Shown: positions 1-64,000 of the stretch, one piece after another
Layout: the number at the start of each line of letters is the position of its first letter
Numbering within the stretch: position 1 is the first letter of the stretch
Source of the DNA: a virus
Reading direction: 5' to 3' (one strand)
Length of the DNA stretch: 64,000 nucleotides
IMG/VR virus record: IMGVR_UViG_3300028746_000015
Location: 1-64,000 of that record
The notes under the pieces: generated by a model
Told to the model about the DNA's origin: nothing
Databases searched by the model: none
The model's input: the letters and a program-made list of their open reading frames with translations, nothing else
Position numbers and translations under genes: made by a program

Positions 1-48
1 GGTCTCGGTCTGGGTCTTGGTCTCGGTCTGGGTCTTGGTCTGGGTCTA
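1..48. repeat. GGTCTN simple tandem repeat at window edge
   Basis: The window opens inside a G/T-rich array of the hexamer GGTCTN. The larger unit is an 18-base repeat (GGTCTCGGTCTGGGTCTT) present about 2.6 times. The array may extend left of the window, so its true size is unknown. No gene is evident in it; the PEP-CTERM gene and its leader follow. Confidence 0.85.
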
Positions 49-63
49 CCGTATAAATACGTG

Positions 64-129
64 GGAGGGTACTGCAAAAGGTACCCTCCAGCATAACCTC
101 AACGTAGCTCTTACAACGCCCAAGGAGGG
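64..129 (+). promoter_or_regulatory. Leader hairpin able to pair with the ribosome binding site
   Basis: A perfect 9-bp hairpin (GGAGGGTAC at 64-72 with GTACCCTCC at 81-89) lies upstream of the PEP-CTERM start. Its 3' arm contains CCCTCC (84-89), which is also complementary to the GGAGGG of that gene's Shine-Dalgarno at 123-128. The two pairings exclude each other, so the hairpin could keep the ribosome site free. An A/T-rich TATAAA at about 51 could be a -10 element. That it is regulatory is inferred. Confidence 0.4.
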
Positions 130-133
130 CATT

Positions 134-784
134 ATGATTAGTACCCGACGCATCGCATCAGGACTTTATATCCTAGTCACCGCTGCCAGCCTTATGTTTC
201 CGGCAGTCGCACACGCCGATCAGCTCTCCCTTGTGGGAGTAGGTAACGGCGCGACAACCCCCAACGGCGCGGATTATGTGGGTCCGTATAGCATCGGCGT
301 AAACGGTACTCCAGTCAGCATGTACTGTATCGACATCGACAACGAGATCACGGTCGGCGAGACCTGGAGCGCAACCCGCTCTACTCTTTCCGTCGACAGT
401 TCCGGCGATCTAAAGGCAGCGGCAGAAGTCATCGCGGCAGCTCAACTTGGCGCGATCAGTCAGGTGGATGCGCAGCTCGAAATTTGGTCTCTCCTAGACT
501 ACGACGCGACGGCGGCGGTAGGCCTGACACAGGCGGAAGTCGACCAGCTACACTACTACGAGTTGGCTGGTCTTGACGACATCGGGGGAAATGCTTTCTT
601 CAACCAGTTCACTTTGGAAACGGCGGTATCAGGCTCTCAGAGCAGCGGCGGAACAGCTCAGGACTTCCTTACCGAAGCGGCGGTTCCTATGGCTCCAACA
701 CCTGAGCCCGGCAGCATCTTACTCCTCGGCTCCGGTGCGCTGGGCGCAGCAGGCATGCTGCGGCGGAGGTTTATCACTGCCTAA
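134..784 (+). CDS. Exported PEP-CTERM-anchored protein
   Basis: 216 residues. The start is the ATG 4 bases after the strong AAGGAGGGC site; an upstream in-frame start would run back through the simple repeat. The N terminus is a signal peptide (basic TRR, hydrophobic stretch, likely cleavage AHA-DQ near residue 28). The C terminus has the full PEP-CTERM tripartite signal: PEP at 190-192, a hydrophobic helix to about 207, then an RRR cluster and six further residues. Such proteins are sorted by exosortase to the outer surface in diderm bacteria making exopolysaccharide. The central part (30-185) is acidic, has one cysteine, and resembles nothing I can name. No exosortase gene is in the window, so the host enzyme must be used. 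A phage origin is surprising; a host-derived moron affecting the cell surface (for example superinfection exclusion) is an inference. Confidence 0.9.
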   Translation: MISTRRIASGLYILVTAASLMFPAVAHADQLSLVGVGNGATTPNGADYVGPYSIGVNGTPVSMYCIDIDNEITVGETWSATRSTLSVDSSGDLKAAAEVIAAAQLGAISQVDAQLEIWSLLDYDATAAVGLTQAEVDQLHYYELAGLDDIGGNAFFNQFTLETAVSGSQSSGGTAQDFLTEAAVPMAPTPEPGSILLLGSGALGAAGMLRRRFITA

Positions 785-806
785 TATCTGGCGGACATCG
801 ACATGG

Positions 807-878
807 TAGGCCGTAGCTCAATGGCAGAGCACCCGACAGATAAACGGGAGGTTGTGGGTTAGAGTCCCATCGGCTTAT
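807..878 (+). tRNA. tRNA-like cloverleaf, degenerate
   Basis: The sequence folds as a tRNA: acceptor TAGGCCG (807-813) with CGGCTTA (871-877, one G-U pair), D arm GCTC/GAGC (816-819, 827-830) with GG in the loop, anticodon stem CCCGA/ACGGG (832-836, 844-848; innermost pair A-A), 5-base variable loop, and T arm GTGGG/CCCAT (854-858, 866-870). The anticodon would be GAT (Ile) in the loop CAGATAA. Two near-invariant bases are lost: position 33 is A instead of U, and T-loop C56 is A. No CCA is encoded. It could be a decaying tRNA gene or a tRNA mimic rather than a decoding tRNA. Confidence 0.5.
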
Positions 879-931
879 CACAACATCAACGCATCACAAC
901 CCGCAGCGATGCCCAAAGGAGGGCAAATTCA

Positions 932-1408
932 ATGGCAACCAAGAAGACTCTCAAAGCACCGGCACGCAGGATCATAGAAGCGATGATCGAGCGAGTAACC
1001 AACGAGCCAAAACTCCTCGATCAGAACGCTTTCCCAGACAACATTAGCCCAGTATGTGAAACGCCTTACTGCGCCGCTGGTCACATCGTCTATCTCCAAA
1101 GCAAGCGAAAGTTTGCAGACCTTGTGAAACAAGGCTACGACCGTAAGCGACAAATCGACATAGTAGACATATGTGATGCGCCCAGGGTAACCTGGGCATA
1201 TGAGGCTGCTACTATACTCGGCCTTCCGAACGCAGATGACTCGACGTTTGCTAGCTACAAGCCACTGTTCGGTAGCGTCGGTATAGGATGGTTACCAAAG
1301 TATCGGAACATGTACAACAAAGCCAAGACACAGAAAGGACGCGTCAAAGTTTTCGCAAAGATGTGGACGAAGTTTCTCGAAGTGGACGGAGATGTAAACG
1401 CACTTTAA
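932..1408 (+). CDS. Hypothetical phage protein with Cys-x4-Cys-x-AGH motif
   Basis: 158 residues, preceded by AAAGGAGGG at good spacing. The motif CETPYCAAGH (about residues 43-52) recalls a widespread group of small phage and actinobacterial proteins carrying C-x4-C-x-AGW, whose function is unknown to me. The C-terminal third is basic (KAKTQKGRVKVFAKMW). No signal peptide or membrane segment. Likely cytoplasmic early protein, cotranscribed with the 94-residue protein that follows 19 bases later. Confidence 0.75.
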   Translation: MATKKTLKAPARRIIEAMIERVTNEPKLLDQNAFPDNISPVCETPYCAAGHIVYLQSKRKFADLVKQGYDRKRQIDIVDICDAPRVTWAYEAATILGLPNADDSTFASYKPLFGSVGIGWLPKYRNMYNKAKTQKGRVKVFAKMWTKFLEVDGDVNAL

Positions 1409-1427
1409 CTCGGGAAGGAGCAAGTGT

Positions 1428-1712
1428 ATGGCTATCAAACGGATGGTCCACAACCTCGCTCCGACTCCCATCCAGCCTGCGATCTATCAGCAGTTCCGTG
1501 GATGCGAGAAGAAGAAGAGGTATGAAAAGCGATTCGGTCATGGCAGTGCTGAGGCCGCAATCGAAAGTATCAAGCGTAACGGTACGGACAAAAAGCCGCA
1601 CCGCACGCTCAATAGTTACAAGTGCAATACCTGCTTCGGCTGGCACGTAGGTCATCTACCAGATGGACGCCGCAAAACCGAAGCACAGATTATTTCAGAA
1701 AGTAGCATTTAG
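1428..1712 (+). CDS. Small basic zinc-ribbon-like protein
   Basis: 94 residues; GGAAGGAG sits 7 bases before the ATG. The core has a Y-x-C-x2-C-x-GWHVGH arrangement (about residues 64-75), a pattern I know from many short phage proteins with a Cys/His zinc site, plus a lysine-rich GCEKKKRYEKRF stretch. Nucleic-acid binding is plausible but unproven. A direct repeat AGTAGCATTT x2 overlaps the stop (1701-1720). Confidence 0.75.
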   Translation: MAIKRMVHNLAPTPIQPAIYQQFRGCEKKKRYEKRFGHGSAEAAIESIKRNGTDKKPHRTLNSYKCNTCFGWHVGHLPDGRRKTEAQIISESSI

Positions 1713-1725
1713 TAGCATTTAGTTC

Positions 1726-1754
1726 TTGACATCGTATTCACACTACGATAGTCT
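1726..1754 (+). promoter_or_regulatory. Sigma-70-type promoter
   Basis: TTGACA (1726-1731), 17-base spacer, TAGTCT (1749-1754). It lies in the gap before the 255-residue gene at 1821, leaving a leader of about 60 bases. Confidence 0.65.
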
Positions 1755-1820
1755 ACAACCAGTTCGTAATCATACAACCTATTCAAGCTATTCACTACCG
1801 CCCCAGGAGGGCAAAACAAT

Positions 1821-2588
1821 ATGTCAAAGTCTACCATCATCCCACAATCCGTCATCGCTGCACTCCCTACAGGCGAACTCGCAGACGGTCTCCACCAAAT
1901 CGGCCACATCGTCCGCGACCACCTCGGCAAGCAGAACTCCGGTAACATTATCCTTGAGGCCGCATACCGTCTCGCAGAAACCCGCAAACTCTCCGAACGC
2001 GCCACGGCGGTCATCTTGCACTCGCTCGATATATTCATCGCCGATGACTGCAAGGTCGTCGACGGCTGCACTCACTTCGAGGGTCTGGAAATTCCTACGC
2101 GCGAAGAGATGGAAGAACTCATCAACGTCATCGCAGAGCGCGGTCTCGCCACCCTTCCGGTCCCTGAACCCGAGAGTCAGGAGTCGGACGCGGCTGACAT
2201 CAGCGGCGAAGGCAGAACTCCGGAAGCCCCTGCTGCACCGGCTGGCATCGCTGATCTATTGTCGAAGCTTGGAGGATCAACGGTACCTGACGCTGAGCCG
2301 GGTCAATCTGACGAGGCGGAGCTTGTCGGCTCATTGAAGCGTTCGATTATCCGCCTCCTGTTCTCAGTTCGCTCCGGCAACGAATTGACGCGGGAGTCCT
2401 TGGACGCAGAGATGGTCAGATTCCGCAATGAATTGACCCAGGTTATGACCGCTACCGCTGGTGATGGCTCTGAGGGCGGAAAGTTCCTCGAAGCTGCAAA
2501 TGCCCTTGGTGTACCGGTACCTTCCACCTTCGCAGAAATTGAAGACGTAATTGCGAAGACTCGTAAGGAGCTTGAAGAGGCTCTGTAA
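1821..2588 (+). CDS. Hypothetical acidic two-domain protein
   Basis: 255 residues; AGGAGGG lies 10 bases before the ATG. An alpha-helical N-terminal half (about 1-115) is joined by a Pro/Ala/Glu-rich linker (about 112-155) to a second helical, charged domain ending in RKELEEAL. I recognise no family. It has its own promoter (1726) and a strong terminator right after it (2606), so it forms a single-gene transcription unit, which often marks an abundantly made early protein. Confidence 0.8.
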   Translation: MSKSTIIPQSVIAALPTGELADGLHQIGHIVRDHLGKQNSGNIILEAAYRLAETRKLSERATAVILHSLDIFIADDCKVVDGCTHFEGLEIPTREEMEELINVIAERGLATLPVPEPESQESDAADISGEGRTPEAPAAPAGIADLLSKLGGSTVPDAEPGQSDEAELVGSLKRSIIRLLFSVRSGNELTRESLDAEMVRFRNELTQVMTATAGDGSEGGKFLEAANALGVPVPSTFAEIEDVIAKTRKELEEAL

Positions 2589-2605
2589 CCTCAACCAGAA
2601 GCGCA

Positions 2606-2645
2606 CCCTGCCAGGGAATGAAAAACTGGCAGGGTTTTTTTTATC
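2606..2645 (+). terminator. Rho-independent terminator
   Basis: Perfect 9-bp GC-rich stem CCCTGCCAG (2606-2614) / CTGGCAGGG (2626-2634) with an 11-base A-rich loop, followed by a run of ten T. Ends the 1821 gene. Confidence 0.95.
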
Positions 2646-2680
2646 GTCTCTACCTGTGGAAAAATGGCAACACAAAGCCC

Positions 2681-2709
2681 TTGACATAAAGCTGGTCTTT
2701 CGATATTGT
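2681..2709 (+). promoter_or_regulatory. Sigma-70-type promoter for the recombinase operon
   Basis: TTGACA (2681-2686), 17-base spacer, TATTGT (2704-2709), following the terminator directly. The ATG at 2727 is 17 bases downstream, with GGAGG between, so the 5' leader is very short. Confidence 0.75.
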
Positions 2710-2726
2710 TGTTTCACGGAGGATTT

Positions 2727-3245
2727 ATGAAGCATCTCAGTAAAACACAGCTCAAGGCTCTGATCCAAGCTACTGCCGATGTACAGGCGAAGCTGATGGT
2801 GAAAGTTGCGTATAATCACGGTTTGAGATGTTCAGAAGTCGTCAACCTGACAGGAGCAAACATCCGCGATGGGTTCCTGTCCATTCAGCGTCTCAAAGGC
2901 TCCAACAAGACCGTCCAGCGTTTCAAGTCATCCTCGGACCCAGACTTCGATGAGTTCACCGATCTCGTGGCATTGTCCAAGACGCTCAAAGCAAAGGACC
3001 GGCTCTTCCCAGGCTGGACGCGGTTTGACCTCGGCTATCAGATACGGAAGGCTTGCGCCAAGGCCGGTATCCCTCAGCATCTCGCCCACCCTCACGCACT
3101 TAAGCACTCTACCGGCATGGCCATGATCCAGGGCGGCATCGAGTTCACGCGTACGTACCTCGGTCACAAGAACATCGCCTCGACCGGCTACTACGTCAAT
3201 GTTGACGACACAAAGGCAACGGAGAAAGCGTTCGAGTACCTATGA
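2727..3245 (+). CDS. Tyrosine recombinase, catalytic domain only
   Basis: 172 residues; the start is fixed by GGAGG 6 bases before the ATG. It spans only the catalytic domain of phage integrase/XerD recombinases and lacks the N-terminal core-binding domain (full enzymes run 300-400 residues). Seen residues: Arg I in GLRCSE (R34), beta-hairpin lysine (K57), HALKH (H123, K126), LGH (H147) and the tyrosine pair GYYV (nucleophile most likely Y156). The second catalytic arginine of H-x-x-R is lysine here; other small recombinases I recall also carry H-x-L-K-H. It would cut and rejoin DNA through a 3'-phosphotyrosyl link. No attachment site is evident. It may resolve multimers or integrate; which is unknown. 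Confidence 0.85.
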   Translation: MKHLSKTQLKALIQATADVQAKLMVKVAYNHGLRCSEVVNLTGANIRDGFLSIQRLKGSNKTVQRFKSSSDPDFDEFTDLVALSKTLKAKDRLFPGWTRFDLGYQIRKACAKAGIPQHLAHPHALKHSTGMAMIQGGIEFTRTYLGHKNIASTGYYVNVDDTKATEKAFEYL

Positions 3246-3694
3246 TCTTCTCGATATACGCAGTGGTCGGCACGGTACTGATGTATCTCATAGTTGTAAG
3301 CTGGAAGTACCACAAACGGAATCAGGCTGATACGCAGGCTGAGCTAAATACGAGATACCAAGAGTTCAAGGAATCGCTATATGAAGAACCCGAAGGGCAA
3401 GAAGGCACGCAAAGCGAAGCTGAAGGAGCCAGAGCTTCCGACGATATGGGTGGATCAAAACAAGAAGCCTGTGCGCCTCATACAGATGTCAGTGCCTCAT
3501 CTGAGCAACGCTCTGATCTACATCGACAAGCGTATCCGTACGCTGGAACGTTACAAAGAAGCTATGAACAAGGAGCTAGAGACGCGGCAGCTCTCAGCGG
3601 AGACGAGGGCCATAATTGCAGAGAAAGTATTAGCCTCACGTCCTCCCTCCCCTCCGCGCGGCACAGTGCGCCACTTTCGTCAGGAGGATTCTGA
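3242..3694 (+). CDS. Small membrane-anchored protein with overprinted C-terminal half
   Basis: 150 residues, start overlapping the recombinase stop (ATGA). One N-terminal transmembrane helix (about residues 2-20) is followed by a basic WKYHKR stop-transfer signal and a charged tail. From residue 47 on it overlaps a second ORF (3381-3704) in another frame, and its composition there (Ser/Ala/Gly-rich) looks like a shadow. The real protein may be this whole frame, or the natural stop may have been lost when the downstream gene expanded. Function unknown. Confidence 0.5.
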   Translation: MIFSIYAVVGTVLMYLIVVSWKYHKRNQADTQAELNTRYQEFKESLYEEPEGQEGTQSEAEGARASDDMGGSKQEACAPHTDVSASSEQRSDLHRQAYPYAGTLQRSYEQGARDAAALSGDEGHNCRESISLTSSLPSARHSAPLSSGGF

Positions 3695-3704
3695 TGAGAT
3701 TTGA
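3381..3704 (+). CDS. Hypothetical basic protein with RxFRxE-type C-terminal tail
   Basis: 107 residues; AAGGA precedes the ATG by 9 bases. A Lys-rich N terminus (KNPKGKKARKAK) is followed by a helical region with PHLSNALIYIDKRI and a Pro-rich linker, then VRHFRQEDSDEI at the C terminus. That ending resembles the tails of the proteins at 3694, 13586 and 19569. No known domain recognised. It lies in a different frame over the end of the membrane protein ORF. Confidence 0.7.
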   Translation: MKNPKGKKARKAKLKEPELPTIWVDQNKKPVRLIQMSVPHLSNALIYIDKRIRTLERYKEAMNKELETRQLSAETRAIIAEKVLASRPPSPPRGTVRHFRQEDSDEI

Positions 3705-3975
3705 TGCAGACGGGAAACAGGTTATGCTGACTAGTAAGCGCATTGTATTCTACAAAAAGAGATGCGAGGATTGCCAGAAGCTTCTTGATGCCGCATCCGA
3801 AAAGGTAAAAGTATCGCATGGCAGCGAGGATCGTGCTCATTGGTTAGGTCTCTTGCAACTACGTGAGACAATCGGAACTAACTTGCTTTTATCAAGGATT
3901 CTTGCTAAGGTGGACCCAGACGGACCAGATGTCGAAGCTACAGCTGGGAGGCTATTTCGTGATGACGAAGCGTAA
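3694..3975 (+). CDS. Hypothetical protein with RLFRDDE tail
   Basis: 93 residues, good AGGAGG site 6 bases upstream, overlapping the previous stop by 11 bases. Mostly helical (RIVFYKKRCEDCQKLLDAA) with one C-x2-C pair, then an acidic Pro/Asp linker and the terminal RLFRDDEA. The last residues match the ends of other early proteins in this window. Function unknown; a helical adaptor is possible. Confidence 0.75.
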   Translation: MRFDADGKQVMLTSKRIVFYKKRCEDCQKLLDAASEKVKVSHGSEDRAHWLGLLQLRETIGTNLLLSRILAKVDPDGPDVEATAGRLFRDDEA

Positions 3976-4378
3976 AGTACCAACCCACAGTCCGGCCTTG
4001 ATGATCGTGATGACAGCAATCATCGTCCTAGCTCTTCTCTTCCTAGCCTCTCAGTGCTCGGCGCAGACTACCTTCCATGCCGCCCGGCCTACCGAGTACG
4101 TCGAATCTTGTCCGGTCTTCATGGGTCGCATCAAAGGTCAGATGCTCGACGTCACGCGTAAAGAACTGGACCTGAACCAAGGCAATAAGCGTGCGATCCG
4201 GTTTTATCAGCATCGACTGACAGATGTACTAACCACACATGATATGGTGGTGTCGGATATGACATGCACAACTGATAGTAGGCGTGACCTACGGATGATC
4301 CTCCAGAAGTGGGAACTCGACTACGTGCAGGAGAAGTACGGACCCCAGATCGAACACTCCACGGTGAAGGGATGGTAA
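3962..4378 (+). CDS. Exported or membrane-anchored small protein
   Basis: 138 residues. The ATG overlapping the previous gene's end by 14 bases is preferred, because it begins a basic MTKRK followed by a long hydrophobic segment (about residues 12-30) ending LFLASQCSAQ. That can be a signal peptide or an anchor; the residue before the cysteine is Gln, so it is not a good lipobox. The exposed part has four cysteines or fewer and is of no known family. Probably acts in the periplasm. Confidence 0.7.
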   Translation: MTKRKVPTHSPALMIVMTAIIVLALLFLASQCSAQTTFHAARPTEYVESCPVFMGRIKGQMLDVTRKELDLNQGNKRAIRFYQHRLTDVLTTHDMVVSDMTCTTDSRRDLRMILQKWELDYVQEKYGPQIEHSTVKGW

Positions 4379-4388
4379 AGAAAAAGAC

Positions 4389-4417
4389 TTGACAGCCTGG
4401 GGTATACGTGTTATTGT
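4389..4417 (+). promoter_or_regulatory. Sigma-70-type promoter
   Basis: TTGACA (4389-4394), 17-base spacer, TATTGT (4412-4417), directly after the exported-protein gene. Same -10 hexamer as the promoter at 2681. Confidence 0.75.
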
Positions 4418-4457
4418 AAAGAAGTAAACACAGCAGTATCTTGTGGCAAGGCGTAGG

Positions 4458-4664
4458 ATGTCTAGACCGTACTACGCCGCACCGAAAAGTCGAGGGGCGC
4501 GCCCGGTAGACCTAGTAGCTGTTCACGACTCGAACTCGTGCATCTCTAAGGGGATGGCCAGTGGCAGTCACAATAATTTAGTTTCAAAGCCCAGACTGAT
4601 CGTTGACTCGACAGATGGAGCAGCAACAGACAACACAAGGAACTACCCGTTTGACACAGTTTGA
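4458..4664 (+). CDS. Doubtful small ORF
   Basis: 68 residues from the ATG with AAGG about 6 bases upstream; a GTG at 4443 is an alternative start. It lies just after the 4389 promoter and overlaps the next gene by 50 bases out of frame. The N terminus is basic, the rest polar with no recognisable motif. It also contains a small perfect hairpin (CACGA/TCGTG near 4533). It may be coding or simply an untranslated leader. Confidence 0.35.
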   Translation: MSRPYYAAPKSRGARPVDLVAVHDSNSCISKGMASGSHNNLVSKPRLIVDSTDGAATDNTRNYPFDTV

Positions 4665-4926
4665 ACTGAAGCACCCTCGCCTCCGCTACAACGCCGGAGC
4701 AGCATCATTCCAAGCAGGTTTCCTACAGAGTGCCAACCCGTACAAGACCAAGAACGAACGAGAGAACTGGGAGAAAGGTTACAGAAGTGCCAAAAAGTTC
4801 TTTGAAACCGGTAGACCAGTGCAATCCGACAAACCCCGTCATTTCAAGCGACCGGGTGCTCAGAGTTCTGGCTTCACCCCTCGTAGAATCGAAAACTTCA
4901 ACAACAGGTATCGGACAGTCGCGTAA
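4615..4926 (+). CDS. Ribosome modulation factor-like small protein
   Basis: 103 residues. The central part, roughly 25-60, has the pattern G-x2-SF-x2-GF-x3-NPY-x7-W-x2-GY, like the bacterial ribosome modulation factor (GY-x-AG-x-CPY-x6-W-x2-GW). RMF dimerises and inactivates 100S ribosomes in slow growth, and short RMF-like proteins occur in several phages. Here the Cys before PY is Asn and the last Trp is Tyr. The C terminus adds a basic Pro-rich tail. A role in modulating host ribosomes is inferred only from this motif. Confidence 0.65.
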   Translation: MEQQQTTQGTTRLTQFELKHPRLRYNAGAASFQAGFLQSANPYKTKNERENWEKGYRSAKKFFETGRPVQSDKPRHFKRPGAQSSGFTPRRIENFNNRYRTVA

Positions 4927-4939
4927 GCGGACACAGAAG

Positions 4940-5137
4940 GTGCGAGGACCAGCGACTCCAAAGTATGAGGCTACTTATCCTTTAGAGTCGCTGGTCCGGT
5001 TCTATGATGATGGCTGGAGGGTAGGCTATTTAGAGTCATACGAGAGTAGAAACAAGTTCGTGCGGGTGCGACAGATCGGAGGCAACCCCGCCGCCCGGCG
5101 CGCCAAGGTGCTGACATCGGAGATAGAACTGGCATGA
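4940..5137 (+). CDS. Hypothetical small basic protein
   Basis: 65 residues if begun at the GTG after a weak purine-rich site; the same frame is open upstream over the RMF-like gene, where its composition looks like a shadow. The body (YPLESLVRFYDDGWRVGYLES) resembles a small beta-barrel (SH3- or KOW-like) with a basic NPAARRAKVL end. The stop overlaps the next ATG. Family not recognised; start uncertain. Confidence 0.55.
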   Translation: MRGPATPKYEATYPLESLVRFYDDGWRVGYLESYESRNKFVRVRQIGGNPAARRAKVLTSEIELA

Positions 5138-5340
5138 TGACAAACAAAGAAGAGGCTCAAGTAGATATTGCTTTGGCTGATACCCATGACGACGTCGTAG
5201 AGATCATCGCCAGATACATTGAAACCGACAGCCAGTGCCTTATGCCTATGAGAGCGGAGTACATCGGTGAGACCAAATATGCGTACGGATTACGTATGCT
5301 GAAAGTACTGGCCGAAGAGATCAGAGAGCTAAAGAGCTAA
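5134..5340 (+). CDS. Hypothetical small acidic protein
   Basis: 68 residues starting with ATGATG across the previous stop; ends in TAATG shared with the nuclease gene. All-helical, acidic, no motif recognised. Translational coupling to the PD-(D/E)XK nuclease gene is evident from the overlap. Confidence 0.65.
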   Translation: MMTNKEEAQVDIALADTHDDVVEIIARYIETDSQCLMPMRAEYIGETKYAYGLRMLKVLAEEIRELKS

Positions 5341-6809
5341 TGCCAATTTCAGAAAAGTTTATCCAGCGATGGGGCCAAGTAACGGAAGAGTATAGTTTTT
5401 ATCAAGGCGAGGTCGTGCTCCGTTACGACGTCAAAAAGCACAAATATTTCCTACTCAAGGATGGTGTAGAAGAGCTTCAGGATGGTGTTACCCAGTGCGT
5501 TCACATCATCGACAAGTCCGAAGTTCTGATGAATTGGGCTGTGAAGGTCATGGCTCAGAAGGTGCTAGACACTACCCCATCATTCGAGCTACCTACCGGG
5601 GAGAAGTTTGTCCCTCAGATGGAGTGGTCGAAGTACGAGAGGATCGTCCTCGAAGGAAAGAAGGCCAAAGATGAGCACCTTGAAACTGCCGGAGGGATTG
5701 GGCACGAGGCCCATGACTGGATTGAGAGGTTCGTTAGAGCAACCCTCGCCGGAAACGAGAACCGGCGTCTTGAACTACTTGCAAAGTTTCCAGAAGATGA
5801 AAGAGCCAGGAATGCTTGTCTCGCAGCTTTGGAGTGGATGTCCAAACACAACGTCCGATGGCGAGCCACTGAACAGAAGATTTATAGCCGTACCTACAAG
5901 TACGCCGGGACGATGGACGGCCTCGCTGTCGTCGATTCCTGTGACGACACAGCATGCTGCCCTAAAGAGTTCAAAGACCGACTGACCATCGTCGACTGGA
6001 AGACGTCGAATTACCTATATCTCGAATACCTCCTCCAGACCGCCGCGTACCAGCACGCGTTCAACGAGATGGAGATGTGCCGGTTAGGGATGAACGAGCT
6101 GAAGTACTGGCTTTCAGAGCACGGTGTTACCGACCGCTGGGTAATCAGGCTAGGCAAAGACAGCGCTGAGTTCGATCCGTGGCATCTGACCTTGGAGGAC
6201 TACGAGCAGGATTTCGAGTGCTTCAAGGACGCACTCACCCTCGGACGCCACGTCGACGCCATCAAAGCCAGGATCAAAGCCGTAGAAGACCGCGCGCGGG
6301 ACGCTCGTAAAGCCGTCAGGGACGCCGCCAGAGCCGCCAAGGAGGCAGCGGAGGCCCAAGAACGCGCGGATGCCAAGGAAAAGAAGCAGGAAGCCCGTAC
6401 GGAGGCGCTGAAGAAGGCCTGTCCTAAGAGTAAAACCTATAAGGGAATGAAAGCTCCTACGTGCGGACCTTGCGAGGCCTGTAAAGCGATCTATGAGGCA
6501 AGGTGTTCTCAAAAAGAGATCAAGAGTTCTCAGATTGAGAACAAGACTGCGCCTGTAAAGCCCTTAAAGAAAGACACCCTGAAAAGTCTGTTGGAACTTA
6601 TAAAGCCTCAGATGCATGAACTGGTTCCGGTCATCACTGCTCCTAATGGTTTTCAAATGTACCCATCCACAGGTCCAGTACACACGCATCGAGTACGCGC
6701 AGTTCAAAGGCTCTTGACAGCCGGACACGATGAGGTATATTGTCCAGAACACGGAACAATGTATGGGTATTGTTCAGAATGTGTACGTTTAGGCTTGACA
6801 AGGTTCTAA
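5340..6809 (+). CDS. PD-(D/E)XK exonuclease (RecB/Cas4-like)
   Basis: 489 residues. Motifs of the PDDEXK_1 nuclease fold are in order: GHEAH (121-125), a glutamate in TEQKIY (178), GTMDG (190-194, Asp), IVDWKTS (Asp219, Lys221) and QTAAYQHA (Gln233, Tyr237). These build the metal site of RecB- and Cas4-type 5'-3' exonucleases. A long charged coiled coil (about 305-360) and two Cys clusters follow (C-x2-C motifs in CGPCEAC near 395-400, and CPEHGTMYGYCSEC at the end), which look like zinc ribbons or an iron-sulfur site. Likely role: DNA end processing in recombination with the phage RecA, or host DNA breakdown. TAATG overlap with the preceding gene. Confidence 0.85.
   Translation: MPISEKFIQRWGQVTEEYSFYQGEVVLRYDVKKHKYFLLKDGVEELQDGVTQCVHIIDKSEVLMNWAVKVMAQKVLDTTPSFELPTGEKFVPQMEWSKYERIVLEGKKAKDEHLETAGGIGHEAHDWIERFVRATLAGNENRRLELLAKFPEDERARNACLAALEWMSKHNVRWRATEQKIYSRTYKYAGTMDGLAVVDSCDDTACCPKEFKDRLTIVDWKTSNYLYLEYLLQTAAYQHAFNEMEMCRLGMNELKYWLSEHGVTDRWVIRLGKDSAEFDPWHLTLEDYEQDFECFKDALTLGRHVDAIKARIKAVEDRARDARKAVRDAARAAKEAAEAQERADAKEKKQEARTEALKKACPKSKTYKGMKAPTCGPCEACKAIYEARCSQKEIKSSQIENKTAPVKPLKKDTLKSLLELIKPQMHELVPVITAPNGFQMYPSTGPVHTHRVRAVQRLLTAGHDEVYCPEHGTMYGYCSECVRLGLTRF
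6714..6741 (+). promoter_or_regulatory. Possible internal promoter
   Basis: TTGACA (6714-6719), 16-base spacer, TATATT (6736-6741) inside the end of the nuclease gene; it could drive the small Cys-rich genes from 6835. Confidence 0.45.
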
Positions 6810-6834
6810 AGATGTCAAAAAAGAAAGGTCCTCA

Positions 6835-7020
6835 ATGAATAAACCAGTTCCAGCCTCCCCAGCACAGAAACTAACCCTGAGAGAAATCGTGGGTGAAGTC
6901 AAGAAGATGATGCAATGCTGCTGCGATCTCGATAACTGGCAACCGGAGCCTTCGACGGGCCACAGTTGTGTATGCAGAATCCACAAGACGGCAATGGAGA
7001 GATTGAGGAACCAACGATGA
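6835..7020 (+). CDS. Small Cys-rich protein, N terminus shared with next gene
   Basis: 61 residues; AAAGG lies 7 bases upstream. It starts MNKPVPASPAQ, and the next gene starts MSDKPASPAQ; the DNA shares the 17-mer CCAGCCTCCCCAGCACA. A CCC cluster and CVCRIH at the C-terminal half suggest a metal site. The stop overlaps the next ATG. Function unknown. Confidence 0.65.
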   Translation: MNKPVPASPAQKLTLREIVGEVKKMMQCCCDLDNWQPEPSTGHSCVCRIHKTAMERLRNQR

Positions 7021-7478
7021 GCGATAAACCAGCCTCCCCAGCACAAATAAGTGACGAGCGGAAGAATTGCAAACATATCGTGATGACCAACTTCTGTGTC
7101 GCTTGTGGCGCAGGTCCGTTGGAACCAGTTGAAGCGCCCAAGCACACTATTAACGCTCAAGGTATCTGCGAGCAGTGCGAACCGGAAATAGCTGCCAAGT
7201 GTGAACCAGTTGAAGTGGTAAGCACTGCGCCAAAGGAGATTTGCGATAAGTGTGGTGCGTCAATTTACTTCAGCGAAGGCAGTCAGCGATGGACCCTAAA
7301 CGATGGATCAGGGCGCAATATATGCCCCGTAGTAAAGGGTATAGCCCCCAAACATAGTCCTAAAGTTTCAGGTAATCCGTGGGACAGTGAGCGCATCACG
7401 GGATACAAAAGCAAGGTAAGTACTCCTCTACCGCAACAGGCCAAGGGAGAAGCAGTGAAACCAGCTCGTGGGAATTAG
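7017..7478 (+). CDS. Multi-zinc-ribbon hypothetical protein
   Basis: 153 residues, ATGA overlap with the previous gene. Several metal-binding pairs are seen: CKHIVMTNFCVACG (about 19-32), CEQCEP (about 52-55) and CDKCGASIYF (about 77-86), followed by a polar, probably disordered tail. The spacing suggests two or three small zinc ribbons as used for nucleic-acid or protein binding. The N terminus was probably duplicated from, or to, the preceding gene. Confidence 0.7.
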   Translation: MSDKPASPAQISDERKNCKHIVMTNFCVACGAGPLEPVEAPKHTINAQGICEQCEPEIAAKCEPVEVVSTAPKEICDKCGASIYFSEGSQRWTLNDGSGRNICPVVKGIAPKHSPKVSGNPWDSERITGYKSKVSTPLPQQAKGEAVKPARGN

Positions 7479-7573
7479 TGAAGGAAGTGTCCGAGGAGCA
7501 TAGAGAGCGTGCCGAACTAGCTGAAGCCTCCTTAGCTGCCACACAGAAAGAGATAGAGGAGCTGAAGCGATGA
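7478..7573 (+). CDS. Mini coiled-coil ORF (doubtful)
   Basis: 31 residues from a GTG that overlaps the previous stop (TAGTG). The product is one uninterrupted charged helix (EEHRERAELAEASLA...). Such micro-ORFs are common in phage operons, but nothing beyond the overlap and composition supports it. Confidence 0.35.
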   Translation: MKEVSEEHRERAELAEASLAATQKEIEELKR

Positions 7574-7612
7574 ATCAACATACTGAGAGGGTGGGAAATG
7601 TAATTTTAGTAG

Positions 7613-7641
7613 TTGACATCTGGGAGCTGATGTGGTAAGCT
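7613..7641 (+). promoter_or_regulatory. Sigma-70-type promoter upstream of structured leader
   Basis: TTGACA (7613-7618), 17-base spacer, TAAGCT (7636-7641). Transcription would start near 7648, so the leader begins with the 5' strand of the long closing stem at 7647. Confidence 0.7.
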
Positions 7642-7646
7642 AGTAT

Positions 7647-7797
7647 TAGGTGAGGGGCCAGTCTAGGGGCACCGCAAGGGTAAGTCCGAAGCATCTTATC
7701 CTTCAATGGTAGGATAGCCAATTGACGCCCTCACCTAGCTCCTACTCCTCAATAGAGGAGGGAAGCTGTAGGTACGCCGGGTAGCAGCGACCGGCTT
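7647..7797 (+). ncRNA. Structured 5' leader RNA (candidate riboswitch or cis-regulator)
   Basis: Between the promoter and the gene at 7798 lie about 150 bases with dense pairing: a perfect 10-bp closing stem (TAGGTGAGGG 7647-7656 / CCCTCACCTA 7728-7737), an inner hairpin (TATCCT 7697-7702 / AGGATA 7711-7716), then CTCCTC 7745-7750 / GAGGAG 7755-7760 with an AATA loop, and GCCGG 7776-7780 / CCGGC 7791-7795 ending 2 bases before the GTG start. The best Shine-Dalgarno (GAGGAGG, 7755-7761) is sequestered in the third stem and lies too far from the start. It does not match the riboswitch classes I know (cobalamin, SAM, glutamine, preQ1). Regulation by this fold is inferred. Confidence 0.6.
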
Positions 7798-8709
7798 GTG
7801 GAAACTGACATAGTGAGTGAAATCGCAATTGTAGGACAGCCGCAGGGTTCAGGTCTCGCGACCACCCCAGCAGCGCAAGCAGTACAGAAGTTCAGCAGCA
7901 AGGTCAATTTTGGATCGAAGTTCGCAAAGGTCAAGCCCGGTACCGTCAACATCGTTCAGCCGAACTCTCAGGCCGAGGGCGCTATCAAAGGCAACCTTCG
8001 TATCCATGAAACAGGAGACCAATTTAAAGAAATGCGCGTTGCGCTCCTCTTGGAACCGGTCGAGCAGCGTGCTTACTACATCGGTCAGGGCGACGGTCAG
8101 ATGAATCGTACTCCTGAGAACCTGATGTGCTTCTCGCGCGATATGAAGCAGCCTGACGCGAAGGCAAAAGTGCCGCAGAGCTTTACGTGCGCCGGTTGTC
8201 CGAACGCTTCTTGGGACAAGTACCGTCAGACGAAGAGCAAGAACGACATTCCGCCGTGCGATGCTTACTACCACGTCGTCATGATCGACGGAAACTTCAA
8301 GCTGCCGTTGCAGATGTATGTTCGTTCGAAGAGCAAGAAGCCCTTCGACACGATCATGGAAAACGTAACGCGTACGCTTCTGAAGTACCGGTCTCAGACT
8401 GGAATCGAGCCCGACTACTTCGACTGCACATTCACACTGTTCACGAAGGCTGAGAAGAATAATAACGGTACCACGACTTACGTCCTGGCCGGTAAGGACT
8501 TCTCGATCATCACTCCTGAAGAGCGTGAAGAATTCGGTGAAGTGTTCGCTAACTTCGTAGCTGCCCGTACCTCAGCCGGTCCTGAAGGTGTCGACGTTGA
8601 GACGAAGCAGATCGCAGCAAACGTACAGTCCGTGGATGACATCGCTACCGGCGACACCAAGGTACTTGAACCTGAGTACGTGGCTGAGACGGAAGAGATC
8701 GCAATCTAA
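7798..8709 (+). CDS. Probable ssDNA-binding-type replication protein
   Basis: 303 residues starting at a GTG with no normal ribosome site (another GTG is at 7813). The order VKPGTVNIVQPNS, then G-x-LR, then CFSRD, a C-x2-C zinc-like pair (CAGCP), and a beta-rich core matches a group of phage proteins I recall without a firm function. It ends in a long acidic tail, AETEEIAI, nearly the same as the primase-helicase end (KETEEIGI). Phage SSBs such as T7 gp2.5 use acidic C-terminal tails to contact the replisome, so a single-strand-binding or annealing role is a reasonable inference. It sits alone between two structured RNAs under its own promoter. Confidence 0.75.
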   Translation: METDIVSEIAIVGQPQGSGLATTPAAQAVQKFSSKVNFGSKFAKVKPGTVNIVQPNSQAEGAIKGNLRIHETGDQFKEMRVALLLEPVEQRAYYIGQGDGQMNRTPENLMCFSRDMKQPDAKAKVPQSFTCAGCPNASWDKYRQTKSKNDIPPCDAYYHVVMIDGNFKLPLQMYVRSKSKKPFDTIMENVTRTLLKYRSQTGIEPDYFDCTFTLFTKAEKNNNGTTTYVLAGKDFSIITPEEREEFGEVFANFVAARTSAGPEGVDVETKQIAANVQSVDDIATGDTKVLEPEYVAETEEIAI

Positions 8710-8714
8710 CAAAG

Positions 8715-8819
8715 CTTGTTCAGCAGGCCGTAGGTTCGCTACCAGCGGGAGACACTGAACAAGAGGTGCGCGGGGTACCTCGGCGTGAGCCAAAACCCCG
8801 ACAATTTGAAGTCCCGCTG
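8715..8819 (+). ncRNA. Pseudoknot-forming RNA after the 7798 gene
   Basis: Right after the stop lie two interleaved perfect stems: CTTGTTCAG (8715-8723) with CTGAACAAG (8755-8763), and CAGCGGGA (8743-8750) with TCCCGCTG (8812-8819). The order a-b-a'-b' is that of a pseudoknot. Inside are a small hairpin GTAG/CTAC (8730-8741) and CGGGGT (8771-8776) / ACCCCG (8795-8800). There is no T-run, so it is not a plain terminator. I cannot assign it to a known ribozyme or riboswitch class. It may be a 3'-UTR stability element, a small RNA, or the leader of the following Acb2-like and RNA ligase genes. Confidence 0.55.
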
Positions 8820-8876
8820 ATGCGGCGTGCTGGGGGCCACGAGACAAGCTCCCTGATTTATAAAAGAGGACTTGAC

Positions 8877-9092
8877 ATGCACGCAGAGTTTGAAGTACAC
8901 TTGTTGAATGATCTGGGAATAGCAAAAGCAAAGCGCATCGCACAGGAGTTTGACGACTTCCTTACGAAGATTGAAAACCTCGTACCACAGGGTCGCAGCT
9001 TTTCCATCGTGAAAACTAAGCTCGAAGAAGCGTCCTTCTTTGCCAAGAAGGGCATGGCATCGGAACCATATAACCAGAAGGCACAAGGATAA
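8877..9092 (+). CDS. Acb2/Tad1-like small helical protein (DUF7681-like)
   Basis: 71 residues; AGAGGA 7 bases before the ATG sets the start. Two amphipathic helices end in RSFSIVKTKLEEASFFA (residues 40-56), which resembles the R-x2-S-x3-TKLEEA-x-MWA signature of the Acb2 family (T4 Vs.4-like proteins). Those form hexamers that sponge cyclic di- and trinucleotides and so block CBASS and related defences. Family assignment is by eye from this motif and the size (Acb2 is about 90-100 residues, so this is short). The TTGACA overlapping its start codon is probably accidental. It leads the RNA ligase operon. Confidence 0.65.
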   Translation: MHAEFEVHLLNDLGIAKAKRIAQEFDDFLTKIENLVPQGRSFSIVKTKLEEASFFAKKGMASEPYNQKAQG

Positions 9093-9096
9093 TTCA

Positions 9097-10278
9097 TTGT
9101 TCATTCACGAGTACCTAGATATCGAGAAACTGAAGTCCCACGTTGAAGCCGGTCTTGTAGACATGCGCTCACATAAAACCCTACCTCTCGTCATCTATTG
9201 CTACTCGCGGAAGGCAATGCAAGATGATCTTTGGGATTCTGTGACAACGCGCACAAGGGGCCTGATCGTTGAGAGCACCAGCGGCAGGATTATCGCTAGG
9301 CCGTGGGAAAAGTTCTTTAACGTTTCTACGACGTATCGTGAAGAAACATGGCTTACTAACCTTCCTAAGACGCAGCCTACCGTCACGGAAAAGCTCGACG
9401 GATCGATGGGCACGTACTGGAAGTATGAAGAAGCTGACGGTATAGTCCATGAAGGCATCGCTACTAAAGGCTCGTTCCACTCCGAACAGGCTGAATGGGC
9501 GACTGCATGGCTAGCTAAGCACTATATTGACGGCAGTAAAGAACTGACTCATTTCGGACATGCTTGGCCTAAAGGCTACACGCCGATGTTCGAGATCATC
9601 GCCCAGGAAGTTCAATCGCATCCGGTCCACTACGACGCGACTATGGATAATCAGCTAATCCTGACGGCGTGCATCAACAATGAGACCGGCGAGGAACTAT
9701 CACTTATAGACTTAGGCTACTGGGCGTGGCTAAACAACATCCAGTGTGTCGAACACTTCGACAAGACTGTAGGAAAGGTCTTGAACGAAGACCGCAAGAA
9801 TAAAGAGGGCTATGTCCTGACATGGGCACGTACGGGTCAGCCGCCACTGAAGGTCAAGGTGAAGCATGAGAGCTTCTTGCTCATTCAGAAGATCAGCCAC
9901 AACGCGACACCGAAACACATCCTCCAGGCACTCATTGATGGTCGAGCAGAAGACGTGCAGAGGTGGATGGAGACGGAGAGCCCTGAACTTAATCAGTTCG
10001 TGCGCGGATGGTTCATGAGGTTTAGTGAGGCCTTCGGCAAGATTGGCCTCAAGGTGCGCGAGACGGTCATCAAGGCAAAGACGAGCTGCACTACGCGTAA
10101 GGAGACGGCACTGTTCCTGGCCAAAAAAGAGAACGTACTGTACGCGTCGGCAGCATTCGCCATGATCGACGAAAAGGATTGGGGCAAAGTTGTCTGGAAG
10201 ATGATCAAGGAAAGCATCGCCAACGAAGAGGACGTCTTCTTCATGAAGGACGATGAGACTGACGAGGATAAGGAATGA
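9097..10278 (+). CDS. rnlA: T4 Rnl1-type RNA ligase
   Basis: 393 residues from a TTG start with AAGGA 6 bases upstream. The nucleotidyl-transfer motif TEKLDGSMG carries the nucleophile lysine at residue 99, the same position as Lys99 of T4 RNA ligase 1. Further motifs: RGLIVES upstream, FEIIA, EGYVLTW (motif IV) and LKVKVKHESF (motif V). The length is near T4 Rnl1 (374). The C-terminal part (about 260-393) fits the Rnl1-specific domain. The enzyme adenylates itself with ATP and seals 3'-OH/5'-phosphate RNA ends; in T4 it repairs tRNA cut in the anticodon loop by host nucleases. Two HAD phosphatases lie downstream. The acidic end DDETDEDKE is probably disordered. Confidence 0.9.
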   Translation: MFIHEYLDIEKLKSHVEAGLVDMRSHKTLPLVIYCYSRKAMQDDLWDSVTTRTRGLIVESTSGRIIARPWEKFFNVSTTYREETWLTNLPKTQPTVTEKLDGSMGTYWKYEEADGIVHEGIATKGSFHSEQAEWATAWLAKHYIDGSKELTHFGHAWPKGYTPMFEIIAQEVQSHPVHYDATMDNQLILTACINNETGEELSLIDLGYWAWLNNIQCVEHFDKTVGKVLNEDRKNKEGYVLTWARTGQPPLKVKVKHESFLLIQKISHNATPKHILQALIDGRAEDVQRWMETESPELNQFVRGWFMRFSEAFGKIGLKVRETVIKAKTSCTTRKETALFLAKKENVLYASAAFAMIDEKDWGKVVWKMIKESIANEEDVFFMKDDETDEDKE

Positions 10279-10535
10279 AGAGCATTTTAGCAGGAGTAGC
10301 CCTAGCGGTTGTGATCTTCTCCGCACTCAAGCTGACAGCAGTCAAGGCCGACGAAGCCGGTAACCATCGGATATACCTGACGGGTTACAACACGTTCCAG
10401 AATGAAGACACGACCGCCGAGATATTCCGTGACAGCAAGACGAACACGGAGTTCATCTGCTTCCGTCACCAGTACAACGCTCAAGATAACTTCTCCTGTG
10501 TGCAACTCGATCCTACAAAGGTCGTGAAGCCATGA
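10275..10535 (+). CDS. Small secreted protein
   Basis: 86 residues, ATGA overlap with the ligase. Clear signal peptide (MKSILAGVALAVVIFSALKL, likely cleavage near VKA-DEA, residue 25). The mature part is about 60 residues with two cysteines that could form a disulfide (EFICF, FSCVQL). The family is not recognised. It lies between the ligase and the HAD phosphatase with overlapping starts, so they share an mRNA, yet it acts outside the cytoplasm. Confidence 0.7.
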   Translation: MKSILAGVALAVVIFSALKLTAVKADEAGNHRIYLTGYNTFQNEDTTAEIFRDSKTNTEFICFRHQYNAQDNFSCVQLDPTKVVKP

Positions 10536-10924
10536 CACACCCAGCAGAACCCAAAAGCATAGCAGTGGATTTTGACGAGACGCTTGTATCCAGTACATTT
10601 CCAACTATCCACGGTGTAAAGCCAGGGGCCAAAGAAGCTCTCCAAGCTTTCCGTGATATGGGATACAAGATCATCATATCGTCCTGCCGGTCTTGCGGGT
10701 GGAATTGGGAATGCTACTATGGTGACACGCCGTTCAAGCACGCTACTGAACGGGATATCCACAAAGCAATGGTGCGCTTTTTAGATGACAACGGGATTCC
10801 GTACGACGAGATCGATACCGGTGACAAAGGTAAGGTCAGCGCAGTTTTTATGATAGACGACAAAGGGGTACGGTTTGAAAACAACTGGCCCGAGATCGTT
10901 GAGTTCGTTCGCAGTAGATCGTAA
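10532..10924 (+). CDS. HAD-superfamily phosphatase
   Basis: 130 residues, overlapping the previous stop. HAD motif I is AVDFDETLVSS (Asp nucleophile and the +2 Asp-like acid), motif II SSC in IIISSCRS, and a late acidic motif FMIDDKGVRF (DD). A short cap region contains a Cys/Trp-rich stretch. It hydrolyses a phosphomonoester; the substrate is not evident. Placement behind the RNA ligase suggests a possible RNA 3'-end phosphatase as in T4 PseT, but there is no kinase domain, so this is only contextual. Confidence 0.8.
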   Translation: MTHPAEPKSIAVDFDETLVSSTFPTIHGVKPGAKEALQAFRDMGYKIIISSCRSCGWNWECYYGDTPFKHATERDIHKAMVRFLDDNGIPYDEIDTGDKGKVSAVFMIDDKGVRFENNWPEIVEFVRSRS

Positions 10925-10932
10925 GAGGCAAC

Positions 10933-11670
10933 ATGGATGTAGTACTTAACGCCCCGGTCGCTATCCACGGTGACGCGGTAGCTGGAGAGGATGTAACCCT
11001 CCGCAATCAGCTTGAAGGGTTGATTGAAAACGTCAACAAGTCGGCCTTTGATATTTCAGAGTTAGCGTTCAAGGTCAAGTCAAAGGGCTACTACGCCAAG
11101 TGGGGCTTTACTACGTTTCAAGAGTACGGCAAGAGTTTACCTATCAAGACACGCAAGTTACAGTATCTTGTACGTATAGCCGAGATCATGGACCAGGTAG
11201 GTATTAAGCGTACCGAATACGAGCCTGTAGGTATCGCCAAGCTGCGAGAGATCACATCTCTCACACCGGGCGAAGTCTGGAAGAACCCAGAAACATCAGC
11301 GGAAACGCCGATAACCGTCTTCATTCAAGGAATGGTTGAGGGTCACAAAGACCTAAGCCTGGAAACGATTAAAGGCCACGTTAAGACCCTTAAAGGGCTT
11401 ACTGAAGAGAACGAGCTTGTTTGGCTTCAGTTCTATATTAAGAAATCAGTGCTTGACAATGTATTACGTCCGGCGTTAGAATTGGCAAAGGCCCATATTG
11501 GAAGTGTAGGCAAAGACGATGAGGGCATCAGTCAGGACGCAACAGACGGTTCTGCAATTGAGGTCATAGCCATCGAATACATGAACGATCCACAGAACGA
11601 CTACGCGTCTCTAAACAATCTAAACAATCTAAACGCAGTCGAAGAGGAAGAATCAGATGACGTATCCTGA
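10933..11670 (+). CDS. Hypothetical protein with GFTTFQEY motif
   Basis: 245 residues; AGAGG 5 bases upstream. The N-terminal half has KVKSKGYYAKWGFTTFQEY, a pattern seen in several phage and plasmid DNA-associated proteins where a helical module precedes an HTH-like region (LREITSLTPGEVW). The C terminus holds an Asn/Leu repeat (LNNLNNLNA), encoded by three near-identical 9-base units at 11611-11637, then an EEEES acidic end. DNA binding is a guess. It overlaps the next gene by 14 bases. Confidence 0.75.
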   Translation: MDVVLNAPVAIHGDAVAGEDVTLRNQLEGLIENVNKSAFDISELAFKVKSKGYYAKWGFTTFQEYGKSLPIKTRKLQYLVRIAEIMDQVGIKRTEYEPVGIAKLREITSLTPGEVWKNPETSAETPITVFIQGMVEGHKDLSLETIKGHVKTLKGLTEENELVWLQFYIKKSVLDNVLRPALELAKAHIGSVGKDDEGISQDATDGSAIEVIAIEYMNDPQNDYASLNNLNNLNAVEEEESDDVS

Positions 11671-12070
11671 AAATGTAAGACACGGCTTGTGGGGCGTGGT
11701 AGGCATCCTTATCCCATCCCTGATCGTGGTCGCAGCCTACGGAGTCCCTTCAATAGTAGCGTTCGTAGCGATCTTCATGGCCTTCATGATCGGCGAGCAG
11801 CGCGGTAAGCGCGAAACTGGAGACTCATATCGAGAGGTTCTTCAAGAGGCGCATGATGACCTTAAAGAAGCTAAGAAAATCATCGACATCCTCAAGGACC
11901 AGAAAGACCACTGGTACGGGAGCTATAAGCTTGCGACGAAAAATTGGCACCAGACTATGGACTCAAAGTATGCAGCCCTCCGCGAGCTGGCAGCTACCAG
12001 AGGTAAGCTCGATATCGCTGGAAAGAAAGTTCAACGTTTGACGGAAAGGTTTGTTCGCAATGGCAAATAA
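11657..12070 (+). CDS. Inner-membrane coiled-coil protein
   Basis: 137 residues; GAGGAAG precedes the ATG. Two hydrophobic segments (about 12-27 and 30-46) form a helical hairpin, followed by a long charged coiled coil (about 55-130). The topology resembles small phage membrane proteins that hold a cytoplasmic coiled coil. No lysis role is shown by its early-region location. It overlaps the HAD gene start by 11 bases. Confidence 0.7.
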   Translation: MTYPENVRHGLWGVVGILIPSLIVVAAYGVPSIVAFVAIFMAFMIGEQRGKRETGDSYREVLQEAHDDLKEAKKIIDILKDQKDHWYGSYKLATKNWHQTMDSKYAALRELAATRGKLDIAGKKVQRLTERFVRNGK

Positions 12071-12551
12071 TGGTTGGGTAGGAATAGATTTAGACGGGAC
12101 ACTCGCCGAGTACGACGGCTTCAAAGGGCCAGGCATCATCGGTGAGCCGGTACCACGGATGGTCAAACTCGTCAAGAAGTTTCTGGCCGAGGGTCAGGAA
12201 GTTCGCATCTTCACGGCACGTGTCTATTCGAACGGATCGCCTAATAGGACCGCCGACGCGCGTATCGCGTACGAAGCTATCCTAACCTGGACTGAGAAGC
12301 ACATCGGTGTGCCACTCAAGGCAACATGTGTCAAAGACTACTCCATGTGGGTTCTCTATGACGACCGCGCAAAGCAAGTAGTTCCGAACACAGGACGTAT
12401 CATAGGCGACGACGACGCTCTCCTGGCTCCGGTCACTACAGTCGAAGCTGCTACGTTGGCTATCGCCGGGATGAAGTTCACACCCTACGAGGCCGACAAC
12501 TTCAAGAAGTTGATCGACAAGCTGACAATTCAACCGCCAGCAAAGTTCTAA
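12060..12551 (+). CDS. HAD-superfamily hydrolase (second)
   Basis: 163 residues from the ATG after GGAAAGG; an in-frame TTG lies three codons earlier. Motif I is VGIDLDGTLAEYDG, motif II FTARV, and a late DD pair (LYDDRAKQV). The pattern G-x-IG-x-PVP-x-MV after motif I is shared with phage HAD proteins often found in podoviruses. Phosphatase activity is expected; the substrate may be a nucleotide or RNA 3' end. It is not closely similar to the HAD protein at 10532 outside the catalytic motifs, so the two are probably not recent duplicates. Confidence 0.8.
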   Translation: MANNGWVGIDLDGTLAEYDGFKGPGIIGEPVPRMVKLVKKFLAEGQEVRIFTARVYSNGSPNRTADARIAYEAILTWTEKHIGVPLKATCVKDYSMWVLYDDRAKQVVPNTGRIIGDDDALLAPVTTVEAATLAIAGMKFTPYEADNFKKLIDKLTIQPPAKF

Positions 12552-12560
12552 AGGAGCAAC

Positions 12561-12935
12561 ATGTCATATAATTACGATATCAGCAAGGTCATCTTGCTCG
12601 GTAAGACTTTTACGCGTGAGGATGCCTATCGTCTGAAGTTCATTATCGACCAGCAGACTGAGAAGACCAGTAAAGATGAGGCAATCGTTATCGAGGGTGT
12701 TGAAGTCATTCAAAGCGTTTCCTACGCACCACAACGGGTATATCTTCATCCGTTCACTTTGGCTCGTTTCCTCAAATCGACAAAGTTCAACAGTCCTATC
12801 GACGTCCTCAAGACTAATGCCCACAAGGTTCACGAGTACCTTACGCCTTTGAGTGAGTCTGAGCTTGCCACTCTGAAGATGTGTGACCTGTCGGCCAAGG
12901 AGCAATACAAACGAATACTCAACGGCGAGGAGTAA
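12561..12935 (+). CDS. Hypothetical protein
   Basis: 124 residues behind AAGGAGCAAC-ATG. Mixed alpha/beta, one cysteine, no signal or membrane segment and no motif I recognise. Its stop is 5 bases before the GTG of the HNH gene, so they are cotranscribed. Confidence 0.7.
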   Translation: MSYNYDISKVILLGKTFTREDAYRLKFIIDQQTEKTSKDEAIVIEGVEVIQSVSYAPQRVYLHPFTLARFLKSTKFNSPIDVLKTNAHKVHEYLTPLSESELATLKMCDLSAKEQYKRILNGEE

Positions 12936-12939
12936 AACC

Positions 12940-13209
12940 GTGGCGCTGCCTAAAGGAAGGGCGCGTGAGTGCTACATCCGTGATGGTTGGAAGTGCCGAC
13001 ACTGCCAGAATCGCTCAGGACTTCATCCTCATCACGTCATATTCAAAAGTCACGGTGGCAAAGACGAATTGAGCAATCTATTGACGCTCTGTCACCAGTG
13101 CCACATACAAGGGATTCACGAGAGACGTCTGCTGCTGGAAGTCCTCGAAGTTCTACCGAACGATCTAGTAGTGAAATTCACAAGAGTGAAGAATTGGAAA
13201 CCAATATGA
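12940..13209 (+). CDS. HNH nuclease
   Basis: 89 residues from a GTG with GAGGAG 7 bases upstream. Classic HNH fold: CYIRDGWKCRHC zinc pair, LHPHHVIFKSHGG (the HH of motif I), DELSNLLTLCHQCH (Asn and the second C-x2-C with His). This is a free-standing HNH enzyme that cuts DNA using one metal ion. It could be a homing-type or packaging/host-degradation nuclease. It overlaps the next ATG by 4 bases, showing it sits as a regular member of the operon and not as an insert. Confidence 0.88.
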   Translation: MALPKGRARECYIRDGWKCRHCQNRSGLHPHHVIFKSHGGKDELSNLLTLCHQCHIQGIHERRLLLEVLEVLPNDLVVKFTRVKNWKPI

Positions 13210-13571
13210 GTTTTGAAGCACGCAAACCAGGAGAGCCTAATAGAATGGCAGACCCAAACGCATCCAAGAACAACGCTCCACAGCAGCAGCAGACCCAGCA
13301 AGGTCTGCCTCAATTGCCAACCGTACGTCCCGTATTCGTGGAGTACGCGTGCGGCCACAACAGCGCATTCACCAACCCCATTCCGGTGTTCCATCCAGCC
13401 GCACGCATCGCGATATCGAATGATGGCGTGATCCGTATCAATGACGGTCAGACTAGATGCATAGTCTGCAACTTCAATGACCGCGTCGTAACCGAGCTCC
13501 AGAAGCAACAGCAAGTCCATGCAGCGCAGCCTCAGGCCGTGACTGATCCGTTGGATATCAACGCCAAGTAG
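13206..13571 (+). CDS. Hypothetical Gln-rich zinc-binding protein
   Basis: 121 residues (ATGA overlap); a second ATG 39 bases later follows AGGAG and may be the real start. A disordered Gln-rich segment (QQQQTQQ) precedes VEYACGHNSAF and CIVCNF, which together give a C-x-H ... C-x2-C zinc site, in a small treble-clef-like domain. Function unknown. Confidence 0.65.
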   Translation: MSFEARKPGEPNRMADPNASKNNAPQQQQTQQGLPQLPTVRPVFVEYACGHNSAFTNPIPVFHPAARIAISNDGVIRINDGQTRCIVCNFNDRVVTELQKQQQVHAAQPQAVTDPLDINAK

Positions 13572-13585
13572 GTAGCGTAAACCAT

Positions 13586-14071
13586 ATGAGCAAAACGATT
13601 GTAGAATACGGATCAGATAATCTTGTCGACGCTACGAAGGCGTTGGCAGAGAAAGATATCCCTAACTACGAGATCGTTGTTGCTGATGAAAAAAGAATAC
13701 AGCTTGACCTAGATGACGTGAAGTTCACGGACCCATTGCCAGATAGATTTCAGACCGTGTACAGAATGCTATGTCAAGGTCGAGGCAATATAGTAGCAGG
13801 CTATTACCGCACACAGTCTAAGAGTGGGAACACCCACGTGACGATTCGATTACTCAAATCGATGCCCGTCCATGAGCGTATAGCATGGCAAGCTATATTC
13901 GGCTCCGACTACAAGCGTGAGGCCTTGCACATGATGGCCGTAAGAGCAGATGTAAAGAACGCGATCCTTATGTTTGAACCCAAGGACCGTTCAGAGGAAT
14001 TAGAAGGCATCCCTCCACCAGATGTGGTGCCATCCGTAGGTAGATTTTTCAGGGACGAAGTTGCAGAATAG
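13586..14071 (+). CDS. Hypothetical protein with RFFRDE tail
   Basis: 161 residues, weak ribosome site. A mixed-fold N-terminal domain and a helical segment (IAWQAIFGSDYKREALHMMAVR) are followed by a Pro-rich linker and the terminal VGRFFRDEVAE. The ending resembles those of the proteins at 3381, 3694 and 19569. No family recognised. Confidence 0.7.
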   Translation: MSKTIVEYGSDNLVDATKALAEKDIPNYEIVVADEKRIQLDLDDVKFTDPLPDRFQTVYRMLCQGRGNIVAGYYRTQSKSGNTHVTIRLLKSMPVHERIAWQAIFGSDYKREALHMMAVRADVKNAILMFEPKDRSEELEGIPPPDVVPSVGRFFRDEVAE

Positions 14072-14095
14072 ACCGTACCGTCCGACAAGTAACGT

Positions 14096-14608
14096 ATGGC
14101 TAAGCTAAAAGACCTGACAGGTAAACGTTTCGGAAAGCTTGTGGCTGTGGAACGTTTATCAGTCAGACGTAGTAGGTGGTCGTGTAGGTGCGATTGCGGA
14201 AACGTTGTGGTTGTGTTGACCACATCCTTGACTAAGGGCAAGCCAACTCAAAGTTGTGGGTGTGTAAATGTACATAAAATGCGACCATTTGAGCACACAT
14301 TCAACAGAATAAAAGAGGCAGCTTCACGTAGGAATATAACGATGGAGCTAACTTACAAAGACCTTTTAGAATTTGTAAAAGAAAAAGTTTGTCACTACTG
14401 TTACGCTCCTATAAATTGGATTGAGTATAACGGAGGTGGTCGCTACAACCTAGATCGAATGGATAGTTCTCTAGGCTACAGCAAAGACAATGTTGTTGTC
14501 TGCTGTCCTCGCTGCAACCTCGCTAAGGCCAACCGATTCTCTTATAGAGAGTGGTTCAGCATGACGGCTATTTTCCGTCGCGACAGTGGTGAGTTTTCAA
14601 GGGCATAA
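14096..14608 (+). CDS. HNH homing-type endonuclease with N-terminal zinc ribbon
   Basis: 170 residues. The N-terminal module LTGKRFGKLVAVER ... WSCRCDCGN ... SCGC (about 5-60) is the zinc-ribbon seen in front of many phage homing nucleases. The C-terminal half is an HNH domain: CHYCYAPINW, NLDRMDSSLGYSKDN (catalytic region), CCPRCN. The ribbon is shared with the nuclease at 32666, and the HNH part with the remnant at 30006. It lies between two genes with no SD of its own worth naming, consistent with a mobile free-standing element. Confidence 0.88.
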   Translation: MAKLKDLTGKRFGKLVAVERLSVRRSRWSCRCDCGNVVVVLTTSLTKGKPTQSCGCVNVHKMRPFEHTFNRIKEAASRRNITMELTYKDLLEFVKEKVCHYCYAPINWIEYNGGGRYNLDRMDSSLGYSKDNVVVCCPRCNLAKANRFSYREWFSMTAIFRRDSGEFSRA

Positions 14609-16339
14609 ATGCAGCAAAGACAATACCAAAAAGATGCACACAGTTCTATACGTGCAGAGTTTGCCAAAGGAACTCACAGACAATTGGTCCAGATGGGCAC
14701 CGGTCTAGGAAAGACTCACGTAGTAAGTGAACTCCCTGATGCCATGCCTGAACTACCAGGCCAGATGTTAGTACTAGCGCACACCGAAGAGCTAGTGGAC
14801 CAAATGGTCTCCAAAGTTCGTCTCATTAATCCTACATTACGTGTTGATAAGGAGATGGCTAAGCATAGGGCTGACCCATCATTGGCCGACTGTATTGTAG
14901 CGTCTGTAGCTTCCTTAGGCCGTAAAGACTCTAGTAGGTTATCTAAATACAACTGGCCGACCGTAACCAAAATAGTAACGGATGAAGCGCATCATAGCTT
15001 GGGACAGACGTACATAAATATTTATGAAGCTTCTGGTATTCTAGAAGATCCTACACGCCTGTTACTTGGCGTCACTGCTACGCCTTCACGCGGCGATGGC
15101 AAAGGGTTATCTCAGATATACCAAAAGATCAGTTACATATACAGCATGCGCGACGGCATAAAAGATGGATGGCTATCACAGCCTAGAGGTGTGCGCGTAA
15201 ATACGGGTACTTCCCTCGACCACATTAAAACTATTGCTGGAGACTACGCTTTAGACGAGTTAGCTGATACGGTGAACACTCCGATCAGAAATGAGTTGAT
15301 TGTGCGTGCGTGGCAGTCTAAAGGGAATAATAGATCGACTGTAGCCTTTACTGTTGACATAGCACATGCTAAAGATCTAGCACAAGCGTTCCGCAATGCC
15401 GGTGTTGTAGCCGAGGCTATCTGGGGTGATGATCCTGATCGGAAGCAGAAACTAGAGGATCATCGCGCAGGTAAAATTAAGATTCTAACCAACTGCTCTG
15501 TACTTGTAGAAGGATACGACGATTGGCGCATAGGTTGCATCATACTCGCGCGACCCACCAAGAGTAGCTCAAGGTTCATCCAGATGGTAGGCCGAGGGAC
15601 ACGTCTCGAAGAGGGCTATGGCAACCTCATAGAGGCGCGTCAGGCACACGATCACCTAACCCCAGGATATCCTCCCAAAGAATACCCATTCAAGCAGGAC
15701 TGCATAATTATTGATGTTGTGGACAGCTCTAATAAGCTAAGCCTCATTACACTCCCAACCTTGATGGGCCTAGCAGCTAATATAGACCTTCAGGGTCATG
15801 GCGTATACGATGCAGCAAAGAAGATCGAAGAGGAGGCCAAGAAGTATCCTCATATCGACTTCACTAAGCTGGTCGACTTCGGAAACATTGACAACTTTAT
15901 CCAAGAAGTTAACCTATTCGATGTCAAGTTTTTACCAGTGGTAGAAAACAACTCGGACTTCACATGGTATCCGAGCGCGACCGGTGGCTATATCCTGATG
16001 CTGCCGAAGCAGAATCCGGCCCAGGTCGCAGATCGAGTGACCATCGAAGCGAATTTGTTTGACAGGTATGAAATACGTGCTACAATCAAGGGTAAGAAGT
16101 ACAAAGGAGAACGGGAGACTATCGAGGATGCCTTTACAGCCGCCGATGGTATCATCCGGTCTACTTCATCTGAAGCCCTGAAGGTGCTGAGTCGCGAGGC
16201 CACGTGGCACAAAGATCCAGCAACCGAGGGTCAACTCAAGATGCTCAAGAAGCTCTACCCTGGCCGCGCATTTCCACCAGATATCGACAAAGGAAAAGCG
16301 AGCAGGTTGATTAGCTCGATGATTGCAGGAAGGGCATAA
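14609..16339 (+). CDS. SF2 DNA/RNA helicase (DEAH type)
   Basis: 576 residues. Motif I MGTGLGKT (29-36), motif II TDEAHHS (DEAH at 125-128), motif III TATP (156-159), and motif VI QMVGRGTR (325-332). The arrangement suits UvsW- or RadD-like SF2 helicases used in replication restart, branch migration or R-loop removal. A C-terminal extension (about 400-576) ends with a small helical module (TEGQLKMLKKLYPG ... KGKASRLISSMIA) that recurs at the ends of phage helicases and nucleases. The start abuts the HNH stop (TAA-ATG). The gene is a little richer in A+T than its neighbours, as is the HNH gene before it. Confidence 0.92.
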   Translation: MQQRQYQKDAHSSIRAEFAKGTHRQLVQMGTGLGKTHVVSELPDAMPELPGQMLVLAHTEELVDQMVSKVRLINPTLRVDKEMAKHRADPSLADCIVASVASLGRKDSSRLSKYNWPTVTKIVTDEAHHSLGQTYINIYEASGILEDPTRLLLGVTATPSRGDGKGLSQIYQKISYIYSMRDGIKDGWLSQPRGVRVNTGTSLDHIKTIAGDYALDELADTVNTPIRNELIVRAWQSKGNNRSTVAFTVDIAHAKDLAQAFRNAGVVAEAIWGDDPDRKQKLEDHRAGKIKILTNCSVLVEGYDDWRIGCIILARPTKSSSRFIQMVGRGTRLEEGYGNLIEARQAHDHLTPGYPPKEYPFKQDCIIIDVVDSSNKLSLITLPTLMGLAANIDLQGHGVYDAAKKIEEEAKKYPHIDFTKLVDFGNIDNFIQEVNLFDVKFLPVVENNSDFTWYPSATGGYILMLPKQNPAQVADRVTIEANLFDRYEIRATIKGKKYKGERETIEDAFTAADGIIRSTSSEALKVLSREATWHKDPATEGQLKMLKKLYPGRAFPPDIDKGKASRLISSMIAGRA

Positions 16340-16341
16340 CT

Positions 16342-16424
16342 ATGGTTGAATCAATTGCCGAGATGGAAAGCTGCTCACAAAAATAGCGGAATTAGTTGGC
16401 TATGTCCCGAAGGAAGAGGCGTAA
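16342..16424 (+). pseudogene. Micro-ORF interrupted by a frameshift
   Basis: An ATG opens a 14-codon frame (MVESIAEMESCSQK) closed by TAG at 16384. The -1 frame across the A5 run continues as KIAELVGYVPKEEA and stops in TAAATG against the next gene. Joined, the product is a coherent 27-residue amphipathic helix. This is either a decayed gene, an assembly error, or a programmed slip at the A-run. Confidence 0.3.
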
Positions 16425-16730
16425 ATGTATACCATCACAAAGTTTCAAGACACTACAATGAAAGATGTCGTGGCCTCTCCATCGCCGGTCATACTCATGC
16501 CTCTGACGGTATCTACGGACACGGAAGAGCAGGCCAAGATGATGTTCTTCCAATCAAACGATCTGATGGATCTAGTAGACCTGGGCTTCCTCGAAGAAAA
16601 GACCGATGATTTCAAGGAAAGACTTTCCAAAGAACTTGCGGCCATCAACTCGAAGCGAGTATTCCGCGTATTCGTACCGACCGAGCTCGGTATGCAGTTC
16701 TGGGCACCGATCAAAGGCCTTCCGAACTAA
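16425..16730 (+). CDS. Hypothetical protein
   Basis: 101 residues; GGAAGAGG lies 5 bases before the ATG. Mixed beta/alpha with a central helix rich in Met and acidic residues (TDTEEQAKMMFFQSNDLMDLVDLGF). No motif recognised. Ends an operon: a new promoter begins 10 bases after the stop. Confidence 0.7.
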   Translation: MYTITKFQDTTMKDVVASPSPVILMPLTVSTDTEEQAKMMFFQSNDLMDLVDLGFLEEKTDDFKERLSKELAAINSKRVFRVFVPTELGMQFWAPIKGLPN

Positions 16731-16739
16731 CGAATCAGC

Positions 16740-16768
16740 TTGACAGATAGCCTATTATGCTGTAGTAT
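16740..16768 (+). promoter_or_regulatory. Sigma-70-type promoter, start codon close behind
   Basis: TTGACA (16740-16745), 17-base spacer, TAGTAT (16763-16768). The RNA ligase ATG (16778) is only 9 bases beyond the -10, so the transcript has almost no leader; the AAGGA between would be mostly upstream of the expected start site. Confidence 0.75.
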
Positions 16769-16777
16769 AAGGAAACT

Positions 16778-18028
16778 ATGACAACCACTCCTGAAGTTAA
16801 GAAGTCTAATCATCAAGCCAACATCGTCCGTGTAGCTGAAGTGCTCGCACACCCTGATCCTGAGACAACCGATCTCGAACTAATCGTAATCGGTGGGTAC
16901 CAAGTTGTTGTGCGTAAGGGACAGTTCGCTATTGGTGACCTCGCTGTCTACATTCAGCCCGACTCGGTCGTGCCGCAGACGATCCCATTTAAATTCATAT
17001 GGGAAGGTCACGTTGGCATCGACGGTACGGTACCGGCCAAGCGCAGACGCATCACGGTTCGCAAGTTCCGTGGTCAATATTCCGAAGGCCTGCTTCTGCC
17101 AGTTAGTGACTTCATCTCTTCTAATGCTTTCGGATTTATGAGCGATGGGGTCACCTTTCAGTATATTCCTGGTGGTTACATGCACGAATGTGGTGTAACA
17201 CTTTATACCAAAGAAGTAAACGAAGGTGATGATGTGTCTGACCTTCTCGGCATCACCCATTACGACCCAGACGCCGACAAGCCCGAAGACCCAAGCGCAT
17301 CCGCACCGGCACGCAAGGCGCGCCGTCCGAAGACTCTGAAGGGTTGGGTCCGATTTGCATGGCATGGCATCATGCGCAAGCTATTCCCTCAGACACACCT
17401 CGGTCCTATCGACACGCCCATCGCTATCCCAACGTACGACATCGAAGCCTTCAAGAACTACAAGGGCACGTTCGCTGGTGACGATGAGATCGTGGTGACT
17501 GAGAAGGTTCACGGATCGAACGCGCGGTACATGTACCTCGACGGTATCCAGTACGCCGGGTCACGGACACAGTGGAAGCATGCTGACTCGAAGGATGAGT
17601 TCCGCAAGGCTCTCGTTCAGAACCCTTGGATCGGCGCATGGTGCGCGGAGAACCCAGGCTTAGTCCTGTGGGGTGAGCTGGTGCCGACGCAGGGCGACAA
17701 GTGGGCATACGGAACGAAGAAAGGTGAGGTCAAATTCTTGGCCTTCGACATCTTCAACCCTGAGACACACACGTTCTATGACTACGATACTTTCCTTGCT
17801 GCTGTGCCTGACGAATCAGTACGGGTTCCTGAGTTGTACCGAGGTACGTTCGGTGCTTACAGTCAGGCTCTCCTGCTTTACGTCGACGGCCTCTCGGCAG
17901 TCCCATGTGCAAAGAACATCCGTGAGGGCAACGTCCTCAAGACCGTCAAGGAGGAGCGTGTGCGCGGCCTCGGTCGCAAGCAGCTCAAAGTGGTCAGTAA
18001 TGTTTTCCTTGACAAGGACAGCAAGTAA
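16778..18028 (+). CDS. RNA ligase, DRB0094/Rnl5 type
   Basis: 416 residues. An N-terminal OB-like domain (about 12-110, VRVAEVLAHPDPETTDLELI) precedes the ligase domain with motif I TEKVHGSNARY (nucleophile Lys243), then WGELV (motif IV region), KFLAFDIF and VKEERVRGLGRKQLK (motif V). An N-terminal OB fold with a K-x-HGSN motif is the hallmark of the Deinococcus DraRnl (DRB0094) family. This member has a basic insertion (about 178-205). It seals RNA breaks, in DraRnl preferentially a 3'-OH RNA strand in a duplex. With the Rnl1-type enzyme at 9097 the phage holds two ligases of different families. Confidence 0.9.
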   Translation: MTTTPEVKKSNHQANIVRVAEVLAHPDPETTDLELIVIGGYQVVVRKGQFAIGDLAVYIQPDSVVPQTIPFKFIWEGHVGIDGTVPAKRRRITVRKFRGQYSEGLLLPVSDFISSNAFGFMSDGVTFQYIPGGYMHECGVTLYTKEVNEGDDVSDLLGITHYDPDADKPEDPSASAPARKARRPKTLKGWVRFAWHGIMRKLFPQTHLGPIDTPIAIPTYDIEAFKNYKGTFAGDDEIVVTEKVHGSNARYMYLDGIQYAGSRTQWKHADSKDEFRKALVQNPWIGAWCAENPGLVLWGELVPTQGDKWAYGTKKGEVKFLAFDIFNPETHTFYDYDTFLAAVPDESVRVPELYRGTFGAYSQALLLYVDGLSAVPCAKNIREGNVLKTVKEERVRGLGRKQLKVVSNVFLDKDSK

Positions 18029-18037
18029 CGGTATAGT
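18009..18037 (+). promoter_or_regulatory. Sigma-70-type promoter
   Basis: TTGACA (18009-18014), 17-base spacer, TATAGT (18032-18037), overlapping the end of the ligase gene. It leaves a leader of about 110 bases with a small hairpin (CCTCG/CGAGG near 18053-18066) before the next gene. Confidence 0.75.
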
Positions 18038-18155
18038 TGTACAAGATCGTCCTCGGGTGAGCGAGGGAGCAATGCTGAGGAACTGATCAACCCAGCTACA
18101 CTCGACACCCGCAGGCTCGGTACTATAAACCAATAACCCGTCCAAGGAGGACACC

Positions 18156-18611
18156 GTGGCATTAAATTTCGAAAACGGAAACTTAATCTATACCGCACAT
18201 TATCCATCTTCACCAACACCCAAGCCGCTCCCGGAAGGTTGCAAACCTTTCGATCTTGCAGCAGCACTTGCGGGTAAGCCTGTAATTACAGGAGCAGGTA
18301 AACCCGTCACTAACATCAAGGTGTTCGAAGGCGTCATGGATGGTTTTTCACTTGCTGGCGTCTTAAATGGTACAGTGGTTGTGCGTACCATTGGAGGCCA
18401 TACCAACAAAAGTGGAGCAGATTGGGAACAGGACCGCACCTTCTTCATGAAGGTCGAGACCAAGGATGTGTACTTCAACATCTACAACGCCACTCGTCCC
18501 GAGGGCCACAGCCATGCCACTGAAGAGGCAGCAGACAAAGCGTTTAAAGATAGTGGACGCAAGCGTGTAAACGAGGGCGGCAAGGCATTGAAGGTCACAG
18601 TAGAGATCTAA
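18156..18611 (+). CDS. Hypothetical protein, single-gene unit
   Basis: 151 residues from a GTG behind AAGGAGG. Beta-rich core (VVVRTIGGHTNKSGADWEQDRTFFMKVETKDVYFNI), no signal peptide. It has its own promoter (18009) and terminator (18651), the same arrangement as the 255-residue protein at 1821. Function not recognised. Confidence 0.75.
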   Translation: MALNFENGNLIYTAHYPSSPTPKPLPEGCKPFDLAAALAGKPVITGAGKPVTNIKVFEGVMDGFSLAGVLNGTVVVRTIGGHTNKSGADWEQDRTFFMKVETKDVYFNIYNATRPEGHSHATEEAADKAFKDSGRKRVNEGGKALKVTVEI

Positions 18612-18650
18612 ATCTACCAACCTACAAGGCACGGCGAGGTGATAGCAGTA

Positions 18651-18680
18651 AAGAGGGTCAGTGATGGCCCTCTTTTTATT
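18651..18680 (+). terminator. Rho-independent terminator
   Basis: Stem AAGAGGG (18651-18657) / CCCTCTT (18668-18674) with a 10-base loop and a T-rich tail (TTTTTATT). Confidence 0.88.
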
Positions 18681-18739
18681 CAAGAAACATAATAAACATA
18701 ATTGATTTATAACCTAAAGTTGCAATATGACGAGGGCCA

Positions 18740-19399
18740 ATGGGCAGCAAGAAAAAGCAAAGTGTCGATCCAACCAACATCCCAGCCAAGTTGACCCATG
18801 CACAAAAGGAATGGTTCATCCTTTTCTCGATAGCCGTCGCCGGTAAGGGCGCGAAGGGCACAGAGACGAAACTGAATGCACTGCTCGACTCGATCAAGCC
18901 CGAGGGCTGGGCGTTCTCAGGTCCCTTCGCCAAGATCAACTACCTCATCACAACGAAGCAGTTGTCGGACAGACTGAAGGAGTTCAAGTTCGGCCAGTAC
19001 ACCAGGATCGAAAAGGCCTATAAGCAAGTCACGTTGCCGGGCATACCGATTACGCTCCAGGGTCTCCAGCAAATCGACGGCATCGGCCCTAAGACCGCCT
19101 CGTTAATCGTTCTCTACACGAACCCCAAGGCCGATTGCGTTCCGCTCGACACGCATATCCTGAAGTTCCTCCGCGCCCAAGGCGTCTATAAAGTACCTAC
19201 ATCTACCCCTCCTTCAGGTACGCTATACAATCGACTAGAAATGGCATTCAAAATCATTGCAGTTAACCAAAATAAAACCGTAAGACAACTTGACACTGAG
19301 GTGTGGAACTACTATCATGGCAAACATGCGAAGTCGAATCCTACTCCCGCTCCTTCTTGCTATCCCGATGGCAGCTCAAGTCAGCACGCCAACGCCTGA
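18740..19399 (+). CDS. HhH-GPD DNA glycosylase-like protein
   Basis: 219 residues; GAGGG close before the ATG. It holds the helix-hairpin-helix LQQIDGIGPKTAS (about 109-121, Lys118) followed by VPLDTHI (Asp137), the pair of catalytic residues of endonuclease III-type glycosylases (Lys for AP-lyase, Asp for base release). The iron-sulfur cysteines of EndoIII are not seen. It would remove damaged or modified bases. Some phage HhH-GPD proteins instead take part in making hypermodified bases; a Mom-like protein is encoded further on, so either role is possible. The last 83 bases overlap the next ORF. Confidence 0.8.
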   Translation: MGSKKKQSVDPTNIPAKLTHAQKEWFILFSIAVAGKGAKGTETKLNALLDSIKPEGWAFSGPFAKINYLITTKQLSDRLKEFKFGQYTRIEKAYKQVTLPGIPITLQGLQQIDGIGPKTASLIVLYTNPKADCVPLDTHILKFLRAQGVYKVPTSTPPSGTLYNRLEMAFKIIAVNQNKTVRQLDTEVWNYYHGKHAKSNPTPAPSCYPDGSSSQHANA

Positions 19400-19568
19400 T
19401 CCGATCCTACCGCTGACACCGGATGATAACGTCTGCTCTGAGGTACCGGAGGTGGGTTGGTTTTACTACTCGCCTACGTTCGGTGTAAGCTTCTCTAAGA
19501 AGTCTTGCCTGTCAGCCATTCTCGCAGCTAAGGGACGATCACGGTACATAGTGATGGTGCAGATATAA
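19317..19568 (+). CDS. Small secreted protein
   Basis: 83 residues; alternative ATG three codons later. The N terminus is a signal peptide (MRSRILLPLLLAIPMAAQVS), then a Pro/Thr linker and a short domain with two cysteines (NVCSEV, KKSCLSAIL). It starts inside the end of the glycosylase gene in another frame, with a weak ribosome site. Unknown function outside the cytoplasm. Confidence 0.6.
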   Translation: MANMRSRILLPLLLAIPMAAQVSTPTPDPILPLTPDDNVCSEVPEVGWFYYSPTFGVSFSKKSCLSAILAAKGRSRYIVMVQI

Positions 19569-20150
19569 ATGGGACAGAATAAGTTTTCCAAGAAAAGCGA
19601 CAAACTAACTCACACGTCTCCGCTACCATTCTCGGGAAGCAAAGGTCCAAAACTACCTGAGTGGGCAAGGTTGAAGTTGGCGAAGTTAGACGTAGACAGT
19701 GCGTGCACCGAAGTCGAACTAAAGATGGGTGACGCCACGGTTACCACCAATGAGGCTACGTTCTCCGGCGATTGGTATGCCAAGATGAAAGCCTTTTTTC
19801 CAAAGTCTATCGGTCAGCAGTACCAAGAGGAAGTGCAAGAGGGTAAGATAGAATCTCCTACGCGAGATACCTCTTACTATTCAAGACTGATCCGTGCTTC
19901 AAAGGTTTTCTCTGATTGGAACCAAGGCCGTTCAAAAGAAGACCAGGAAGCGCCTCCATCGGCGGGTCAGATCTGCGACCTCATGGCCAAGTTCGCCAGC
20001 ATAGAAGTAAAGCTTACTTTACGACATGATGATGACGAGCGTGCTGCGAATATGGCCCCCGATCCGATGGAAATGTTTTTACAGAGATTAGATGCAATGG
20101 CGTCTACTAAAGAGCAGCAACAAAGACTCTTCAGAGATGATGAAATTTAG
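19569..20150 (+). CDS. Hypothetical protein with QRLFRDDEI tail
   Basis: 193 residues, ATG directly after the preceding TAA. Polar N terminus, then a globular helical domain (FSGDWYAKMKAFFPKSIGQQY; RLIRASKVFSDWN), a linker with MEMFLQRLDAMAS, and the end EQQQRLFRDDEI. The tail matches those at 3694 and 13586 and also fits the Q-x2-L-F shape of sliding-clamp binding peptides. It lies immediately upstream of the primase-helicase promoter. Confidence 0.72.
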   Translation: MGQNKFSKKSDKLTHTSPLPFSGSKGPKLPEWARLKLAKLDVDSACTEVELKMGDATVTTNEATFSGDWYAKMKAFFPKSIGQQYQEEVQEGKIESPTRDTSYYSRLIRASKVFSDWNQGRSKEDQEAPPSAGQICDLMAKFASIEVKLTLRHDDDERAANMAPDPMEMFLQRLDAMASTKEQQQRLFRDDEI

Positions 20151-20152
20151 GC

Positions 20153-20181
20153 TTGACAAACGGCCCTTTTTACTGTATATT
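20153..20181 (+). promoter_or_regulatory. Sigma-70-type promoter, apparently leaderless
   Basis: TTGACA (20153-20158), 17-base spacer, TATATT (20176-20181). The primase-helicase ATG follows after 11 bases with no Shine-Dalgarno in between, so a transcript starting at the normal distance has a leader of about 4 bases. Confidence 0.8.
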
Positions 20182-20192
20182 TGAATTAGCAA

Positions 20193-22286
20193 ATGACTGT
20201 ACCAAGTGAACTAGTAACAAGCAAGGCGATGCAGTTTATTACCTCTCGGGGCTGGAATTGGAGATCAGCCGGTCCTCCACAATATGAGATTGAGACTTGC
20301 CCTTACTGCGACAAAGATGGGTACCATTTTAGGATGTCTCTGCATGGTGCAGATGACTCGCAGGCAAACAGGGACGGTTTGTGCGCCTGCATGAAGTGTG
20401 GTAAGCAGGGCAATCTAACCAGCCTGAAGCAGCATTTAGGAGTGACTATCCCTGAAGTCGAATCGCGCAAGGACTCAGGCGACACAGGACGCAAGACAGA
20501 AGAACTACCTGATCTAGAAGAGGCTCATCAAGCCCTCCTCGAAAACGCAAACGCAATGGACTACCTGATGAACGGTCGCGGCTTCTCGCGCGCCATCATC
20601 GAGCAGCAGAAACTAGGATACACACCAGAACGGTACTTCCGTGAAACCGGTAAGGTTCCGGCTATCATCTACCCGTACTTGGTTAATTCCAACAGTGTCT
20701 TCGTACATTACCGGACTTGCCCTGACATGGACAATCCTGGTAAGGTACCGAAGGCGTTTAGCTCTCCGATGGGCTGGACGGTGCCGCTGTACAATCAGGA
20801 GGCTCTGAACAAGGAAGGCCTCAAAGAGATCGTGATGGTCGAAGGTGAGGCCAACTGTATCTCAGCAATGGATCACGCTGTCATAGACATCTGTGGTGTA
20901 CCAGGCGCTAACTTTAAGAAGGCCGAGTGGATCGACGTACTCGATAAACTCGAACTGGAAAAGATATACATTTGCTATGACAAAGACAAAGTGGGCCAGA
21001 AAGCAGCGCAGACTCTCGCAGCGAAGATCGGCATTGAGAAGTGCTGGAAGATTACTCTACCAGACTTCATGGTACCTAAAGACGATGGCACTGAACGCCT
21101 CGGGAAGGACTTGAATGAATACTTCACGTTCGGCGGCGGTACAGCAGAATCGTTCGCGAAGCTCAAAGAGGAAGCTGTTCTCTTTGACGTTGATGGCGTT
21201 GCGAGTTCCAAGGATTCGCTTTCTGAGTTTATGGACGAGCTCGAAGGGAAGAGCGGCCTGGAACCGAAGTATAAGTCCGCTTGGCCTAGCCAGAATAAGC
21301 TCGTGGGATTTGACGAGGGTGATGTCATTGACATCCTCGCACCTGAGAAGGTTGGAAAGACTACCTATGCGATGAACCTGATGGAGCACATGTGCTCCAC
21401 ATACGGTGAAGACGGTGTGTTCATCTGTCTCGAAATGACCAGAGCGCGCATGGCCCGTAAGTGGGTCTCGCACAAGGCAGGTATCGAAGACAACCTACCA
21501 AAGGACGAAGCTGAGTCCCATGCTCTCCTCGCGAAGTTCAAAGAGGCAGTGCCGAAGCTTCAAAAGGAAGTACAGGATCGTGAAGGAGACTTCTACTTCT
21601 GCTATCCTCAGTACAAGAACTGCGAAGACATCTATAACCTGATGCGTGCCTGTATCCGACGCTATGGAGTAAAGTGGATTGCCATCGACAACATTCAACG
21701 ACTGGCCGATACGACGCCGCGAGGCCAAGGCCGTAACCGTACCGAGCACCTATCGGAGATCAGCAAGGTTATTTCGCAGATCGCGAAAGATTACGGTGTC
21801 CAGATTATTCGCATCCTCCAGCCGAACCGTATCCAGGGCGGTGGGATGGTGTCAACCGATAACGTAGACGGCTCGTCACAGATCGCGAAGGACTGCGATT
21901 GCATGTTGACGCTGCACCGCCCACGTATCGCGAACAACAATACCGCCGACGTCATGCAGTTCGACAGCGGCGCGCCGATGGAAGAAGAGGCGACGTTCTC
22001 TGATCGTATGCTTCTGACCGTAGGCCTGAGCCGCTATAGCTCTGGTGGCCGGTGTGAACTCCACATGAACGGAGCTACCTCGACCGTAAGTGAGATGTCG
22101 GAGCATCAGAAGAAAGTCATTCAGGCAATGGCCAACCACAACGTCGGCCACGCTGCACAGATACAAAACCAGAACCTCGCCGGTCTCAAAAAGGCCGTAG
22201 AGAAAACCGCACCAGCTTCCGTCGACGCAACTGCATCTGAGACGATAGCTGAGGAACCGAAAGAGACTGAGGAGATCGGCATCTAA
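20193..22286 (+). CDS. Primase-helicase (T7 gp4-like)
   Basis: 697 residues. Zinc-binding primase domain with C36/C39 and C66/C69 (CPYC ... CMKC); TOPRIM-type primase core with EIVMVEGEAN (Glu217) and ICYDKDKVG (Asp263, Asp265); DnaB-family helicase domain with a Walker A of the form APEKVGKTT (384-391) and a Walker B region WIAIDNIQRLAD. The architecture and length resemble T7 gene 4 (566) with longer linkers. It makes RNA primers and unwinds the fork 5'-3'. It ends in KETEEIGI, nearly the same as the end of the 7798 protein (AETEEIAI). It heads a long operon from a leaderless promoter. Confidence 0.95.
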   Translation: MTVPSELVTSKAMQFITSRGWNWRSAGPPQYEIETCPYCDKDGYHFRMSLHGADDSQANRDGLCACMKCGKQGNLTSLKQHLGVTIPEVESRKDSGDTGRKTEELPDLEEAHQALLENANAMDYLMNGRGFSRAIIEQQKLGYTPERYFRETGKVPAIIYPYLVNSNSVFVHYRTCPDMDNPGKVPKAFSSPMGWTVPLYNQEALNKEGLKEIVMVEGEANCISAMDHAVIDICGVPGANFKKAEWIDVLDKLELEKIYICYDKDKVGQKAAQTLAAKIGIEKCWKITLPDFMVPKDDGTERLGKDLNEYFTFGGGTAESFAKLKEEAVLFDVDGVASSKDSLSEFMDELEGKSGLEPKYKSAWPSQNKLVGFDEGDVIDILAPEKVGKTTYAMNLMEHMCSTYGEDGVFICLEMTRARMARKWVSHKAGIEDNLPKDEAESHALLAKFKEAVPKLQKEVQDREGDFYFCYPQYKNCEDIYNLMRACIRRYGVKWIAIDNIQRLADTTPRGQGRNRTEHLSEISKVISQIAKDYGVQIIRILQPNRIQGGGMVSTDNVDGSSQIAKDCDCMLTLHRPRIANNNTADVMQFDSGAPMEEEATFSDRMLLTVGLSRYSSGGRCELHMNGATSTVSEMSEHQKKVIQAMANHNVGHAAQIQNQNLAGLKKAVEKTAPASVDATASETIAEEPKETEEIGI

Positions 22287-22816
22287 TGACTCGTCGTGAA
22301 AGCGCCCTCGAAGCAATACGCTATCATCACCCAAAGACGGAGAGGCAACTGATGGTGCAATGTGGATTCAGCCTACGGCCTGTCGGCGGGGGCGCGTACA
22401 GAGACGCGTACCAGATCATCGGTACGGACCTGATCATCAAATTACCGAGGTGTGAGGGTCAGTCCATAGAACGTATCGAATACAGTATCGAGCATAGCTG
22501 GCTTGAGGTCGACGCTATCAGAAAGGTCATGAAGTCAAAGGCAAAGAGATGGCAGATGTTCAAGCCCCTTATGCCAGAGATTCTGTACTTCAATCACACG
22601 TACGGTACAATCGTTATGCCGAAATACAAGCGAGTCGGTCACAAGAGGCATTCAGATACTATCAGGAAACTCGAATATCTTGTTAACCGCTACCATGGTG
22701 TCGAAGACTCTGACTTGCATAATGCTGGCAATTGGGCGGAAGACAAAGACGGGAACTTGAAGCTTATTGACATGGGTTGCTTCCTCGAAGGAAACACAAC
22801 TTGTCCATCAAACTAA
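22286..22816 (+). CDS. Protein-kinase-like fold protein
   Basis: 176 residues, TAATGA overlap with the primase-helicase. Kinase-like features in order: a glycine-rich turn GGGAYRDAYQI, IIKLPR (Lys of the VAIK type), a hinge-like YGTIVMPKYK, a catalytic-loop-like DSDLHNAGNW (D-x-H-x2-N) and LIDMG in place of DFG. The total length is far below 250-300, so lobes are trimmed. It may phosphorylate a host protein or small molecule like T7 gp0.7 or aminoglycoside kinases do, or be inactive. Assignment by motif only. Confidence 0.65.
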   Translation: MTRRESALEAIRYHHPKTERQLMVQCGFSLRPVGGGAYRDAYQIIGTDLIIKLPRCEGQSIERIEYSIEHSWLEVDAIRKVMKSKAKRWQMFKPLMPEILYFNHTYGTIVMPKYKRVGHKRHSDTIRKLEYLVNRYHGVEDSDLHNAGNWAEDKDGNLKLIDMGCFLEGNTTCPSN

Positions 22817-23229
22817 GTAAGTTGACACCGAAGGAACGAGCCAAAGATCTTCGTCTACAACGAGAGTTTCACATTACACTCGCAGACTACCGGCTAATAT
22901 TCAAGTCCCAAGATGGTTGCTGTGGTATATGTAAACGTCCAAGATCAGACTTCAAAAATGACTTCGCAGTAGACCACAATCATCTTACAGGTGAGTTAAG
23001 GGGCCTGCTTTGTTTTACTTGCAATCGTGCTCTTGGCAAGTTTCGAGATAACGATGTTTTAGTTATAAACGCAGCCCAATACGTTCAGAACCCTCCGGCA
23101 GCTATTGCTTTAGGGAAAAGGATATTTACAGCCATAGGGCGTATTGGTACGAAGGTTAGGGCTAAGATCTTGGCTGGAATGAAGATAACGAAAGTAACGA
23201 AAGGTAAGAGTGGACTCAAACGTAAGTAG
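22801..23229 (+). CDS. Recombination endonuclease VII-like nuclease
   Basis: 142 residues from a TTG with AAGGA 9 bases upstream, overlapping the kinase-like gene by 16 bases; other starts are possible. Endonuclease_7 (T4 gp49) signature: CCGICKRP, then VDHNHLTGELRGLLCFTCNRALG. In T4 this His-Me-finger enzyme resolves branched DNA before packaging; small relatives also behave as homing nucleases. The basic C-terminal tail (KVTKGKSGLKRK) suits DNA binding. A second member is encoded at 47033 on the other strand. Confidence 0.85.
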   Translation: MSIKLSKLTPKERAKDLRLQREFHITLADYRLIFKSQDGCCGICKRPRSDFKNDFAVDHNHLTGELRGLLCFTCNRALGKFRDNDVLVINAAQYVQNPPAAIALGKRIFTAIGRIGTKVRAKILAGMKITKVTKGKSGLKRK

Positions 23230-23695
23230 GGTGCGCCGAGCAGATCGGTTCGCAGAAAACAAGGCAGCTTTCGATGATGTAATTGGAGACCCATACGCGT
23301 TTCCAGAGCCTATCGATGGCCAGTACGCAAGATATAAACAGCGTAGCTCGATTAGAGTTGCCAACAACGACTTCGATAGTGGTCACGCTACTCCTAATGT
23401 GTTACGTCCTTCACCACTTGACTTCTTCTGTGATGTCGAGCGTGCAGTAGAAGACGCGCTTACCGAAGACGAGAAGACTAAGTTCCTTCAGACGTACATC
23501 TGGGAAGAGGGCGAGGCATTCACACAACAAGAGCGCATCGACATCGAGCAAAGAGTGGGTCAGGTTTTGCGTGACCGCAAGATCAGTCCTGTTACATTGT
23601 ATTTTCGTGTCACCCGTCAATCGGTAGGCACAACCAACAGAGCTAACAAGATCAAGAGGACTAAAGAAGATGCCAATTACGCAACTCAGCGATAA
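23210..23695 (+). CDS. Hypothetical protein, possibly HTH-containing
   Basis: 161 residues from a GTG with AAAGG 5 bases upstream; a second GTG follows seven codons later. A polar N terminus is followed by a helical region (PLDFFCDVERAVEDALTEDEKTK...) and ISPVTLYFRVTRQSVG, which could be a helix-turn-helix like sigma region 4. That reading is weak. No other motif. Confidence 0.65.
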   Translation: MDSNVSRVRRADRFAENKAAFDDVIGDPYAFPEPIDGQYARYKQRSSIRVANNDFDSGHATPNVLRPSPLDFFCDVERAVEDALTEDEKTKFLQTYIWEEGEAFTQQERIDIEQRVGQVLRDRKISPVTLYFRVTRQSVGTTNRANKIKRTKEDANYATQR

Positions 23696-23864
23696 CAGCA
23701 GGCCAGCCGTAGTAGATCAGCTCAAGCAGGAACTCCCTGAGAACGCAACCATCGACCAGCGCAACATCCTGAACCAGAAGTTCGGCATTGGCGAAGTAGC
23801 CCTAACAGCATCAGAGAAGCTTTTGATCGAGAGAGAGGAACGACGTGGAAATAAACGTAAATGA
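23670..23864 (+). CDS. Hypothetical small protein
   Basis: 64 residues, AGAGG upstream, overlapping both neighbours by about 20 bases. Charged, helical, basic end (REERRGNKRK). Family not recognised. Confidence 0.6.
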   Translation: MPITQLSDNSRPAVVDQLKQELPENATIDQRNILNQKFGIGEVALTASEKLLIEREERRGNKRK

Positions 23865-24294
23865 TACGGCCCGGTTTGGTGAGACGGTTACCTTCCTGTC
23901 GGACGCGCCGTCTCCGCCTATTACTGCACAAGAGATCGTAGAGGGTTTCGGTCTTATAGACGAGGATGCTGGGATAAATCTGAAGACCCGGCTTATCAAG
24001 GTCTATGACAGTTCAGCTAACGGTACGCTGAAATACGTTCAATCTAGCTGTGGACATAAGTTCGTACCTGGAAAAGAACCAAGGCACCGTGGCTGTCAAG
24101 TTTGCTGGTTCACCTACTTCACGACGTATGGCGAATTAACGAGGACTGCCGACGAAGTGTACGTAAACCACGGCGAGGCTGCATTAGTCCAGTTGAGAGG
24201 AAGAACATTCACTACTAACTTCCTAAAATACATGGGTGCAATTGCACAGTGGAAGGCCCTGAGTGAGCAGCAGGCAGTACAAAGAGGTAACTAA
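23845..24294 (+). CDS. Hypothetical Cys/His protein
   Basis: 149 residues from a GTG behind GAGAGGAA. The middle carries SSCGHKFVPGKEPRHRGCQVCWF, a C-x-H ... C-x2-C cluster that probably binds zinc. The C-terminal third (NHGEAALVQLRGRTFTTNFLKYMGAIAQW) is helical. The arrangement CGH ... HRGCxxCW recurs in phage genes placed before mom-like genes as far as I recall, but no function follows from the sequence. It ends directly before the Mom-like gene. Confidence 0.65.
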   Translation: MEINVNDTARFGETVTFLSDAPSPPITAQEIVEGFGLIDEDAGINLKTRLIKVYDSSANGTLKYVQSSCGHKFVPGKEPRHRGCQVCWFTYFTTYGELTRTADEVYVNHGEAALVQLRGRTFTTNFLKYMGAIAQWKALSEQQAVQRGN

Positions 24295-25050
24295 ATGGAC
24301 TATAGTGTTAGGCGCATAGACAAAAAAACTGCCAACAAGATCGTGAGTGCTAAACATTACTCACATAGGTTGGGAATTTTCTGGGAAGGCTTTGGACTAT
24401 ACGCGCCTAATTTAATAGGTGTAGTCTGTTATGGACAACCTTCTGCTCCCATACAGAAGCATGCATTTAAAAATAGAGATTTTAGGTTATATGAGCTTAC
24501 TAGACTTGTAGTAGATTCTGGTACAAAAAATGGTGCAAGCTACCTAATATCCCATAGTTTACAAATGCTTACACAACAGCCATCTGCTGTAATAAGTTAT
24601 GCAGATTCCGCGCAAGGACATGCTGGAATTGTGTACCAAGCTACTAATTGGAAGTATACCGGGGCTGTAAAGGCTCATGACTCTTTCTATAAGGTTGGCG
24701 AGGAGGTACTCCACCCTATGACAGTTAGAGATCGCTTCGGTATAAATGATCCCTCAAGGTGGGCTAAAGAAAACGGCATTGAGGTTGTTAAACCTCAGCC
24801 AAAGCATAGATATTTTTACTTTGTTGGTAAAAAACAAGAGCAGAAAAGAATGAGATCATTACTGTCCTATCCAATCATAGATACTTATCCTAAACTGGAT
24901 AAAAAGACTTACGATGATGGGTCTTCTTGTATGAGCTATATGGAGCAATCAGATGAGCGAAGCACTGGCAGCACTGAAGTCAGCAGTGAAGACACCACAA
25001 GTCCCTTCGACGGGGAAATCGACGGGCAGTACATCGGCGACTTCAACTAA
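24295..25050 (+). CDS. Mom-like DNA adenine modification protein
   Basis: 251 residues; AGAGG precedes the ATG. The pattern KHYSHRLG (start), IGVVCYGQPSA, YELTRLVV, ISYADSAQGHAGIVYQATNW and Y-x-G is that of the Mom family (phage Mu Mom, 231 residues), a GNAT-like enzyme converting adenine in DNA to a carbamoylmethyl form that blocks many restriction enzymes. The gene is clearly A+T-richer than its neighbours and uses different codons, which suggests recent transfer. The last 98 bases overlap the recA ORF in another frame; its polar tail (about 218-251) is probably an extension. No Com-like translation activator is evident. Confidence 0.85.
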   Translation: MDYSVRRIDKKTANKIVSAKHYSHRLGIFWEGFGLYAPNLIGVVCYGQPSAPIQKHAFKNRDFRLYELTRLVVDSGTKNGASYLISHSLQMLTQQPSAVISYADSAQGHAGIVYQATNWKYTGAVKAHDSFYKVGEEVLHPMTVRDRFGINDPSRWAKENGIEVVKPQPKHRYFYFVGKKQEQKRMRSLLSYPIIDTYPKLDKKTYDDGSSCMSYMEQSDERSTGSTEVSSEDTTSPFDGEIDGQYIGDFN

Positions 25051-26143
25051 CGTAATAGTCAACACACAGCTCGCCGTTCAGAGCACTACATCCAAGGCCG
25101 ACAAGCTGAAGCAGCTCAAGACGGTGGCGGCGGCACTAAACGCGCAGTTCAAAACAACCAACAGTATCGTACGGCTCAAAGACCATGTAGGTCTGCCTAT
25201 GCCCTCAATTCCGACTGGCATTGCGACCTTAGACCTTGACGCCATCGGCGTCGGAGGATTCCCTCGCGGTCGCATCATCGAGCTATTCGGTCCTGAGTCA
25301 GGTGGGAAGACTACCTTAGCGTTGGAGACGGTAGCCGAGGAGCAGCGGACTGGAGCTCTGTGCGCCTATGTGGACGCAGAGCACGCGCTGGACCCGAACT
25401 ACATGGAAGCCCTGGGCGTCAACGTCGAGGAGCTGGTTATCAGTCAACCTGATAGCGGCGAGCAGGCCCTTGAGACCGTAGAGGCGCTGGTAGAATCCGG
25501 TACTGTTACCCTCATTGTAGTCGACTCCGTAGCCGCCCTGGTCCCGCAGGCCGAACTAGACGGGGATATGGGCGACTCCCACATGGGCTTGCAGGCCCGT
25601 ATGATGTCCCAGGCGATGCGAAAGCTTCGTGGGAAATGCTCTCTGCACGGTGTAACTGTCATATTTATCAACCAGATAAGGGAGAAGATTGGCGTGATGT
25701 ACGGTAACCCAGAGACGACGCCGGGCGGTCGCGCACTGAAGTTCTACGCATCGGTACGTATCGACGTTCGTCGTGGTCTCAGCGAGACGACTGACGGGGC
25801 CAAGAGTCCTCTCATCAAGGTCGGTGATACAATCATCGGACACCGTATGAGGCTCAAGATCGTCAAGAACAAAGTAGGCGCACCCGCTAAAGAGACCACC
25901 GTGGACCTGATCTACGGTAAGGGTATCGACCGGCGTACTGACTTCATTACCTTCGCAAAGGACATCGGCGCAATCGAGCAGGCTGGCGCGTGGTTCAAGT
26001 TCGAGGGTGAGAACATAGGTCAGGGCTTCCTGAAGGCTATCGACGCCGTCAAGGACAACCCTGCACTTGAACAGAAGATCAGGTTCAAGGTAGCTGAGCT
26101 TCTGGCCGCACGTAGGAAGAAGGTTCAAGAGGCACTGAAATAG
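24953..26143 (+). CDS. recA: RecA recombinase
   Basis: 396 residues, GGAG 9 bases before the ATG. Walker A GPESGGKTT (113-121; bacterial RecA usually has GPESSGKTT), VDAEHALD, IVVDSVAALVP (Walker B), INQIREKIGVMYGNPETTPGG (L2 region, DNA contact) and a C-terminal domain. The N terminus has a 60-residue Ser/Thr/Ala-rich extension before the usual helix. It forms ATP-dependent filaments on ssDNA and drives strand exchange; here probably for phage replication and repair with the PD-(D/E)XK nuclease and endonuclease VII. Similarity to bacterial RecA is high, so it was likely taken from a host. Confidence 0.95.
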   Translation: MSEALAALKSAVKTPQVPSTGKSTGSTSATSTNVIVNTQLAVQSTTSKADKLKQLKTVAAALNAQFKTTNSIVRLKDHVGLPMPSIPTGIATLDLDAIGVGGFPRGRIIELFGPESGGKTTLALETVAEEQRTGALCAYVDAEHALDPNYMEALGVNVEELVISQPDSGEQALETVEALVESGTVTLIVVDSVAALVPQAELDGDMGDSHMGLQARMMSQAMRKLRGKCSLHGVTVIFINQIREKIGVMYGNPETTPGGRALKFYASVRIDVRRGLSETTDGAKSPLIKVGDTIIGHRMRLKIVKNKVGAPAKETTVDLIYGKGIDRRTDFITFAKDIGAIEQAGAWFKFEGENIGQGFLKAIDAVKDNPALEQKIRFKVAELLAARRKKVQEALK

Positions 26144-26166
26144 ATCAAAAAGGCAACAAATAAACC

Positions 26167-26196
26167 TTGACAGCCTACCGGAATAGTGGTAGGCTG
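26167..26196 (+). promoter_or_regulatory. Leaderless promoter with built-in palindromic operator
   Basis: TTGACA (26167-26172), 17-base spacer, TAGGCT (26190-26195). A perfect 9-bp inverted repeat CAGCCTACC (26171-26179) / GGTAGGCTG (26188-26196) runs from the -35 to the end of the -10. The next gene's ATG is at 26202, 6 bases on, with no ribosome site. The repeat could be a repressor operator or, with the weak TATTTA after it, a terminator for recA. Confidence 0.6.
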
Positions 26197-26201
26197 TATT
26201 T

Positions 26202-26369
26202 ATGCCAGATGACATTCATTACCCCACAGTACCGCCGCGTAGTGAGTGGCAGGACTATCATAACTTTAGCACCTATAAGATCCGCAACATTCCTTTCCGA
26301 TTCCATGGAACGCCCGAACAGGTTCACCGTCAGGCAAAGGAAACCTTATCTAAGGAGAAGAAGGCATGA
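26202..26369 (+). CDS. Small hypothetical protein, probably leaderless mRNA
   Basis: 55 residues. It begins at the point where transcription from the 26167 promoter should start and has no Shine-Dalgarno. Composition is that of a real small protein (Tyr/His/Phe-rich WQDYHNFSTYKIRNIPFRFHG). Its TGA overlaps the next ATG. Function unknown. Confidence 0.65.
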   Translation: MPDDIHYPTVPPRSEWQDYHNFSTYKIRNIPFRFHGTPEQVHRQAKETLSKEKKA

Positions 26370-26569
26370 GATACGTAGTCGAACCAATAACCCGATCCGA
26401 CATGATCGTCTTCCTCGTCCGCGATACGGAGCAGAGATTTGTCCTGAAGGCCGACATGGATCTTCGCACAGCCAACGTCTTAGCCGGTATCATGAACACA
26501 CCTGGACCAGCTATCACTATCCAGGGCGGAAAAGTTATATTCAAAGATAGACTGGAGGCAGGTAAATGA
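26366..26569 (+). CDS. Hypothetical small protein
   Basis: 67 residues; AAGGAG lies 10 bases before the ATG inside the preceding gene. A compact beta-alpha pattern (MRYVVEPITRSDMIVFLVRD; FVLKADMDLRTANVLAGIMN). Overlaps the cupin gene by 4 bases. No family recognised. Confidence 0.65.
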   Translation: MRYVVEPITRSDMIVFLVRDTEQRFVLKADMDLRTANVLAGIMNTPGPAITIQGGKVIFKDRLEAGK

Positions 26570-27219
26570 TTGTCGAATTAGTGTATATTTTTATCCTTTT
26601 TATCCTTATGGCTATTCCAGCCATCATTGCCCTGAACCTTCTCGCCAAAGAGCATGGCCTCGGTATCTTTGAGTTCACGATGACTGAGCTATTCCCTTAC
26701 GTCGACATCGAGCGCGACGATGAGCCGGGCGTGATCTATCTGCGCCGGTTCCTTATCTACCCGCGCGACAAGGACTTCGGTAAGAACAAAGGGAAGGGTC
26801 GCATTTACCTTCACAAGTTCTATTTAGGAGATAGCGATCCTCACCTCCACGATCATCCGTGGCGATACACTAGCCTGATCCTTACGCGCGGCTATTGGGA
26901 AGAAACGCCGTATGATCCAACTATCACCCCAGCTACGGCTTGGACTAAGGGCGATGATCCTTACATGATGTACGACCACGGTGTCGGCGAATTGCGTATT
27001 CGCAAGTTCTATCGCCGCTTAAGCGTCCTACGGCGACCAGCAGTCTGGAGGCACCGCGTCATTCTTAAAGACAAGACGCCCGTCTGGACAATTGTTCGTA
27101 CAGGTGTAAAAGAACGGTCATGGGGCTTTTGGCTACTTGACAAATTCTGTCCCTGGCGTCAATATAACAATGGAGTCTGTTATTGCACTCCAGAAGAGAA
27201 AACTACAACGCAACTCTAA
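26566..27219 (+). CDS. Membrane-anchored cupin-like protein
   Basis: 217 residues; GGAGG upstream, ATGA overlap. An N-terminal transmembrane helix (about 3-25) is followed by a cupin-like beta-barrel: DPHLHDHPWRYTSLILTRGYWEE (two His of the metal site), RIRKFYRRLSVLRRPAVWRHRVIL (third His) and WTIVRTG. The HDHPW motif is frequent in small phage cupins of unknown substrate. The combination with an anchor is less usual. It may bind a metal and a small ligand at the inner membrane. Confidence 0.75.
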   Translation: MIVELVYIFILFILMAIPAIIALNLLAKEHGLGIFEFTMTELFPYVDIERDDEPGVIYLRRFLIYPRDKDFGKNKGKGRIYLHKFYLGDSDPHLHDHPWRYTSLILTRGYWEETPYDPTITPATAWTKGDDPYMMYDHGVGELRIRKFYRRLSVLRRPAVWRHRVILKDKTPVWTIVRTGVKERSWGFWLLDKFCPWRQYNNGVCYCTPEEKTTTQL

Positions 27220-27235
27220 CCAGAAAGAAGACTCC

Positions 27236-27505
27236 GTGGCTCAGAGCAAATACAATTCGAAGGCGTCAAAGCGTAGCAACAAACCTGTCCGCAAGGTCGT
27301 AGCACCTGGGAAGCCGGTGTTCAACTACACGAGTGTCTGCTGTGGCGTGGCTGCACTGAAGAAGCCTCTCCTCGTGGACTACGATAAAGAGTTCAAGGAT
27401 CGCGAAGGGCACCTTGGCTCATGGCGCTGCTCGAACTGCAAGAAGAAAGCCAAGGTCACTCGGACCAAGGTAAAGGCTGAGGAGCCTGTAGAGGTGGCTG
27501 CGTGA
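27236..27505 (+). CDS. Basic zinc-ribbon-like protein
   Basis: 89 residues from a GTG; the frame is open upstream over the cupin gene, but that part looks like a shadow. Lys/Ser/Arg-rich N terminus, then SVCCGVAALKKP and WRCSNCKKKAK, giving a C-C ... C-x2-C site. A small nucleic-acid-binding ribbon is likely. Start uncertain. Confidence 0.6.
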   Translation: MAQSKYNSKASKRSNKPVRKVVAPGKPVFNYTSVCCGVAALKKPLLVDYDKEFKDREGHLGSWRCSNCKKKAKVTRTKVKAEEPVEVAA

Positions 27506-27654
27506 ACATGACGATCCCGCCTAAGCTTTGGATGCCTATATTTCTAGTGGCCTCTGATGTAGTGGCGTCAATCGTGTACGGATGCTATCGAGACTGGCGG
27601 CACTGCATTTACTGGGGTGCCGCAGCAGTCCTTACCTCCGCCGCGAGCTTTTGA
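27502..27654 (+). CDS. Small conserved phage membrane protein
   Basis: 50 residues from GTG (or ATG two codons on), overlapping the previous stop. Two hydrophobic segments (KLWMPIFLVASDVVASIVYG; CIYWGAAAVLTSAASF) separated by YRDWRH. The pattern DVVA-x-IVYG-x3-DWR-x3-YW-x-AAAVLT is one I recall from many phage genomes next to lysis genes. Its position before the lysozyme suggests a lysis accessory or holin-like role. Confidence 0.65.
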   Translation: MNMTIPPKLWMPIFLVASDVVASIVYGCYRDWRHCIYWGAAAVLTSAASF

Positions 27655-27655
27655 A

Positions 27656-27676
27656 GTATTAAATACGTATTAAATA
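27656..27676. repeat. Tandem 10-bp A+T-rich repeat before the lysozyme gene
   Basis: GTATTAAATA occurs twice (27656-27665 and 27667-27676), and the junction forms the palindrome AATACGTATT. It fills the 32-base gap upstream of the lysozyme ribosome site (AAGGA). It may be a regulator site or a phage-specific promoter element. Confidence 0.55.
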
Positions 27677-27686
27677 AGGATAATTT

Positions 27687-28130
27687 ATGCCACAAAATCC
27701 GTGGATGGTCTATAGCGACACAGGACTATCCCTAACAGAACGAGCTGAGGCACTTAGACTCGTAGCCTACCCCGACCAGGGGTATGTCTACACGATTGGC
27801 TACGGTCACACGCTGGGCGTTTACAAAGGGATGGTTATTACGGCTGAGCAAGCAGTAGACTATCTCCGCATGGACATAGCTCACGCAGTAGCTACCGTCA
27901 ACACGTACGTCAACGTACCGATTACGCAGAACCAGTTCGATTCGCTGGTCGACTTCACCTTCAACGTCGGTGCTCACGCTTTCGTAACGTCGTCACTACT
28001 TGCCGCCGTCAACGCGCGTAATTTTACTATGGCAGAAGAGCAGTTTAGCCGTTGGGTATTCGTCAAGGGAACGGTAAATGCCGGTCTTCAGAATCGTCGC
28101 AACGCAGAGATCAAAGAGTTCGAGGGATAA
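27687..28130 (+). CDS. Endolysin, T4-type lysozyme (GH24)
   Basis: 147 residues; AAGGATAATTT-ATG. The catalytic triad is spaced as in T4 lysozyme: Glu21 (AEALRL), Asp30 (YPD) and Thr36 (YTIGYGHT). Then NQFDSLVDFTFNVGAHAF and the RW motif. It cleaves the MurNAc-GlcNAc bond of peptidoglycan at lysis. There is no signal peptide or SAR helix, so it needs a holin; candidates are the 50-residue membrane protein just upstream or the membrane proteins at 36,598-37,292. Confidence 0.93.
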   Translation: MPQNPWMVYSDTGLSLTERAEALRLVAYPDQGYVYTIGYGHTLGVYKGMVITAEQAVDYLRMDIAHAVATVNTYVNVPITQNQFDSLVDFTFNVGAHAFVTSSLLAAVNARNFTMAEEQFSRWVFVKGTVNAGLQNRRNAEIKEFEG

Positions 28131-28131
28131 C

Positions 28132-28302
28132 ATGCCAGCCATAGAGAGAAGCGTAACAGTACGCTATGACGACGGGCGGGATGAGTTCATCTTGAACACG
28201 CAGTTTCACATCGAAGGCGAGTACGAGATCGAGGCAAGCGGGTCCACGTTGACCGAGGCCTTCGAGACGTTGGCGCAGTACATTGCAGACCGAGGATTGT
28301 AA
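28132..28302 (+). CDS. Hypothetical small protein
   Basis: 56 residues; GAGGG 6 bases before the ATG, one base after the lysozyme stop. Beta-strand-rich then a helix (TLTEAFETLAQYIADRGL), acidic. Abuts MazG (TAA-ATG). Unknown function. Confidence 0.65.
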   Translation: MPAIERSVTVRYDDGRDEFILNTQFHIEGEYEIEASGSTLTEAFETLAQYIADRGL

Positions 28303-28644
28303 ATGACACTGAATGAGTATCAGGAACTAGCAGGAGCAACTGCCGACTATCCAGATATGGGTGGTAACCTCTTATATCCAGCCATCGGCTGCGGAGAGGA
28401 AGCTGGAGAAATCTTAGGCAAGGTAAAAAAACTTTGGCGCAATCTCGGCATCACGTCCGGCAGTCTTCTCTCTCAGGATCAGAAAGATGCCATCGAGAAA
28501 GAGATCGGCGATAATCTTTGGTATTTACAGCAGATGTGTACAGAGCTGGGCATAACACTGGAGCACGCTGCCCAGACGAACATAGACAAACTCTATGACC
28601 GCAAGGCACGCGGTGTCATCAAGAGTGAGGGAGACAATAGATGA
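28303..28644 (+). CDS. MazG-like nucleotide pyrophosphohydrolase
   Basis: 113 residues, directly after the previous stop. Typical four-helix MazG pattern: TLNEYQELAGATADYP, GCGEEAGEILGKVKK (E-E-x2-E, metal site), then EKEIGDNLWYL (E-x3-D), and NIDKLYDRKARGVIKSEGDNR. It hydrolyses NTPs or dNTPs to monophosphates and diphosphate, and in phages has been linked to pool cleansing or alarmone control. With the class II RNR and the MazZ-like enzyme it forms the phage's nucleotide-pool set. Confidence 0.88.
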   Translation: MTLNEYQELAGATADYPDMGGNLLYPAIGCGEEAGEILGKVKKLWRNLGITSGSLLSQDQKDAIEKEIGDNLWYLQQMCTELGITLEHAAQTNIDKLYDRKARGVIKSEGDNR

Positions 28645-28802
28645 GCCAATACGTCGTAACGCTGCACGTTGACACCGACTCCCTCATGATGGAAGAGCAC
28701 AACGAGGAATCTGTACGCATCCTAATCGAAGAGGCTTTGGAGTACGGCCTGGATGCCGGTACGCGAGTAGACAACGTAAGGAAGCGAAGACCAAATGACT
28801 AG
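28641..28802 (+). CDS. Hypothetical small acidic protein
   Basis: 53 residues; GAGGGAG upstream and ATGA overlap with MazG; its TAG overlaps the next ATG. Ferredoxin-like beta-alpha pattern (YVVTLHVDTDSLMM; VRILIEEALEYGLDAG), basic end. No family recognised. Confidence 0.6.
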   Translation: MSQYVVTLHVDTDSLMMEEHNEESVRILIEEALEYGLDAGTRVDNVRKRRPND

Positions 28803-29502
28803 CCTACGAGTAGTGATGACGAGTGACACCCATGAGAAGCACCGGCAGCTCATCGTACCTGACGGTGACATCTTCATCCACTCGGGAGACTTCAGCGAGG
28901 GCTCTGATAAGAACACCGTCAAGTCTGTGCAGGACTTCAACGCATGGCTAGGCGAGCTGCCACACAAGCACAAGATTATCGTCGCTGGAAATCATGACTT
29001 CCTATTTCAGAATCTTCCTGTCGAGGCGGAGAGTCTGCTGACCAACGCAACGTACTTAAGAGATATGCCGGTCGTCGTCGAAGGGCTGAAGATTTACGGC
29101 TCTCCTTGGCAACCTGAGTTCGGAGGCTGGGCGTTCAACCTTCCCAGGGACGGCGACGAGCTGCGTCAGATCTGGAGCGAAATTCCTGACGACACTGACA
29201 TCTTGGTAACGCACGGTCCTCCGTACGGTATACGGGACTGGGTGGGACGGCTTGGAGGCGGTGTGGAGCGCGTGGGGGATAAGCTTCTCCTTGAACGCGT
29301 CCAGCAGATCAAGCCTTTGATCCATGTATTCGGTCATATCCACGCTGGGGCAGGCTACGAGACGGCCAAGTACGGAACGGTCTTCGTAAACGCAGCAGCC
29401 TGCAATGAACAGTACAGGATCAAGCACGATCCCACAGTGATCCATCTACGGAAGAACGATGGGCCTGGTGGAGACGGTAAGATGTATGGAGCATCGGTAT
29501 AG
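28795..29502 (+). CDS. Calcineurin-like metallophosphoesterase
   Basis: 235 residues. Complete metal-site motifs: MTSDTH (D-x-H), HSGDF (GD), VAGNHDFL (GNHD), VTHGPP (H-G) and FGHIHAG (GH-x-H). The PP after THG and the short length resemble the MPPED/239AB-type family. It hydrolyses a phosphoester, possibly a cyclic nucleotide or nucleic-acid end; a cyclic-nucleotide substrate would be another anti-defence route, but that is speculation. A different, larger phosphoesterase is encoded at 35146. Followed by a terminator. Confidence 0.88.
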   Translation: MTSLRVVMTSDTHEKHRQLIVPDGDIFIHSGDFSEGSDKNTVKSVQDFNAWLGELPHKHKIIVAGNHDFLFQNLPVEAESLLTNATYLRDMPVVVEGLKIYGSPWQPEFGGWAFNLPRDGDELRQIWSEIPDDTDILVTHGPPYGIRDWVGRLGGGVERVGDKLLLERVQQIKPLIHVFGHIHAGAGYETAKYGTVFVNAAACNEQYRIKHDPTVIHLRKNDGPGGDGKMYGASV

Positions 29503-29518
29503 TGACAGTCATAACGGG

Positions 29519-29549
29519 AAGCCATGGGCTCAAACCTCTGGCTTTTTGT
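29519..29549 (+). terminator. Rho-independent terminator
   Basis: Stem AAGCCA (29519-29524) / TGGCTT (29539-29544), followed by a T-rich tract (TTTTTGTG). Ends the long operon begun near 20153 or 26167. Confidence 0.75.
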
Positions 29550-29575
29550 GCATTATAGTTCCCTTTACAAAAGAC

Positions 29576-29604
29576 TTGACAAAATGGTTCCATCATGAAA
29601 TGAT
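29576..29604 (+). promoter_or_regulatory. Promoter, apparently leaderless
   Basis: TTGACA (29576-29581), 17-base spacer, AATGAT (29599-29604; ATGATA at spacing 18 is an alternative). The next ATG is at 29611 with no Shine-Dalgarno before it. Confidence 0.55.
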
Positions 29605-29610
29605 ACTGAC

Positions 29611-29802
29611 ATGACTAAGAAGCTACTACCTCTCGCCGACTTCCTCAAGCTCAACTACATCAAAGGAGAATGGAAAACATCCACCTTCAAAGACGTGTAC
29701 AATGGTGTACTTACTACCGTTCTTTTATGTCCACGTTGCGGGGCGGTAGTAGGTGGTGATCCGGCAGTACACTACAACTGGCACAAGGAGACTGGCCGAT
29801 GA
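29611..29802 (+). CDS. Hypothetical zinc-ribbon protein
   Basis: 63 residues. C-x2-C and H-x3-H pairs near the end (LLCPRCGAVVGGDPAVHYNWH) form a likely zinc site. No ribosome site; starts where transcription from the 29576 promoter is expected. Overlaps the next ATG by 4 bases. Confidence 0.65.
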   Translation: MTKKLLPLADFLKLNYIKGEWKTSTFKDVYNGVLTTVLLCPRCGAVVGGDPAVHYNWHKETGR

Positions 29803-29969
29803 ATTTCGAGACTTGGTTTATGTCGGCTTTAGGACATACTAAGGGCTTACTAAAGCCTGAAGAGTTCTGGCAGTTCAAGTACGCGTGCCACCTAGCATGG
29901 AACGCCGGTATACGCTCCGCTGAAGTGTCATTATTTACCGACTGTAGGCCAGGGATAGATGGTCAATGA
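29799..29969 (+). CDS. Hypothetical small protein, last plus-strand gene
   Basis: 56 residues, overlapping the zinc-ribbon gene. Aromatic and helical (ETWFMSALGHTKG; EEFWQFKYACHLAWNAGIR). Unknown. Followed by the bidirectional terminator. Confidence 0.6.
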   Translation: MNFETWFMSALGHTKGLLKPEEFWQFKYACHLAWNAGIRSAEVSLFTDCRPGIDGQ

Positions 29970-29983
29970 GAGCTAAATAGACA

Positions 29984-30027
29984 AAAAAATAGCCCCTCTC
30001 GATTATTAGTCGGAGGGGCGTTTGTTT
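29984..30027. terminator. Bidirectional terminator between convergent gene blocks
   Basis: Stem GCCCCTC (29992-29998) / GAGGGGC (30013-30019). On the minus strand it is followed by seven T (from A7 at 29983-29989); on the plus strand by GTTTGTTT. It separates the plus-strand block from the minus-strand block. The 3' arm overlaps the end of the HNH remnant. Confidence 0.88.
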
Positions 30028-30254
30028 GCTCTAATTTTCATGACTGCGGACATTGCAGCCTTCATTTCTTCGTAGGTTAAAAAGTCCCTTCTGAATATGT
30101 TGCACCAAGAGCAGCACACTACGCAGTTATCTTTGCTATAACCTTTAGATCCATCTTTGCGATCCAGATAGTATGCTCGCGACACGTATTCTCCATTGAC
30201 TGTCCCGTAAGGTTGCCAGTCTATAGGCGTCCATCCGTCTTTCGAGGGATGGAC
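30006..30254 (-). pseudogene. Remnant of an HNH homing endonuclease
   Basis: An open frame without any start codon near its beginning encodes the C-terminal two thirds of an HNH domain: WTPIDWQPYG, YYLDRKDGSKGYSKDN, CCSWCNIF, then LTYEEMKAAM. It aligns by eye with the C-terminal half of the nuclease at 14096 (PINW, NLDRMDSSLGYSKDN, CCPRCN). The N-terminal zinc ribbon and the first C-x2-C are gone, with a TGA just upstream. It sits 24 bases after the ribonucleotide reductase gene, a common homing target. Confidence 0.75.
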
Positions 30255-30278
30255 TCACACCTGATCGCATCTTCTAGT

Positions 30279-31919
30279 CTAAGACCCACAGCTTCCTCCG
30301 CCAGTCAGTGAGCAAATGTCCATCTGCTCCATGAATATTTCGTCCTTATGTTTCATAGCTGTCTTGTACGATACCACACTGAATGGTTGACCGGACCTGC
30401 ACCCATCTGGATAACAAGTAAATCCTCTTAGCTTGGGAAGATATTTCATAAGCATATCTCCAAAACCTTTAACAAGGCTCTCGTTGTTGTACTCTGTGCC
30501 CCATGCCGGTAAATTTAGTGTAGAGCTAATACCGTGGTCTACCCATCTTTGTAGCCACACCTGGAAAGCCACACGTCGCTCTGGTGTCTGTGCCAGCGTG
30601 TAGGCGTCCTCAATAGAGGCAGGATTAACTCCAGCGTCTATCAGCCTTTTAGCTGTGGGGTCCAAAACGTACTGGTACACCCATTCTCCACCTTTAAGGT
30701 ATCTTCGCTTGTAGGCAACACAGAATAGGGGCTCAAGTCCGCCAGTAGTTTCTGCTACAATAGCGATACTTCCTGTAGGGGCAATAGCTCTGGTCTTAAT
30801 TGGTCTGGATATTCCAAGAGCATCGGCAGCGACGTTAGCAATGTCAGTAGATGTTTCGTACACATCTAGATAGGTTGCCAGTTCGTCACTAGGGCCATAC
30901 GGTAGGCCTTTCTTAAGTAACCACTCGTGCAGGCCCATTAATCCAAGTCCTAGTCGTCTGTTACGAGACCTGACCTCTGCCACCTTAGCGTAAGGAATAT
31001 CGCTGTAGACTGTCCCTGCTAGAAGGAACTCTGTTGCATATTTAGTGACATATGCCATTTCTTCTAGGCTTGTAATCTGCGCCATGTTAATTGAAGCCAA
31101 GTTGCAAATATCAGAATCATCGCGGCTGGTAATCTCTGTGCAGGCGTTGCGTAGGTCTTCGCCCTCGTTCTCGCCACAGTCAACAGAGAATCCAGGCTCG
31201 GCAGTCTCTAGCATGTGTCTAACGGTATCCCAGTAGACCCTCTGCGCTACCTCGTGCTTTGGATGATGCGTATTGTTGTACGCAATAAAGAACTCTGTAT
31301 CGAGACCTACTGATATGTTCGTACCGTCCATAGGAGCTGGAAAGTTAAAGTCTTGCGCCTTAAGTGCTTTGACTTCCGGCGACCAATCTTTCATCTTGAT
31401 GAACTTCAGTACATCGGGGTGAGACCATTTGAGTCCGGCCCAGATTGCGGAGCGGCGTGATCCGCCTTGCATAATACCGTTGCCACAACGATTGGTCATT
31501 TCCATAAGGGCCAAAGGTCCGGTAGCAAAGCCTCCTGTGCGTTTAATGATAGAGCCTTCTTCACGGACAAGGCTATACTCGATACCGATACCTGCTCCGG
31601 TCATAAGGGCCATGGCGCACTTCTGAAGGTGATCTGCCCATCCCTCGCGCGAGTCTTCCACGCGCATGAGAAGGCAATTCTGAACCTGATGGAAGTCTCT
31701 ACCTGCGGCGTATAAATACCGACCACCTGGAAGGAACTTTCGTTCGTAGATAATTTTGGCTGTAATCTGAATAGTTTCTTCAGATGCTCCCACAGCGGAG
31801 AGGACATTTCGTGCTACTCGATGGGCTATGTCGTACCATGTTTCTTTGTTGCCGTCTAATTTTATCTGAGCATACTTTTGGAGCATGATCGTTTCAGCGA
31901 ATACACTCATTTGTTGCAA
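30279..31919 (-). CDS. nrdJ: Adenosylcobalamin-dependent (class II) ribonucleotide reductase
   Basis: 546 residues from a TTG with AAAGGA 6 bases upstream; the ATG three codons later is an alternative. Radical-enzyme residues: first cysteine in VQNCLL (about 82), N-A-C-T-E (Asn258, Cys260 thiyl site, Glu262) and the second redox cysteine in DICNLAS (272). The C-terminal CSLTGGGSC pair serves to re-reduce the site. No allosteric ATP cone and no radical-generating NrdB gene nearby, and the short length fits phage class II enzymes that use coenzyme B12. It makes deoxyribonucleotides for phage DNA. It is the last complete gene of the minus-strand block. Confidence 0.9.
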   Translation of the reverse strand: MQQMSVFAETIMLQKYAQIKLDGNKETWYDIAHRVARNVLSAVGASEETIQITAKIIYERKFLPGGRYLYAAGRDFHQVQNCLLMRVEDSREGWADHLQKCAMALMTGAGIGIEYSLVREEGSIIKRTGGFATGPLALMEMTNRCGNGIMQGGSRRSAIWAGLKWSHPDVLKFIKMKDWSPEVKALKAQDFNFPAPMDGTNISVGLDTEFFIAYNNTHHPKHEVAQRVYWDTVRHMLETAEPGFSVDCGENEGEDLRNACTEITSRDDSDICNLASINMAQITSLEEMAYVTKYATEFLLAGTVYSDIPYAKVAEVRSRNRRLGLGLMGLHEWLLKKGLPYGPSDELATYLDVYETSTDIANVAADALGISRPIKTRAIAPTGSIAIVAETTGGLEPLFCVAYKRRYLKGGEWVYQYVLDPTAKRLIDAGVNPASIEDAYTLAQTPERRVAFQVWLQRWVDHGISSTLNLPAWGTEYNNESLVKGFGDMLMKYLPKLRGFTCYPDGCRSGQPFSVVSYKTAMKHKDEIFMEQMDICSLTGGGSCGS

Positions 31920-31929
31920 TGTGGTTCCT

Positions 31930-32682
31930 TTACAGTACAGCGTGTAATACAAATACAACAGTTACTCCAGCGCCTACGCCTACGCCATACAAGAACGCCT
32001 TAAACTTGCCTTTTCGCGCCTGGGCCTTCACAGTGGAGATTTCTGCCTTGCATGTCTTTTCAGCTTCGACCTGTTGAGTCTGAAGCCCTGTCACCTGGGT
32101 ATGAAGTCCGGTGATTAGATCGTCTGCCGATGCGATCTCCTTATCCTTATTGTCAGAAGTTTGCTGCAAATCACTGACATTGGCCTGGAGGGTAGGTATC
32201 TGTTCAAGTGCCTGCGTGGTTTGCAAAGCCCCGACAGGTGTAACCGTGATACCGGCAGTTGTCGCAGTGATATCTGTGGGTTTGATGTTAGCCAGTTGTG
32301 CCCAGCGGTTGCCGAGGTCCGGCATGGGGAGGGTCGCGTCCGACTTTACCTGCTGCTGAAGGACAACTGTGCGTGTCTGGATGCTTGCAGCAAGCTGGGC
32401 ATTCTGCGCGCCAAGCTGAGCCACGAGCTGTTGGTACTGCTGACCCTGAGCTTGGACCTGGGCAAGGATCGCCGCGTTCTGAGCTTTCGTATCGTTGAGC
32501 TGCTGAACGGCAGCATCCGAGACGGCCTTGTCGTGCGTGGCTTGGTTGTCGAGAATCTTATTACCGACGAAGACAAGCGCGACGATTGCCAGGACGACGA
32601 TGATAAGTCGCTCATGCTGTACAAGCCAACTCTTCGTATTTGTTACATCTGTCTTCACAGAGGTTTCAATTGCTGAGGTCAT
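31930..32682 (-). CDS. Membrane protein with long coiled coil
   Basis: 250 residues. N-terminal transmembrane helix (about 25-43), a Gln/Ala-rich coiled coil (about 48-110), a beta-like middle (TDITATTAGITVTPVG), a second coiled coil (about 150-215) and a C-terminal hydrophobic segment (FLYGVGVGAGVTVVFVLHAVL). The topology resembles spanins or phage membrane tethers, but the C-terminal anchor is unusual for a spanin. Family not recognised. Overlaps the HNH gene by 17 bases. Confidence 0.75.
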   Translation of the reverse strand: MTSAIETSVKTDVTNTKSWLVQHERLIIVVLAIVALVFVGNKILDNQATHDKAVSDAAVQQLNDTKAQNAAILAQVQAQGQQYQQLVAQLGAQNAQLAASIQTRTVVLQQQVKSDATLPMPDLGNRWAQLANIKPTDITATTAGITVTPVGALQTTQALEQIPTLQANVSDLQQTSDNKDKEIASADDLITGLHTQVTGLQTQQVEAEKTCKAEISTVKAQARKGKFKAFLYGVGVGAGVTVVFVLHAVL

Positions 32683-33229
32683 GCCGTCTCTTTTCTATCT
32701 CGGCGACTAGTTCTTCTATCGTGAAGTCTTCTATTCGTGCGAGTTTTCTTTGGTTCAGTCTTTGCTCTTTACGGGTGGACCACTTACAATTAGTCGGCTC
32801 GTAGTTTCCATTCACTTCGATACGGTCGATGGTATGAAGCTTAGTAGGTTTTTGACCCATATCCGCTAGAAAATTATCAAAGACTAACCATCTTTCACAT
32901 ATTGTGATACCCCTGCCACCGTAGTGATGATAGGCTCGATTTTTAGGATCGAGGCAACGGCCTTTCATCGCGCACCAGCTATTGTACTCGCTGCTGTGAT
33001 CTTTGGCTCTTGCATGACCGTGACGTAACTGGTTTGGTTGTTCTCTAAAAAGACACCCGCAGCTTCTCACATCGCCGGAGATCAGATTACTTGATGTTAC
33101 GTTCTTATAGGAACCACAATCGCACAGACATCTTAGGCCACACTTACCGTTAGGCATAGTGGCCTTTTCAATTACGATCAGTCTACTGAACTTCCTACCT
33201 ATCAGATCGATAGGTACACCTCTTGGCAT
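32666..33229 (-). CDS. Homing-type endonuclease with zinc ribbon and IDR-GNY-NCKW domain
   Basis: 187 residues; AGGAGAAGAG-ATG. The N-terminal zinc ribbon LIGRKFSRLIVIE ... LRCLCDCGS ... RSCGC matches that of the nuclease at 14096. The rest (YNSWCAMKGRCLDPKNRAYHHYGG, ICERW, IDRIEVNGNYEPTNCKWST) is a widespread phage domain usually annotated as HNH or AP2-like homing endonuclease. The C terminus is basic and helical. It lies right after a terminator with its stop inside the next gene, typical of a mobile free-standing nuclease. Confidence 0.87.
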   Translation of the reverse strand: MPRGVPIDLIGRKFSRLIVIEKATMPNGKCGLRCLCDCGSYKNVTSSNLISGDVRSCGCLFREQPNQLRHGHARAKDHSSEYNSWCAMKGRCLDPKNRAYHHYGGRGITICERWLVFDNFLADMGQKPTKLHTIDRIEVNGNYEPTNCKWSTRKEQRLNQRKLARIEDFTIEELVAEIEKRRHDLSN

Positions 33230-33244
33230 CTCTTCTCCTGAGAC

Positions 33245-33276
33245 TAGAAAACGCCCCTCACGTGTTTAGTGAGGGG
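33245..33276 (-). terminator. Rho-independent terminator
   Basis: Perfect 8-bp stem CCCCTCAC (33254-33261) / GTGAGGGG (33269-33276), minus-strand tail CGTTTTCTAG. Overlaps the stop of the preceding small gene. Confidence 0.85.
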
Positions 33277-33458
33277 AGGTAGGTAGTCGCATTCATTTGG
33301 CCGTACGTCGGTGCAACGGGTGCGGCGGGTGCCTGATAGTAAAACGTGCCCGTATAGTGTCCAGAGACTTCCGTAAGGAACTCCATGTTCCATCTATTGT
33401 TCGGGTCGTTAGCTAGATCATTTAGGAACAATTCAAGTTCCATAGCTGAACCAAACAT
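33258..33458 (-). CDS. Hypothetical small protein
   Basis: 66 residues from the ATG with AAGG 5 bases upstream; an upstream in-frame start would overlap the previous gene. Helical N terminus (ELELFLNDLANDPNNRW) and a Pro/Ala/Tyr-rich end. Unknown. Followed by a terminator. Confidence 0.6.
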   Translation of the reverse strand: MFGSAMELELFLNDLANDPNNRWNMEFLTEVSGHYTGTFYYQAPAAPVAPTYGQMNATTYLPSLNT

Positions 33459-33469
33459 CTTGACCTTGA

Positions 33470-33673
33470 CTAGCTGCTGCACGATGGGTCTCCGCACTGG
33501 CAGTTGTACTTGCTAGGCTCTTCGATAGGATTGAAACGGCTCTTCACAGTCTTACCGTCGATCTTTACAGAGCCCTCGGGCTTCTCGTCAAAGAACTCCT
33601 GAAGGACAGACACGTCCGGCTTGTGTGCATAAGCTGCTGCCTTGGGCAGGTTCTTGTCAATTGGTTTGTTCAT
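33470..33673 (-). CDS. Hypothetical small protein with C-x-C-x4-C end
   Basis: 67 residues; GGAAGGACT-ATG sets the start. Basic N terminus, central VSVLQEFFDEKPEGSVKIDG, and NCQCGDPSCSS at the end, which may bind metal. Overlaps the upstream gene by 17 bases. Unknown. Confidence 0.65.
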   Translation of the reverse strand: MNKPIDKNLPKAAAYAHKPDVSVLQEFFDEKPEGSVKIDGKTVKSRFNPIEEPSKYNCQCGDPSCSS

Positions 33674-33830
33674 AGTCCTTCCATGCTGCCCTTGCAGTCT
33701 TACCGACGCCCAGGCATAGTTCCCATTTCTCATCGAGAACGGGTCCATGTGCTTTGCTGTGACGAATGATACCCTGAAACACGCCATAGCCGCTCTTATC
33801 TTCTAGCTGCCTACAATAGACTGGATTCAT
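33657..33830 (-). CDS. Hypothetical small protein
   Basis: 57 residues, start overlapping the preceding stop (ATGA). Contains YGVFQGIIRHSKAHGPVLDE, WELCLGVG, and a helical, Trp-containing C terminus; plausible coding composition. Too short for confident assignment. It fills the gap between two longer genes with overlaps at both ends, which supports it. Confidence 0.6.
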   Translation of the reverse strand: MNPVYCRQLEDKSGYGVFQGIIRHSKAHGPVLDEKWELCLGVGKTARAAWKDYEQTN

Positions 33831-34048
33831 AATCTGTTTCTATCCTTCGGGCTTTCTAAGATGAACCCACGCTCATTCAAGAGCAGTGCGGCCATCTGCC
33901 GGACTTCATGAGACAGCGGCATATCTTTCTCATCATTACTGATGAGGAACTTCACCAGACGCTTGCCTGTTATCTGTTTGCGACGGAGTGCGGCGTTAGC
34001 CTCATCGGTCAACTTTACGAATTGCGGCAGCTTATTCGGTAGTCTCAT
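33827..34048 (-). CDS. Hypothetical small helical protein
   Basis: 73 residues; AAAGGAAATCAAA-ATG. Basic and helical (KLTDEANAALRRKQITGKRLVKFLISND; VRQMAALLLNERGF). Could be a small DNA-binding or adaptor protein; not recognised. Confidence 0.65.
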   Translation of the reverse strand: MRLPNKLPQFVKLTDEANAALRRKQITGKRLVKFLISNDEKDMPLSHEVRQMAALLLNERGFILESPKDRNRL

Positions 34049-34060
34049 TTTGATTTCCTT

Positions 34061-34420
34061 TTAGAACGGGACATCATCGTCGTTTATGTCTTGACCAATT
34101 GCTGCGGCTTCTGGGTTCTTATTATTATTACTTTCAATCTCGATTTGTAAAGCAGCCAGAGCCCTCCAGGCTGCTTTCGTAGAGTGAAGATGGCCGTCGA
34201 TATCCACTGTTCCGGCCTCTAGTAGGTGCCTCATGAGGGTATCGTGGTGGTCGCTAGACTTATCACGTGACCAGTGTAAAGGTTGCCCTGGATTATGCTG
34301 TAAATTACCTTGGTACGAAAGCGATGCTACGGCAGCTAATGCATCTGGAAAATACTTCATCAATCCTGAGTAAAGCGGTATAGCCTTTCGAGCTGCCGCT
34401 TCAGTTGGTAGGTGTGGCAT
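34061..34420 (-). CDS. dATP/dGTP diphosphohydrolase-like (MazZ/DUF5664-like) with SSB-type tail
   Basis: 119 residues; GGAGGTCC-ATG. The pattern ALAAVASLSYQGNLQHNPGQPLHWSRDKSSDHHDTLMRHLLEAG ... (read in pieces: LSYQGNLQHNPG, HWSRDKSSDHHDTLMRH, KAAWRALAALQ) is that of phage proteins annotated as dATP/dGTP diphosphohydrolase N-terminal domain, the MazG-related group including MazZ. MazZ makes dGMP from dGTP for diaminopurine (Z) DNA in some phages; no PurZ is in this window, so that pathway is not shown. The C terminus ends NDDDVPF, like the DDDIPF tail by which bacterial SSB recruits its partners. Confidence 0.8.
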   Translation of the reverse strand: MPHLPTEAAARKAIPLYSGLMKYFPDALAAVASLSYQGNLQHNPGQPLHWSRDKSSDHHDTLMRHLLEAGTVDIDGHLHSTKAAWRALAALQIEIESNNNKNPEAAAIGQDINDDDVPF

Positions 34421-34438
34421 GGACCTCCATCCATTTTG

Positions 34439-34681
34439 CTATCTGACAAGGTGACGTCTCTCTACGAAACCACGATACCCACGGTTTGTCTTGTCTGCTA
34501 TCCAGTATCCAAGGCGGTCTAGTAATTCGTACCACCACGTATACCGTACGACATAGCCGCACCAAGGATCGACACCGACGAGGATATGGAGCTGCCCGTC
34601 AATGTCAATCAGTGAGCCTATTTCAATCTCCGCGAACGCTAGTTTGTACTCCTCGTTCGGGAAAAACTTATGAATCCTCAT
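34439..34681 (-). CDS. Hypothetical small protein
   Basis: 80 residues from the ATG behind AGGAGACCGG, overlapping the previous gene by 14 bases. Beta-rich, with IGSLIDIDGQLHILVGVDPWCGYVVRYTWWYE, then a basic end. Reminiscent of a small SH3-like barrel. Function unknown. Confidence 0.65.
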   Translation of the reverse strand: MRIHKFFPNEEYKLAFAEIEIGSLIDIDGQLHILVGVDPWCGYVVRYTWWYELLDRLGYWIADKTNRGYRGFVERRHLVR

Positions 34682-34838
34682 CCGGTCTCCTGATGAAACG
34701 GTCGTACAGCCTGTCCCACCAGAAGTAACGCTCGACCGCAATGGCCGTACTCGTCATCTTGGTGACCTTATAAGTCTTACCGTCGTGGTTTACGATCTGT
34801 CCAACGGTAGGTTTTTCTTCTGAGTAAGATAGTCCCAT
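34668..34838 (-). CDS. Small hypothetical protein, probably leaderless mRNA
   Basis: 56 residues. Its ATG is 6 bases after the -10 of the promoter at 34845-34873 with no Shine-Dalgarno. Small beta-barrel-like sequence (VGQIVNHDGKTYKVTKMTSTAIAVERYFWW), basic C-terminal half. Overlaps the next gene. Unknown function. Confidence 0.65.
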   Translation of the reverse strand: MGLSYSEEKPTVGQIVNHDGKTYKVTKMTSTAIAVERYFWWDRLYDRFIRRPDEDS

Positions 34839-34844
34839 GTAACT

Positions 34845-34873
34845 ACTCTACCACATAGGACTATATTTGTCAA
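34845..34873 (-). promoter_or_regulatory. Minus-strand promoter, leaderless
   Basis: Minus strand: TTGACA (34873-34868), 17-base spacer, TAGAGT (34850-34845). The -35 overlaps the stop of the 34870 gene. It should start the nucleotide-metabolism operon running to the terminator at 33245. Confidence 0.8.
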
Positions 34874-35133
34874 GCCTCGATTATAGAAACTACGTCATTA
34901 GCAGTACCGATAATCCAAATCTCATTTGTGTTACCTGAACGACAAGGGATCGTGACTGTGACTCCGGCCCCTAGAAGGAAACCAGTACTGGCCGTTACTG
35001 CCGCTGTTGAGCCTACTGATATAGCAGCCGAGTTACCGGCTTTACCAGCGAGGGTAATAGAATTGAGTACCGGGTTACTGGGAAATTGCTGCGCCGTACC
35101 GGTTGCTGTAAGTTGAAAGGCTACTAATGCCAT
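34870..35133 (-). CDS. Small virion-like protein
   Basis: 87 residues; AAAGGAAGAACAA-ATG. Ala/Thr/Val/Gly-rich, beta-sheet composition (LTATGTAQQFPSN, SITLAGKAGNSAAISVGS, VTIPCRSGNTNEIWIIG). This pattern is like small head-fibre or tail-surface proteins in other phages. A structural role is inferred from composition and from its place at the end of the virion block. Confidence 0.65.
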   Translation of the reverse strand: MALVAFQLTATGTAQQFPSNPVLNSITLAGKAGNSAAISVGSTAAVTASTGFLLGAGVTVTIPCRSGNTNEIWIIGTANDVVSIIEA

Positions 35134-35145
35134 TTGTTCTTCCTT

Positions 35146-36540
35146 TTAGTCTGCGTTATAGAAGGCCATGTTTATCAGGCCCAGGATGTTGTTCCATGCA
35201 TACGACTCAGCCGTCTTGATGTTGCCGACGTAGTTATTCGCAGCATGCCACGCATCGGGTTCGCACAGCGCCGGTAACGTGCGTACTCGTACGCCATGAT
35301 ATTCCTGTACCATCGTCTGATGGATATGTCCAGTGTGACACTCGCGGAACGTAGTGTCTGCCCACATCTGCTTCTCTTCTTGCGCCATTGTCAGCGGGTA
35401 GTCCGGCTTCTTACCGGTGTTGCCGTGTGTGAACATCAGCATCACTTCGCCCCATTGGAAATACTTTCTTTCCTTTGGTTCGCAGTTGACTTCGACGTCT
35501 TCGTAACCGTGGAAGCGCATCTTGAGAGAATCAGCTAGGTGCCATGCGCTCAGCTTATCGTGGTTGCCTGGGCAAGACATAACGTAGACCGGAGCGATCT
35601 CTCGAAGCTGATTGATTACGTCGATGACCTTATTGCGTAGCTTGACGAAGGTCTTGTAGTACCTGCTATCGTTATCCTGTCGCGTGCCGCCTGTCGTGTT
35701 GCCCTCAAGCGTATCTGCGTTCTGCATATCATTGCCAACAACGAATAGAACCTTGTCGAACTTTATATGAGCGTTACGTGCGATCAATGCATCTACTGCG
35801 TCTTGGAAGACATCGAGAGCGATATTTGTATCGTAGTCCTTGTATCCGGTCTCGCGGTTCCAAGCTAACTTGCCTGCGTGAAGATCCGGGATATTAATCT
35901 CTAGCAGGTTACCTGTCAGTCCACCGAGGTGCTTTACTGCGCGAACCTTTACAGCGTTTAGATTAGAAAGCGCCGCGTCACGCATTGCTGCGATTTCGTT
36001 CTTGGCAAACTCCTTCGACTTGTTGCGGACGAGGGTAGCCTTCAACCGGTAGAGCGGGGTGATGATCGGGTCAGTAGTCTCGCGAGACCAGTTACCACTC
36101 TCACCGACAGCCTTCGGAAAGCCTGCCATCTCCCATTTGGTACATTCCCAACGTTCAACCTCCCAGATATCGTGATCAACCTCACAGAACGCCAACAGCT
36201 CGGGGAGCGTATGGATACGTGTCTTGGGGAAGCTTACGTTGATCTTGTCCTGGCCGACGTGTTCGACTGTCTCGCCGAGCACTGCCTTCTGCTCCGAAGC
36301 TTGTGGCTCAGGTGCATCGGGTCCGACGTATGGTGTCTGCTTGTTATCTGTCGTTGTCTTCTTTGTTCTGAGTCCGGCTACGTAAAGGAACTCTCTGAAA
36401 TTTCGGAAGGTCTTGCGCCACTCGCGTTCACTGAAGCTTCCATGCTTGCGGTAGAACTCGCGGCTCAAAAGACCGGGGTGTTTCTGGTCGAGCTGCTGGA
36501 CATCTGCGATTAGTTTTGCTCGAAGTGTTTCACCTGCCAT
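35146..36540 (-). CDS. Large calcineurin-like metallophosphoesterase with N-terminal HTH-like domain
   Basis: 464 residues; AAGGAGGGGC-ATG. The N-terminal part (about 1-55, SREFYRKHGSFSEREWRKTFRNFREF) resembles a winged-helix or homeodomain-like DNA-binding module. After a linker comes the phosphoesterase domain: IPDLHAGK (D-x-H), FVVGNDM (GND), SCPGNHDKL (GNHD), FTHGN and GHIHQT. Its overall form is like phage proteins annotated as DNA repair exonuclease or phosphoesterase, related to SbcD/Mre11. It has its own promoter (36580). Unlike the 28795 enzyme it probably acts on DNA. Confidence 0.87.
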   Translation of the reverse strand: MAGETLRAKLIADVQQLDQKHPGLLSREFYRKHGSFSEREWRKTFRNFREFLYVAGLRTKKTTTDNKQTPYVGPDAPEPQASEQKAVLGETVEHVGQDKINVSFPKTRIHTLPELLAFCEVDHDIWEVERWECTKWEMAGFPKAVGESGNWSRETTDPIITPLYRLKATLVRNKSKEFAKNEIAAMRDAALSNLNAVKVRAVKHLGGLTGNLLEINIPDLHAGKLAWNRETGYKDYDTNIALDVFQDAVDALIARNAHIKFDKVLFVVGNDMQNADTLEGNTTGGTRQDNDSRYYKTFVKLRNKVIDVINQLREIAPVYVMSCPGNHDKLSAWHLADSLKMRFHGYEDVEVNCEPKERKYFQWGEVMLMFTHGNTGKKPDYPLTMAQEEKQMWADTTFRECHTGHIHQTMVQEYHGVRVRTLPALCEPDAWHAANNYVGNIKTAESYAWNNILGLINMAFYNAD

Positions 36541-36579
36541 GCCCCTCCTTTGGGGATTTGCATTTCATGCCGTACTCCA

Positions 36580-36608
36580 ATACTACACCATCACAGGCTA
36601 TTTGTCAA
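36580..36608 (-). promoter_or_regulatory. Minus-strand promoter
   Basis: Minus strand: TTGACA (36608-36603), 17-base spacer, TAGTAT (36585-36580). The leader of about 30 bases carries AAGGAGGGG before the phosphoesterase ATG. The -35 overlaps the end of the preceding membrane-protein gene. Confidence 0.8.
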
Positions 36609-36954
36609 GTGTCAATTCAACTACTTCAACTACTGTTGACTTGGGCTTGGCCGGTTGCCGTTTACGGGGTGTCTTACGGGGGGCACGCGATCTTGCAGGT
36701 TCCATCACATCGTACTGCGGACGGTATTGCGAGTAGCGTACATCGTTACGGAGTTCTTTGATTTGCTCGACTAACTGCGTGGTCTGCCCTTGCAGGTCGC
36801 CGCGCAAGGATGTGATGCCAACGTGAATCTCTTTGAGGTCTTTCTCTCGGATGTCTTTGACCCAATTGAATCCCTTGAAGATTGCCCACAGGAATGATAG
36901 GAGTGCCAGCCAGAATTTTGACTGTTCGTATATGACTTCAGGTGAGAGCATCAT
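36598..36954 (-). CDS. Membrane protein, possible inner-membrane spanin
   Basis: 118 residues. One N-terminal transmembrane helix (about 12-28), a coiled coil (about 35-75) and a basic Pro-rich tail (ARKTPRKRQ type). This layout is like Rz-type spanins, which link inner and outer membranes in lysis, but no Rz1 lipoprotein partner is visible in other frames. It overlaps the holin-like gene by 4 bases. Confidence 0.65.
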   Translation of the reverse strand: MMLSPEVIYEQSKFWLALLSFLWAIFKGFNWVKDIREKDLKEIHVGITSLRGDLQGQTTQLVEQIKELRNDVRYSQYRPQYDVMEPARSRAPRKTPRKRQPAKPKSTVVEVVELTLDK

Positions 36955-37292
36955 GCTGGCGTATCCCCTATTGGTGATGGACTGACATTCGCTGTGCCTG
37001 TTGAATTGACAGTAATGGCTGATGGAACATTAGGCTTGAGTGCCTTGGCTGCGCTTTTAGCTTGGTTGGCAGCATACGCGCTCTGGCCTGCTACAAGAAA
37101 TGTACCTGGGCCTGTTAAATCTGGCGGCAATGCGTGGCTGTGAATGACAACATATGTAACCCATCCAAACACAAATATAGCAGTCCAGAAACCTAAGTAC
37201 CTACTGTAAGAACCAATCCCGTCCTCCGAAAGGATTTCCTTCAGCGGCGGCATTTTCAAATGGCCAAAAGCCGCGCCGATCTGTTTGAACAT
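36951..37292 (-). CDS. Holin-like membrane protein
   Basis: 113 residues; AGGAGGAGTT-ATG. SRYLGFWTAIFVFGWVTYVVIHS (one membrane helix), then PPDLTGPGTFLVAGQSAYAANQAKSA (second, weaker segment) and a polar tail. The pattern SRxLGF ... PDLTGP-x-FL-x-AG-x3-Y-x-ANQ recalls a phage membrane protein family often found among lysis genes. Candidate holin or antiholin; the pairing with the spanin-like gene supports lysis. Confidence 0.65.
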   Translation of the reverse strand: MFKQIGAAFGHLKMPPLKEILSEDGIGSYSRYLGFWTAIFVFGWVTYVVIHSHALPPDLTGPGTFLVAGQSAYAANQAKSAAKALKPNVPSAITVNSTGTANVSPSPIGDTPA

Positions 37293-37308
37293 AACTCCTC
37301 CTACTTGG

Positions 37309-37710
37309 TTATTTAAATATCATCAAAGAGTTCATCGACCCTATAGATGGATGTCTTTCTTTATCCGCAAGAATCTTTTCCTTAAAGAAGGGAGTCTCTA
37401 TCTTTGTAGTGTCCGCCCAATATAAACCACCTTTGGAGTAGTCTTGGGTTCCATCAAATATACCTTCTACTTCGTGTAAAAGTTTTACGAACTGAGGTTC
37501 CCAAATGGCAGGACTACCCCCTGGCTGCTCAAAGGTTGCAGAGTACTTAGGGATGTTGTCTATACATTCTGACCATGTACCCCAACCTAATCTAAATCTA
37601 TTAGCAATGCACGATCCTATCATGCACGAAGCGAGGTGCCCACCGAACGTATTTCCATGCTGCCACATAACTGTGACTAGTTTGCTTTTTTGCCAGTCAT
37701 CTTGCCTCAA
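37309..37710 (-). CDS. Cell-wall-hydrolase-like protein
   Basis: 133 residues, probably from a TTG with a poor ribosome site. The motif order SCMIGSCIANRFRLGWGTW, then PAIWEPQFVKLLHEVEGIFDG and DYSKGGLYWADT, resembles the SleB/cell-wall-hydrolase fold (often VIxNR ... GW) found in phage virion or lysis proteins. The N-terminal catalytic Glu of SleB (W-x-E-A-R-G) is not seen; the region reads MWQHGNTFGGH here. So activity is uncertain. Confidence 0.6.
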   Translation of the reverse strand: MRQDDWQKSKLVTVMWQHGNTFGGHLASCMIGSCIANRFRLGWGTWSECIDNIPKYSATFEQPGGSPAIWEPQFVKLLHEVEGIFDGTQDYSKGGLYWADTTKIETPFFKEKILADKERHPSIGSMNSLMIFK

Positions 37711-37795
37711 AATATGGCTACCCTACTTTCCCTCTTCGATGCCTAAGATACTAGGCAACTCAGACATTTATGTCCAAATTGCCTAGCATTGTAGG

Positions 37796-40700
37796 TTACT
37801 TCTTTTTCTTTGCAGCTTCTTTCGGATAGGCACCGGCCACACTTGCATCTGGAGGTCCAGGTGGGCGTGTCGCAGTGTTCAACCGTGTAGCATTGGGTGA
37901 CGTAGGCATCGTGCCGGACAGCGCCGTGCGCGTCATGTCGTTGATCCAAGGTTTGAGGTTCGCGTTCTTCTTAGGGTCTTCGATATACTTCTGCACGATT
38001 GTCGCTTGCTTCTCCCGAGGGAGATCAGTCAAAGTCTTGCCTTGAGCACGAAGCTTATCTGCATCGGAGATGTCGAATGCTGCGGTACCACTAGCATCAT
38101 CAGGTATCTTTGCCTGCACCGATGGCGGAAGGTTATTCTGCCATACGTGTGTGAGCTCATGCCCCTGCTGAGGTGCGCCATAGTCCTGCGGCCTGTTCAC
38201 TTCGATGGTGTTGTTCCCTGCGCCCTGATCTACGTTCGCAATCGGTACGCCGCCGCCGCGATTGTTTGGATCGTTAATGGCTGCGCCTTTGACTGTCTGA
38301 ACTGGTAGATCATTAGTAGCTGCTTGGACTTCAGGTGGAAGAACTGGAGCGGTCGAGGTGATGTCACTACCATCACCAGTCAGCGCCGTCAGCTTCTTTG
38401 GCTTTCCGCCGAGAGAGGACATCGTGTTCGAGAGCGTGCTCTTCAAGGTCGCTGCCTTCGCCGCCGCCGCTTGTCCTTTCGGAGAAGCCTTGACTGCATC
38501 CGCTACCTTACCTGCCAACTCTACGCCCTTCCAGGTTGCAGGATGGTTCGCGAGCCATTCGGCTGCTGAGCTTCCTGTCTTGAGAGCCTGAGCTGCATCG
38601 CCCCCACGTAGGAGTCCGCCAATGAGAATACCCCAGGGGCCTGCTACCAATCCGCCAGCCGTACCGAGTGCGAGAGGGATTACTCCATTCTCAACAAGCT
38701 TCTGAACTGACGCTACATTCTGCGTGTCGTGGATGAGCTTGTCGTAACGGGCCGCTGCTTCTGGTGTAGGTTTGAAGAGTGCGTCTGCTGCTTCTGGGTG
38801 GTTTGCGAACTCTTGGTACCAGTTCATGAACTTCTCAGCGTTGAACGCGCCCTTGACGAGCTGGCCTTGCTTGTTGGTCGCATTACTAAACTCAGCGACC
38901 TTCTGCTGGATAGCCATATCCGTAAGCTGCTCCATTCCATTAGGCCCTACTGCTTCCTGTAGTCCTGTGCGTCGCGCCGGGTCTTTTACCAGTTCAGTAA
39001 TATCGCCGTTGCCGATGATATCGCTGATCTGTTTGTTGATATCCGCCGAGCGCCCTGATACAGTCTTTCCTACACCAGCCTTTGCCTGGGCTGCTGCATC
39101 CTGGGCTGCCTGCACTCTACCGCCTGCCTCTTCAGCAAGATCAGCAGATGAGGCTGCACGATTCAAAGCATTCATAATCGAACTACCGCCATCGCCGTAC
39201 ATGTCTGTACGAACGTCGGCCTTCAGTCGCGCCAGCTTACTAACTGCTCCCTTGTAGTTGATCGAACCGTCTGGGTTAACAGAATCCGCGATCAAACGTC
39301 GAAGCGAGGCAGTCTGAAAGTCAGGCCAGTGCGATCCGAGTGTTTCTTTCATCGCGGCGATATTACCTGGAGACGATTGCTTTCCTGTCAGGTAGGCGTC
39401 AACGTCAGAGAGTTTACCTCCGCGTAGAGCCTTGACCGCTGGATTCTCGAACTTACGAATCTCAGTTCTATAATCTGAGTTCATTTGTTCAGCAGTATTG
39501 ATAAGATCAGGATTTCCTGTCTTCTCGGCAATCTGACCTATAGTCTCAATGGCGGCTTTCTTCAAATCACGATAAATACCTTGATCGGCTAGGTCTTCAG
39601 AGGTTACCCAACCCGTCGATCTCTGTCGCTCACCAATTTTCTTATACATCTTCATGACATCAGCCATTGTCACTTGAGTCTTCTGCGCAGGTTGATCCAT
39701 CATGTCGGTGCCTTGGATTTCTGTCTCAGGGTCGGTTTCGATACCGTGAGCGGAAAGTTGTTCCTGGTATTGCTCAGGTGTCAACTCATTGCCTTCTGCG
39801 TCTTTGACTACACCCTCCGCGTCCACCTCTTCAGGTCCAATAATTTTAGAGAGGTTATTGAGAGTTTTGTTAGCTCGTGCGGAGCCGGGTAGGTCGTCTG
39901 ACACGGCTTTGGTCAATGGCCCTTCACCTTTGACCGTGCCCAACTTGTCTTGAACTACCTTGTGAATCGCTCCATTCTCGTAGTCTACACTGGCACCCTT
40001 TGATTCGTTCAACATCTTGTCTGAAGCTGCCTGATACTTGTCATGCGTTGCTTCATTAGAGTCATCGGCTACCTTCTTAGCAGCAGCGGTAATGGATTCA
40101 TCGCCAGGACTGAGAGCAGCCTCCTTATCGACTTCGCGCTCGGCCTCGATTTGATTGAATTCATGCTGGGCCTGTTCTGCCTGGGCCGTGGCAACCTGGG
40201 ACTGCGCGGTAGCGTCGATGTTCCTATTGGCCGTTTCGTTCAGGGCGTTGTTAGCATCTAGCTGAGGCTGGAAAGCCTGTTGAACCTTACCCTGTAGTGC
40301 GTTTTGAGTCTGTTCCGCTGACGGGGCACTCTGACTGACTTGATTCAACTCCTCGCGCGTCTGAGCTGCACGCGTCAAGCTGGACTGATCCGTAGGACCG
40401 CCGCCGCCTGGACCGCTCGGGCCTTCAGGTGCTACTGCTTCGTCTGGGGCAGGAGGAATGCCTTCTCCCGCGCCGCCACCGCCGCCACCTGGAACGTCCG
40501 CCGCTTCTCCTGCCTCCGCTGCCTTCCCACCTTTCAAGAAGGGAAGGATGTTGGCGGCGATGGCTTCTGCGTCTCCGCTCACTGCACCCCAGTCACCCTT
40601 GCGAATGTCTTGGTCGATGGTTGGAGCGATGTTCTGGATGGCTCCGCCGACGAGCGGGATGGCCCCTACCGCGTGCGATCCTAGAACAGGACTGACGACG

Positions 40701-41368
40701 TCAGCCGCCGCACCCTTGTAGTCACCTTTGCCTATATCATTCGAGGCATTATTGAGGACGTCCTTGCCGCCCTGTATGATATTCGGGATGTTTGTCGCAG
40801 AGGCGATTCGACCATTACCGGCTGCTCGGTTCTCTTTGTACTGCGCCTCGATCTGCTTGAGGGGCTGCATGATGATGTTCTCAGCCGCCTTGTAAAGCGG
40901 GTGATCTTTATCTGACATGCCCATGTTGACGAGCTTGGAAGCTTCTTCAGCCGCCGTTGCCCAGTCACCAGTCTGCGCCGCCGCTACCGCTTTGTGGTAG
41001 TAGTCGATGGGACGCGTGACTACCGACCCAAGGGTACTAGCTACGCCTTCTACGGCAGGTTTGATAGCACCTTCATTGAGGCGGTTTAGATTGTGGTTGA
41101 CAAAGGTAGCTGCCGTACCGAGTGCGGAGCTGCCGAGTAAAGTATTATCCGGCTGAGACGTCGCTGGTGTAGAAGTGTCCGCAGCCTGAGTAGCTTGTGG
41201 AGCTGCTACGATGCTGCTACCGTCAGGAGGAGGGGGAATGGAGCCCGGCTGTGTATCGCCGGGCTGGGTGTCTGCGCTCGGAGCGGTGCTAGGATTTGCT
41301 GCGGCCACGATATTGCTGCCATCGGGCGGCGGTGGAATTGCACCGTTCATTGCGTTTGGATCAGCCAT
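37796..41368 (-). CDS. Large internal virion protein with DUF4157-like metalloprotease end
   Basis: 1190 residues; AAAGGGAACATA-ATG. The N terminus repeats the unit IPPPPDGSNIVAA twice (about 10-60), then comes a Gly/Pro linker and a long Ala/Gln/Glu-rich helical body like the ejection proteins of podoviruses. A hydrophobic Gly-rich hairpin (GVIPLALGTAGGLVAGPWG, about 925-950) could insert in a membrane. Near the end, QQGHELTHVWQNNLPP has a zinc-protease HExxH (H1070-H1074) preceded by a VN-P strand, as in DUF4157 domains. Such domains accompany contractile injection systems and toxins. The protein is probably packed in the head and ejected. Confidence 0.85.
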   Translation of the reverse strand: MADPNAMNGAIPPPPDGSNIVAAANPSTAPSADTQPGDTQPGSIPPPPDGSSIVAAPQATQAADTSTPATSQPDNTLLGSSALGTAATFVNHNLNRLNEGAIKPAVEGVASTLGSVVTRPIDYYHKAVAAAQTGDWATAAEEASKLVNMGMSDKDHPLYKAAENIIMQPLKQIEAQYKENRAAGNGRIASATNIPNIIQGGKDVLNNASNDIGKGDYKGAAADVVSPVLGSHAVGAIPLVGGAIQNIAPTIDQDIRKGDWGAVSGDAEAIAANILPFLKGGKAAEAGEAADVPGGGGGGAGEGIPPAPDEAVAPEGPSGPGGGGPTDQSSLTRAAQTREELNQVSQSAPSAEQTQNALQGKVQQAFQPQLDANNALNETANRNIDATAQSQVATAQAEQAQHEFNQIEAEREVDKEAALSPGDESITAAAKKVADDSNEATHDKYQAASDKMLNESKGASVDYENGAIHKVVQDKLGTVKGEGPLTKAVSDDLPGSARANKTLNNLSKIIGPEEVDAEGVVKDAEGNELTPEQYQEQLSAHGIETDPETEIQGTDMMDQPAQKTQVTMADVMKMYKKIGERQRSTGWVTSEDLADQGIYRDLKKAAIETIGQIAEKTGNPDLINTAEQMNSDYRTEIRKFENPAVKALRGGKLSDVDAYLTGKQSSPGNIAAMKETLGSHWPDFQTASLRRLIADSVNPDGSINYKGAVSKLARLKADVRTDMYGDGGSSIMNALNRAASSADLAEEAGGRVQAAQDAAAQAKAGVGKTVSGRSADINKQISDIIGNGDITELVKDPARRTGLQEAVGPNGMEQLTDMAIQQKVAEFSNATNKQGQLVKGAFNAEKFMNWYQEFANHPEAADALFKPTPEAAARYDKLIHDTQNVASVQKLVENGVIPLALGTAGGLVAGPWGILIGGLLRGGDAAQALKTGSSAAEWLANHPATWKGVELAGKVADAVKASPKGQAAAAKAATLKSTLSNTMSSLGGKPKKLTALTGDGSDITSTAPVLPPEVQAATNDLPVQTVKGAAINDPNNRGGGVPIANVDQGAGNNTIEVNRPQDYGAPQQGHELTHVWQNNLPPSVQAKIPDDASGTAAFDISDADKLRAQGKTLTDLPREKQATIVQKYIEDPKKNANLKPWINDMTRTALSGTMPTSPNATRLNTATRPPGPPDASVAGAYPKEAAKKKK

Positions 41369-41383
41369 TATGTTCCCTTTGCT

Positions 41384-44317
41384 TTATTGCTTTGGTGGAG
41401 CGGGTTGTCCGGTCTTCACGTCGACCCACTGCTTGCCGTCCCAACCGAATGCGCCGCTTGAGCTCATTTGTGTAAAGGTTGGAAGCTTAGGTGCCGGAGC
41501 TGATGCTGTCTGACCGTTGGTCTGACCTGACATCTGCTGATTACCAGCCTGTCCGCCGTTAGTCTGTTTGATGTTGTCGAGCTGACCGCGACCGTACCAT
41601 GTACCGTACTTACTGGCATTCTCACGCTGCTGAGCTGCTGCGTCGAAGTCCTGACCATCGTGAGCATCGCGGTATGCCTTGTGGGCTTGCGGTGTCATTA
41701 AGTCTTGGATCGGTGTCTTTGAGGATGGCATCACGTTTGCGAGACGACCGTCGACAGAGCTGTACTTCGCTGTCAGAAGGTCCATAGCCGTCTTTGCCAT
41801 CTCCGCCTGCTTGCTCGGAGTAGCTGCGAACCAGCCACCGTTGCCATGACCGAACATCTCCTTCGCATCTTCCTTGTCCTTGTCGGTCAGGGAAGCTCCA
41901 CCATTCTTGTACGCTGCTTCAACTTCTGATGCAGAGCGCGTGATGGCTTGGTTGTACAGGTTGACGTTCGCTTTGTGCTCTGGTGTTCCATAGTTGCTCT
42001 CGAAAGAGTTCAACAGAGGATTCGTCGCACGGTAGCCTTCCTTCGTCACAGTGTTGTAGAAATCGCCCAAGTGCTGAATAGCGGTATTGGCCGCGTCGAG
42101 TGGTTTGGTCGACTGTAAACTCTTCTGTGTATCGTAGTAATTGTTCGCGGTCGCCTGATCGTAGTGCGGGAAGGCGGCGCGGACTTCTGCTGCTAGGTCG
42201 ATGGTCTGCTGACGTGACAGACCCATTGTCGTGACTTTCTGCGCGCCTTCTGCGATTGCTCGGAGAAGATCGGCGTGAGCTTGACCTTGAGTGTTTACCA
42301 CGGATGCGAGATAGTTCTGACGAATGCCGCTACCATCAGGCTGTTCGTTGGCTGATTCGCCGATAAGCTGCTGCTGGTGCGCAGTATCCGCGTCGGTCTT
42401 CGCTTTGATTCGAGCTGCCTCTTGTTTGTATGCCGTGTCTGACTTGATCTGCTCTTCCTGCTGATCCTGAGTAACCTTTTGTGCAGTCTTTGCCTGGGCC
42501 TGCTCTTGGGTCGTTATCAAATCCATCTTGCGAATCTGATTCGTGCCACCATAGAGAGCGAGAATCTTACCGGCTGATGTTGGGTCTTTGGTACCAAGGG
42601 CACCAACAGCCTTTTCGTAGTTGTCACTCGAAGCATTCAAAAACGGCTGGAACTTTTGCAAAGCATCCAGCAATGTGGGATCGGCCTTTACAGCCGCCTT
42701 CAAGTCCGGTGCCTGTACAGGGTTCTCGGTGGGGATGGGAGCAGTAACTCCAGCAGCCTTACGTGCGTCCGCTGCGTACTGTGTCGCGTCGTTCTTATCG
42801 TACTTCGTGAAGAAGTCTTCAGGCGACATGTTTGGATTGCGCGAATAGTCAAGCTGCAACTGGTTAAGCAGTGCGGCGTGACCCTCATCGGGCGAATCGT
42901 ATACGCGGAACCCAGTCTGTCCGGCAGGAAGGTTTACGTTGTCGATCTTACCTGTCCATGACTTGTCTGCTACGAGGTTGCCTGGGTTATTGTTTCGTGC
43001 GTTGCGATCCGTTGGCTTGCTACCTTCGTGCTGGGCGATGAAGTCGGCCAACTTGTCGAAGTTAGGCTTGCCGTCGCTATCCTGTCCGAAGAGACTGAAC
43101 ACGGACTTAGGGCTAGCAGTTGTGCCGTCACCATTGTCGCCATGCGCGTCGTGAGTGTTCAGCTTATCGTAGAAGTCATTCAGGTTCGACTGGCTGAGCT
43201 GATACGTTGCAAGCTTGGACTTGATACCGAGACCCATCGACATGTTCATCAAAAGGTCTTGAGGAAGCTTTGTCGGTTTGCCGTCGCCATCGGAGAAGCC
43301 TGCCATACCGAGGTCCGCTGCAAGCTTCTTGTCAGCATCGGTCAAGAGGCCGCTGGACTTGAAGTTCGGATCAACAATCGCGTACTGAATGTCCCACTGT
43401 GGCTTGCCGTTTGAATCCACGGTCTGCTCACCGGCATGAGGTGCGCCGGGCGGATTAACTCGTGCGACGACGCGATACGGAATCGCGCTGTCTTGGGTGA
43501 CATGATACTTGGCGAGGTCGCTGCCGTTGACGACACCCTTGATGACCTCTGGGTGGTCCTTCATTAACTGCTCGACTTGTGGGGCAAACTGTCCGACGTA
43601 GTTAGTATTCGTGTTGTAGTCGGCGCGTCCCGCTGCCTGCGCATTATTGTACAGCTTCATGTTGGTTTCGAGAACCTGGGCATGACGCTGGAAATCCTGA
43701 TTGGCCTGCTGATCCTGCTGCTGATTCTTCTGTTGGACTGCCTGGGCCTGCTGCATCCCAAACTGACCGCCAGCCGCAGCCGCGCGCCCAAGGTTACCTG
43801 GGCCGTTCTGTACACCAAAGCCAGCCAATGCTCCGCCAAGTGCTTCGAAGGCAAGCGCAAGACCGAGCTGCTTGGTTGTAACCGGCTGTTTGGTACGAGT
43901 CGCCACGCCAGTATTCGGGTCGATGGTCGTCTTGTACTGAGCTCCACCAGTCAGTGCTTCAGCGAAGGAGCTAAAGCGCGAAGCCTGCTGAATCTTTGGA
44001 TCAACAGGCTGAGACGCTGGGTTACCAGCCGTACCACTTGCATTCTCCACAGACTGCTTGAGGTTGGGTTGACCGGGCTGCTGGCCGTTAGGTTGCTGGG
44101 CCTGATCTTGCTGAGACGGACCTGCTGGCTGCGTCGGACCGTTGCCCTGATCCGGGGTTGTAGCAGAGGCATCGGGCGTGGACGTACCGTTGTCGGTAGA
44201 ATTGCCTGACATCGGAGTGGTACCGGTGCTAGAAGTGTCGGCACCGTTTACCTGTGAGTCTGGTGTAACATCCGATCCGATAGGAGCCGCGCTGCTATTT
44301 GAAGTATCTTCTGCCAT
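41384..44317 (-). CDS. Large internal virion protein with embedded glycan-cleaving domain
   Basis: 977 residues; AAAGGAAATC-ATG. A Ser/Thr/Gln-rich disordered N terminus (1-110) precedes a helical region. A lysozyme-like domain lies at about 420-530: FIAQHEGSKP (candidate catalytic Glu431), RNNNPGNL (441-448), GFRVYDSPDEGHAALL. This pattern is common in phage virion-associated murein hydrolases that open the wall for DNA entry. The rest (about 560-977) is helical and Ala/Gln-rich, like ejection proteins. It lies between two other internal-protein genes. Confidence 0.85.
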   Translation of the reverse strand: MAEDTSNSSAAPIGSDVTPDSQVNGADTSSTGTTPMSGNSTDNGTSTPDASATTPDQGNGPTQPAGPSQQDQAQQPNGQQPGQPNLKQSVENASGTAGNPASQPVDPKIQQASRFSSFAEALTGGAQYKTTIDPNTGVATRTKQPVTTKQLGLALAFEALGGALAGFGVQNGPGNLGRAAAAGGQFGMQQAQAVQQKNQQQDQQANQDFQRHAQVLETNMKLYNNAQAAGRADYNTNTNYVGQFAPQVEQLMKDHPEVIKGVVNGSDLAKYHVTQDSAIPYRVVARVNPPGAPHAGEQTVDSNGKPQWDIQYAIVDPNFKSSGLLTDADKKLAADLGMAGFSDGDGKPTKLPQDLLMNMSMGLGIKSKLATYQLSQSNLNDFYDKLNTHDAHGDNGDGTTASPKSVFSLFGQDSDGKPNFDKLADFIAQHEGSKPTDRNARNNNPGNLVADKSWTGKIDNVNLPAGQTGFRVYDSPDEGHAALLNQLQLDYSRNPNMSPEDFFTKYDKNDATQYAADARKAAGVTAPIPTENPVQAPDLKAAVKADPTLLDALQKFQPFLNASSDNYEKAVGALGTKDPTSAGKILALYGGTNQIRKMDLITTQEQAQAKTAQKVTQDQQEEQIKSDTAYKQEAARIKAKTDADTAHQQQLIGESANEQPDGSGIRQNYLASVVNTQGQAHADLLRAIAEGAQKVTTMGLSRQQTIDLAAEVRAAFPHYDQATANNYYDTQKSLQSTKPLDAANTAIQHLGDFYNTVTKEGYRATNPLLNSFESNYGTPEHKANVNLYNQAITRSASEVEAAYKNGGASLTDKDKEDAKEMFGHGNGGWFAATPSKQAEMAKTAMDLLTAKYSSVDGRLANVMPSSKTPIQDLMTPQAHKAYRDAHDGQDFDAAAQQRENASKYGTWYGRGQLDNIKQTNGGQAGNQQMSGQTNGQTASAPAPKLPTFTQMSSSGAFGWDGKQWVDVKTGQPAPPKQ

Positions 44318-44325
44318 GATTTCCT

Positions 44326-45147
44326 TTATCCGATGCCGTTACTAAAGTCCATTGCGGCTGAACTGCTGCCTGTATTCGCACTACTCGCGCCTGCATTAGG
44401 GCTAGAAGCTCCCCCACTACCCGTTAGGGCACTTAGTCCGCCAGATGCAAATGCACCGCCGACCGCGCCTAGCGCACCTGTTACGCCTTGCACCCACGAG
44501 TTGTTCTGGGTTGCGATCTGATTGGCTGTATTTGCCGAAGCAGTACCGGCATTTGTCTCCGCGTTGTTAGCTGAAGTCGAGGAGTTGAAACTATTTGTCG
44601 CGTTTAGAAGGCCACTCGTAGCCGCATTGTAGTTTGCGTTCCCTTGCGCGTAATCGTTCGTGTTGATCGTATTGAGTTGGCTGGCCGTATTCTGAGCCGC
44701 GCTATTCGCCACGCTAAGATCGATGCCAGTATTAGTACCACTCTGAAGTGCCGCATTGTTACCACCGCCTTCGGAGGCTTCTGCTTCACCGGCAGCTTGC
44801 TTGGCGTTACGTGCTGCAATGCCTGAATTGGTAATGGCCGCTGAGTCAAGATTGGACTTCTCTGCCGCGCTGTAGCCTTGCTGGGATGGTCCGGCCTCAA
44901 TTGTTGGGGCGAACGTCGACATCAGGTCATTGAAGACCTGGTTGTCTGCACCGAATACTTGTCCGGCCTGCTGGTTGACCTGTGTGGCGAAACCTGCCTG
45001 CTGCGTCTGTGCAGCATTTTGTGCTGAGGTCGCCCCACACGCAAGATCTAGTGGTCCATAGTAACCATCATAGCACAGGGAGTTGTCTTTGTCAACAACA
45101 AAATTAGGGCCGTCGAGTTTGAAGCTAATTCTTGTCCATATTCTCAT
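44326..45147 (-). CDS. Internal virion protein, Ala/Asn/Ser-rich
   Basis: 273 residues as called. The part from CGATSAQNAAQTQQAGFA onward has the look of small ejection or internal-core proteins, which often begin near such a CG-x2-SAQ motif; the first 35 residues may be non-homologous extension. It is very rich in Ala, Asn, Ser and Thr with a hydrophobic Gly-rich stretch (WVQGVTGALGAVGGAFASGGL) near residues 220-245 that might enter a membrane. A consensus promoter lies inside the first 30 codons. Confidence 0.7.
   Translation of the reverse strand: MRIWTRISFKLDGPNFVVDKDNSLCYDGYYGPLDLACGATSAQNAAQTQQAGFATQVNQQAGQVFGADNQVFNDLMSTFAPTIEAGPSQQGYSAAEKSNLDSAAITNSGIAARNAKQAAGEAEASEGGGNNAALQSGTNTGIDLSVANSAAQNTASQLNTINTNDYAQGNANYNAATSGLLNATNSFNSSTSANNAETNAGTASANTANQIATQNNSWVQGVTGALGAVGGAFASGGLSALTGSGGASSPNAGASSANTGSSSAAMDFSNGIG
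45067..45095 (-). promoter_or_regulatory. Near-consensus promoter inside a coding region
   Basis: Minus strand: TTGACA (45095-45090), 17-base spacer, TATGAT (45072-45067), within the first codons of the 44326 gene. It could give extra transcripts for the three internal virion protein genes, or mean that the 44326 gene starts later than called. Confidence 0.5.
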
Positions 45148-45148
45148 T

Positions 45149-45538
45149 TTATGCGATCATCCGACGAAGTTCATGCCCTGACACTGCTGTAAATCCTAAA
45201 CGCTTCTCACAAAACTTTTTGAGGAAGTCATTCGACGTGACACACACAATCTCAGTGAAGCCAAATGATCTGGCTTTTTCAACTAGCTCTGGAAATCCTT
45301 GTATCATAGCCGCCATGTTGCGTTTGGCATCATGATTTGAAACATATTGGATATCAAGCCGAAGGGCTTTTGAACCCCTAAGAAAGAAGACCGGGCCACG
45401 CTCGTCCTCGTAGACGTTGCAAACCGATCCGATCTCTGTGAAGAACTCGGGTTCCGTTCCTTGATGGTGCTCATCTGCGGCCAGCGAAAGCGCCAGGGTC
45501 GGCATATCGTCCGGCTCTAAAGGTCGGTAAGTAATCAT
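45149..45538 (-). CDS. GNAT-like acetyltransferase protein
   Basis: 129 residues; AAGGAATAC-ATG. Fold pattern MITYRPLEPDDMPTLALSLAADEH, a beta-rich centre, then ELVEKARSFGFTEIVCVTSND and FCEKRLGFTAVSGHELRR, as in GNAT acyltransferases (the end of the fold with N-D-FL and LGF). The acetyl-CoA loop (Q/R-x2-G-x-G/A) is poorly preserved (NMAAMIQGFPEL). Similar proteins recur among podovirus tail genes, where their role is unknown. Confidence 0.75.
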   Translation of the reverse strand: MITYRPLEPDDMPTLALSLAADEHHQGTEPEFFTEIGSVCNVYEDERGPVFFLRGSKALRLDIQYVSNHDAKRNMAAMIQGFPELVEKARSFGFTEIVCVTSNDFLKKFCEKRLGFTAVSGHELRRMIA

Positions 45539-45545
45539 GTATTCC

Positions 45546-46334
45546 TTATATAAACTTCACAAACGCTTGGAACACCTCAGTGGACATGGTATTTGGCCCA
45601 TTCCATTGGAGTTCTAAAACCAAGGGTGTAGTGGTATCGGAGGTAGTGGATGTATTGACGGCGCTTACAATCTGGCTAACGGCGCTTGCTGTATCTACTT
45701 GCAAAGGTGTAATTACAAAGGTCTGTGAGTTTGTGACGCCAGGTAAATTGACAATCCTAGCGCCACCGAAAGCTTGTTCAGAGGCACCAACGAGTCCGTT
45801 CCACCCTAGCACGTTCCCGTCAAACACAATCTGCCACGAATTTGTAGTAAATGTCCCGCTCAAACCTATAGCACTAAAATCAAATTCAATGCCCTTGCCT
45901 GGTGGTATAGTGTTTGCAGGTATGGTGTAAGTGATCATGGTCTGAAACGTACTGTTACCTGTCACCGCACCCTGCGGACCCCACGACTGTATGATGGTAC
46001 TCGCGCCAGTTGGTGTCGGCGCATTGATAGTGACGGTACCACCTGATTCAGTCAGGGTTATGTTGGTTCCTTCAGCCAAGTTGAGAAGAGTCTGGGAAGA
46101 GTTATCTGTGCCGTTTGTTTGCAATTCAATTGAGCTGATTACTACCGAGCGATTGACCCAGTTGTTAACTGTTTCATCATACACTAAAAAGTCGCCGTCG
46201 TCAAGTCCCGAAAAAGCGAGGGGGATTCCTTCGAGTCCGGTGACTGAAACGGTAGGACTCCCTGCGACAGACTGAATGTCGCCAGTCAAAGGATAAATGC
46301 TTGCTCCACCACCACCTACGATCTCTCGATTCAT
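45546..46334 (-). CDS. Virion surface or fibre protein
   Basis: 262 residues, weak ribosome site. Beta-rich, Ser/Thr/Asn-rich, with a jelly-roll-like C-terminal domain (TMITYTIPANTIPPGKGIEF ... LELQWNGPNTMSTEVFQAF). The N-terminal part (DFLVYDETVNNWVNRSV) has the feature LVYD-x5-WVNR seen in phage tail-fibre repeats. Likely a receptor-binding or fibre-associated protein. Confidence 0.72.
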   Translation of the reverse strand: MNREIVGGGGASIYPLTGDIQSVAGSPTVSVTGLEGIPLAFSGLDDGDFLVYDETVNNWVNRSVVISSIELQTNGTDNSSQTLLNLAEGTNITLTESGGTVTINAPTPTGASTIIQSWGPQGAVTGNSTFQTMITYTIPANTIPPGKGIEFDFSAIGLSGTFTTNSWQIVFDGNVLGWNGLVGASEQAFGGARIVNLPGVTNSQTFVITPLQVDTASAVSQIVSAVNTSTTSDTTTPLVLELQWNGPNTMSTEVFQAFVKFI

Positions 46335-46338
46335 TATT

Positions 46339-47058
46339 CTAGCTCGTTTCTAAGGGTACATACTGCAACGTCACAGTAATCGCCGCGACCGCACCGGACA
46401 AGTTCGTGACCGTCACGTACGCCATAGGCTTCTGTGGGTTGTCGCCATTCGCACCAATACGGTTCTGAAAGTTCCATGCATAAGGTACGGTATCCATGGC
46501 AACGTCGGTGATAATGTTTTGCGTCGAGCCTGCCGGAGGGGGAACGTCAATCGCACGACTGAGGTCTGCCGTCTGCGAGAACGCTGTCCCGTAAATCTCC
46601 ACGCGCGCTTGTGTGCTTGCCGTCAGACTGAGAAGCTGGAAGCTCTCAGTAGTCACAGCAAACGCACCGGTAAAGGTTGCGCCGGGTCCGAGTGGGGTTG
46701 TGGTGACCGATACCTGCTTAGCGGCGAGTTGCACCGGGGCCGGGTTCGATCCGCTGCTCTGGGTTATTACGCTGGATACGACCGCGTTACCGCCGCCTCC
46801 ACCTCCATTTATACCAGAAGTCACGGCAGAAAGCAAGCGCGTTTGTGGCACAGATGAAGAATAAAATTGACGGAGAGAATCTGGGGTCGCTTGGAAGATT
46901 GGCGGGAGAGGACAGCGAATCGCCGAGTTGTACCCCGGCTGCATGTCGTTGGTCTGAGATGCAGGCGGGGTATAACGTTGCGGTACGGCTGCGGTTCCTG
47001 CTTGTATAGGAGAGTATCCACTGAGATCGACGTTACTGGCTTCTGATAGGGTTGGCAC
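46339..47058 (-). CDS. Virion structural protein
   Basis: 239 residues from a GTG, overlapping the endonuclease VII-like gene by 26 bases. Poly-Gly segment (INGGGGGGNAV) joining an N-terminal anchor to a beta-rich domain (TGAFAVTTESFQLLSLTAST; AYVTVTNLSGAVAAITVTLQYV). Likely a minor tail or head-surface protein. Confidence 0.7.
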   Translation of the reverse strand: MPTLSEASNVDLSGYSPIQAGTAAVPQRYTPPASQTNDMQPGYNSAIRCPLPPIFQATPDSLRQFYSSSVPQTRLLSAVTSGINGGGGGGNAVVSSVITQSSGSNPAPVQLAAKQVSVTTTPLGPGATFTGAFAVTTESFQLLSLTASTQARVEIYGTAFSQTADLSRAIDVPPPAGSTQNIITDVAMDTVPYAWNFQNRIGANGDNPQKPMAYVTVTNLSGAVAAITVTLQYVPLETS

Positions 47059-47491
47059 GTCTTAGGTACTCCGATGCTCGGTCGACTATCACAGGATCAT
47101 CTTTCAGGTTACCAATAGCTGAGTTGCATCCTTTGCAAAGGAGGCCGCGTACCTTACCGGTAAGATGGTCGTGATCGACATGCGGTACGCCAAAGGGCTC
47201 TAGGCATATCGCGCACTTATTGTCTTGCTCCGTAAGCATTGCATCATGACGTTCAATAGTCAGATCGTAACGCAGCTTCAGGTGCGATTTTTTCTTTGAT
47301 ACAGGATTTTGTGGCTTACGTTTATGACTACGAGCCCAATCTCTGCGTTGTTTGTTATACAACTCTCGGTTTTCTTTTGCCCACTTCTGAAGTCTGAGCT
47401 TTGCGCAAGCCCTACACACCCTACCCCCGTTCTTTCGGAGTAGGGTGTTTTCAGGAGAGAACTCATGTCCACGACTGCAATGGGTTATCAT
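47033..47491 (-). CDS. Recombination endonuclease VII-like nuclease (second copy)
   Basis: 152 residues. N-terminal C-x-RGHEFS and CRACAKLR zinc-type pairs, a basic helical linker, then the Endonuclease_7 signature: CAICLEPF, VDHDHLTGKVRGLLCKGCNSAIG. There is no Shine-Dalgarno before its ATG. It interrupts the tail genes and overlaps the start of the next one, so it is more likely a mobile homing-type nuclease than a replication enzyme. A perfect TATCAA/TTGATA inverted repeat spans the stop of the preceding tail gene. Confidence 0.85.
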   Translation of the reverse strand: MITHCSRGHEFSPENTLLRKNGGRVCRACAKLRLQKWAKENRELYNKQRRDWARSHKRKPQNPVSKKKSHLKLRYDLTIERHDAMLTEQDNKCAICLEPFGVPHVDHDHLTGKVRGLLCKGCNSAIGNLKDDPVIVDRASEYLRRANPIRSQ

Positions 47492-47505
47492 TGGGTTTTA
47501 TTATA

Positions 47506-50500
47506 TCAATTTTCTTGATAAAAAGCACCAAAAACCGTCAGCGTAAGCAACTCATTTTGAGCTGCCTCGGTCGCCCAAATTACCTTCATTTGCATGTGAC
47601 GGCAAACTGCACCCGAGTCGATGTCTGCCAGATAGAATCGCTGGCTAGGTATCGAGCGGGATCGTCCCAGGGTCGGTGGGTCAGGGACATTCTCTTTCAA
47701 GATGTCGAACGTTCCGGTGTAGTATGGAAGGGCTTCATCCATAAGTACACCGAGTGTCAGCGGCGTTCCGAACGGTGCACTGTCGGTGACGATATAGCTG
47801 ACAACCGCGACTTGGCCGGGCTGCGCTAAGACGGCTGAACCGATCACAGCGTTAGCCGGATAGCTCACCCCATTGTCCTGCGAGGCGTTCAAATCTCGAT
47901 TCAAGATCGGGCCGGTACCGGTGGGACCAAGCAAGAGTCGGTGGACTCCAGGGGTCACTTCGATACTCGTCACTGCCTTGCATCCGCCTTGGATCGTTGC
48001 GAACGGTGACCACGTGTAGCCGGACTCCGGTGAAGGAGTGGCCATCAAGCGGAACCAACCGTTGACACCATCTGAGACGTACCAAGCTTTATCTTCACCT
48101 TGGACATGCCATGTGACGTAGACATTAGCCGGGTTCCAGTTCTGACCAATGTTGCCACTAGTCTGACGGAGTTGATCGCCAATCGGGAAGCCTGCATCTG
48201 TGACACCCGCCGCTGGGTCGATGATGATGAACTCGTTGTCAGTGCTGAAGAAGCCAATGATCGAGCCATTGATATCGAGCGCGTCGTAGTTCAACAGACC
48301 AATGCCTGTCATGATTGGGATCGCCGACTGGATCGGGCTCTGAGACGTTCCTGATCCTTGGATCAAGTATACGTCCGAAACGGTGAAGACCATCAAGCCC
48401 GAGGTCGTCGGAACCATTCTCTTCACGAGTGAAGGAAAGGTATCGAAGTCGAGCGGAGACGTACCGTTTACGCCGTTGCCGATTGGTGTATCCGGTCCTG
48501 ATGTCCAGTATACCGTATTTCCTATCGAGTAGAAGATACGGTTGAGATGGAAGGTCAGGTTGATCGCGCCGTTGGCCGGTGGGGTATTCTCTCCGCCGAT
48601 AGGAGCTTCAATCAAGTTATTTAGGCCGGTGTCAGGTGTCGTGTCAGTATATCCGCTCGTGATGTACGTCGACAGCGGAATCGTGTAGACCGTGTTCGTG
48701 CCGGGGATGAGGAATGGTGTTGCTTCTCCATCAGTGGTACGAAAGATCGCCACGTAGTCTGCTTGTGGGTCGATGTCAGCGAGGTTACCCAGACCGGAGG
48801 CCGGAGGGATCGTGACACTAGCAAAGCCGACATGATTTCCGGTCGCTATCGAGAGCTGGGTCGCGTTGCTTACTGTGTTGTCAAGCGTATTCACGAGCGC
48901 GATTGCATATTGCCAACCGCCGTTGAACGTGCTCAAACTTCCAGCAGGAGGTTGCGTTGCAGCGCCCTGATTGATCCAGATCAGATTAGGATTGTCGAGC
49001 GTCAGGCCATTCAACGCCGTGGTGAATGTAGGGGCAGTCGTGCCGGTTGCGCCGGTACGGAATGGTCCCTCCGTGTAGCCGTTGGGGTCGATGATGACGT
49101 TATTCGGAAGCGTGTAGTTAACGTTTGGAAGGAACGTGAAGTCCGTTACCGGACCCAGGTTGCTCCAAACGTATTGACCAGCCGACTCTGATACTGTAGC
49201 GTAGTTCGGAGCGTTTGATGTAGTGAACGCTGGCCATACGGGTTCTGCTGTGCCAGTAGTCGCTGTGCCGAATGGGATTGTCTGTCCGTTAGCTGATAGG
49301 TTAAGTTGCTGGCCGGAATGGAACCAGTAAGCGTAGTCAATCTCGTAATGGTAAGTGCCAGCGGTCGGAAAGTTCAGGACGAATGAGTTCGTGGAGATAC
49401 CACCAGCTTCGAAGCGATTGTTGTTACCACCGAATACTGGGTATCCCTGCACTGCCGTCTGCGTTGGATTCGTGCCGCCACCCGAGGGAGGGATGTTTGG
49501 TCCAGAGACATACTGCGCGCCGTCGCCGATGCCCCACAGTACCGCATCGTGACTGACGAGGGTGAAGGCATATTGCCCGGCAACTGGGATATCAAAGCTG
49601 CCGAGAACGACCATCTGATAGTCATGGTCTGCACCTGTTGGGAAGGGTGTCGTGGTTCCTGTGACAACTCCTGCACCGTTTAGGTTATTCCATGACTGAG
49701 TCGCACCGCTTCCTGTTGGGGTACCTGTCATCTGCAAGCTTGAAAGCGTTGTATAGCTTTCTGTAGCACTGCCAAGACTGGTGGGATACGTTAGGTAAAC
49801 TACACCTGGGACCGATCCTTGAGGATAGATATAAGCGGCAATGTTCGAGTTGAACGCGAGTGATGATCCTGATGCAAGCTGAAAGAGACAGTTGGTACCG
49901 GTAGCCGTACCTATTACGAAGTGTCCGTTCGGATACGAGGTGTTTGGTTGCCATACCATTGACGACGCAAGCTGGATCAGCGTGAATACTGCGGTGCCAG
50001 AAGTCGTCGTAGCTCCTACAGTTGTCTGCCATGTCGGTGTTGAACCTGCTGTGAGTCCTGCTGTCGTTACTTGCTGGAGATTCCCGTTTGAGTCGATGAG
50101 GACGCCTGGGAGCGAGTAGTACGTGGAAGCCTGCCACGATACGCGCGACGAGCCAACGACCGGAGTAACGACTCCGGTAGGAGCAGCAATTCCCCAATTC
50201 TCCATAGGGTTGCCGCGATTAGTCCAAACAGAAGTACCATCGGTCGTGGTTCCTCCCTGAAAGTTATTGCCTACAGAAGGAACGGTTTCGTTCCAAGTTG
50301 GTTCAGTGCCGCCAGAAATACCTGCGGTAGTTAGCTGCTGAATGTTTCCTGCGGGATCAATCAAGAACGTGGTGAAGGTGGGCGTGCTGTTGTTAGTCCA
50401 GTTGAAACCAGCCTGCCATGTAGTGAGCGTCTGTACCCACTTCTTATTGTCGATACCGTTGCCGAAGTAAAGCGAGTTTCCTACCGACTGCATGAAGGTC

Positions 50501-50901
50501 GAACCTGCGCCAGCGGTCTTCGTAAATATTTGCGTTTGTATACCGTCGAACAAAGAGAACAACGCTGCGGCCTGGTCGATCATGACATAAATCTCTTCAG
50601 TCGTGAGATTGAAAAGGCGGAAGTCATAGAAGCGGTCGACGCTGTTCCATGTGTTGCTGTCATATACCGAGTTGCCAGGGCGACGACCGAGCGTTAGACG
50701 ATTAGTGATCTCGACGTTGGAACCAGCGATGAGAGCATCACCGCTGGCACCATAAAACTTTTCCGTCAAGCGCGTCGTGTTTGCATCTCGCAGAGGACTA
50801 CGATTCGTCCAGATACCACTAGACCAGCGACCTGTGTAAATAGGTGCAAAGCGAGTTTGTTTCTGAGCTTGGCCACCGGCCAAACCTATGAGATTCGGCA
50901 T
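47506..50901 (-). CDS. Large tail protein with PA14-like domain
   Basis: 1131 residues; AAGGAG-CAAT-ATG. The N terminus (FAPIYTGRWSSGIWTNRSPL, then EKFYGASGDALIAGSNVEI and RRPGN) looks like a conserved docking domain of podovirus-type tail proteins. Repeated beta modules (TYSLPGVLIDSNGNLQQVTTAG type) follow, and at about 430-560 a PA14-like lectin domain (FDIPVAGQYAFTLVSHDAVLWGIGD; TAGTYHYEIDYAYWFHSG). The C-terminal half has a propeller-like pattern. It probably forms the tail stem or the receptor-contacting hub; exact role not shown. Confidence 0.8.
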   Translation of the reverse strand: MPNLIGLAGGQAQKQTRFAPIYTGRWSSGIWTNRSPLRDANTTRLTEKFYGASGDALIAGSNVEITNRLTLGRRPGNSVYDSNTWNSVDRFYDFRLFNLTTEEIYVMIDQAAALFSLFDGIQTQIFTKTAGAGSTFMQSVGNSLYFGNGIDNKKWVQTLTTWQAGFNWTNNSTPTFTTFLIDPAGNIQQLTTAGISGGTEPTWNETVPSVGNNFQGGTTTDGTSVWTNRGNPMENWGIAAPTGVVTPVVGSSRVSWQASTYYSLPGVLIDSNGNLQQVTTAGLTAGSTPTWQTTVGATTTSGTAVFTLIQLASSMVWQPNTSYPNGHFVIGTATGTNCLFQLASGSSLAFNSNIAAYIYPQGSVPGVVYLTYPTSLGSATESYTTLSSLQMTGTPTGSGATQSWNNLNGAGVVTGTTTPFPTGADHDYQMVVLGSFDIPVAGQYAFTLVSHDAVLWGIGDGAQYVSGPNIPPSGGGTNPTQTAVQGYPVFGGNNNRFEAGGISTNSFVLNFPTAGTYHYEIDYAYWFHSGQQLNLSANGQTIPFGTATTGTAEPVWPAFTTSNAPNYATVSESAGQYVWSNLGPVTDFTFLPNVNYTLPNNVIIDPNGYTEGPFRTGATGTTAPTFTTALNGLTLDNPNLIWINQGAATQPPAGSLSTFNGGWQYAIALVNTLDNTVSNATQLSIATGNHVGFASVTIPPASGLGNLADIDPQADYVAIFRTTDGEATPFLIPGTNTVYTIPLSTYITSGYTDTTPDTGLNNLIEAPIGGENTPPANGAINLTFHLNRIFYSIGNTVYWTSGPDTPIGNGVNGTSPLDFDTFPSLVKRMVPTTSGLMVFTVSDVYLIQGSGTSQSPIQSAIPIMTGIGLLNYDALDINGSIIGFFSTDNEFIIIDPAAGVTDAGFPIGDQLRQTSGNIGQNWNPANVYVTWHVQGEDKAWYVSDGVNGWFRLMATPSPESGYTWSPFATIQGGCKAVTSIEVTPGVHRLLLGPTGTGPILNRDLNASQDNGVSYPANAVIGSAVLAQPGQVAVVSYIVTDSAPFGTPLTLGVLMDEALPYYTGTFDILKENVPDPPTLGRSRSIPSQRFYLADIDSGAVCRHMQMKVIWATEAAQNELLTLTVFGAFYQEN

Positions 50902-50916
50902 ATTGCTCCTTCTTTG

Positions 50917-53100
50917 TTACACGATGCTTGTAATGATTCCGCCGACAACTGTTACAGTCTTGCTATCCTCACTGACGAAAGAACCGGTAGCTCCGGCCAG
51001 CGGCGCTCCGGTTTGGTTTGTGACGAAGGTATTGGCTAGTAAGTTGCCACTGAAACTCCACCATCCGTTTGTCGGACTGTATATGAAGTTGCCACTTTCG
51101 TTATAGTTAAACTGAATAACGAATACGTCGGCTTGAGTTACACCATCAAAAGGACTACCCACTTTTATTAGTGGGTATTGCGCATCAGTACCGGACTGCG
51201 GAGCGTTGCCGAAGAACAAACCAGTGCTGTAGGGGCCTGTGAACGTCAATGCTCCCGGCGCTACCAGTGTATTGTTTGCATTTCCTCCACCACCATAATA
51301 AGTTACCGGGTTATAGTTATTGGCCTGAATGTGATTAGTGTTGCCACCACCCCACCCTGTCCCACCAATATCCAATAGAAACCCTGAACTACCGTGACGA
51401 GGATTAGCAGGGGTTATTTGTGATTTGATAATCCACATTCCCGTACCGCCGTAAACAGGGTAATGGGGATTTTCTACTACGTCTCCCGCAGTCCATGGTA
51501 CGTTATTCTGTTCGATATGGCCTGCTGGATTGTTATAGTCTGGATTGGATACGATCTCTGCGCCGGGGTATATTGTAAACTCTGAGTTTGCTGTTCCGTC
51601 AGATGTCCATTGTTCACTACCTGCCTGCGGTAGTAAGTTAGTTGTTCCTCCACCTACATTAAGTCCGTATATTAGATTAGTACCGTCGAGAGACCCGAAG
51701 GCATAGTAGCTAGAACGCATTCCAGAGAAAGCTAGGTTAGCCGCAGAGCTAATATATCCGCCAGCTACTCCACCCTTGAATATAATTACTTGAGAGTTAG
51801 GGTTGCGCAGTAAGCAAGTCACACGCTGCGTCGTACCTGTAGTAGTTACCGCTGTGATGACGGACTGTTCTGGATAGCTCGTGCCTGCAACAGATATATG
51901 ATCTCCTACACTGAAACCATTAGTGCTGTCGTTGAAGGTGACAAGTTGTATCGTAAAAGTACACGATACGGGGGAGTCAGCAGTGCAACTTTGATTAGGT
52001 ATCTGCTCAAAGCTTGTTCCTTGATTCTGCCATGACCCTGATGTTGCAGGATTTTGATTTAGGTTTCCAGCAACAGTAGACTGGTAGTAGTTTCCATCCG
52101 TGTAGAGTACAACCTCTCGGTCGGTATATGTTACAGAAGAGTCCCAATTAGGAATTATCCCGTAACCTATAGCAGTTGAAATAGGGATGCTACTTGCTGT
52201 GCAGCCGAACGAGTACAGATATGTGTCAGTCTCCGTACCATTCAAGTCTAACTGTACAAAAGTTGTGCCTGAGCTTGGAGTAGGTACTGTAACTCTACTA
52301 GACACTATAGGTCTGCTGATATTCAGCATAAAAGCACCGTCAGTTGTCCAGTTGTTACCAGAGGTTGCAGAACTCCAAACGGGCGAACGGTCGTTAACTC
52401 CGCTGGAAGATACTACTGTTCCGTGATAATATCCTACATTTTCGCTCTGTTCACATTGCAGACCAGTGACACCCTCGTCAGACTGAGCAGACACTCCGCC
52501 ATCAGTGAAGACGTAGCCGTAGATACCTGCCGTGTCTCCGGCTGAATGTTTGTTGATAATGAAGGAAGTATTTTGATGAATACCACGTACTCCGGTATTG
52601 AGCACAGAGGACATCCCATGACCTACAGTCCATAGACCGGCGTTGCCTAGAGAGAAGCCTGACCCTTCAATTGTGAAGTTAGTGTCTAATCCTACGTAGT
52701 TAGAAAAGTACCCATAATTAGATATGCTATTGTAGTCAGTAGTGGATGGGAGCAAGACGGGTATTGGGTTCTGTGATCCTAAACTCAAAGTACCAGGCCA
52801 AGACATATCCCATTGGTTACTTTGATTTAAGTTGCTTAGACTAGCGCCTGTACCTTGTACTTCTAATCCATTCTCAGTGTAAGCTGGAAGAATTGTGGTA
52901 GCACTGGGGACTACACCACCTCCGCCCCCCGGCTCGACGTATGCCGATATATTACCATCGCTATCAGTCTGCCAGTTGATATTCGCCATACCCTCTGGTG
53001 GGGCAGGCGTGTTGTCGCTGAGACAAACCACGCCGTATTCACGGAGATAGCGGTTGAGGTTCTTGGTAGGCTGGAACTGAAAGCCGTTAGGGTGCGTCAT
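50917..53100 (-). CDS. Tail fibre/spike protein
   Basis: 727 residues; GGAGATATAC-ATG. The N-terminal module (APPEGMANINWQTDSDGNIS, YVEPGGGGG) resembles the start of the next gene upstream (53122), then a glycine hinge leads to a beta-rich, Asn/Gly/Ser-rich body suggestive of a beta-helix or pectate-lyase-like spike. It ends ESGNFIYSP ... FVTNQTGAPLAGATGSFVS. A receptor-binding fibre, perhaps with depolymerase activity; no catalytic residues can be named. Confidence 0.78.
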   Translation of the reverse strand: MTHPNGFQFQPTKNLNRYLREYGVVCLSDNTPAPPEGMANINWQTDSDGNISAYVEPGGGGGVVPSATTILPAYTENGLEVQGTGASLSNLNQSNQWDMSWPGTLSLGSQNPIPVLLPSTTDYNSISNYGYFSNYVGLDTNFTIEGSGFSLGNAGLWTVGHGMSSVLNTGVRGIHQNTSFIINKHSAGDTAGIYGYVFTDGGVSAQSDEGVTGLQCEQSENVGYYHGTVVSSSGVNDRSPVWSSATSGNNWTTDGAFMLNISRPIVSSRVTVPTPSSGTTFVQLDLNGTETDTYLYSFGCTASSIPISTAIGYGIIPNWDSSVTYTDREVVLYTDGNYYQSTVAGNLNQNPATSGSWQNQGTSFEQIPNQSCTADSPVSCTFTIQLVTFNDSTNGFSVGDHISVAGTSYPEQSVITAVTTTGTTQRVTCLLRNPNSQVIIFKGGVAGGYISSAANLAFSGMRSSYYAFGSLDGTNLIYGLNVGGGTTNLLPQAGSEQWTSDGTANSEFTIYPGAEIVSNPDYNNPAGHIEQNNVPWTAGDVVENPHYPVYGGTGMWIIKSQITPANPRHGSSGFLLDIGGTGWGGGNTNHIQANNYNPVTYYGGGGNANNTLVAPGALTFTGPYSTGLFFGNAPQSGTDAQYPLIKVGSPFDGVTQADVFVIQFNYNESGNFIYSPTNGWWSFSGNLLANTFVTNQTGAPLAGATGSFVSEDSKTVTVVGGIITSIV

Positions 53101-53121
53101 GTATATCTCCGAGTGTTACGA

Positions 53122-53763
53122 TTAGACTAACGTGACGGTCTTACGAGTTCCGCCTACAGTGAAATAGAGATTCGTGCCGTCATACTCGAAGGCACCGTTT
53201 ACAGGAGTGTCCACCAGTGTTCCTGCTGTCAAAAGAATAGGGACAACGCTAGAAGCATTGATAGCGAGACTGGCATTCAAAGAAAAAGTCTGCCCGAAAC
53301 CTATTGAAATACCTTGGTCAGTGTTAGGTATCGCTAATCCATTGACGTTGAATTGGTTGTAAGTAAATCCAGCAGAACGAAACTGATAAGCTCCACCGCT
53401 TAGTGTATCGAAGTAAAAAGTAGGGTCTGACGGAGACGCTACGAAACCCTGACGAAGATCGTTATCGTTACTACCACCTAACGTTAGGCTACAATAAGTA
53501 CTAGACGGTAGTTGCTCGGCAAGTAGGTTTGGTACGGATGTAAAGTTACCATCCCCATCGGTCGTCTGAATAGAGGCTACCGGACCTGACGCAGTACTGC
53601 CGCCCCCTCCTGATACATATCCTGATACGTTACCGAACACGTCGAACTGCCATGTGATGTTAGTCGCGCCATCTGGGGCTGCGGGAAGAGTGTCGTTGAG
53701 CGTAACCGCGTCAAAGGTGCGCAGAGCTACGTTCAGATTATTGGTAAACATTTGAACTGACAT
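53122..53763 (-). CDS. Short fibre protein sharing N-terminal module
   Basis: 213 residues from the ATG 10 bases after GGAG. Begins with NNLNVALRTFDAVTLNDTLPAAPDGATN-type module and YVSGGGGS hinge, paralogous to the 50917 start, followed by a short beta domain ending NGAFEYDGTNLYFTVGGTRKTV, a sequence frequent at the end of phage fibre repeats. Probably an alternative or smaller fibre on the same docking site. Confidence 0.72.
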   Translation of the reverse strand: MSVQMFTNNLNVALRTFDAVTLNDTLPAAPDGATNITWQFDVFGNVSGYVSGGGGSTASGPVASIQTTDGDGNFTSVPNLLAEQLPSSTYCSLTLGGSNDNDLRQGFVASPSDPTFYFDTLSGGAYQFRSAGFTYNQFNVNGLAIPNTDQGISIGFGQTFSLNASLAINASSVVPILLTAGTLVDTPVNGAFEYDGTNLYFTVGGTRKTVTLV

Positions 53764-53778
53764 TTGTATCAATCTCCG

Positions 53779-54279
53779 TTACAAGTTGTAATAAGGCATC
53801 TTGAAGTTTGTGCCGTTGATGCTGATGGTCACATAGCCTGCTGGTGGTGAGGGGAGGGCTGATGCTGAACCGGATGTTGCGCTGGTGTAGGTCGTAGCTT
53901 GTGATACGGAGAGCTGACCTTGCAGTCCGCCAGATACGTTCACACTGCCTGGAACCCATGCTCCAATGCTGAACGGTGATGGCGTACTCAATACCTGCTG
54001 TGCGTTCGGCCCCCATACAAGCTGACCGTTTTCGCTATATGCAGATACGATATAAAACGTGTTCGCTGGGGCAATAACATCGTTAGGCCAAATACTAGGT
54101 GTACCTAACACGTTACCGCTACCGTCGAGCGGTATGTTTAGTTTAGAGCCTGCCGTGATCTCGGTCGTACCGTTGACCTGTGCATCTTGGCTTAGCTGAA
54201 ATATGAGATAACCAGATGCTAATGGGTTTCCTTCGGCGTCTTGAAAGCCCCCACCTGCGATGACCACTTTGCTTGCCAT
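53779..54279 (-). CDS. Modular fibre/baseplate protein A
   Basis: 166 residues; AAGGAGCATC-ATG. The N-terminal domain FQDAEGNPLASGYLIFQL ... LDGSGNVLGTPSIWP ... YSENGQLV is shared with the protein at 55424. The C terminus (TISINGTNFKMPYYNL) is shared in kind with the protein at 54288 (TVINGTTVKIPYYSV). The piece is probably an attachment module for fibres. Confidence 0.75.
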   Translation of the reverse strand: MASKVVIAGGGFQDAEGNPLASGYLIFQLSQDAQVNGTTEITAGSKLNIPLDGSGNVLGTPSIWPNDVIAPANTFYIVSAYSENGQLVWGPNAQQVLSTPSPFSIGAWVPGSVNVSGGLQGQLSVSQATTYTSATSGSASALPSPPAGYVTISINGTNFKMPYYNL

Positions 54280-54287
54280 GATGCTCC

Positions 54288-55415
54288 TTATACCGAGTAG
54301 TACGGAATCTTCACAGTCGTACCGTTGATGACTGTCTCCCAGAACCCTAGTGGGTTTGCAGGAAGAGTTTCGCTACCGGCTGTCGCTGTCGTGGCGACTG
54401 TCGCAGAGCTAATAGTTAGTGAGCCAGTTTCAACGCTGCCCTGTACACTAATGTTAGGTACTTGGAACTGAAAGTCTGATCCTGATCCGCTGGTGTGTGA
54501 TAGCACGAGAGTAGACACTGGATTTGAACCAGAAGAGAGCACTACACCTAGTTCCCAACTTTCTGAGACACTTGCTGACCCATTCCAATAGTTGCTAGAA
54601 AATACTAATGGTGGGGCGGCAGAGTTGGTGACGTTAGTCGCCGCCGAGGTGCTATACACTAGAACCTCACCGGCAAAGTTTGCCTCTAGTCCATTAACAA
54701 TGCCGCTAAAGTCTGCATTTACACCGTTGAAATTTTCAGCAAAAACATCGGAATTGAACTGTAAAAGATGAGTACCGCTTGATCCGGAAAATACAAGAGC
54801 AAGCGTTACAGTGGGATTTGTTCCCGAACCGGGCTGCACTTGCCACGACCATGTGTCGGTCTGGGATGTACTGCCGTCCCAATAGTTACCAACTAGTTCA
54901 AAAATAGGAGAATTCTGATTGGCTGAGTTAGTGGCTGGTGCTGTCGCAAGTACACTTACATTTGAGTCCGATACCCATCCTTCTTCAAAAGTTTGAGCTG
55001 CCGTCCAGTTATTATTTATATTGGTCTGTGGTACGTTTACTAGAAGGTTCTGCCACCCGGTATTCGTAAAGACTAAGAGCTGCTGAGCGCCGACGCTCCA
55101 CACTTGCCAACCGTTGTTTGGAGTGTAGTAAACCCATGCTGGTACCTTTGTATTAGTGCCGGGCGTGGTGACCTCTGTCGACCATACTGCCAATGCGCTT
55201 CCGTGGCCTGCCCACGTCCCTGTAGGGCTCGTGCCTACGATGTATGCGTCTCCGTTCGCTGGAGAACTTGGAGCCGTATTGCCGCCTGCACTAATGACCG
55301 TGGCCTGCACCAGACTATCGAAGCCGATGAGGAAAGGTCGGAACGCATCATAGTAGACTTCATTGATATCAGCGTTGATAAAAAGATTTAGTTTTGGGCC
55401 GAAATCTATTGCCAT
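54288..55415 (-). CDS. Modular fibre protein B
   Basis: 375 residues; AAGGAGCATC-ATG, the same leader sequence as the two flanking genes. It contains a DUF2793-like segment (GDAYIVGTSPTGTWAGHGSALAVW, PNNGWQVWSVGAQQLLVFTN) typical of phage tail proteins, then two related beta repeats (SANQNSPIFELVGNYWDGS; NSAAPPLVFSSNYWNGS) and the end VINGTTVKIPYYSV. Probably a tail fibre or fibre-anchor subunit. Confidence 0.77.
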   Translation of the reverse strand: MAIDFGPKLNLFINADINEVYYDAFRPFLIGFDSLVQATVISAGGNTAPSSPANGDAYIVGTSPTGTWAGHGSALAVWSTEVTTPGTNTKVPAWVYYTPNNGWQVWSVGAQQLLVFTNTGWQNLLVNVPQTNINNNWTAAQTFEEGWVSDSNVSVLATAPATNSANQNSPIFELVGNYWDGSTSQTDTWSWQVQPGSGTNPTVTLALVFSGSSGTHLLQFNSDVFAENFNGVNADFSGIVNGLEANFAGEVLVYSTSAATNVTNSAAPPLVFSSNYWNGSASVSESWELGVVLSSGSNPVSTLVLSHTSGSGSDFQFQVPNISVQGSVETGSLTISSATVATTATAGSETLPANPLGFWETVINGTTVKIPYYSV

Positions 55416-55423
55416 GATGCTCC

Positions 55424-55765
55424 TTATGAAGAGAATGACGCGCCGAATGCCGCGCCGAAGCCAGTAGGGTTGGACGGAGTAACGGTCACTACAATGGGAG
55501 TGACGGTTACAAGCTGTCCCTCTTCCGTGTAGGCGCGTAGTAAATAAACTGTATTTGCCGGTAGTAAGCTGACATTAGGCCAGAACAACGGCGTACCTGA
55601 TACGTTGCCGCTGCCGTCGAGCTGGACGCGCACTTTACTGTACGCGCCAAGCTGACCGTTTGGTGTCTGACTGTCGGTGCTGATGTTGACAAGGAGAAAG
55701 CCGTTGGCCAGCTCATTCCCCTCAGCGTCAGTAAACTGTGTGACGGGGAGACCGTTCTGTGCCAT
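55424..55765 (-). CDS. Modular fibre/baseplate protein C
   Basis: 113 residues from the ATG behind AAGGAGTAGC; a longer in-frame start overlaps the gene before. It equals the N-terminal domain of protein A (FTDAEGNELANGFLLVNI; LDGSGNVSGTPLFWP; YTEEGQLV) with a short Gly/Ala/Phe tail. Likely a duplicate of that module. Confidence 0.73.
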   Translation of the reverse strand: MAQNGLPVTQFTDAEGNELANGFLLVNISTDSQTPNGQLGAYSKVRVQLDGSGNVSGTPLFWPNVSLLPANTVYLLRAYTEEGQLVTVTPIVVTVTPSNPTGFGAAFGASFSS

Positions 55766-55773
55766 GCTACTCC

Positions 55774-56676
55774 TTATGTCTGTCGCGCCTGGAAGCCTTG
55801 ATTCTGTCTCTGCCCGTTGGCAGATGGCGCACCGGTAATTGAGTACCACGTGTTGAGGAAGATGTTCTTTTCCGTCTCCGTGAGACCTTCTGCTGTACCG
55901 AGTAAGCCTGCCATGAACTTTTGATTGGCCGTAGCGAAGCGTGGGTCATCGGCGAACAGCCACATCATCGCGAGGAAACCCCAATTGTAGATGTGGGAAT
56001 ACTCGTCAGGGATTGGTGCCCAAGTCTGCGATAGCTTACTGAAGATCGGGGGTTTCTGCTGGATAGTGATAGCAATAGGATACGCCTTGTCCGGTGTACT
56101 CATCAGACGGAAGGTGACGTTACCGAGGCCATCGTCAGTCTGCGCCGCGATGAAAGCCGGACGTCCCTGAGTCGAATCGAGGCCGAGAGAAATCTTTGCA
56201 CCAAGTTCTACCCATCCTTTTGTCGGATCGTTGACTGACTGCGTCTCCATCCATGCAAAGGTGTAAGAGCCTACTGCTGTCGGGAGCACTGGACCTCTGT
56301 TTGTCCAGGTCACTGACCCGTCCGTAGTTGTGCCTGCGAGCGTGTGGTTCCATGTTGGGCCGGTGCCGGTGGTACCTGCTGTCGTACAGACTTGGGAGTT
56401 ACCTGCATCATCTATGGTGAACCAACCTAGTGTGACGGCTGTTGAGGCAGTGTAATTGAATACGGTGTAGTCCTGCTGGCCTATGACAGTAACAAAGCCA
56501 ATGATGCGACGGTTCCACCGCCATGCAAAGGGCGCGCCCATGATCGTCTGGACCACAGTATTGGCTGAGGTGAGGGCTGGTTCGAGGAAGTCGTTGTTGG
56601 CATTCGTTCGACCAAAATTAAATTTCTTTGCCCATTCCGAGGTCCGAAGGAGGGTTATTGTACTAGATGCTGCCAT
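55774..56676 (-). CDS. Connector/tail-tube-like protein, paralogue 2
   Basis: 300 residues; GGAGAGATCAA-ATG. Helical start (LLRTSEWAKKFNF), then PFAWRWNRRIIGFVTVIGQQDY and near the end PPIFSKLSQTWAPIPDEYSHIYNWGFLAMMW. The frame WRWNR ... T-x-GQQDY ... PIPDEY also occurs in the gene at 56800. In between is a beta insertion like those in the big tail protein (TWNHTLAGTTTDGSVTWTNRG). The position between capsid and fibres suggests a head-tail connector or tail-tube ring. Confidence 0.72.
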   Translation of the reverse strand: MAASSTITLLRTSEWAKKFNFGRTNANNDFLEPALTSANTVVQTIMGAPFAWRWNRRIIGFVTVIGQQDYTVFNYTASTAVTLGWFTIDDAGNSQVCTTAGTTGTGPTWNHTLAGTTTDGSVTWTNRGPVLPTAVGSYTFAWMETQSVNDPTKGWVELGAKISLGLDSTQGRPAFIAAQTDDGLGNVTFRLMSTPDKAYPIAITIQQKPPIFSKLSQTWAPIPDEYSHIYNWGFLAMMWLFADDPRFATANQKFMAGLLGTAEGLTETEKNIFLNTWYSITGAPSANGQRQNQGFQARQT

Positions 56677-56755
56677 TTGATCTCTCCAAATAACCAATGA
56701 GGTTTCTCATATGGTCAGTATCATCTTTCAATATCCCGAGGATCAGGTTGCTCAT
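56663..56755 (-). CDS. Possible 30-residue peptide
   Basis: A short frame (MSNLILGILKDDTDHMRNLI then GYLERSNGSI) in the 123-base gap between two paralogous genes; it ends over the start of the next gene. One amphipathic helix; weak ribosome site. Low support. Confidence 0.35.
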   Translation of the reverse strand: MSNLILGILKDDTDHMRNLIGYLERSNGSI

Positions 56756-56799
56756 GCCCGTTTTTACAATGTGTTTTAAGCAATTAAATACCTTATTTA

Positions 56800-57921
56800 T
56801 CAACGACTTGACCAGGGTCCATAGGGGTAACTAGCCGAAATTTGGGCTGTGCCCCAACCGTTGTCCATGATACTTTGGCCTGGATAAAATCCATAGTCGT
56901 CCTGCTCGCGGTCGGCTTGGCGTACTGCCTTGTCGAGGGCTTCGAGGAAGAGCTGACGCTCCAGTTGATATTTAGATCGAATCTTCGGATCAGGATTGCG
57001 CCGATAGCATTCGGCAAAGAAGCCTTGCTTGAATGCCCATGCATAATCATCAGGGATAGGCTCAAGTGTCTGAGAGGTGCTCTTAAAGCGCGGAGCGCGC
57101 ATCTGAGCTTCGACTACGATCTGCCATGCCACACCGTTCTGAGGCGGAATGGGATTCAGGCGGAAGCCCTGGCCCTTCGGGTTGATCGCGGTCCATATGC
57201 AAGATCCGTCTGCTACTGTGGTAGCCACGGTGGTGGGAGCAGGGATCGTCGGATAGACCGGGTTCGTTGGCCAAGTCGGTTGCGTGTTGCCGCACGTACC
57301 GAAGGTCGTGAGGTTCCACAGGTTCCCGTTAGGGTCAGTGATGCAAGTCGTCGCGTTCGTAGGCTGATTCAGGATGCCGATAGGATTAGTATAGATTACG
57401 TTTGGACCGGGGTTCTGCAAGCCGCCGAGATTCGGGCCGATGTTGATCGTGTCGCCCTGAAGTTGAGTGGCGGTAGGGCCGAGGGGGTTCGCACCCCATG
57501 TGCCGGTCTGTAGCAGATCGTTCGGGAGCCAGCAAATCTTTCCTGGGTCAGAATTCTGCTCATACGTTACGTCAAGGTCTTTCTTGACTTCGAGCTGCTG
57601 CTTCTGCTTCGGTATGGATGTCTGGTTGATCTGGGATGCCCATGCATGCTCAAGCCACGCGACGTTTACGACGCCGGGCACGAAGTAGTCCTGCTGGTAC
57701 GAGATGGTCGTAAAGGTAGGAACGTTGGTGCGGTTCCACTTCCAGTTATACGGCTGACCGATAGGTCCGCCATTGATGATGTCCTGCATGACATCGTTCG
57801 CGATGGAGATGGCCGGGGCGTTCGAGAACCCGCCAGTAGCGAGTGCCGGTGATACATCTCCAAGAGATGCGGCGTCATCGATTATTTCTTGGAGCTCCAC
57901 ATTCGAGTTCTGTCCTGGCAT
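56800..57921 (-). CDS. Connector/tail-tube-like protein, paralogue 1
   Basis: 373 residues; GGAGACATA-ATG. Pattern YNWKWNR, TTISYQQDYFVPG, APRFKSTSQTLEPIPDDYAWAFKQGFFAECYRR matches paralogue 2. The central insertion (Pro/Asn/Thr-rich with NLWNLTTFGTCGNTQPTWPT) is different from that in paralogue 2. The last 30 residues are aromatic and Gly-rich. A terminator precedes it, so expression relies on read-through or an unseen promoter. Confidence 0.73.
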   Translation of the reverse strand: MPGQNSNVELQEIIDDAASLGDVSPALATGGFSNAPAISIANDVMQDIINGGPIGQPYNWKWNRTNVPTFTTISYQQDYFVPGVVNVAWLEHAWASQINQTSIPKQKQQLEVKKDLDVTYEQNSDPGKICWLPNDLLQTGTWGANPLGPTATQLQGDTINIGPNLGGLQNPGPNVIYTNPIGILNQPTNATTCITDPNGNLWNLTTFGTCGNTQPTWPTNPVYPTIPAPTTVATTVADGSCIWTAINPKGQGFRLNPIPPQNGVAWQIVVEAQMRAPRFKSTSQTLEPIPDDYAWAFKQGFFAECYRRNPDPKIRSKYQLERQLFLEALDKAVRQADREQDDYGFYPGQSIMDNGWGTAQISASYPYGPWSSR

Positions 57922-57933
57922 TATGTCTCCATA

Positions 57934-57971
57934 CAACAAAAGAGCCCTCGCACATAAAGTGTACGAGGGCT
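57934..57971 (-). terminator. Rho-independent terminator
   Basis: Stem AGCCCTCG (57943-57950) / CGAGGGCT (57964-57971) with a 13-base loop; minus-strand tail CTTTTGTTG. Lies between the 58000 gene and paralogue 1. Confidence 0.85.
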
Positions 57972-57999
57972 GGTTGTTTCTTGATTCGTATTTCTACCA

Positions 58000-58680
58000 T
58001 CATCTCATGGTAGTGTGTCTTGTCTGTTCCCTGTAGAACGCACCGTTGTCTGAGTAACCAAACAACACGGAGCTCGACCCAGTATTACGGGTCGGGAAGT
58101 TGCAAGCCGTCTTATAGTCGGCATACGCGTCGAGATAGGCCTCGCGGTCGTCGCCGTAATCAGCAGCGATGGGCGGCTTCCATGTCTTGCCACAACGCAT
58201 ACAGCGGACGTTGATGTCACCGTTACAGAACGTGTGCTTCATGACTGCGTACTGCGAATCATCACCCTGTCCGCCAACATAACCGGCCTGGCCGTTTCCA
58301 CCTTTGCGGTGGTTGCACTTCTCTTCGCTCTTTTTCTGGGTGCGGTTCTTGTCTGCGATGGCCGCGCCATTGATACGCGCCTTAGCGCCATGATCGTTGG
58401 ACTTGAGGGCACGGTCGTCGAGACGAGCTTGGATGTCCTGCGAGTTGAGCTTGCGCTCTGCGATGGCGAGCTGGGTTTCTTCCTGCTGGAGACGAAGGGA
58501 CTCAAGCTGAGCCTTTGCGATCTCGATCTGAATCTTTTCCAGCTCGGTCGGCTCTGCGTTGAACTTGGGCTGTTCTTTCTCTTTAGGCTTCTCTTGCTGC
58601 TTCGGTGCTTCGATTGTCTGCTGTGCTTGTGCGGTAGTCGTGTTGATTCCCGCGATCTGTTCTAAACTCTTATCTGCCAT
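58000..58680 (-). CDS. Coiled-coil protein with zinc ribbon
   Basis: 226 residues; GGAGGGATGA-ATG. A Lys/Glu/Gln-rich coiled coil (about 20-95) precedes a Cys/His part: KCNHRKGG, H-x-FCNGD, VRCMRCGKTW, which forms a zinc ribbon. The C terminus is polar and aromatic. It is cotranscribed with head genes and followed by a terminator. A head-completion or scaffolding accessory role is possible; no family name. Confidence 0.72.
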   Translation of the reverse strand: MADKSLEQIAGINTTTAQAQQTIEAPKQQEKPKEKEQPKFNAEPTELEKIQIEIAKAQLESLRLQQEETQLAIAERKLNSQDIQARLDDRALKSNDHGAKARINGAAIADKNRTQKKSEEKCNHRKGGNGQAGYVGGQGDDSQYAVMKHTFCNGDINVRCMRCGKTWKPPIAADYGDDREAYLDAYADYKTACNFPTRNTGSSSVLFGYSDNGAFYREQTRHTTMR

Positions 58681-58701
58681 TCATCCCTCCTCTGGGATTT
58701 G

Positions 58702-59349
58702 TTACATCGCGCCGACGCTGTTGCGATAAGCCGTGACCAGCGCGTTATATTTGTGGAACTGCTCTGTCTCTTTAGGTCTCCCGAAGAACTTGATTGCTTT
58801 CGCCTCGGAGATGATGCCTTTCAGGATGAGCTGTAGGAGCGGAGTGCGCCAACCGCGCCGACGCTCGGCCAATGGTGCACCGTGGTCGTCAAAGTTCATG
58901 ATGGATAGTTCAGGCATCTGCCCTATCTGCACCCAGCACTCGACTGTGGGTTCGGAGAAGCCATCTTTACCGATCAGCAAGTTTGCTTTGTCAGCATGTA
59001 AATGCTGTTGGTAATACGCGTGTACGCCAGCCTTACGCAAGAGAGTGATGAACTCTGTGTGCGCCATGACTCGCCCGATACGAGCGCCAATGTCAGCGTA
59101 CTCTTCAGGGGTCAACCACTGGTACTGCTTTGCAATACCGTCGCTAAACTCTTTCTGCTCGGCGGCGGCTTCTTTGTTCTGGTTGCTGATCTTGCTCTCG
59201 TCGATGTATGACCGTTTAGAGTATTCAGCGACGGCGGCTTCCAGGTCAGGGGCGAGACGCTGCTCCATCTCGTACGCGTACGACTCCCAAGGAGCCTTCT
59301 CACTCAGACGTGTACCCTGTCCGGTGTATACTGCTTCTTTCTGATCCAA
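58702..59349 (-). CDS. Hypothetical head-region protein
   Basis: 215 residues if begun at the TTG with AGAGGAG 5 bases upstream; an ATG at 59508 would add 53 residues of poorer character. Helical N-terminal half with ESYAYEMEQRLAPDLEAA, then a globular part with WVQIGQMPELSIMNFDDHGAP and a helical end ELAKFFGRPKE-like (AIKFFGRPKETEQF). Its place between the coiled-coil protein and the small 59536 gene suggests a virion or morphogenesis role; not recognised. Confidence 0.68.
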   Translation of the reverse strand: MDQKEAVYTGQGTRLSEKAPWESYAYEMEQRLAPDLEAAVAEYSKRSYIDESKISNQNKEAAAEQKEFSDGIAKQYQWLTPEEYADIGARIGRVMAHTEFITLLRKAGVHAYYQQHLHADKANLLIGKDGFSEPTVECWVQIGQMPELSIMNFDDHGAPLAERRRGWRTPLLQLILKGIISEAKAIKFFGRPKETEQFHKYNALVTAYRNSVGAM

Positions 59350-59535
59350 AGTCTCTCCTCTTTGGTGAATAAACAAATAACGTGTCTGCCAAACGATGAC
59401 GTTCGCGCGATGAACATTACACACCGTCGGCAGTACCTCCATACAGACTGGCCGGTCATATAGGAGATAAAAGTTCTCTGTCAGAGATAGCACCAGCAGA
59501 TAATCCATCCCTGGGTATGTAACAGAAAACGAAAC

Positions 59536-59853
59536 TTAGTCGGCAATGCGCTCAGCTACCGGGCTCGTGTGGCTCTCGTGCTCTCGCTGAAACTTCAGTG
59601 CAGCGATGCTACGCTCGATTATGATTGTATAATCCTCTGGGCCGATGGGTGGTTGAAACCCGCCACGCTCCCAGAGTTCCCTCAGTGCTTCTTGCGCTTG
59701 CACATCTACTTCGCAAAGGGCGGTAAACAACTCGTCAGCTTTCGCTCCGAGACGTTCCGACTTTCTGCGTAAACTTTTATTGACGGTTCGCAGGACTCTG
59801 TTATGGTGCCGGGTCGCAGTGCGAAGGTCTTCTGAACAATTTTCACATGCCAT
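59536..59853 (-). CDS. Hypothetical small helical protein
   Basis: 105 residues; GAGGAG 9 bases before the ATG. Two cysteines at the N terminus (MACENC), then basic and acidic helices (RRKSERLGAKADELFTALCEVDVQAQEALREL). Probably cytoplasmic; unknown. The 186 bases between it and the next TTG start hold only a weak frame. Confidence 0.65.
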   Translation of the reverse strand: MACENCSEDLRTATRHHNRVLRTVNKSLRRKSERLGAKADELFTALCEVDVQAQEALRELWERGGFQPPIGPEDYTIIIERSIAALKFQREHESHTSPVAERIAD

Positions 59854-59907
59854 AGTTGGCGGCTCCTCTTCCGCCTTTCTGGTTTGTCTTGTTGCTTACT
59901 TACTTAC

Positions 59908-60858
59908 TTACTTGACCACCGTGACGTTTACTTCTGCATAGACCTTATTGACCGGCAAGCCGTTCATAGGGTTTCCAGAAGAAACAATCGCAGGGATCGC
60001 GTTGTTGGCAAACGGATACGATACTTCAACCACACTTCCGCCAGTCACACCATTGGTAGTGATAAGGCCGGATGCGGATACGTTCAGTACCTTTACGCCG
60101 GTAGCGCCTACGGCAACGGGACTGGTCCCGCCGACATAAGACTGCGTACCGTCCACGAAGTAGGTAAGAGCATTGGTGCCACTCTCTTCTACAGTCGCAG
60201 TCGCCGCATGAGTCTCTGCTACAGCCGCCGAGTTGTCGACAGTAATCGTAGTCGCACCAGAGTTGGCTACGATCAGGAAGCTGCCGTTGTTCACGGTGTT
60301 AGTAACAAAGCCTGCAATCTCGACAGTCAGTCCGACGAGCGAACCTGTGGTGGCACTTGTGAAGGTACCGGTGTAGACTGCAACGTTAGGGGTACTGGTA
60401 GCGGTTCCCGCGTGTGTGTCAGCGACACCCAACGCATTGCTAAGCGTAATGGTGGTCGTGGTGTTGGCAGTGCATTCAAACGTGCCGTTGTTCGGCGCAA
60501 GGTCGAAGCCGGTGACGATGAATGTCTGTCCGACAAGACTACCAGCAGCCGGAGCGCTAGAGGTCGTGTAGACAGTGGAACCACCAGAAGCGGCAGCGGC
60601 GGCAGACAGGGTCTCGGTGAACTGAGCGGCTGCACTGGCGACGGAGGTCACAACGTATGCGGTACCTGGGGTGATGACGTTCCCGCCTGCATCCTCAAGG
60701 ACTGGATCAAGCTGGAATGATTCTGGGAAGCCGGTGCCCGACAGGGACAACGTTACATCGTTGTACCCAGGGGTAGTGCTCAGAGGGGTTTCATTTCCCT
60801 GAACCTTGATCGCTGCGGCTACGCCAAGACCAGTAGTAGGGGCTGGATAAAGAGCCAT
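59908..60858 (-). CDS. Head decoration-like protein with duplicated domain
   Basis: 316 residues; AAAGGAATAAGAAAT-ATG. Thr/Val/Ala/Gly-rich beta protein right after the capsid gene. Two related repeats of about 60 residues are seen: GSLVGQTFIVTGFDLAPNNG with ADTHAGTAT, and GSLVGLTVEIAGFVTNTVNNG with AETHAATAT. Ig-like or lectin-like surface repeats of this sort decorate phage heads. The tandem (TAAG)4 at 59895-59911 lies over the stop codon region. Confidence 0.75.
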   Translation of the reverse strand: MALYPAPTTGLGVAAAIKVQGNETPLSTTPGYNDVTLSLSGTGFPESFQLDPVLEDAGGNVITPGTAYVVTSVASAAAQFTETLSAAAAASGGSTVYTTSSAPAAGSLVGQTFIVTGFDLAPNNGTFECTANTTTTITLSNALGVADTHAGTATSTPNVAVYTGTFTSATTGSLVGLTVEIAGFVTNTVNNGSFLIVANSGATTITVDNSAAVAETHAATATVEESGTNALTYFVDGTQSYVGGTSPVAVGATGVKVLNVSASGLITTNGVTGGSVVEVSYPFANNAIPAIVSSGNPMNGLPVNKVYAEVNVTVVK

Positions 60859-60885
60859 ATTTCTTATTCCTTTCGAGGTCTTACA

Positions 60886-60921
60886 GTAAAAGAATCGGCC
60901 CTCTGTTTTTACGAGAGGGCC
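60886..60921 (-). terminator. Rho-independent terminator after the capsid gene
   Basis: Stem GGCCCTCT (60897-60904) / AGAGGGCC (60914-60921), minus-strand tail GATTCTTTTAC. It probably sets a lower level for the genes after the capsid gene. Confidence 0.8.
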
Positions 60922-60936
60922 AGAGTCTTAGCTGAT

Positions 60937-61968
60937 TTACGAAATCGCCGATGCAGCATCTATTTCGCGGATGCGGATCGTGGTGTCGGGACCGAGGCTG
61001 GTAGTGAAGTGAACCTTGTAACTGGTCCATCCAGGGATCAAACCTTCGGGGTCGGCAACGCTGTTAGGCGCATTCTGCGTGATGTTCGGCTTGATGTTGT
61101 TCCACTCGCCGTCACCGTACTCCGTGTCGCCCTGTGCTCCGAGCTTGATGGAGTAGATACCGTCACGACCGAAGATGTAAGTGCGAAGGGCGGTGAGGCC
61201 GGTGATCGCCTTATAGTTCGGAGTGGCAGTAACCTGATTCGACTGGAAGAAGCGGACGCCCGAGGACGGCAGCTCGATCATTTCGGTCAGGTCGGTGCTG
61301 ATGAGGTCTTCCATGCGCATGAGGCCGACCGGAGTGTGCTTCAGGATGTCGATGGGGCTGTTGTTGCTGACATCAGAGAGCACGTCGCCGAGAGCGAACG
61401 GATGGATGACTCCACAGAAGCTCTTGGAAGCTTCGTCAAACGGACGGACGGAGCGACCTGCGAGGCCCTGCACGGCGTTACGAATCTGGTTCAAGCTGAG
61501 AGTCGTAAAGCTGGTGGTGCTGGTCGCGGCAAGCTGCACAAGGACGCTAGAATCAACTGCGGTAGCGCCGTCTGCGGTTGCGCGAACGAGACCAGAGAGG
61601 GATTCGCCGAGGCGATATGCCATCTCACGAGCAACGTTCTCAATCGTGTTGTCAATCGCGGTGGCGAGAGACAGCGAGGAGAAGTTGGCGAAGTCGGCGT
61701 ACTCGCCGATGGTCGCGGTGGTATTCAGTACGGAAACAGTGATCGAGTTGCCGACAGTACCTTCCGTGGTCTGCGCAGTGTTCGCAGCCAGGGGCACGTA
61801 CATAAACATCTCGTATTGATTACCACTTTTGGTGGGTAGGTCGAGTCGTTCGGAGCAAGCTACGAAAGGCGTCTGAGCCTTAAGATTTTCTCGGAACTTT
61901 TTATCATAGAACTTTACAGTGGACTGAGGCAGATTACTCTGGCCATTTGCTGCTGGGTTATAAGCCAT
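60937..61968 (-). CDS. Major capsid protein (N4-gp56/P22-coat-like HK97 fold)
   Basis: 343 residues; AAAGG 8 bases before the ATG. The N terminus STVKFYDKKFRENLKAQTPF, then the long E-loop/spine region (TEGTVGNSITVSVLNTTATIGEYADFANFS; YRLGESLSGLVRATADG), FCGVIHPFALGDVLSDVS and FQSNQVTATPNY match the N4-gp56 family of major capsid proteins found in podoviruses and related phages. It forms the icosahedral shell after scaffold-directed assembly. It follows the scaffold gene and precedes a terminator, as expected for the most abundant virion protein. Confidence 0.9.
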   Translation of the reverse strand: MAYNPAANGQSNLPQSTVKFYDKKFRENLKAQTPFVACSERLDLPTKSGNQYEMFMYVPLAANTAQTTEGTVGNSITVSVLNTTATIGEYADFANFSSLSLATAIDNTIENVAREMAYRLGESLSGLVRATADGATAVDSSVLVQLAATSTTSFTTLSLNQIRNAVQGLAGRSVRPFDEASKSFCGVIHPFALGDVLSDVSNNSPIDILKHTPVGLMRMEDLISTDLTEMIELPSSGVRFFQSNQVTATPNYKAITGLTALRTYIFGRDGIYSIKLGAQGDTEYGDGEWNNIKPNITQNAPNSVADPEGLIPGWTSYKVHFTTSLGPDTTIRIREIDAASAIS

Positions 61969-62258
61969 TATTGATACCTTTGAAACAACAACAATCTTGT
62001 CTTTTCATCTCCTCCCAGAGATAAAGCTGCTCGATTGTCGCCCAATGTGTTGTCATCTCATAGCTGTGTAATCCGACACAGTGTCAGCGATGGCCGTCCC
62101 AGGACTCGGGACCGCATTTGCCTCAGCACATAACTTTGGGAATGTGGAATCGTAATCCGACGACCCATTCATTCAAAACTTTCAAATATTGCAAAATTCA
62201 GGGGCCAACTTCTACGGTGCGGCCCACTACCGCTCGGGGCATTTATTCCCGAGGAGTC
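61969..62258 (-). other. 290-base gap between scaffold and capsid genes
   Basis: No convincing gene. On the minus strand there is a stem-loop just after the scaffold stop (CTCGGG/CCCGAG near 62235-62251) with no T-run, a second possible stem GGGCC/GGCCC near 62196-62226, and two tiny frames (a 36-residue basic one and a 32-residue one ending over the capsid start). No TTGACA-type promoter was found. The region is probably an mRNA leader or processing site for high capsid expression. Confidence 0.5.
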
Positions 62259-63299
62259 TTACTGACCGTTACGTGCGGCGCGGCGTGCGGTGGCTTCGGC
62301 CTCAAGCTTCTCCAATTTCTTGTTGAAGGCTGGATCTTTAGCGCGGCGACGGAGTTCGTCTGACGGCATCATCTCAACGGCCTTTGTACCGGTGTAGATG
62401 GTTTTCTTTCCTGCTGCATCCACGACTTCGTAAACGATGTCGCTGCCCGGCGCGTTGCTGCGCGGGGCTTCTGCGGAACTGTTGCGGCTGTTCAGTCCTG
62501 TTGGGATGTGCGCCGGAGCGTACACTACAGGGGTTTCCTCTTTAGCTTCAAGAGGCGGCGTTGGTGGGTCAAGCACAACTTGTCCAGGCTCTACTTCAGA
62601 GCTAGGAGTGGTCACGGACGGCGTACTGTATACGTCGTTCGATTCTACAAGAACTCCTGCGGCTTTCAATGTATCGAAGGCCTTGCGGAAGTTATCTCTG
62701 ACCGGTGCGAGGTCATATCGTACCATCCAGTTTGTCAGTGCCTCGAAGTTCTCGGGACACTTCACGTAGTCAGGAGTATCGGCTACGAAGGCCTCTGCTT
62801 CCCTCTGCGCCTTCATCTGAACGTTATCGGCCTGCAAACCCTGGATAGTGCTGACGAGCACGCTCGGCTTGACGCCAAACGTTGACTCCATCAAGAGGTC
62901 TCGCGCCTCTTCAAACTTTTCAGGGTCTTGCAAGTTACGGCTAATCTTAAAACGATCCTCATTAGAGAGCGTCCGAGGGGCAAATTCGAGTGGCGCAGCG
63001 TACCGTGTACCCTCTATGGGGGTCTCGTCGGTAATGCCGAGTCGATTCTTCTTCGTCTCCTGGCGGAGCTTTCTCAAGAGCAACGTTTGAGATTCTGCAA
63101 ACTTGGCGGGTAGCTCATCAGGTGTGGTATATTTGATGACCTGTACTCCGCCCATGGGACGGCCTTGTTCGTCCGTGGGCTGATATTCGTAACGCAGCTC
63201 AGGGAGAACTACTGGCTCCGGTGTTACCGGTGTCTCGACAACCGGGGCGTTCTCACCGGGAGTCTCAATGTTTTCTACTGGGTCGAGTATTTCACTCAT
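62259..63299 (-). CDS. Scaffolding protein
   Basis: 346 residues; GGAGAGCCCATTCTAA-ATG. Acidic Pro/Glu-rich N terminus, a central helical region (AESQTLLLRKLRQETKKN; FEEARDLLMESTFG; ADNVQMKAQREAEAFVADTP), a Pro-rich linker and a basic helical C terminus (SDELRRRAKDPAFNKKLEKL). High charge, low complexity ends and location directly before the capsid gene are typical of phage scaffolds, whose C-terminal basic helix contacts the coat protein. Assignment is by context and composition. Confidence 0.75.
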   Translation of the reverse strand: MSEILDPVENIETPGENAPVVETPVTPEPVVLPELRYEYQPTDEQGRPMGGVQVIKYTTPDELPAKFAESQTLLLRKLRQETKKNRLGITDETPIEGTRYAAPLEFAPRTLSNEDRFKISRNLQDPEKFEEARDLLMESTFGVKPSVLVSTIQGLQADNVQMKAQREAEAFVADTPDYVKCPENFEALTNWMVRYDLAPVRDNFRKAFDTLKAAGVLVESNDVYSTPSVTTPSSEVEPGQVVLDPPTPPLEAKEETPVVYAPAHIPTGLNSRNSSAEAPRSNAPGSDIVYEVVDAAGKKTIYTGTKAVEMMPSDELRRRAKDPAFNKKLEKLEAEATARRAARNGQ

Positions 63300-63692
63300 T
63301 TAGAATGGGCTCTCCTCGAAGCCAAATTCATGGTCGTTCTGAACATCGTCTTGCGTACTGGCCGGTGCGCCCATGTCTATCAGGTGCTCGGTCATATCTA
63401 CAGGCGTCGGGTCAGTTGCTGTGGACGCGTAGATTGAAATCTCATGATTCATTCGGTTTATCACGCCGTCGTAGAAGAGAGCTCCGGCCTTTACCAACTT
63501 GTGTTTGTTCAGGACCATTGCGTCACTGTCACCAGGCTCATTGACGAAACTCATGATAAGTTTGTCGACTTCGCCGCGCATGATGCGGTTCAGGACTTTG
63601 AAACCTTCCGACGCGCTCAGGAGTACGAGCGCAGCTTGTTCTTGTGGGCTTATGATAACTTCTGGATCAAACTGATTATTGAACTCTTGCAC
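63300..63692 (-). CDS. Hypothetical protein upstream of scaffold
   Basis: 130 residues from the GTG behind GGGAGGG; a TTG nine codons earlier lacks a ribosome site. Helical (PQEQAALVLLSASEGFKVLNRIM; VDKLIMSFVNEPG; KHKLVKAGALFYDGVINRM), acidic C terminus ending EESPF. Its stop overlaps the scaffold start region. Genes of this kind lie between portal and scaffold in podovirus-type phages; function unknown. Confidence 0.7.
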   Translation of the reverse strand: MQEFNNQFDPEVIISPQEQAALVLLSASEGFKVLNRIMRGEVDKLIMSFVNEPGDSDAMVLNKHKLVKAGALFYDGVINRMNHEISIYASTATDPTPVDMTEHLIDMGAPASTQDDVQNDHEFGFEESPF

Positions 63693-63715
63693 TATTCCCT
63701 CCCAGGACAGTGACG

Positions 63716-63817
63716 TCAAAGCGAGTGCCGTAAGTCTTTACGGTCTTTATAAGGGACTCCAACCCTAACTCTTCTCTGCGCTCTCATACTTGGATCAGGG
63801 GGTCGTGTAGGGCGCAT
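63716..63817 (-). CDS. Doubtful small basic ORF
   Basis: 33 residues, strongly basic (RPTRPPDPSMRAQRRVRVGV). AGAAGGG lies close to the ATG. It fills part of the gap between the partial gene at the window end and the 63300 gene. It may be a short basic peptide or chance. Confidence 0.28.
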   Translation of the reverse strand: MRPTRPPDPSMRAQRRVRVGVPYKDRKDLRHSL

Positions 63818-63946
63818 CGCCCTTCTCACCTTGCCGTATGCAAGGATGCTTTCCCTGATCGTCTTGAGCACAACTAAAAAACTATGGCCCAAACCCAATC
63901 ACCGAGGGTTTGACTTAGCCCTACTCGATGTAGGGAACCTAGTGTT

Positions 63947-64000
63947 TTACTGCACCTCTGGAGTCGAACCTTCAATACCCAAAGGGTTGGCTTGTCCTGA
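63947..64000 (-). CDS. C-terminal end of a gene extending beyond the window
   Basis: The minus-strand frame entering from base 64,000 reads 17 codons (SGQANPLGIEGSTPEVQ) and then TAA at 63949-63947. The polar, flexible end suits the C terminus of a virion protein; from position this could be the portal protein, but nothing in 17 residues proves it. Confidence 0.45.
   Translation of the reverse strand, partial: SGQANPLGIEGSTPEVQ

Follow-up and report, generated by a model that had tools for sequence, protein, structure and literature searches.

The PEP-CTERM gene and its surroundings

The window analysed here is a stretch of 64,000 nucleotides taken from the start of an IMG/VR record of 85,920 bases, and the gene of interest lies near the end of that record. 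It is a plus-strand coding sequence (134..784; ATG start, stop codon included) for a secreted PEP-CTERM protein of 216 residues. A Shine-Dalgarno AGGAGG precedes it (123..128, plus strand), and AGGAGGGCA is also present 5′ of the genes at 932 and 1821 of the window. Directly downstream lies a tRNA-Ile (GAT) gene (807..879, plus strand); ARAGORN finds no tRNA at the corresponding locus of a sister phage (L082, described below).

The window begins with the end of a GGTCTG hexamer repeat (1..47), and the leader of the gene contains an inverted repeat, GGAGGGTAC / GTACCCTCC (64..89, plus strand), identified by direct reading. In an overlapping contig, L002 (IMGVR_UViG_3300028773_000015), the hexamer is present in 27 copies (L002:8860-9020, ending at window position 47), in frame upstream of the PEP-CTERM gene. 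The repeat encodes V-S/L-V-W repeats, and the inverted repeat follows it. The two repeats may possibly act as a variable regulator.

The encoded protein is characterized by three parts. The first is a signal peptide (residues 1-28; 134..217, plus strand), MISTRRIASGLYILVTAASLMFPAVAHA followed by D, with an RR n-region, a hydrophobic stretch and an AHA↓D cleavage site, as judged from hydropathy and inspection; among 36 relatives, A28 is found in 33 and D29 in 24. An ectodomain follows (residues 29-184; 218..685, plus strand). The third is the PEP-CTERM sorting signal (695..766, plus strand), comprising PTPEP, a hydrophobic helix and RRR, within the C-terminus PTPEPGSILLLGSGALGAAGMLRRRFITA; the last residues of the protein are TPEPGSILLLGSGALGAAGMLRRRFITA.

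Both family models recognize this signal above their curated cut-offs: PF07589 with E 5e-5 and 23.6 bits (cut-off 20.7), and TIGR02595 with E 1.2e-4 and 22.6 bits (cut-off 16). Across the whole 86-kb record, PF07589 gives a sole match, at this gene (E 1.1e-6), and a strict search pattern for ORF ends of the PEP-CTERM type has a single match in the window against none in 40 codon-block shuffles. By these features the protein is a PEP-CTERM protein; its cleavage and surface localization are inferred. A preliminary description, made from the sequence alone, had proposed a signal peptide with a complete PEP-CTERM signal and had suggested a search with these two models, and this claim held. No named PEP-CTERM subfamily matches the ectodomain above cut-off, and a PHROGs search with the protein gave no match.

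Phage origin of the locus

The position of the gene at the end of a record calls its phage origin into question. L002 is identical to window positions 1-10781 (100%) and extends 8973 bp further left, into phage genes that include an ATPase and an HNH endonuclease, both of phage families. The 27-copy hexamer repeat is the likely cause of the record ending where it does. Within the same extension, a 12-bp tandem repeat (L002:5140-5486) coding for Ala/Ser/Arg/Trp repeats was observed inside a 255-residue ORF (4760-5527).

Compared protein by protein, the genome is colinear with that of Tunturi_3 (PP885686), a cultivated podovirus whose host is Tunturiibacter psychrotolerans. There are about 70 protein matches, nearly all in the same order, with identities of 90% for the major head protein (60937..61968, minus strand), 55% for the terminase and 60% for the primase-helicase. 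This colinearity covers window positions 1-64000 together with contigs L004, L005 and L002. The PEP-CTERM gene is flanked by homologues of Tunturi_3 gp96 and gp84; the latter is a short tyrosine integrase (2721..3245, plus strand), which forms the right border of a site common to Tunturi_3 and L082. Further along, a phage exonuclease (5340..6809, plus strand) belongs to the early, plus-strand DNA-metabolism block. Tunturi_3 itself lacks the PEP-CTERM gene, which is thus accessory; this counts against the main reading proposed below.

The PEP-CTERM gene is a genuine phage gene, as the preliminary description had supposed; colinearity with Tunturi_3 and a positional orthologue in the sister phage support this. 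That description would have been refuted had positions 1-900 proved to be bacterial flanking DNA, and this objection fails because L002 continues leftward with phage genes. A chimera or a prophage edge is likewise ruled out by L002, by the colinearity with Tunturi_3 and by the same-site orthologue.

Host and exosortase

Since the whole record is related to Tunturi_3 by genome-wide colinearity, the host group is fixed as Acidobacteriota, here those of soil. Tunturi_3 and Tunturi_5, a second phage considered below, both grow on Tunturiibacter, and the bacterial relatives of the window protein come almost entirely from Acidobacteriota. Exosortase (PF09721) is absent from 11 phage records, including the window's own and the complete genomes of Tunturi_3 and Tunturi_5. 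It is present in all ten Acidobacteriota genomes behind the tested bacterial loci and in 35 of the 41 genomes from a single Acidobacteriaceae genus, to which one of the relative-bearing genomes belongs. Because none was found in the phage records and most genomes of host relatives possess one, the phage must use a host exosortase. This evidence derives from relatives of the host, and the exact host strain of the window phage is unidentified. Two further claims of the preliminary description, that the phage has no exosortase of its own and that its host is Acidobacteriota-like, are therefore upheld.

A conserved ectodomain in Acidobacteriota and their phages

The preliminary description missed the nature of the ectodomain, which is thioester-domain-like, and its recurrence in several Acidobacteriota phages. 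A genome scan with the alignment of two phage proteins found no Acidobacteriota relatives; re-aimed at the PEP motif, the scan recovered them. Of 120 genomes from one Acidobacteriaceae family, 24 encode this ectodomain, with a tail that is nearly always PEP-CTERM or a variant of it.

Conservation within the family is confined to very few positions. The 36-sequence alignment has just four invariant columns, Cys65, Trp118, Gln176 and the leading Pro of PEP, and the first three of these residues are invariant in 36/36 and 34/34 relatives from Acidobacteriota and phages. Cys65 (326..328, plus strand), the sole cysteine of the window protein and the predicted thioester Cys, lies in the motif YCID; in 31 of the 36 sequences the invariant Cys is the only one in the ectodomain. 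Trp118 ends the helical motif QLEIW (Gln114-Trp118; 473..487, plus strand), which matches TQxx-Phi-W of thioester domains and in the window protein reads AQLEIW, with Ala in place of the Thr of TQ. Gln176 lies in AQDFL (residues 175-179; 656..670, plus strand). The Cys and Gln are 111 residues apart and remain invariant in sequences down to 24% identity, while nearly all else varies. A cysteine protease or transglutaminase was considered and rejected, as the family has no conserved His.

Is the ectodomain a thioester domain?

The ectodomain is an exact match to the motifs of thioester domains described by Walden 2015 (PMC4450167), and YCID also occurs in the thioester domain of pLS20 (PMC8092201). 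Thioester domains were found in the former study in Gram-positive bacteria only (PMC4450167). The Pfam thioester-domain model, PF08341, gives no direct match to the phage proteins or their close relatives. When run over 199 Acidobacteriota genomes, it returned one match (E 0.0016), and this protein, L058, is a deep-branching member of the ectodomain family that had been found earlier with the ectodomain profile. By hmmscan, L058 reaches E 0.0011 and 19.8 bits; at 19.8-21.2 bits, this match stays just under the cut-off of 22. The chromosomal PEP-CTERM proteins of the 24 genomes (for example L058, L054 and L007) thus form a family that bears the thioester-domain signature and that the Pfam thioester model does not recognize.

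An AlphaFold model of the ectodomain alone (pLDDT 77.5, pTM 0.75) was compared with 350,542 PDB chains. The best match was the thioester domain 6fwv (E 0.007, probability 0.85, TM 0.41) and the second was another thioester domain, 6fx6 (E 0.1, TM 0.32), with the third match at E 1.3; the two E-values are modest, and the best TM-score is under the usual 0.5. The full-length model (pLDDT 69) gave no useful fold match and no thioester domain. In hhalign comparisons with 11 plasmid thioester domains, including that of pLS20, the Cys fell in register, with a weak score of 17.3 against 15.0 in 30 shuffles (P 0.12). Profile searches of PDB sequences (two, plus one with L058) yielded no meaningful match.

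For the phage protein itself, none of these tests is significant by the usual standard. Our assessment rests on the tests taken together and on the motif prediction having preceded the fold search. On this basis the ectodomain is likely to have a thioester-domain fold. That it forms a working thioester is inferred from the conserved residues and the fold, without mass or crystal data, and we lean only slightly towards this view. As the cut-off is unmet, we do not file the protein under PF08341 but describe it as thioester-domain-like by motif and probably by fold.

Relatives in other phages

A sister phage, present in several metagenomes (L082, L084, L086), carries an orthologue at the same site, directly 3′ of a gp96 homologue and with an integrase homologue further downstream. 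The orthologue has 226 residues and about 49% identity in the three-phage alignment, with every motif kept. A second homologue is gp179 of Tunturi_5 (PP885688, 125878-126516), annotated as hypothetical, which is 44% identical and possesses all the motifs as well as the PEP-CTERM signal. It is situated between an exonuclease and SbcD in the complete genome. Tunturi_5 is an isolated jumbo phage of the same host species, reported to be unrelated to the other isolates (PMC11924767); it is a jumbo myovirus unrelated to the window phage and differs from it also in having a second PEP-CTERM protein, gp97. A more distant homologue lies between RecA and SbcD in the phage contig L104. The thioester-type genes L104:7135-7671 and L003:11959-12597 adjoin RecA/exonuclease and SbcD in two different phages.

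A tree that also included proteins of Acidobacteriota groups the proteins of the window, L082 and Tunturi_5 in a single clade (100/97-98). This clade sits within the chromosomal Acidobacteriota proteins and branches beside L054 of the Acidobacteriaceae genome G108 (100/97). The L104 protein stands apart on a long branch. The nesting of the phage clade fits capture from a host followed by exchange among phages.

Other phage PEP-CTERM proteins have different ectodomains: gp97 of Tunturi_5, two in L031 (a 231-kb phage contig) and one in L033. Tunturi_5 gp97 (L099:5108-5704) and L031:5497-6099 appear to be of a second kind, in which the N-terminus is of membrane type and the linker is rich in Pro and Thr; they look related by eye, and no alignment stands behind this likeness. 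The L033 gene (5404-6084), from a phage that three metagenomes contain, lies between the terminase large subunit and the portal and encodes a PEP-CTERM protein with an unrelated ectodomain. No PEP-CTERM protein was found in Tunturi_2, Tunturi_3 or Tunturi_4. The scans of IMG/VR relied on patterns and therefore give only a minimum for the number of phages that carry genes of this type. A tblastn search of phages with a 30-residue PEP-CTERM consensus gave no matches and missed Tunturi_5 too, and is hence uninformative; a BFVD search with the model found no viral match.

Proposed role and alternative explanations

Our main reading is that the gene encodes an early protein, placed by the host exosortase, that carries a Cys65-Gln176 thioester and masks or cross-links the envelope. 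We give it a probability of roughly 0.5; the time of expression, the localization, the thioester and the benefit are all inferred. In this view, the gene is cargo captured from Acidobacteriota and retained in several of their phages. It would be expressed early (or in the middle) in infection, an inference from its place in a plus-strand DNA-metabolism block opposite the structural genes and from similar neighbours in Tunturi_5 and L104. By analogy with what is known of the family, the protein would be exported by Sec, and a host exosortase would recognize the PEP-CTERM tail and deposit the protein in the exopolysaccharide or on the outside of the cell. There, the compact domain would form an internal thioester between Cys65 and Gln176; an amine or hydroxyl on an adjacent molecule of the envelope may then attack this bond, so that the protein becomes fixed covalently. 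Since the protein has no stalk, its target should be close by, and masking or cross-linking of the cell's own envelope is favoured over tethering to other cells. The putative benefit is that receptors or matrix become masked or cross-linked, which would prevent adsorption both by other phages and by the phage's own progeny. The preliminary description had already suggested receptor masking or a change in exopolysaccharide; this remains an inference without direct evidence. In a bolder form, the internal-thioester protein on its PEP-CTERM anchor is a self-activating covalent "harpoon", sorted by the host, with which Acidobacteriota phages remodel the infected cell's surface; this form is tentative, and we would place it below an even chance.

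The strongest alternative, which remains possible, is that the fold descends from thioester domains and has no reactive thioester, the protein serving merely as a matrix or coat component that alters the exopolysaccharide or how far receptors are exposed. The PEP-CTERM evidence fits this too, direct thioester-domain profiles miss the phage proteins, and the fold match is remote. However, unless a Cys-Gln bond exists, it is difficult to account for an invariant Cys and Gln with no partner Cys in 31 of 36 sequences.

A second alternative is that, within soil aggregates, the infected cell becomes covalently tethered to neighbouring cells or to matrix, so that the progeny meet new hosts and spread more readily. 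Thioester domains are known as adhesins (PMC4450167), and the pLS20 thioester adhesin, which helps conjugation (PMC8092201), offers a precedent from a mobile element. We nonetheless consider this unlikely: one small domain sits directly on the sorting signal with no stalk domains, unlike the long TIE adhesins, and without a stalk the protein would lie close to the membrane or matrix.

It is very unlikely that the protein is a virion or lysis-related component and not a host-surface protein. The L033 gene between terminase and portal, which has a different ectodomain, would favour this, but the window, L082, Tunturi_5 and L104 genes all lie in DNA-metabolism blocks, and the window's structural genes are on the opposite strand. 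To our knowledge, no virion role exists for exosortase substrates. Bacterial flanking DNA, a chimera (refuted above) or a recent accidental capture without function, suggested only by the gene's place at the record's end beside a repeat, is all but excluded by the phage genes further left in L002, by the same-site orthologue that retains all motifs at about 49% identity, and by the homologue in Tunturi_5, an isolate with a complete genome.

Comparison with known systems

In the literature we searched, which left out most subscription journals, neither a phage PEP-CTERM protein nor a phage thioester domain is reported, and the paper describing the Tunturi phages mentions neither PEP-CTERM nor exosortase (PMC11924767). 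The window protein shares with PEP-CTERM/exosortase substrates the signal peptide, PEP motif, hydrophobic helix and Arg cluster, together with the presence of exosortase in relatives of the host; it differs in being encoded by phages that lack an exosortase of their own. With chromosomal PEP-CTERM proteins of Acidobacteriaceae, such as L054 in G108, it has both the ectodomain family and the sorting signal in common, whereas those proteins are chromosomal and lie in a non-phage neighbourhood.

The ectodomain has a strand-helices-strand layout in common with the thioester domains that TIE adhesins of Gram-positive bacteria carry (PF08341 TED, PF20610 TED_2; 6fwv, 6fx6; SfbI, pLS20 p34), and its best PDB fold matches are among them. 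In contrast to these adhesins, it has about 155 residues, lacks an isopeptide or ester stalk, bears PEP-CTERM in place of LPXTG and belongs to a family of diderm Acidobacteriota and their phages. At 216 residues, with one domain plus PEP-CTERM and neither stalk nor LPXTG, the window protein is not a TIE adhesin. Like the surface proteins of phage superinfection exclusion, it would act at the surface of the infected cell. The known proteins of that kind are lipoproteins or membrane proteins, and they are not known to include exosortase substrates or thioester proteins.

If the main reading is correct, phages exploit the sorting of surface proteins by exosortase, a pathway of environmental diderms with substrates of mostly unknown function. 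The adhesion chemistry of internal thioesters would then extend beyond Gram-positive adhesins, to Acidobacteriota and the viruses that infect them. The window protein would also be the first exosortase substrate with a reactive thioester to be encoded by a phage, and no thioester domain of this kind would have preceded it in diderms or their viruses. The reading is directly testable in a cultured pair, Tunturi_5 with Tunturiibacter psychrotolerans X4BP1 as its host (PMC11924767).
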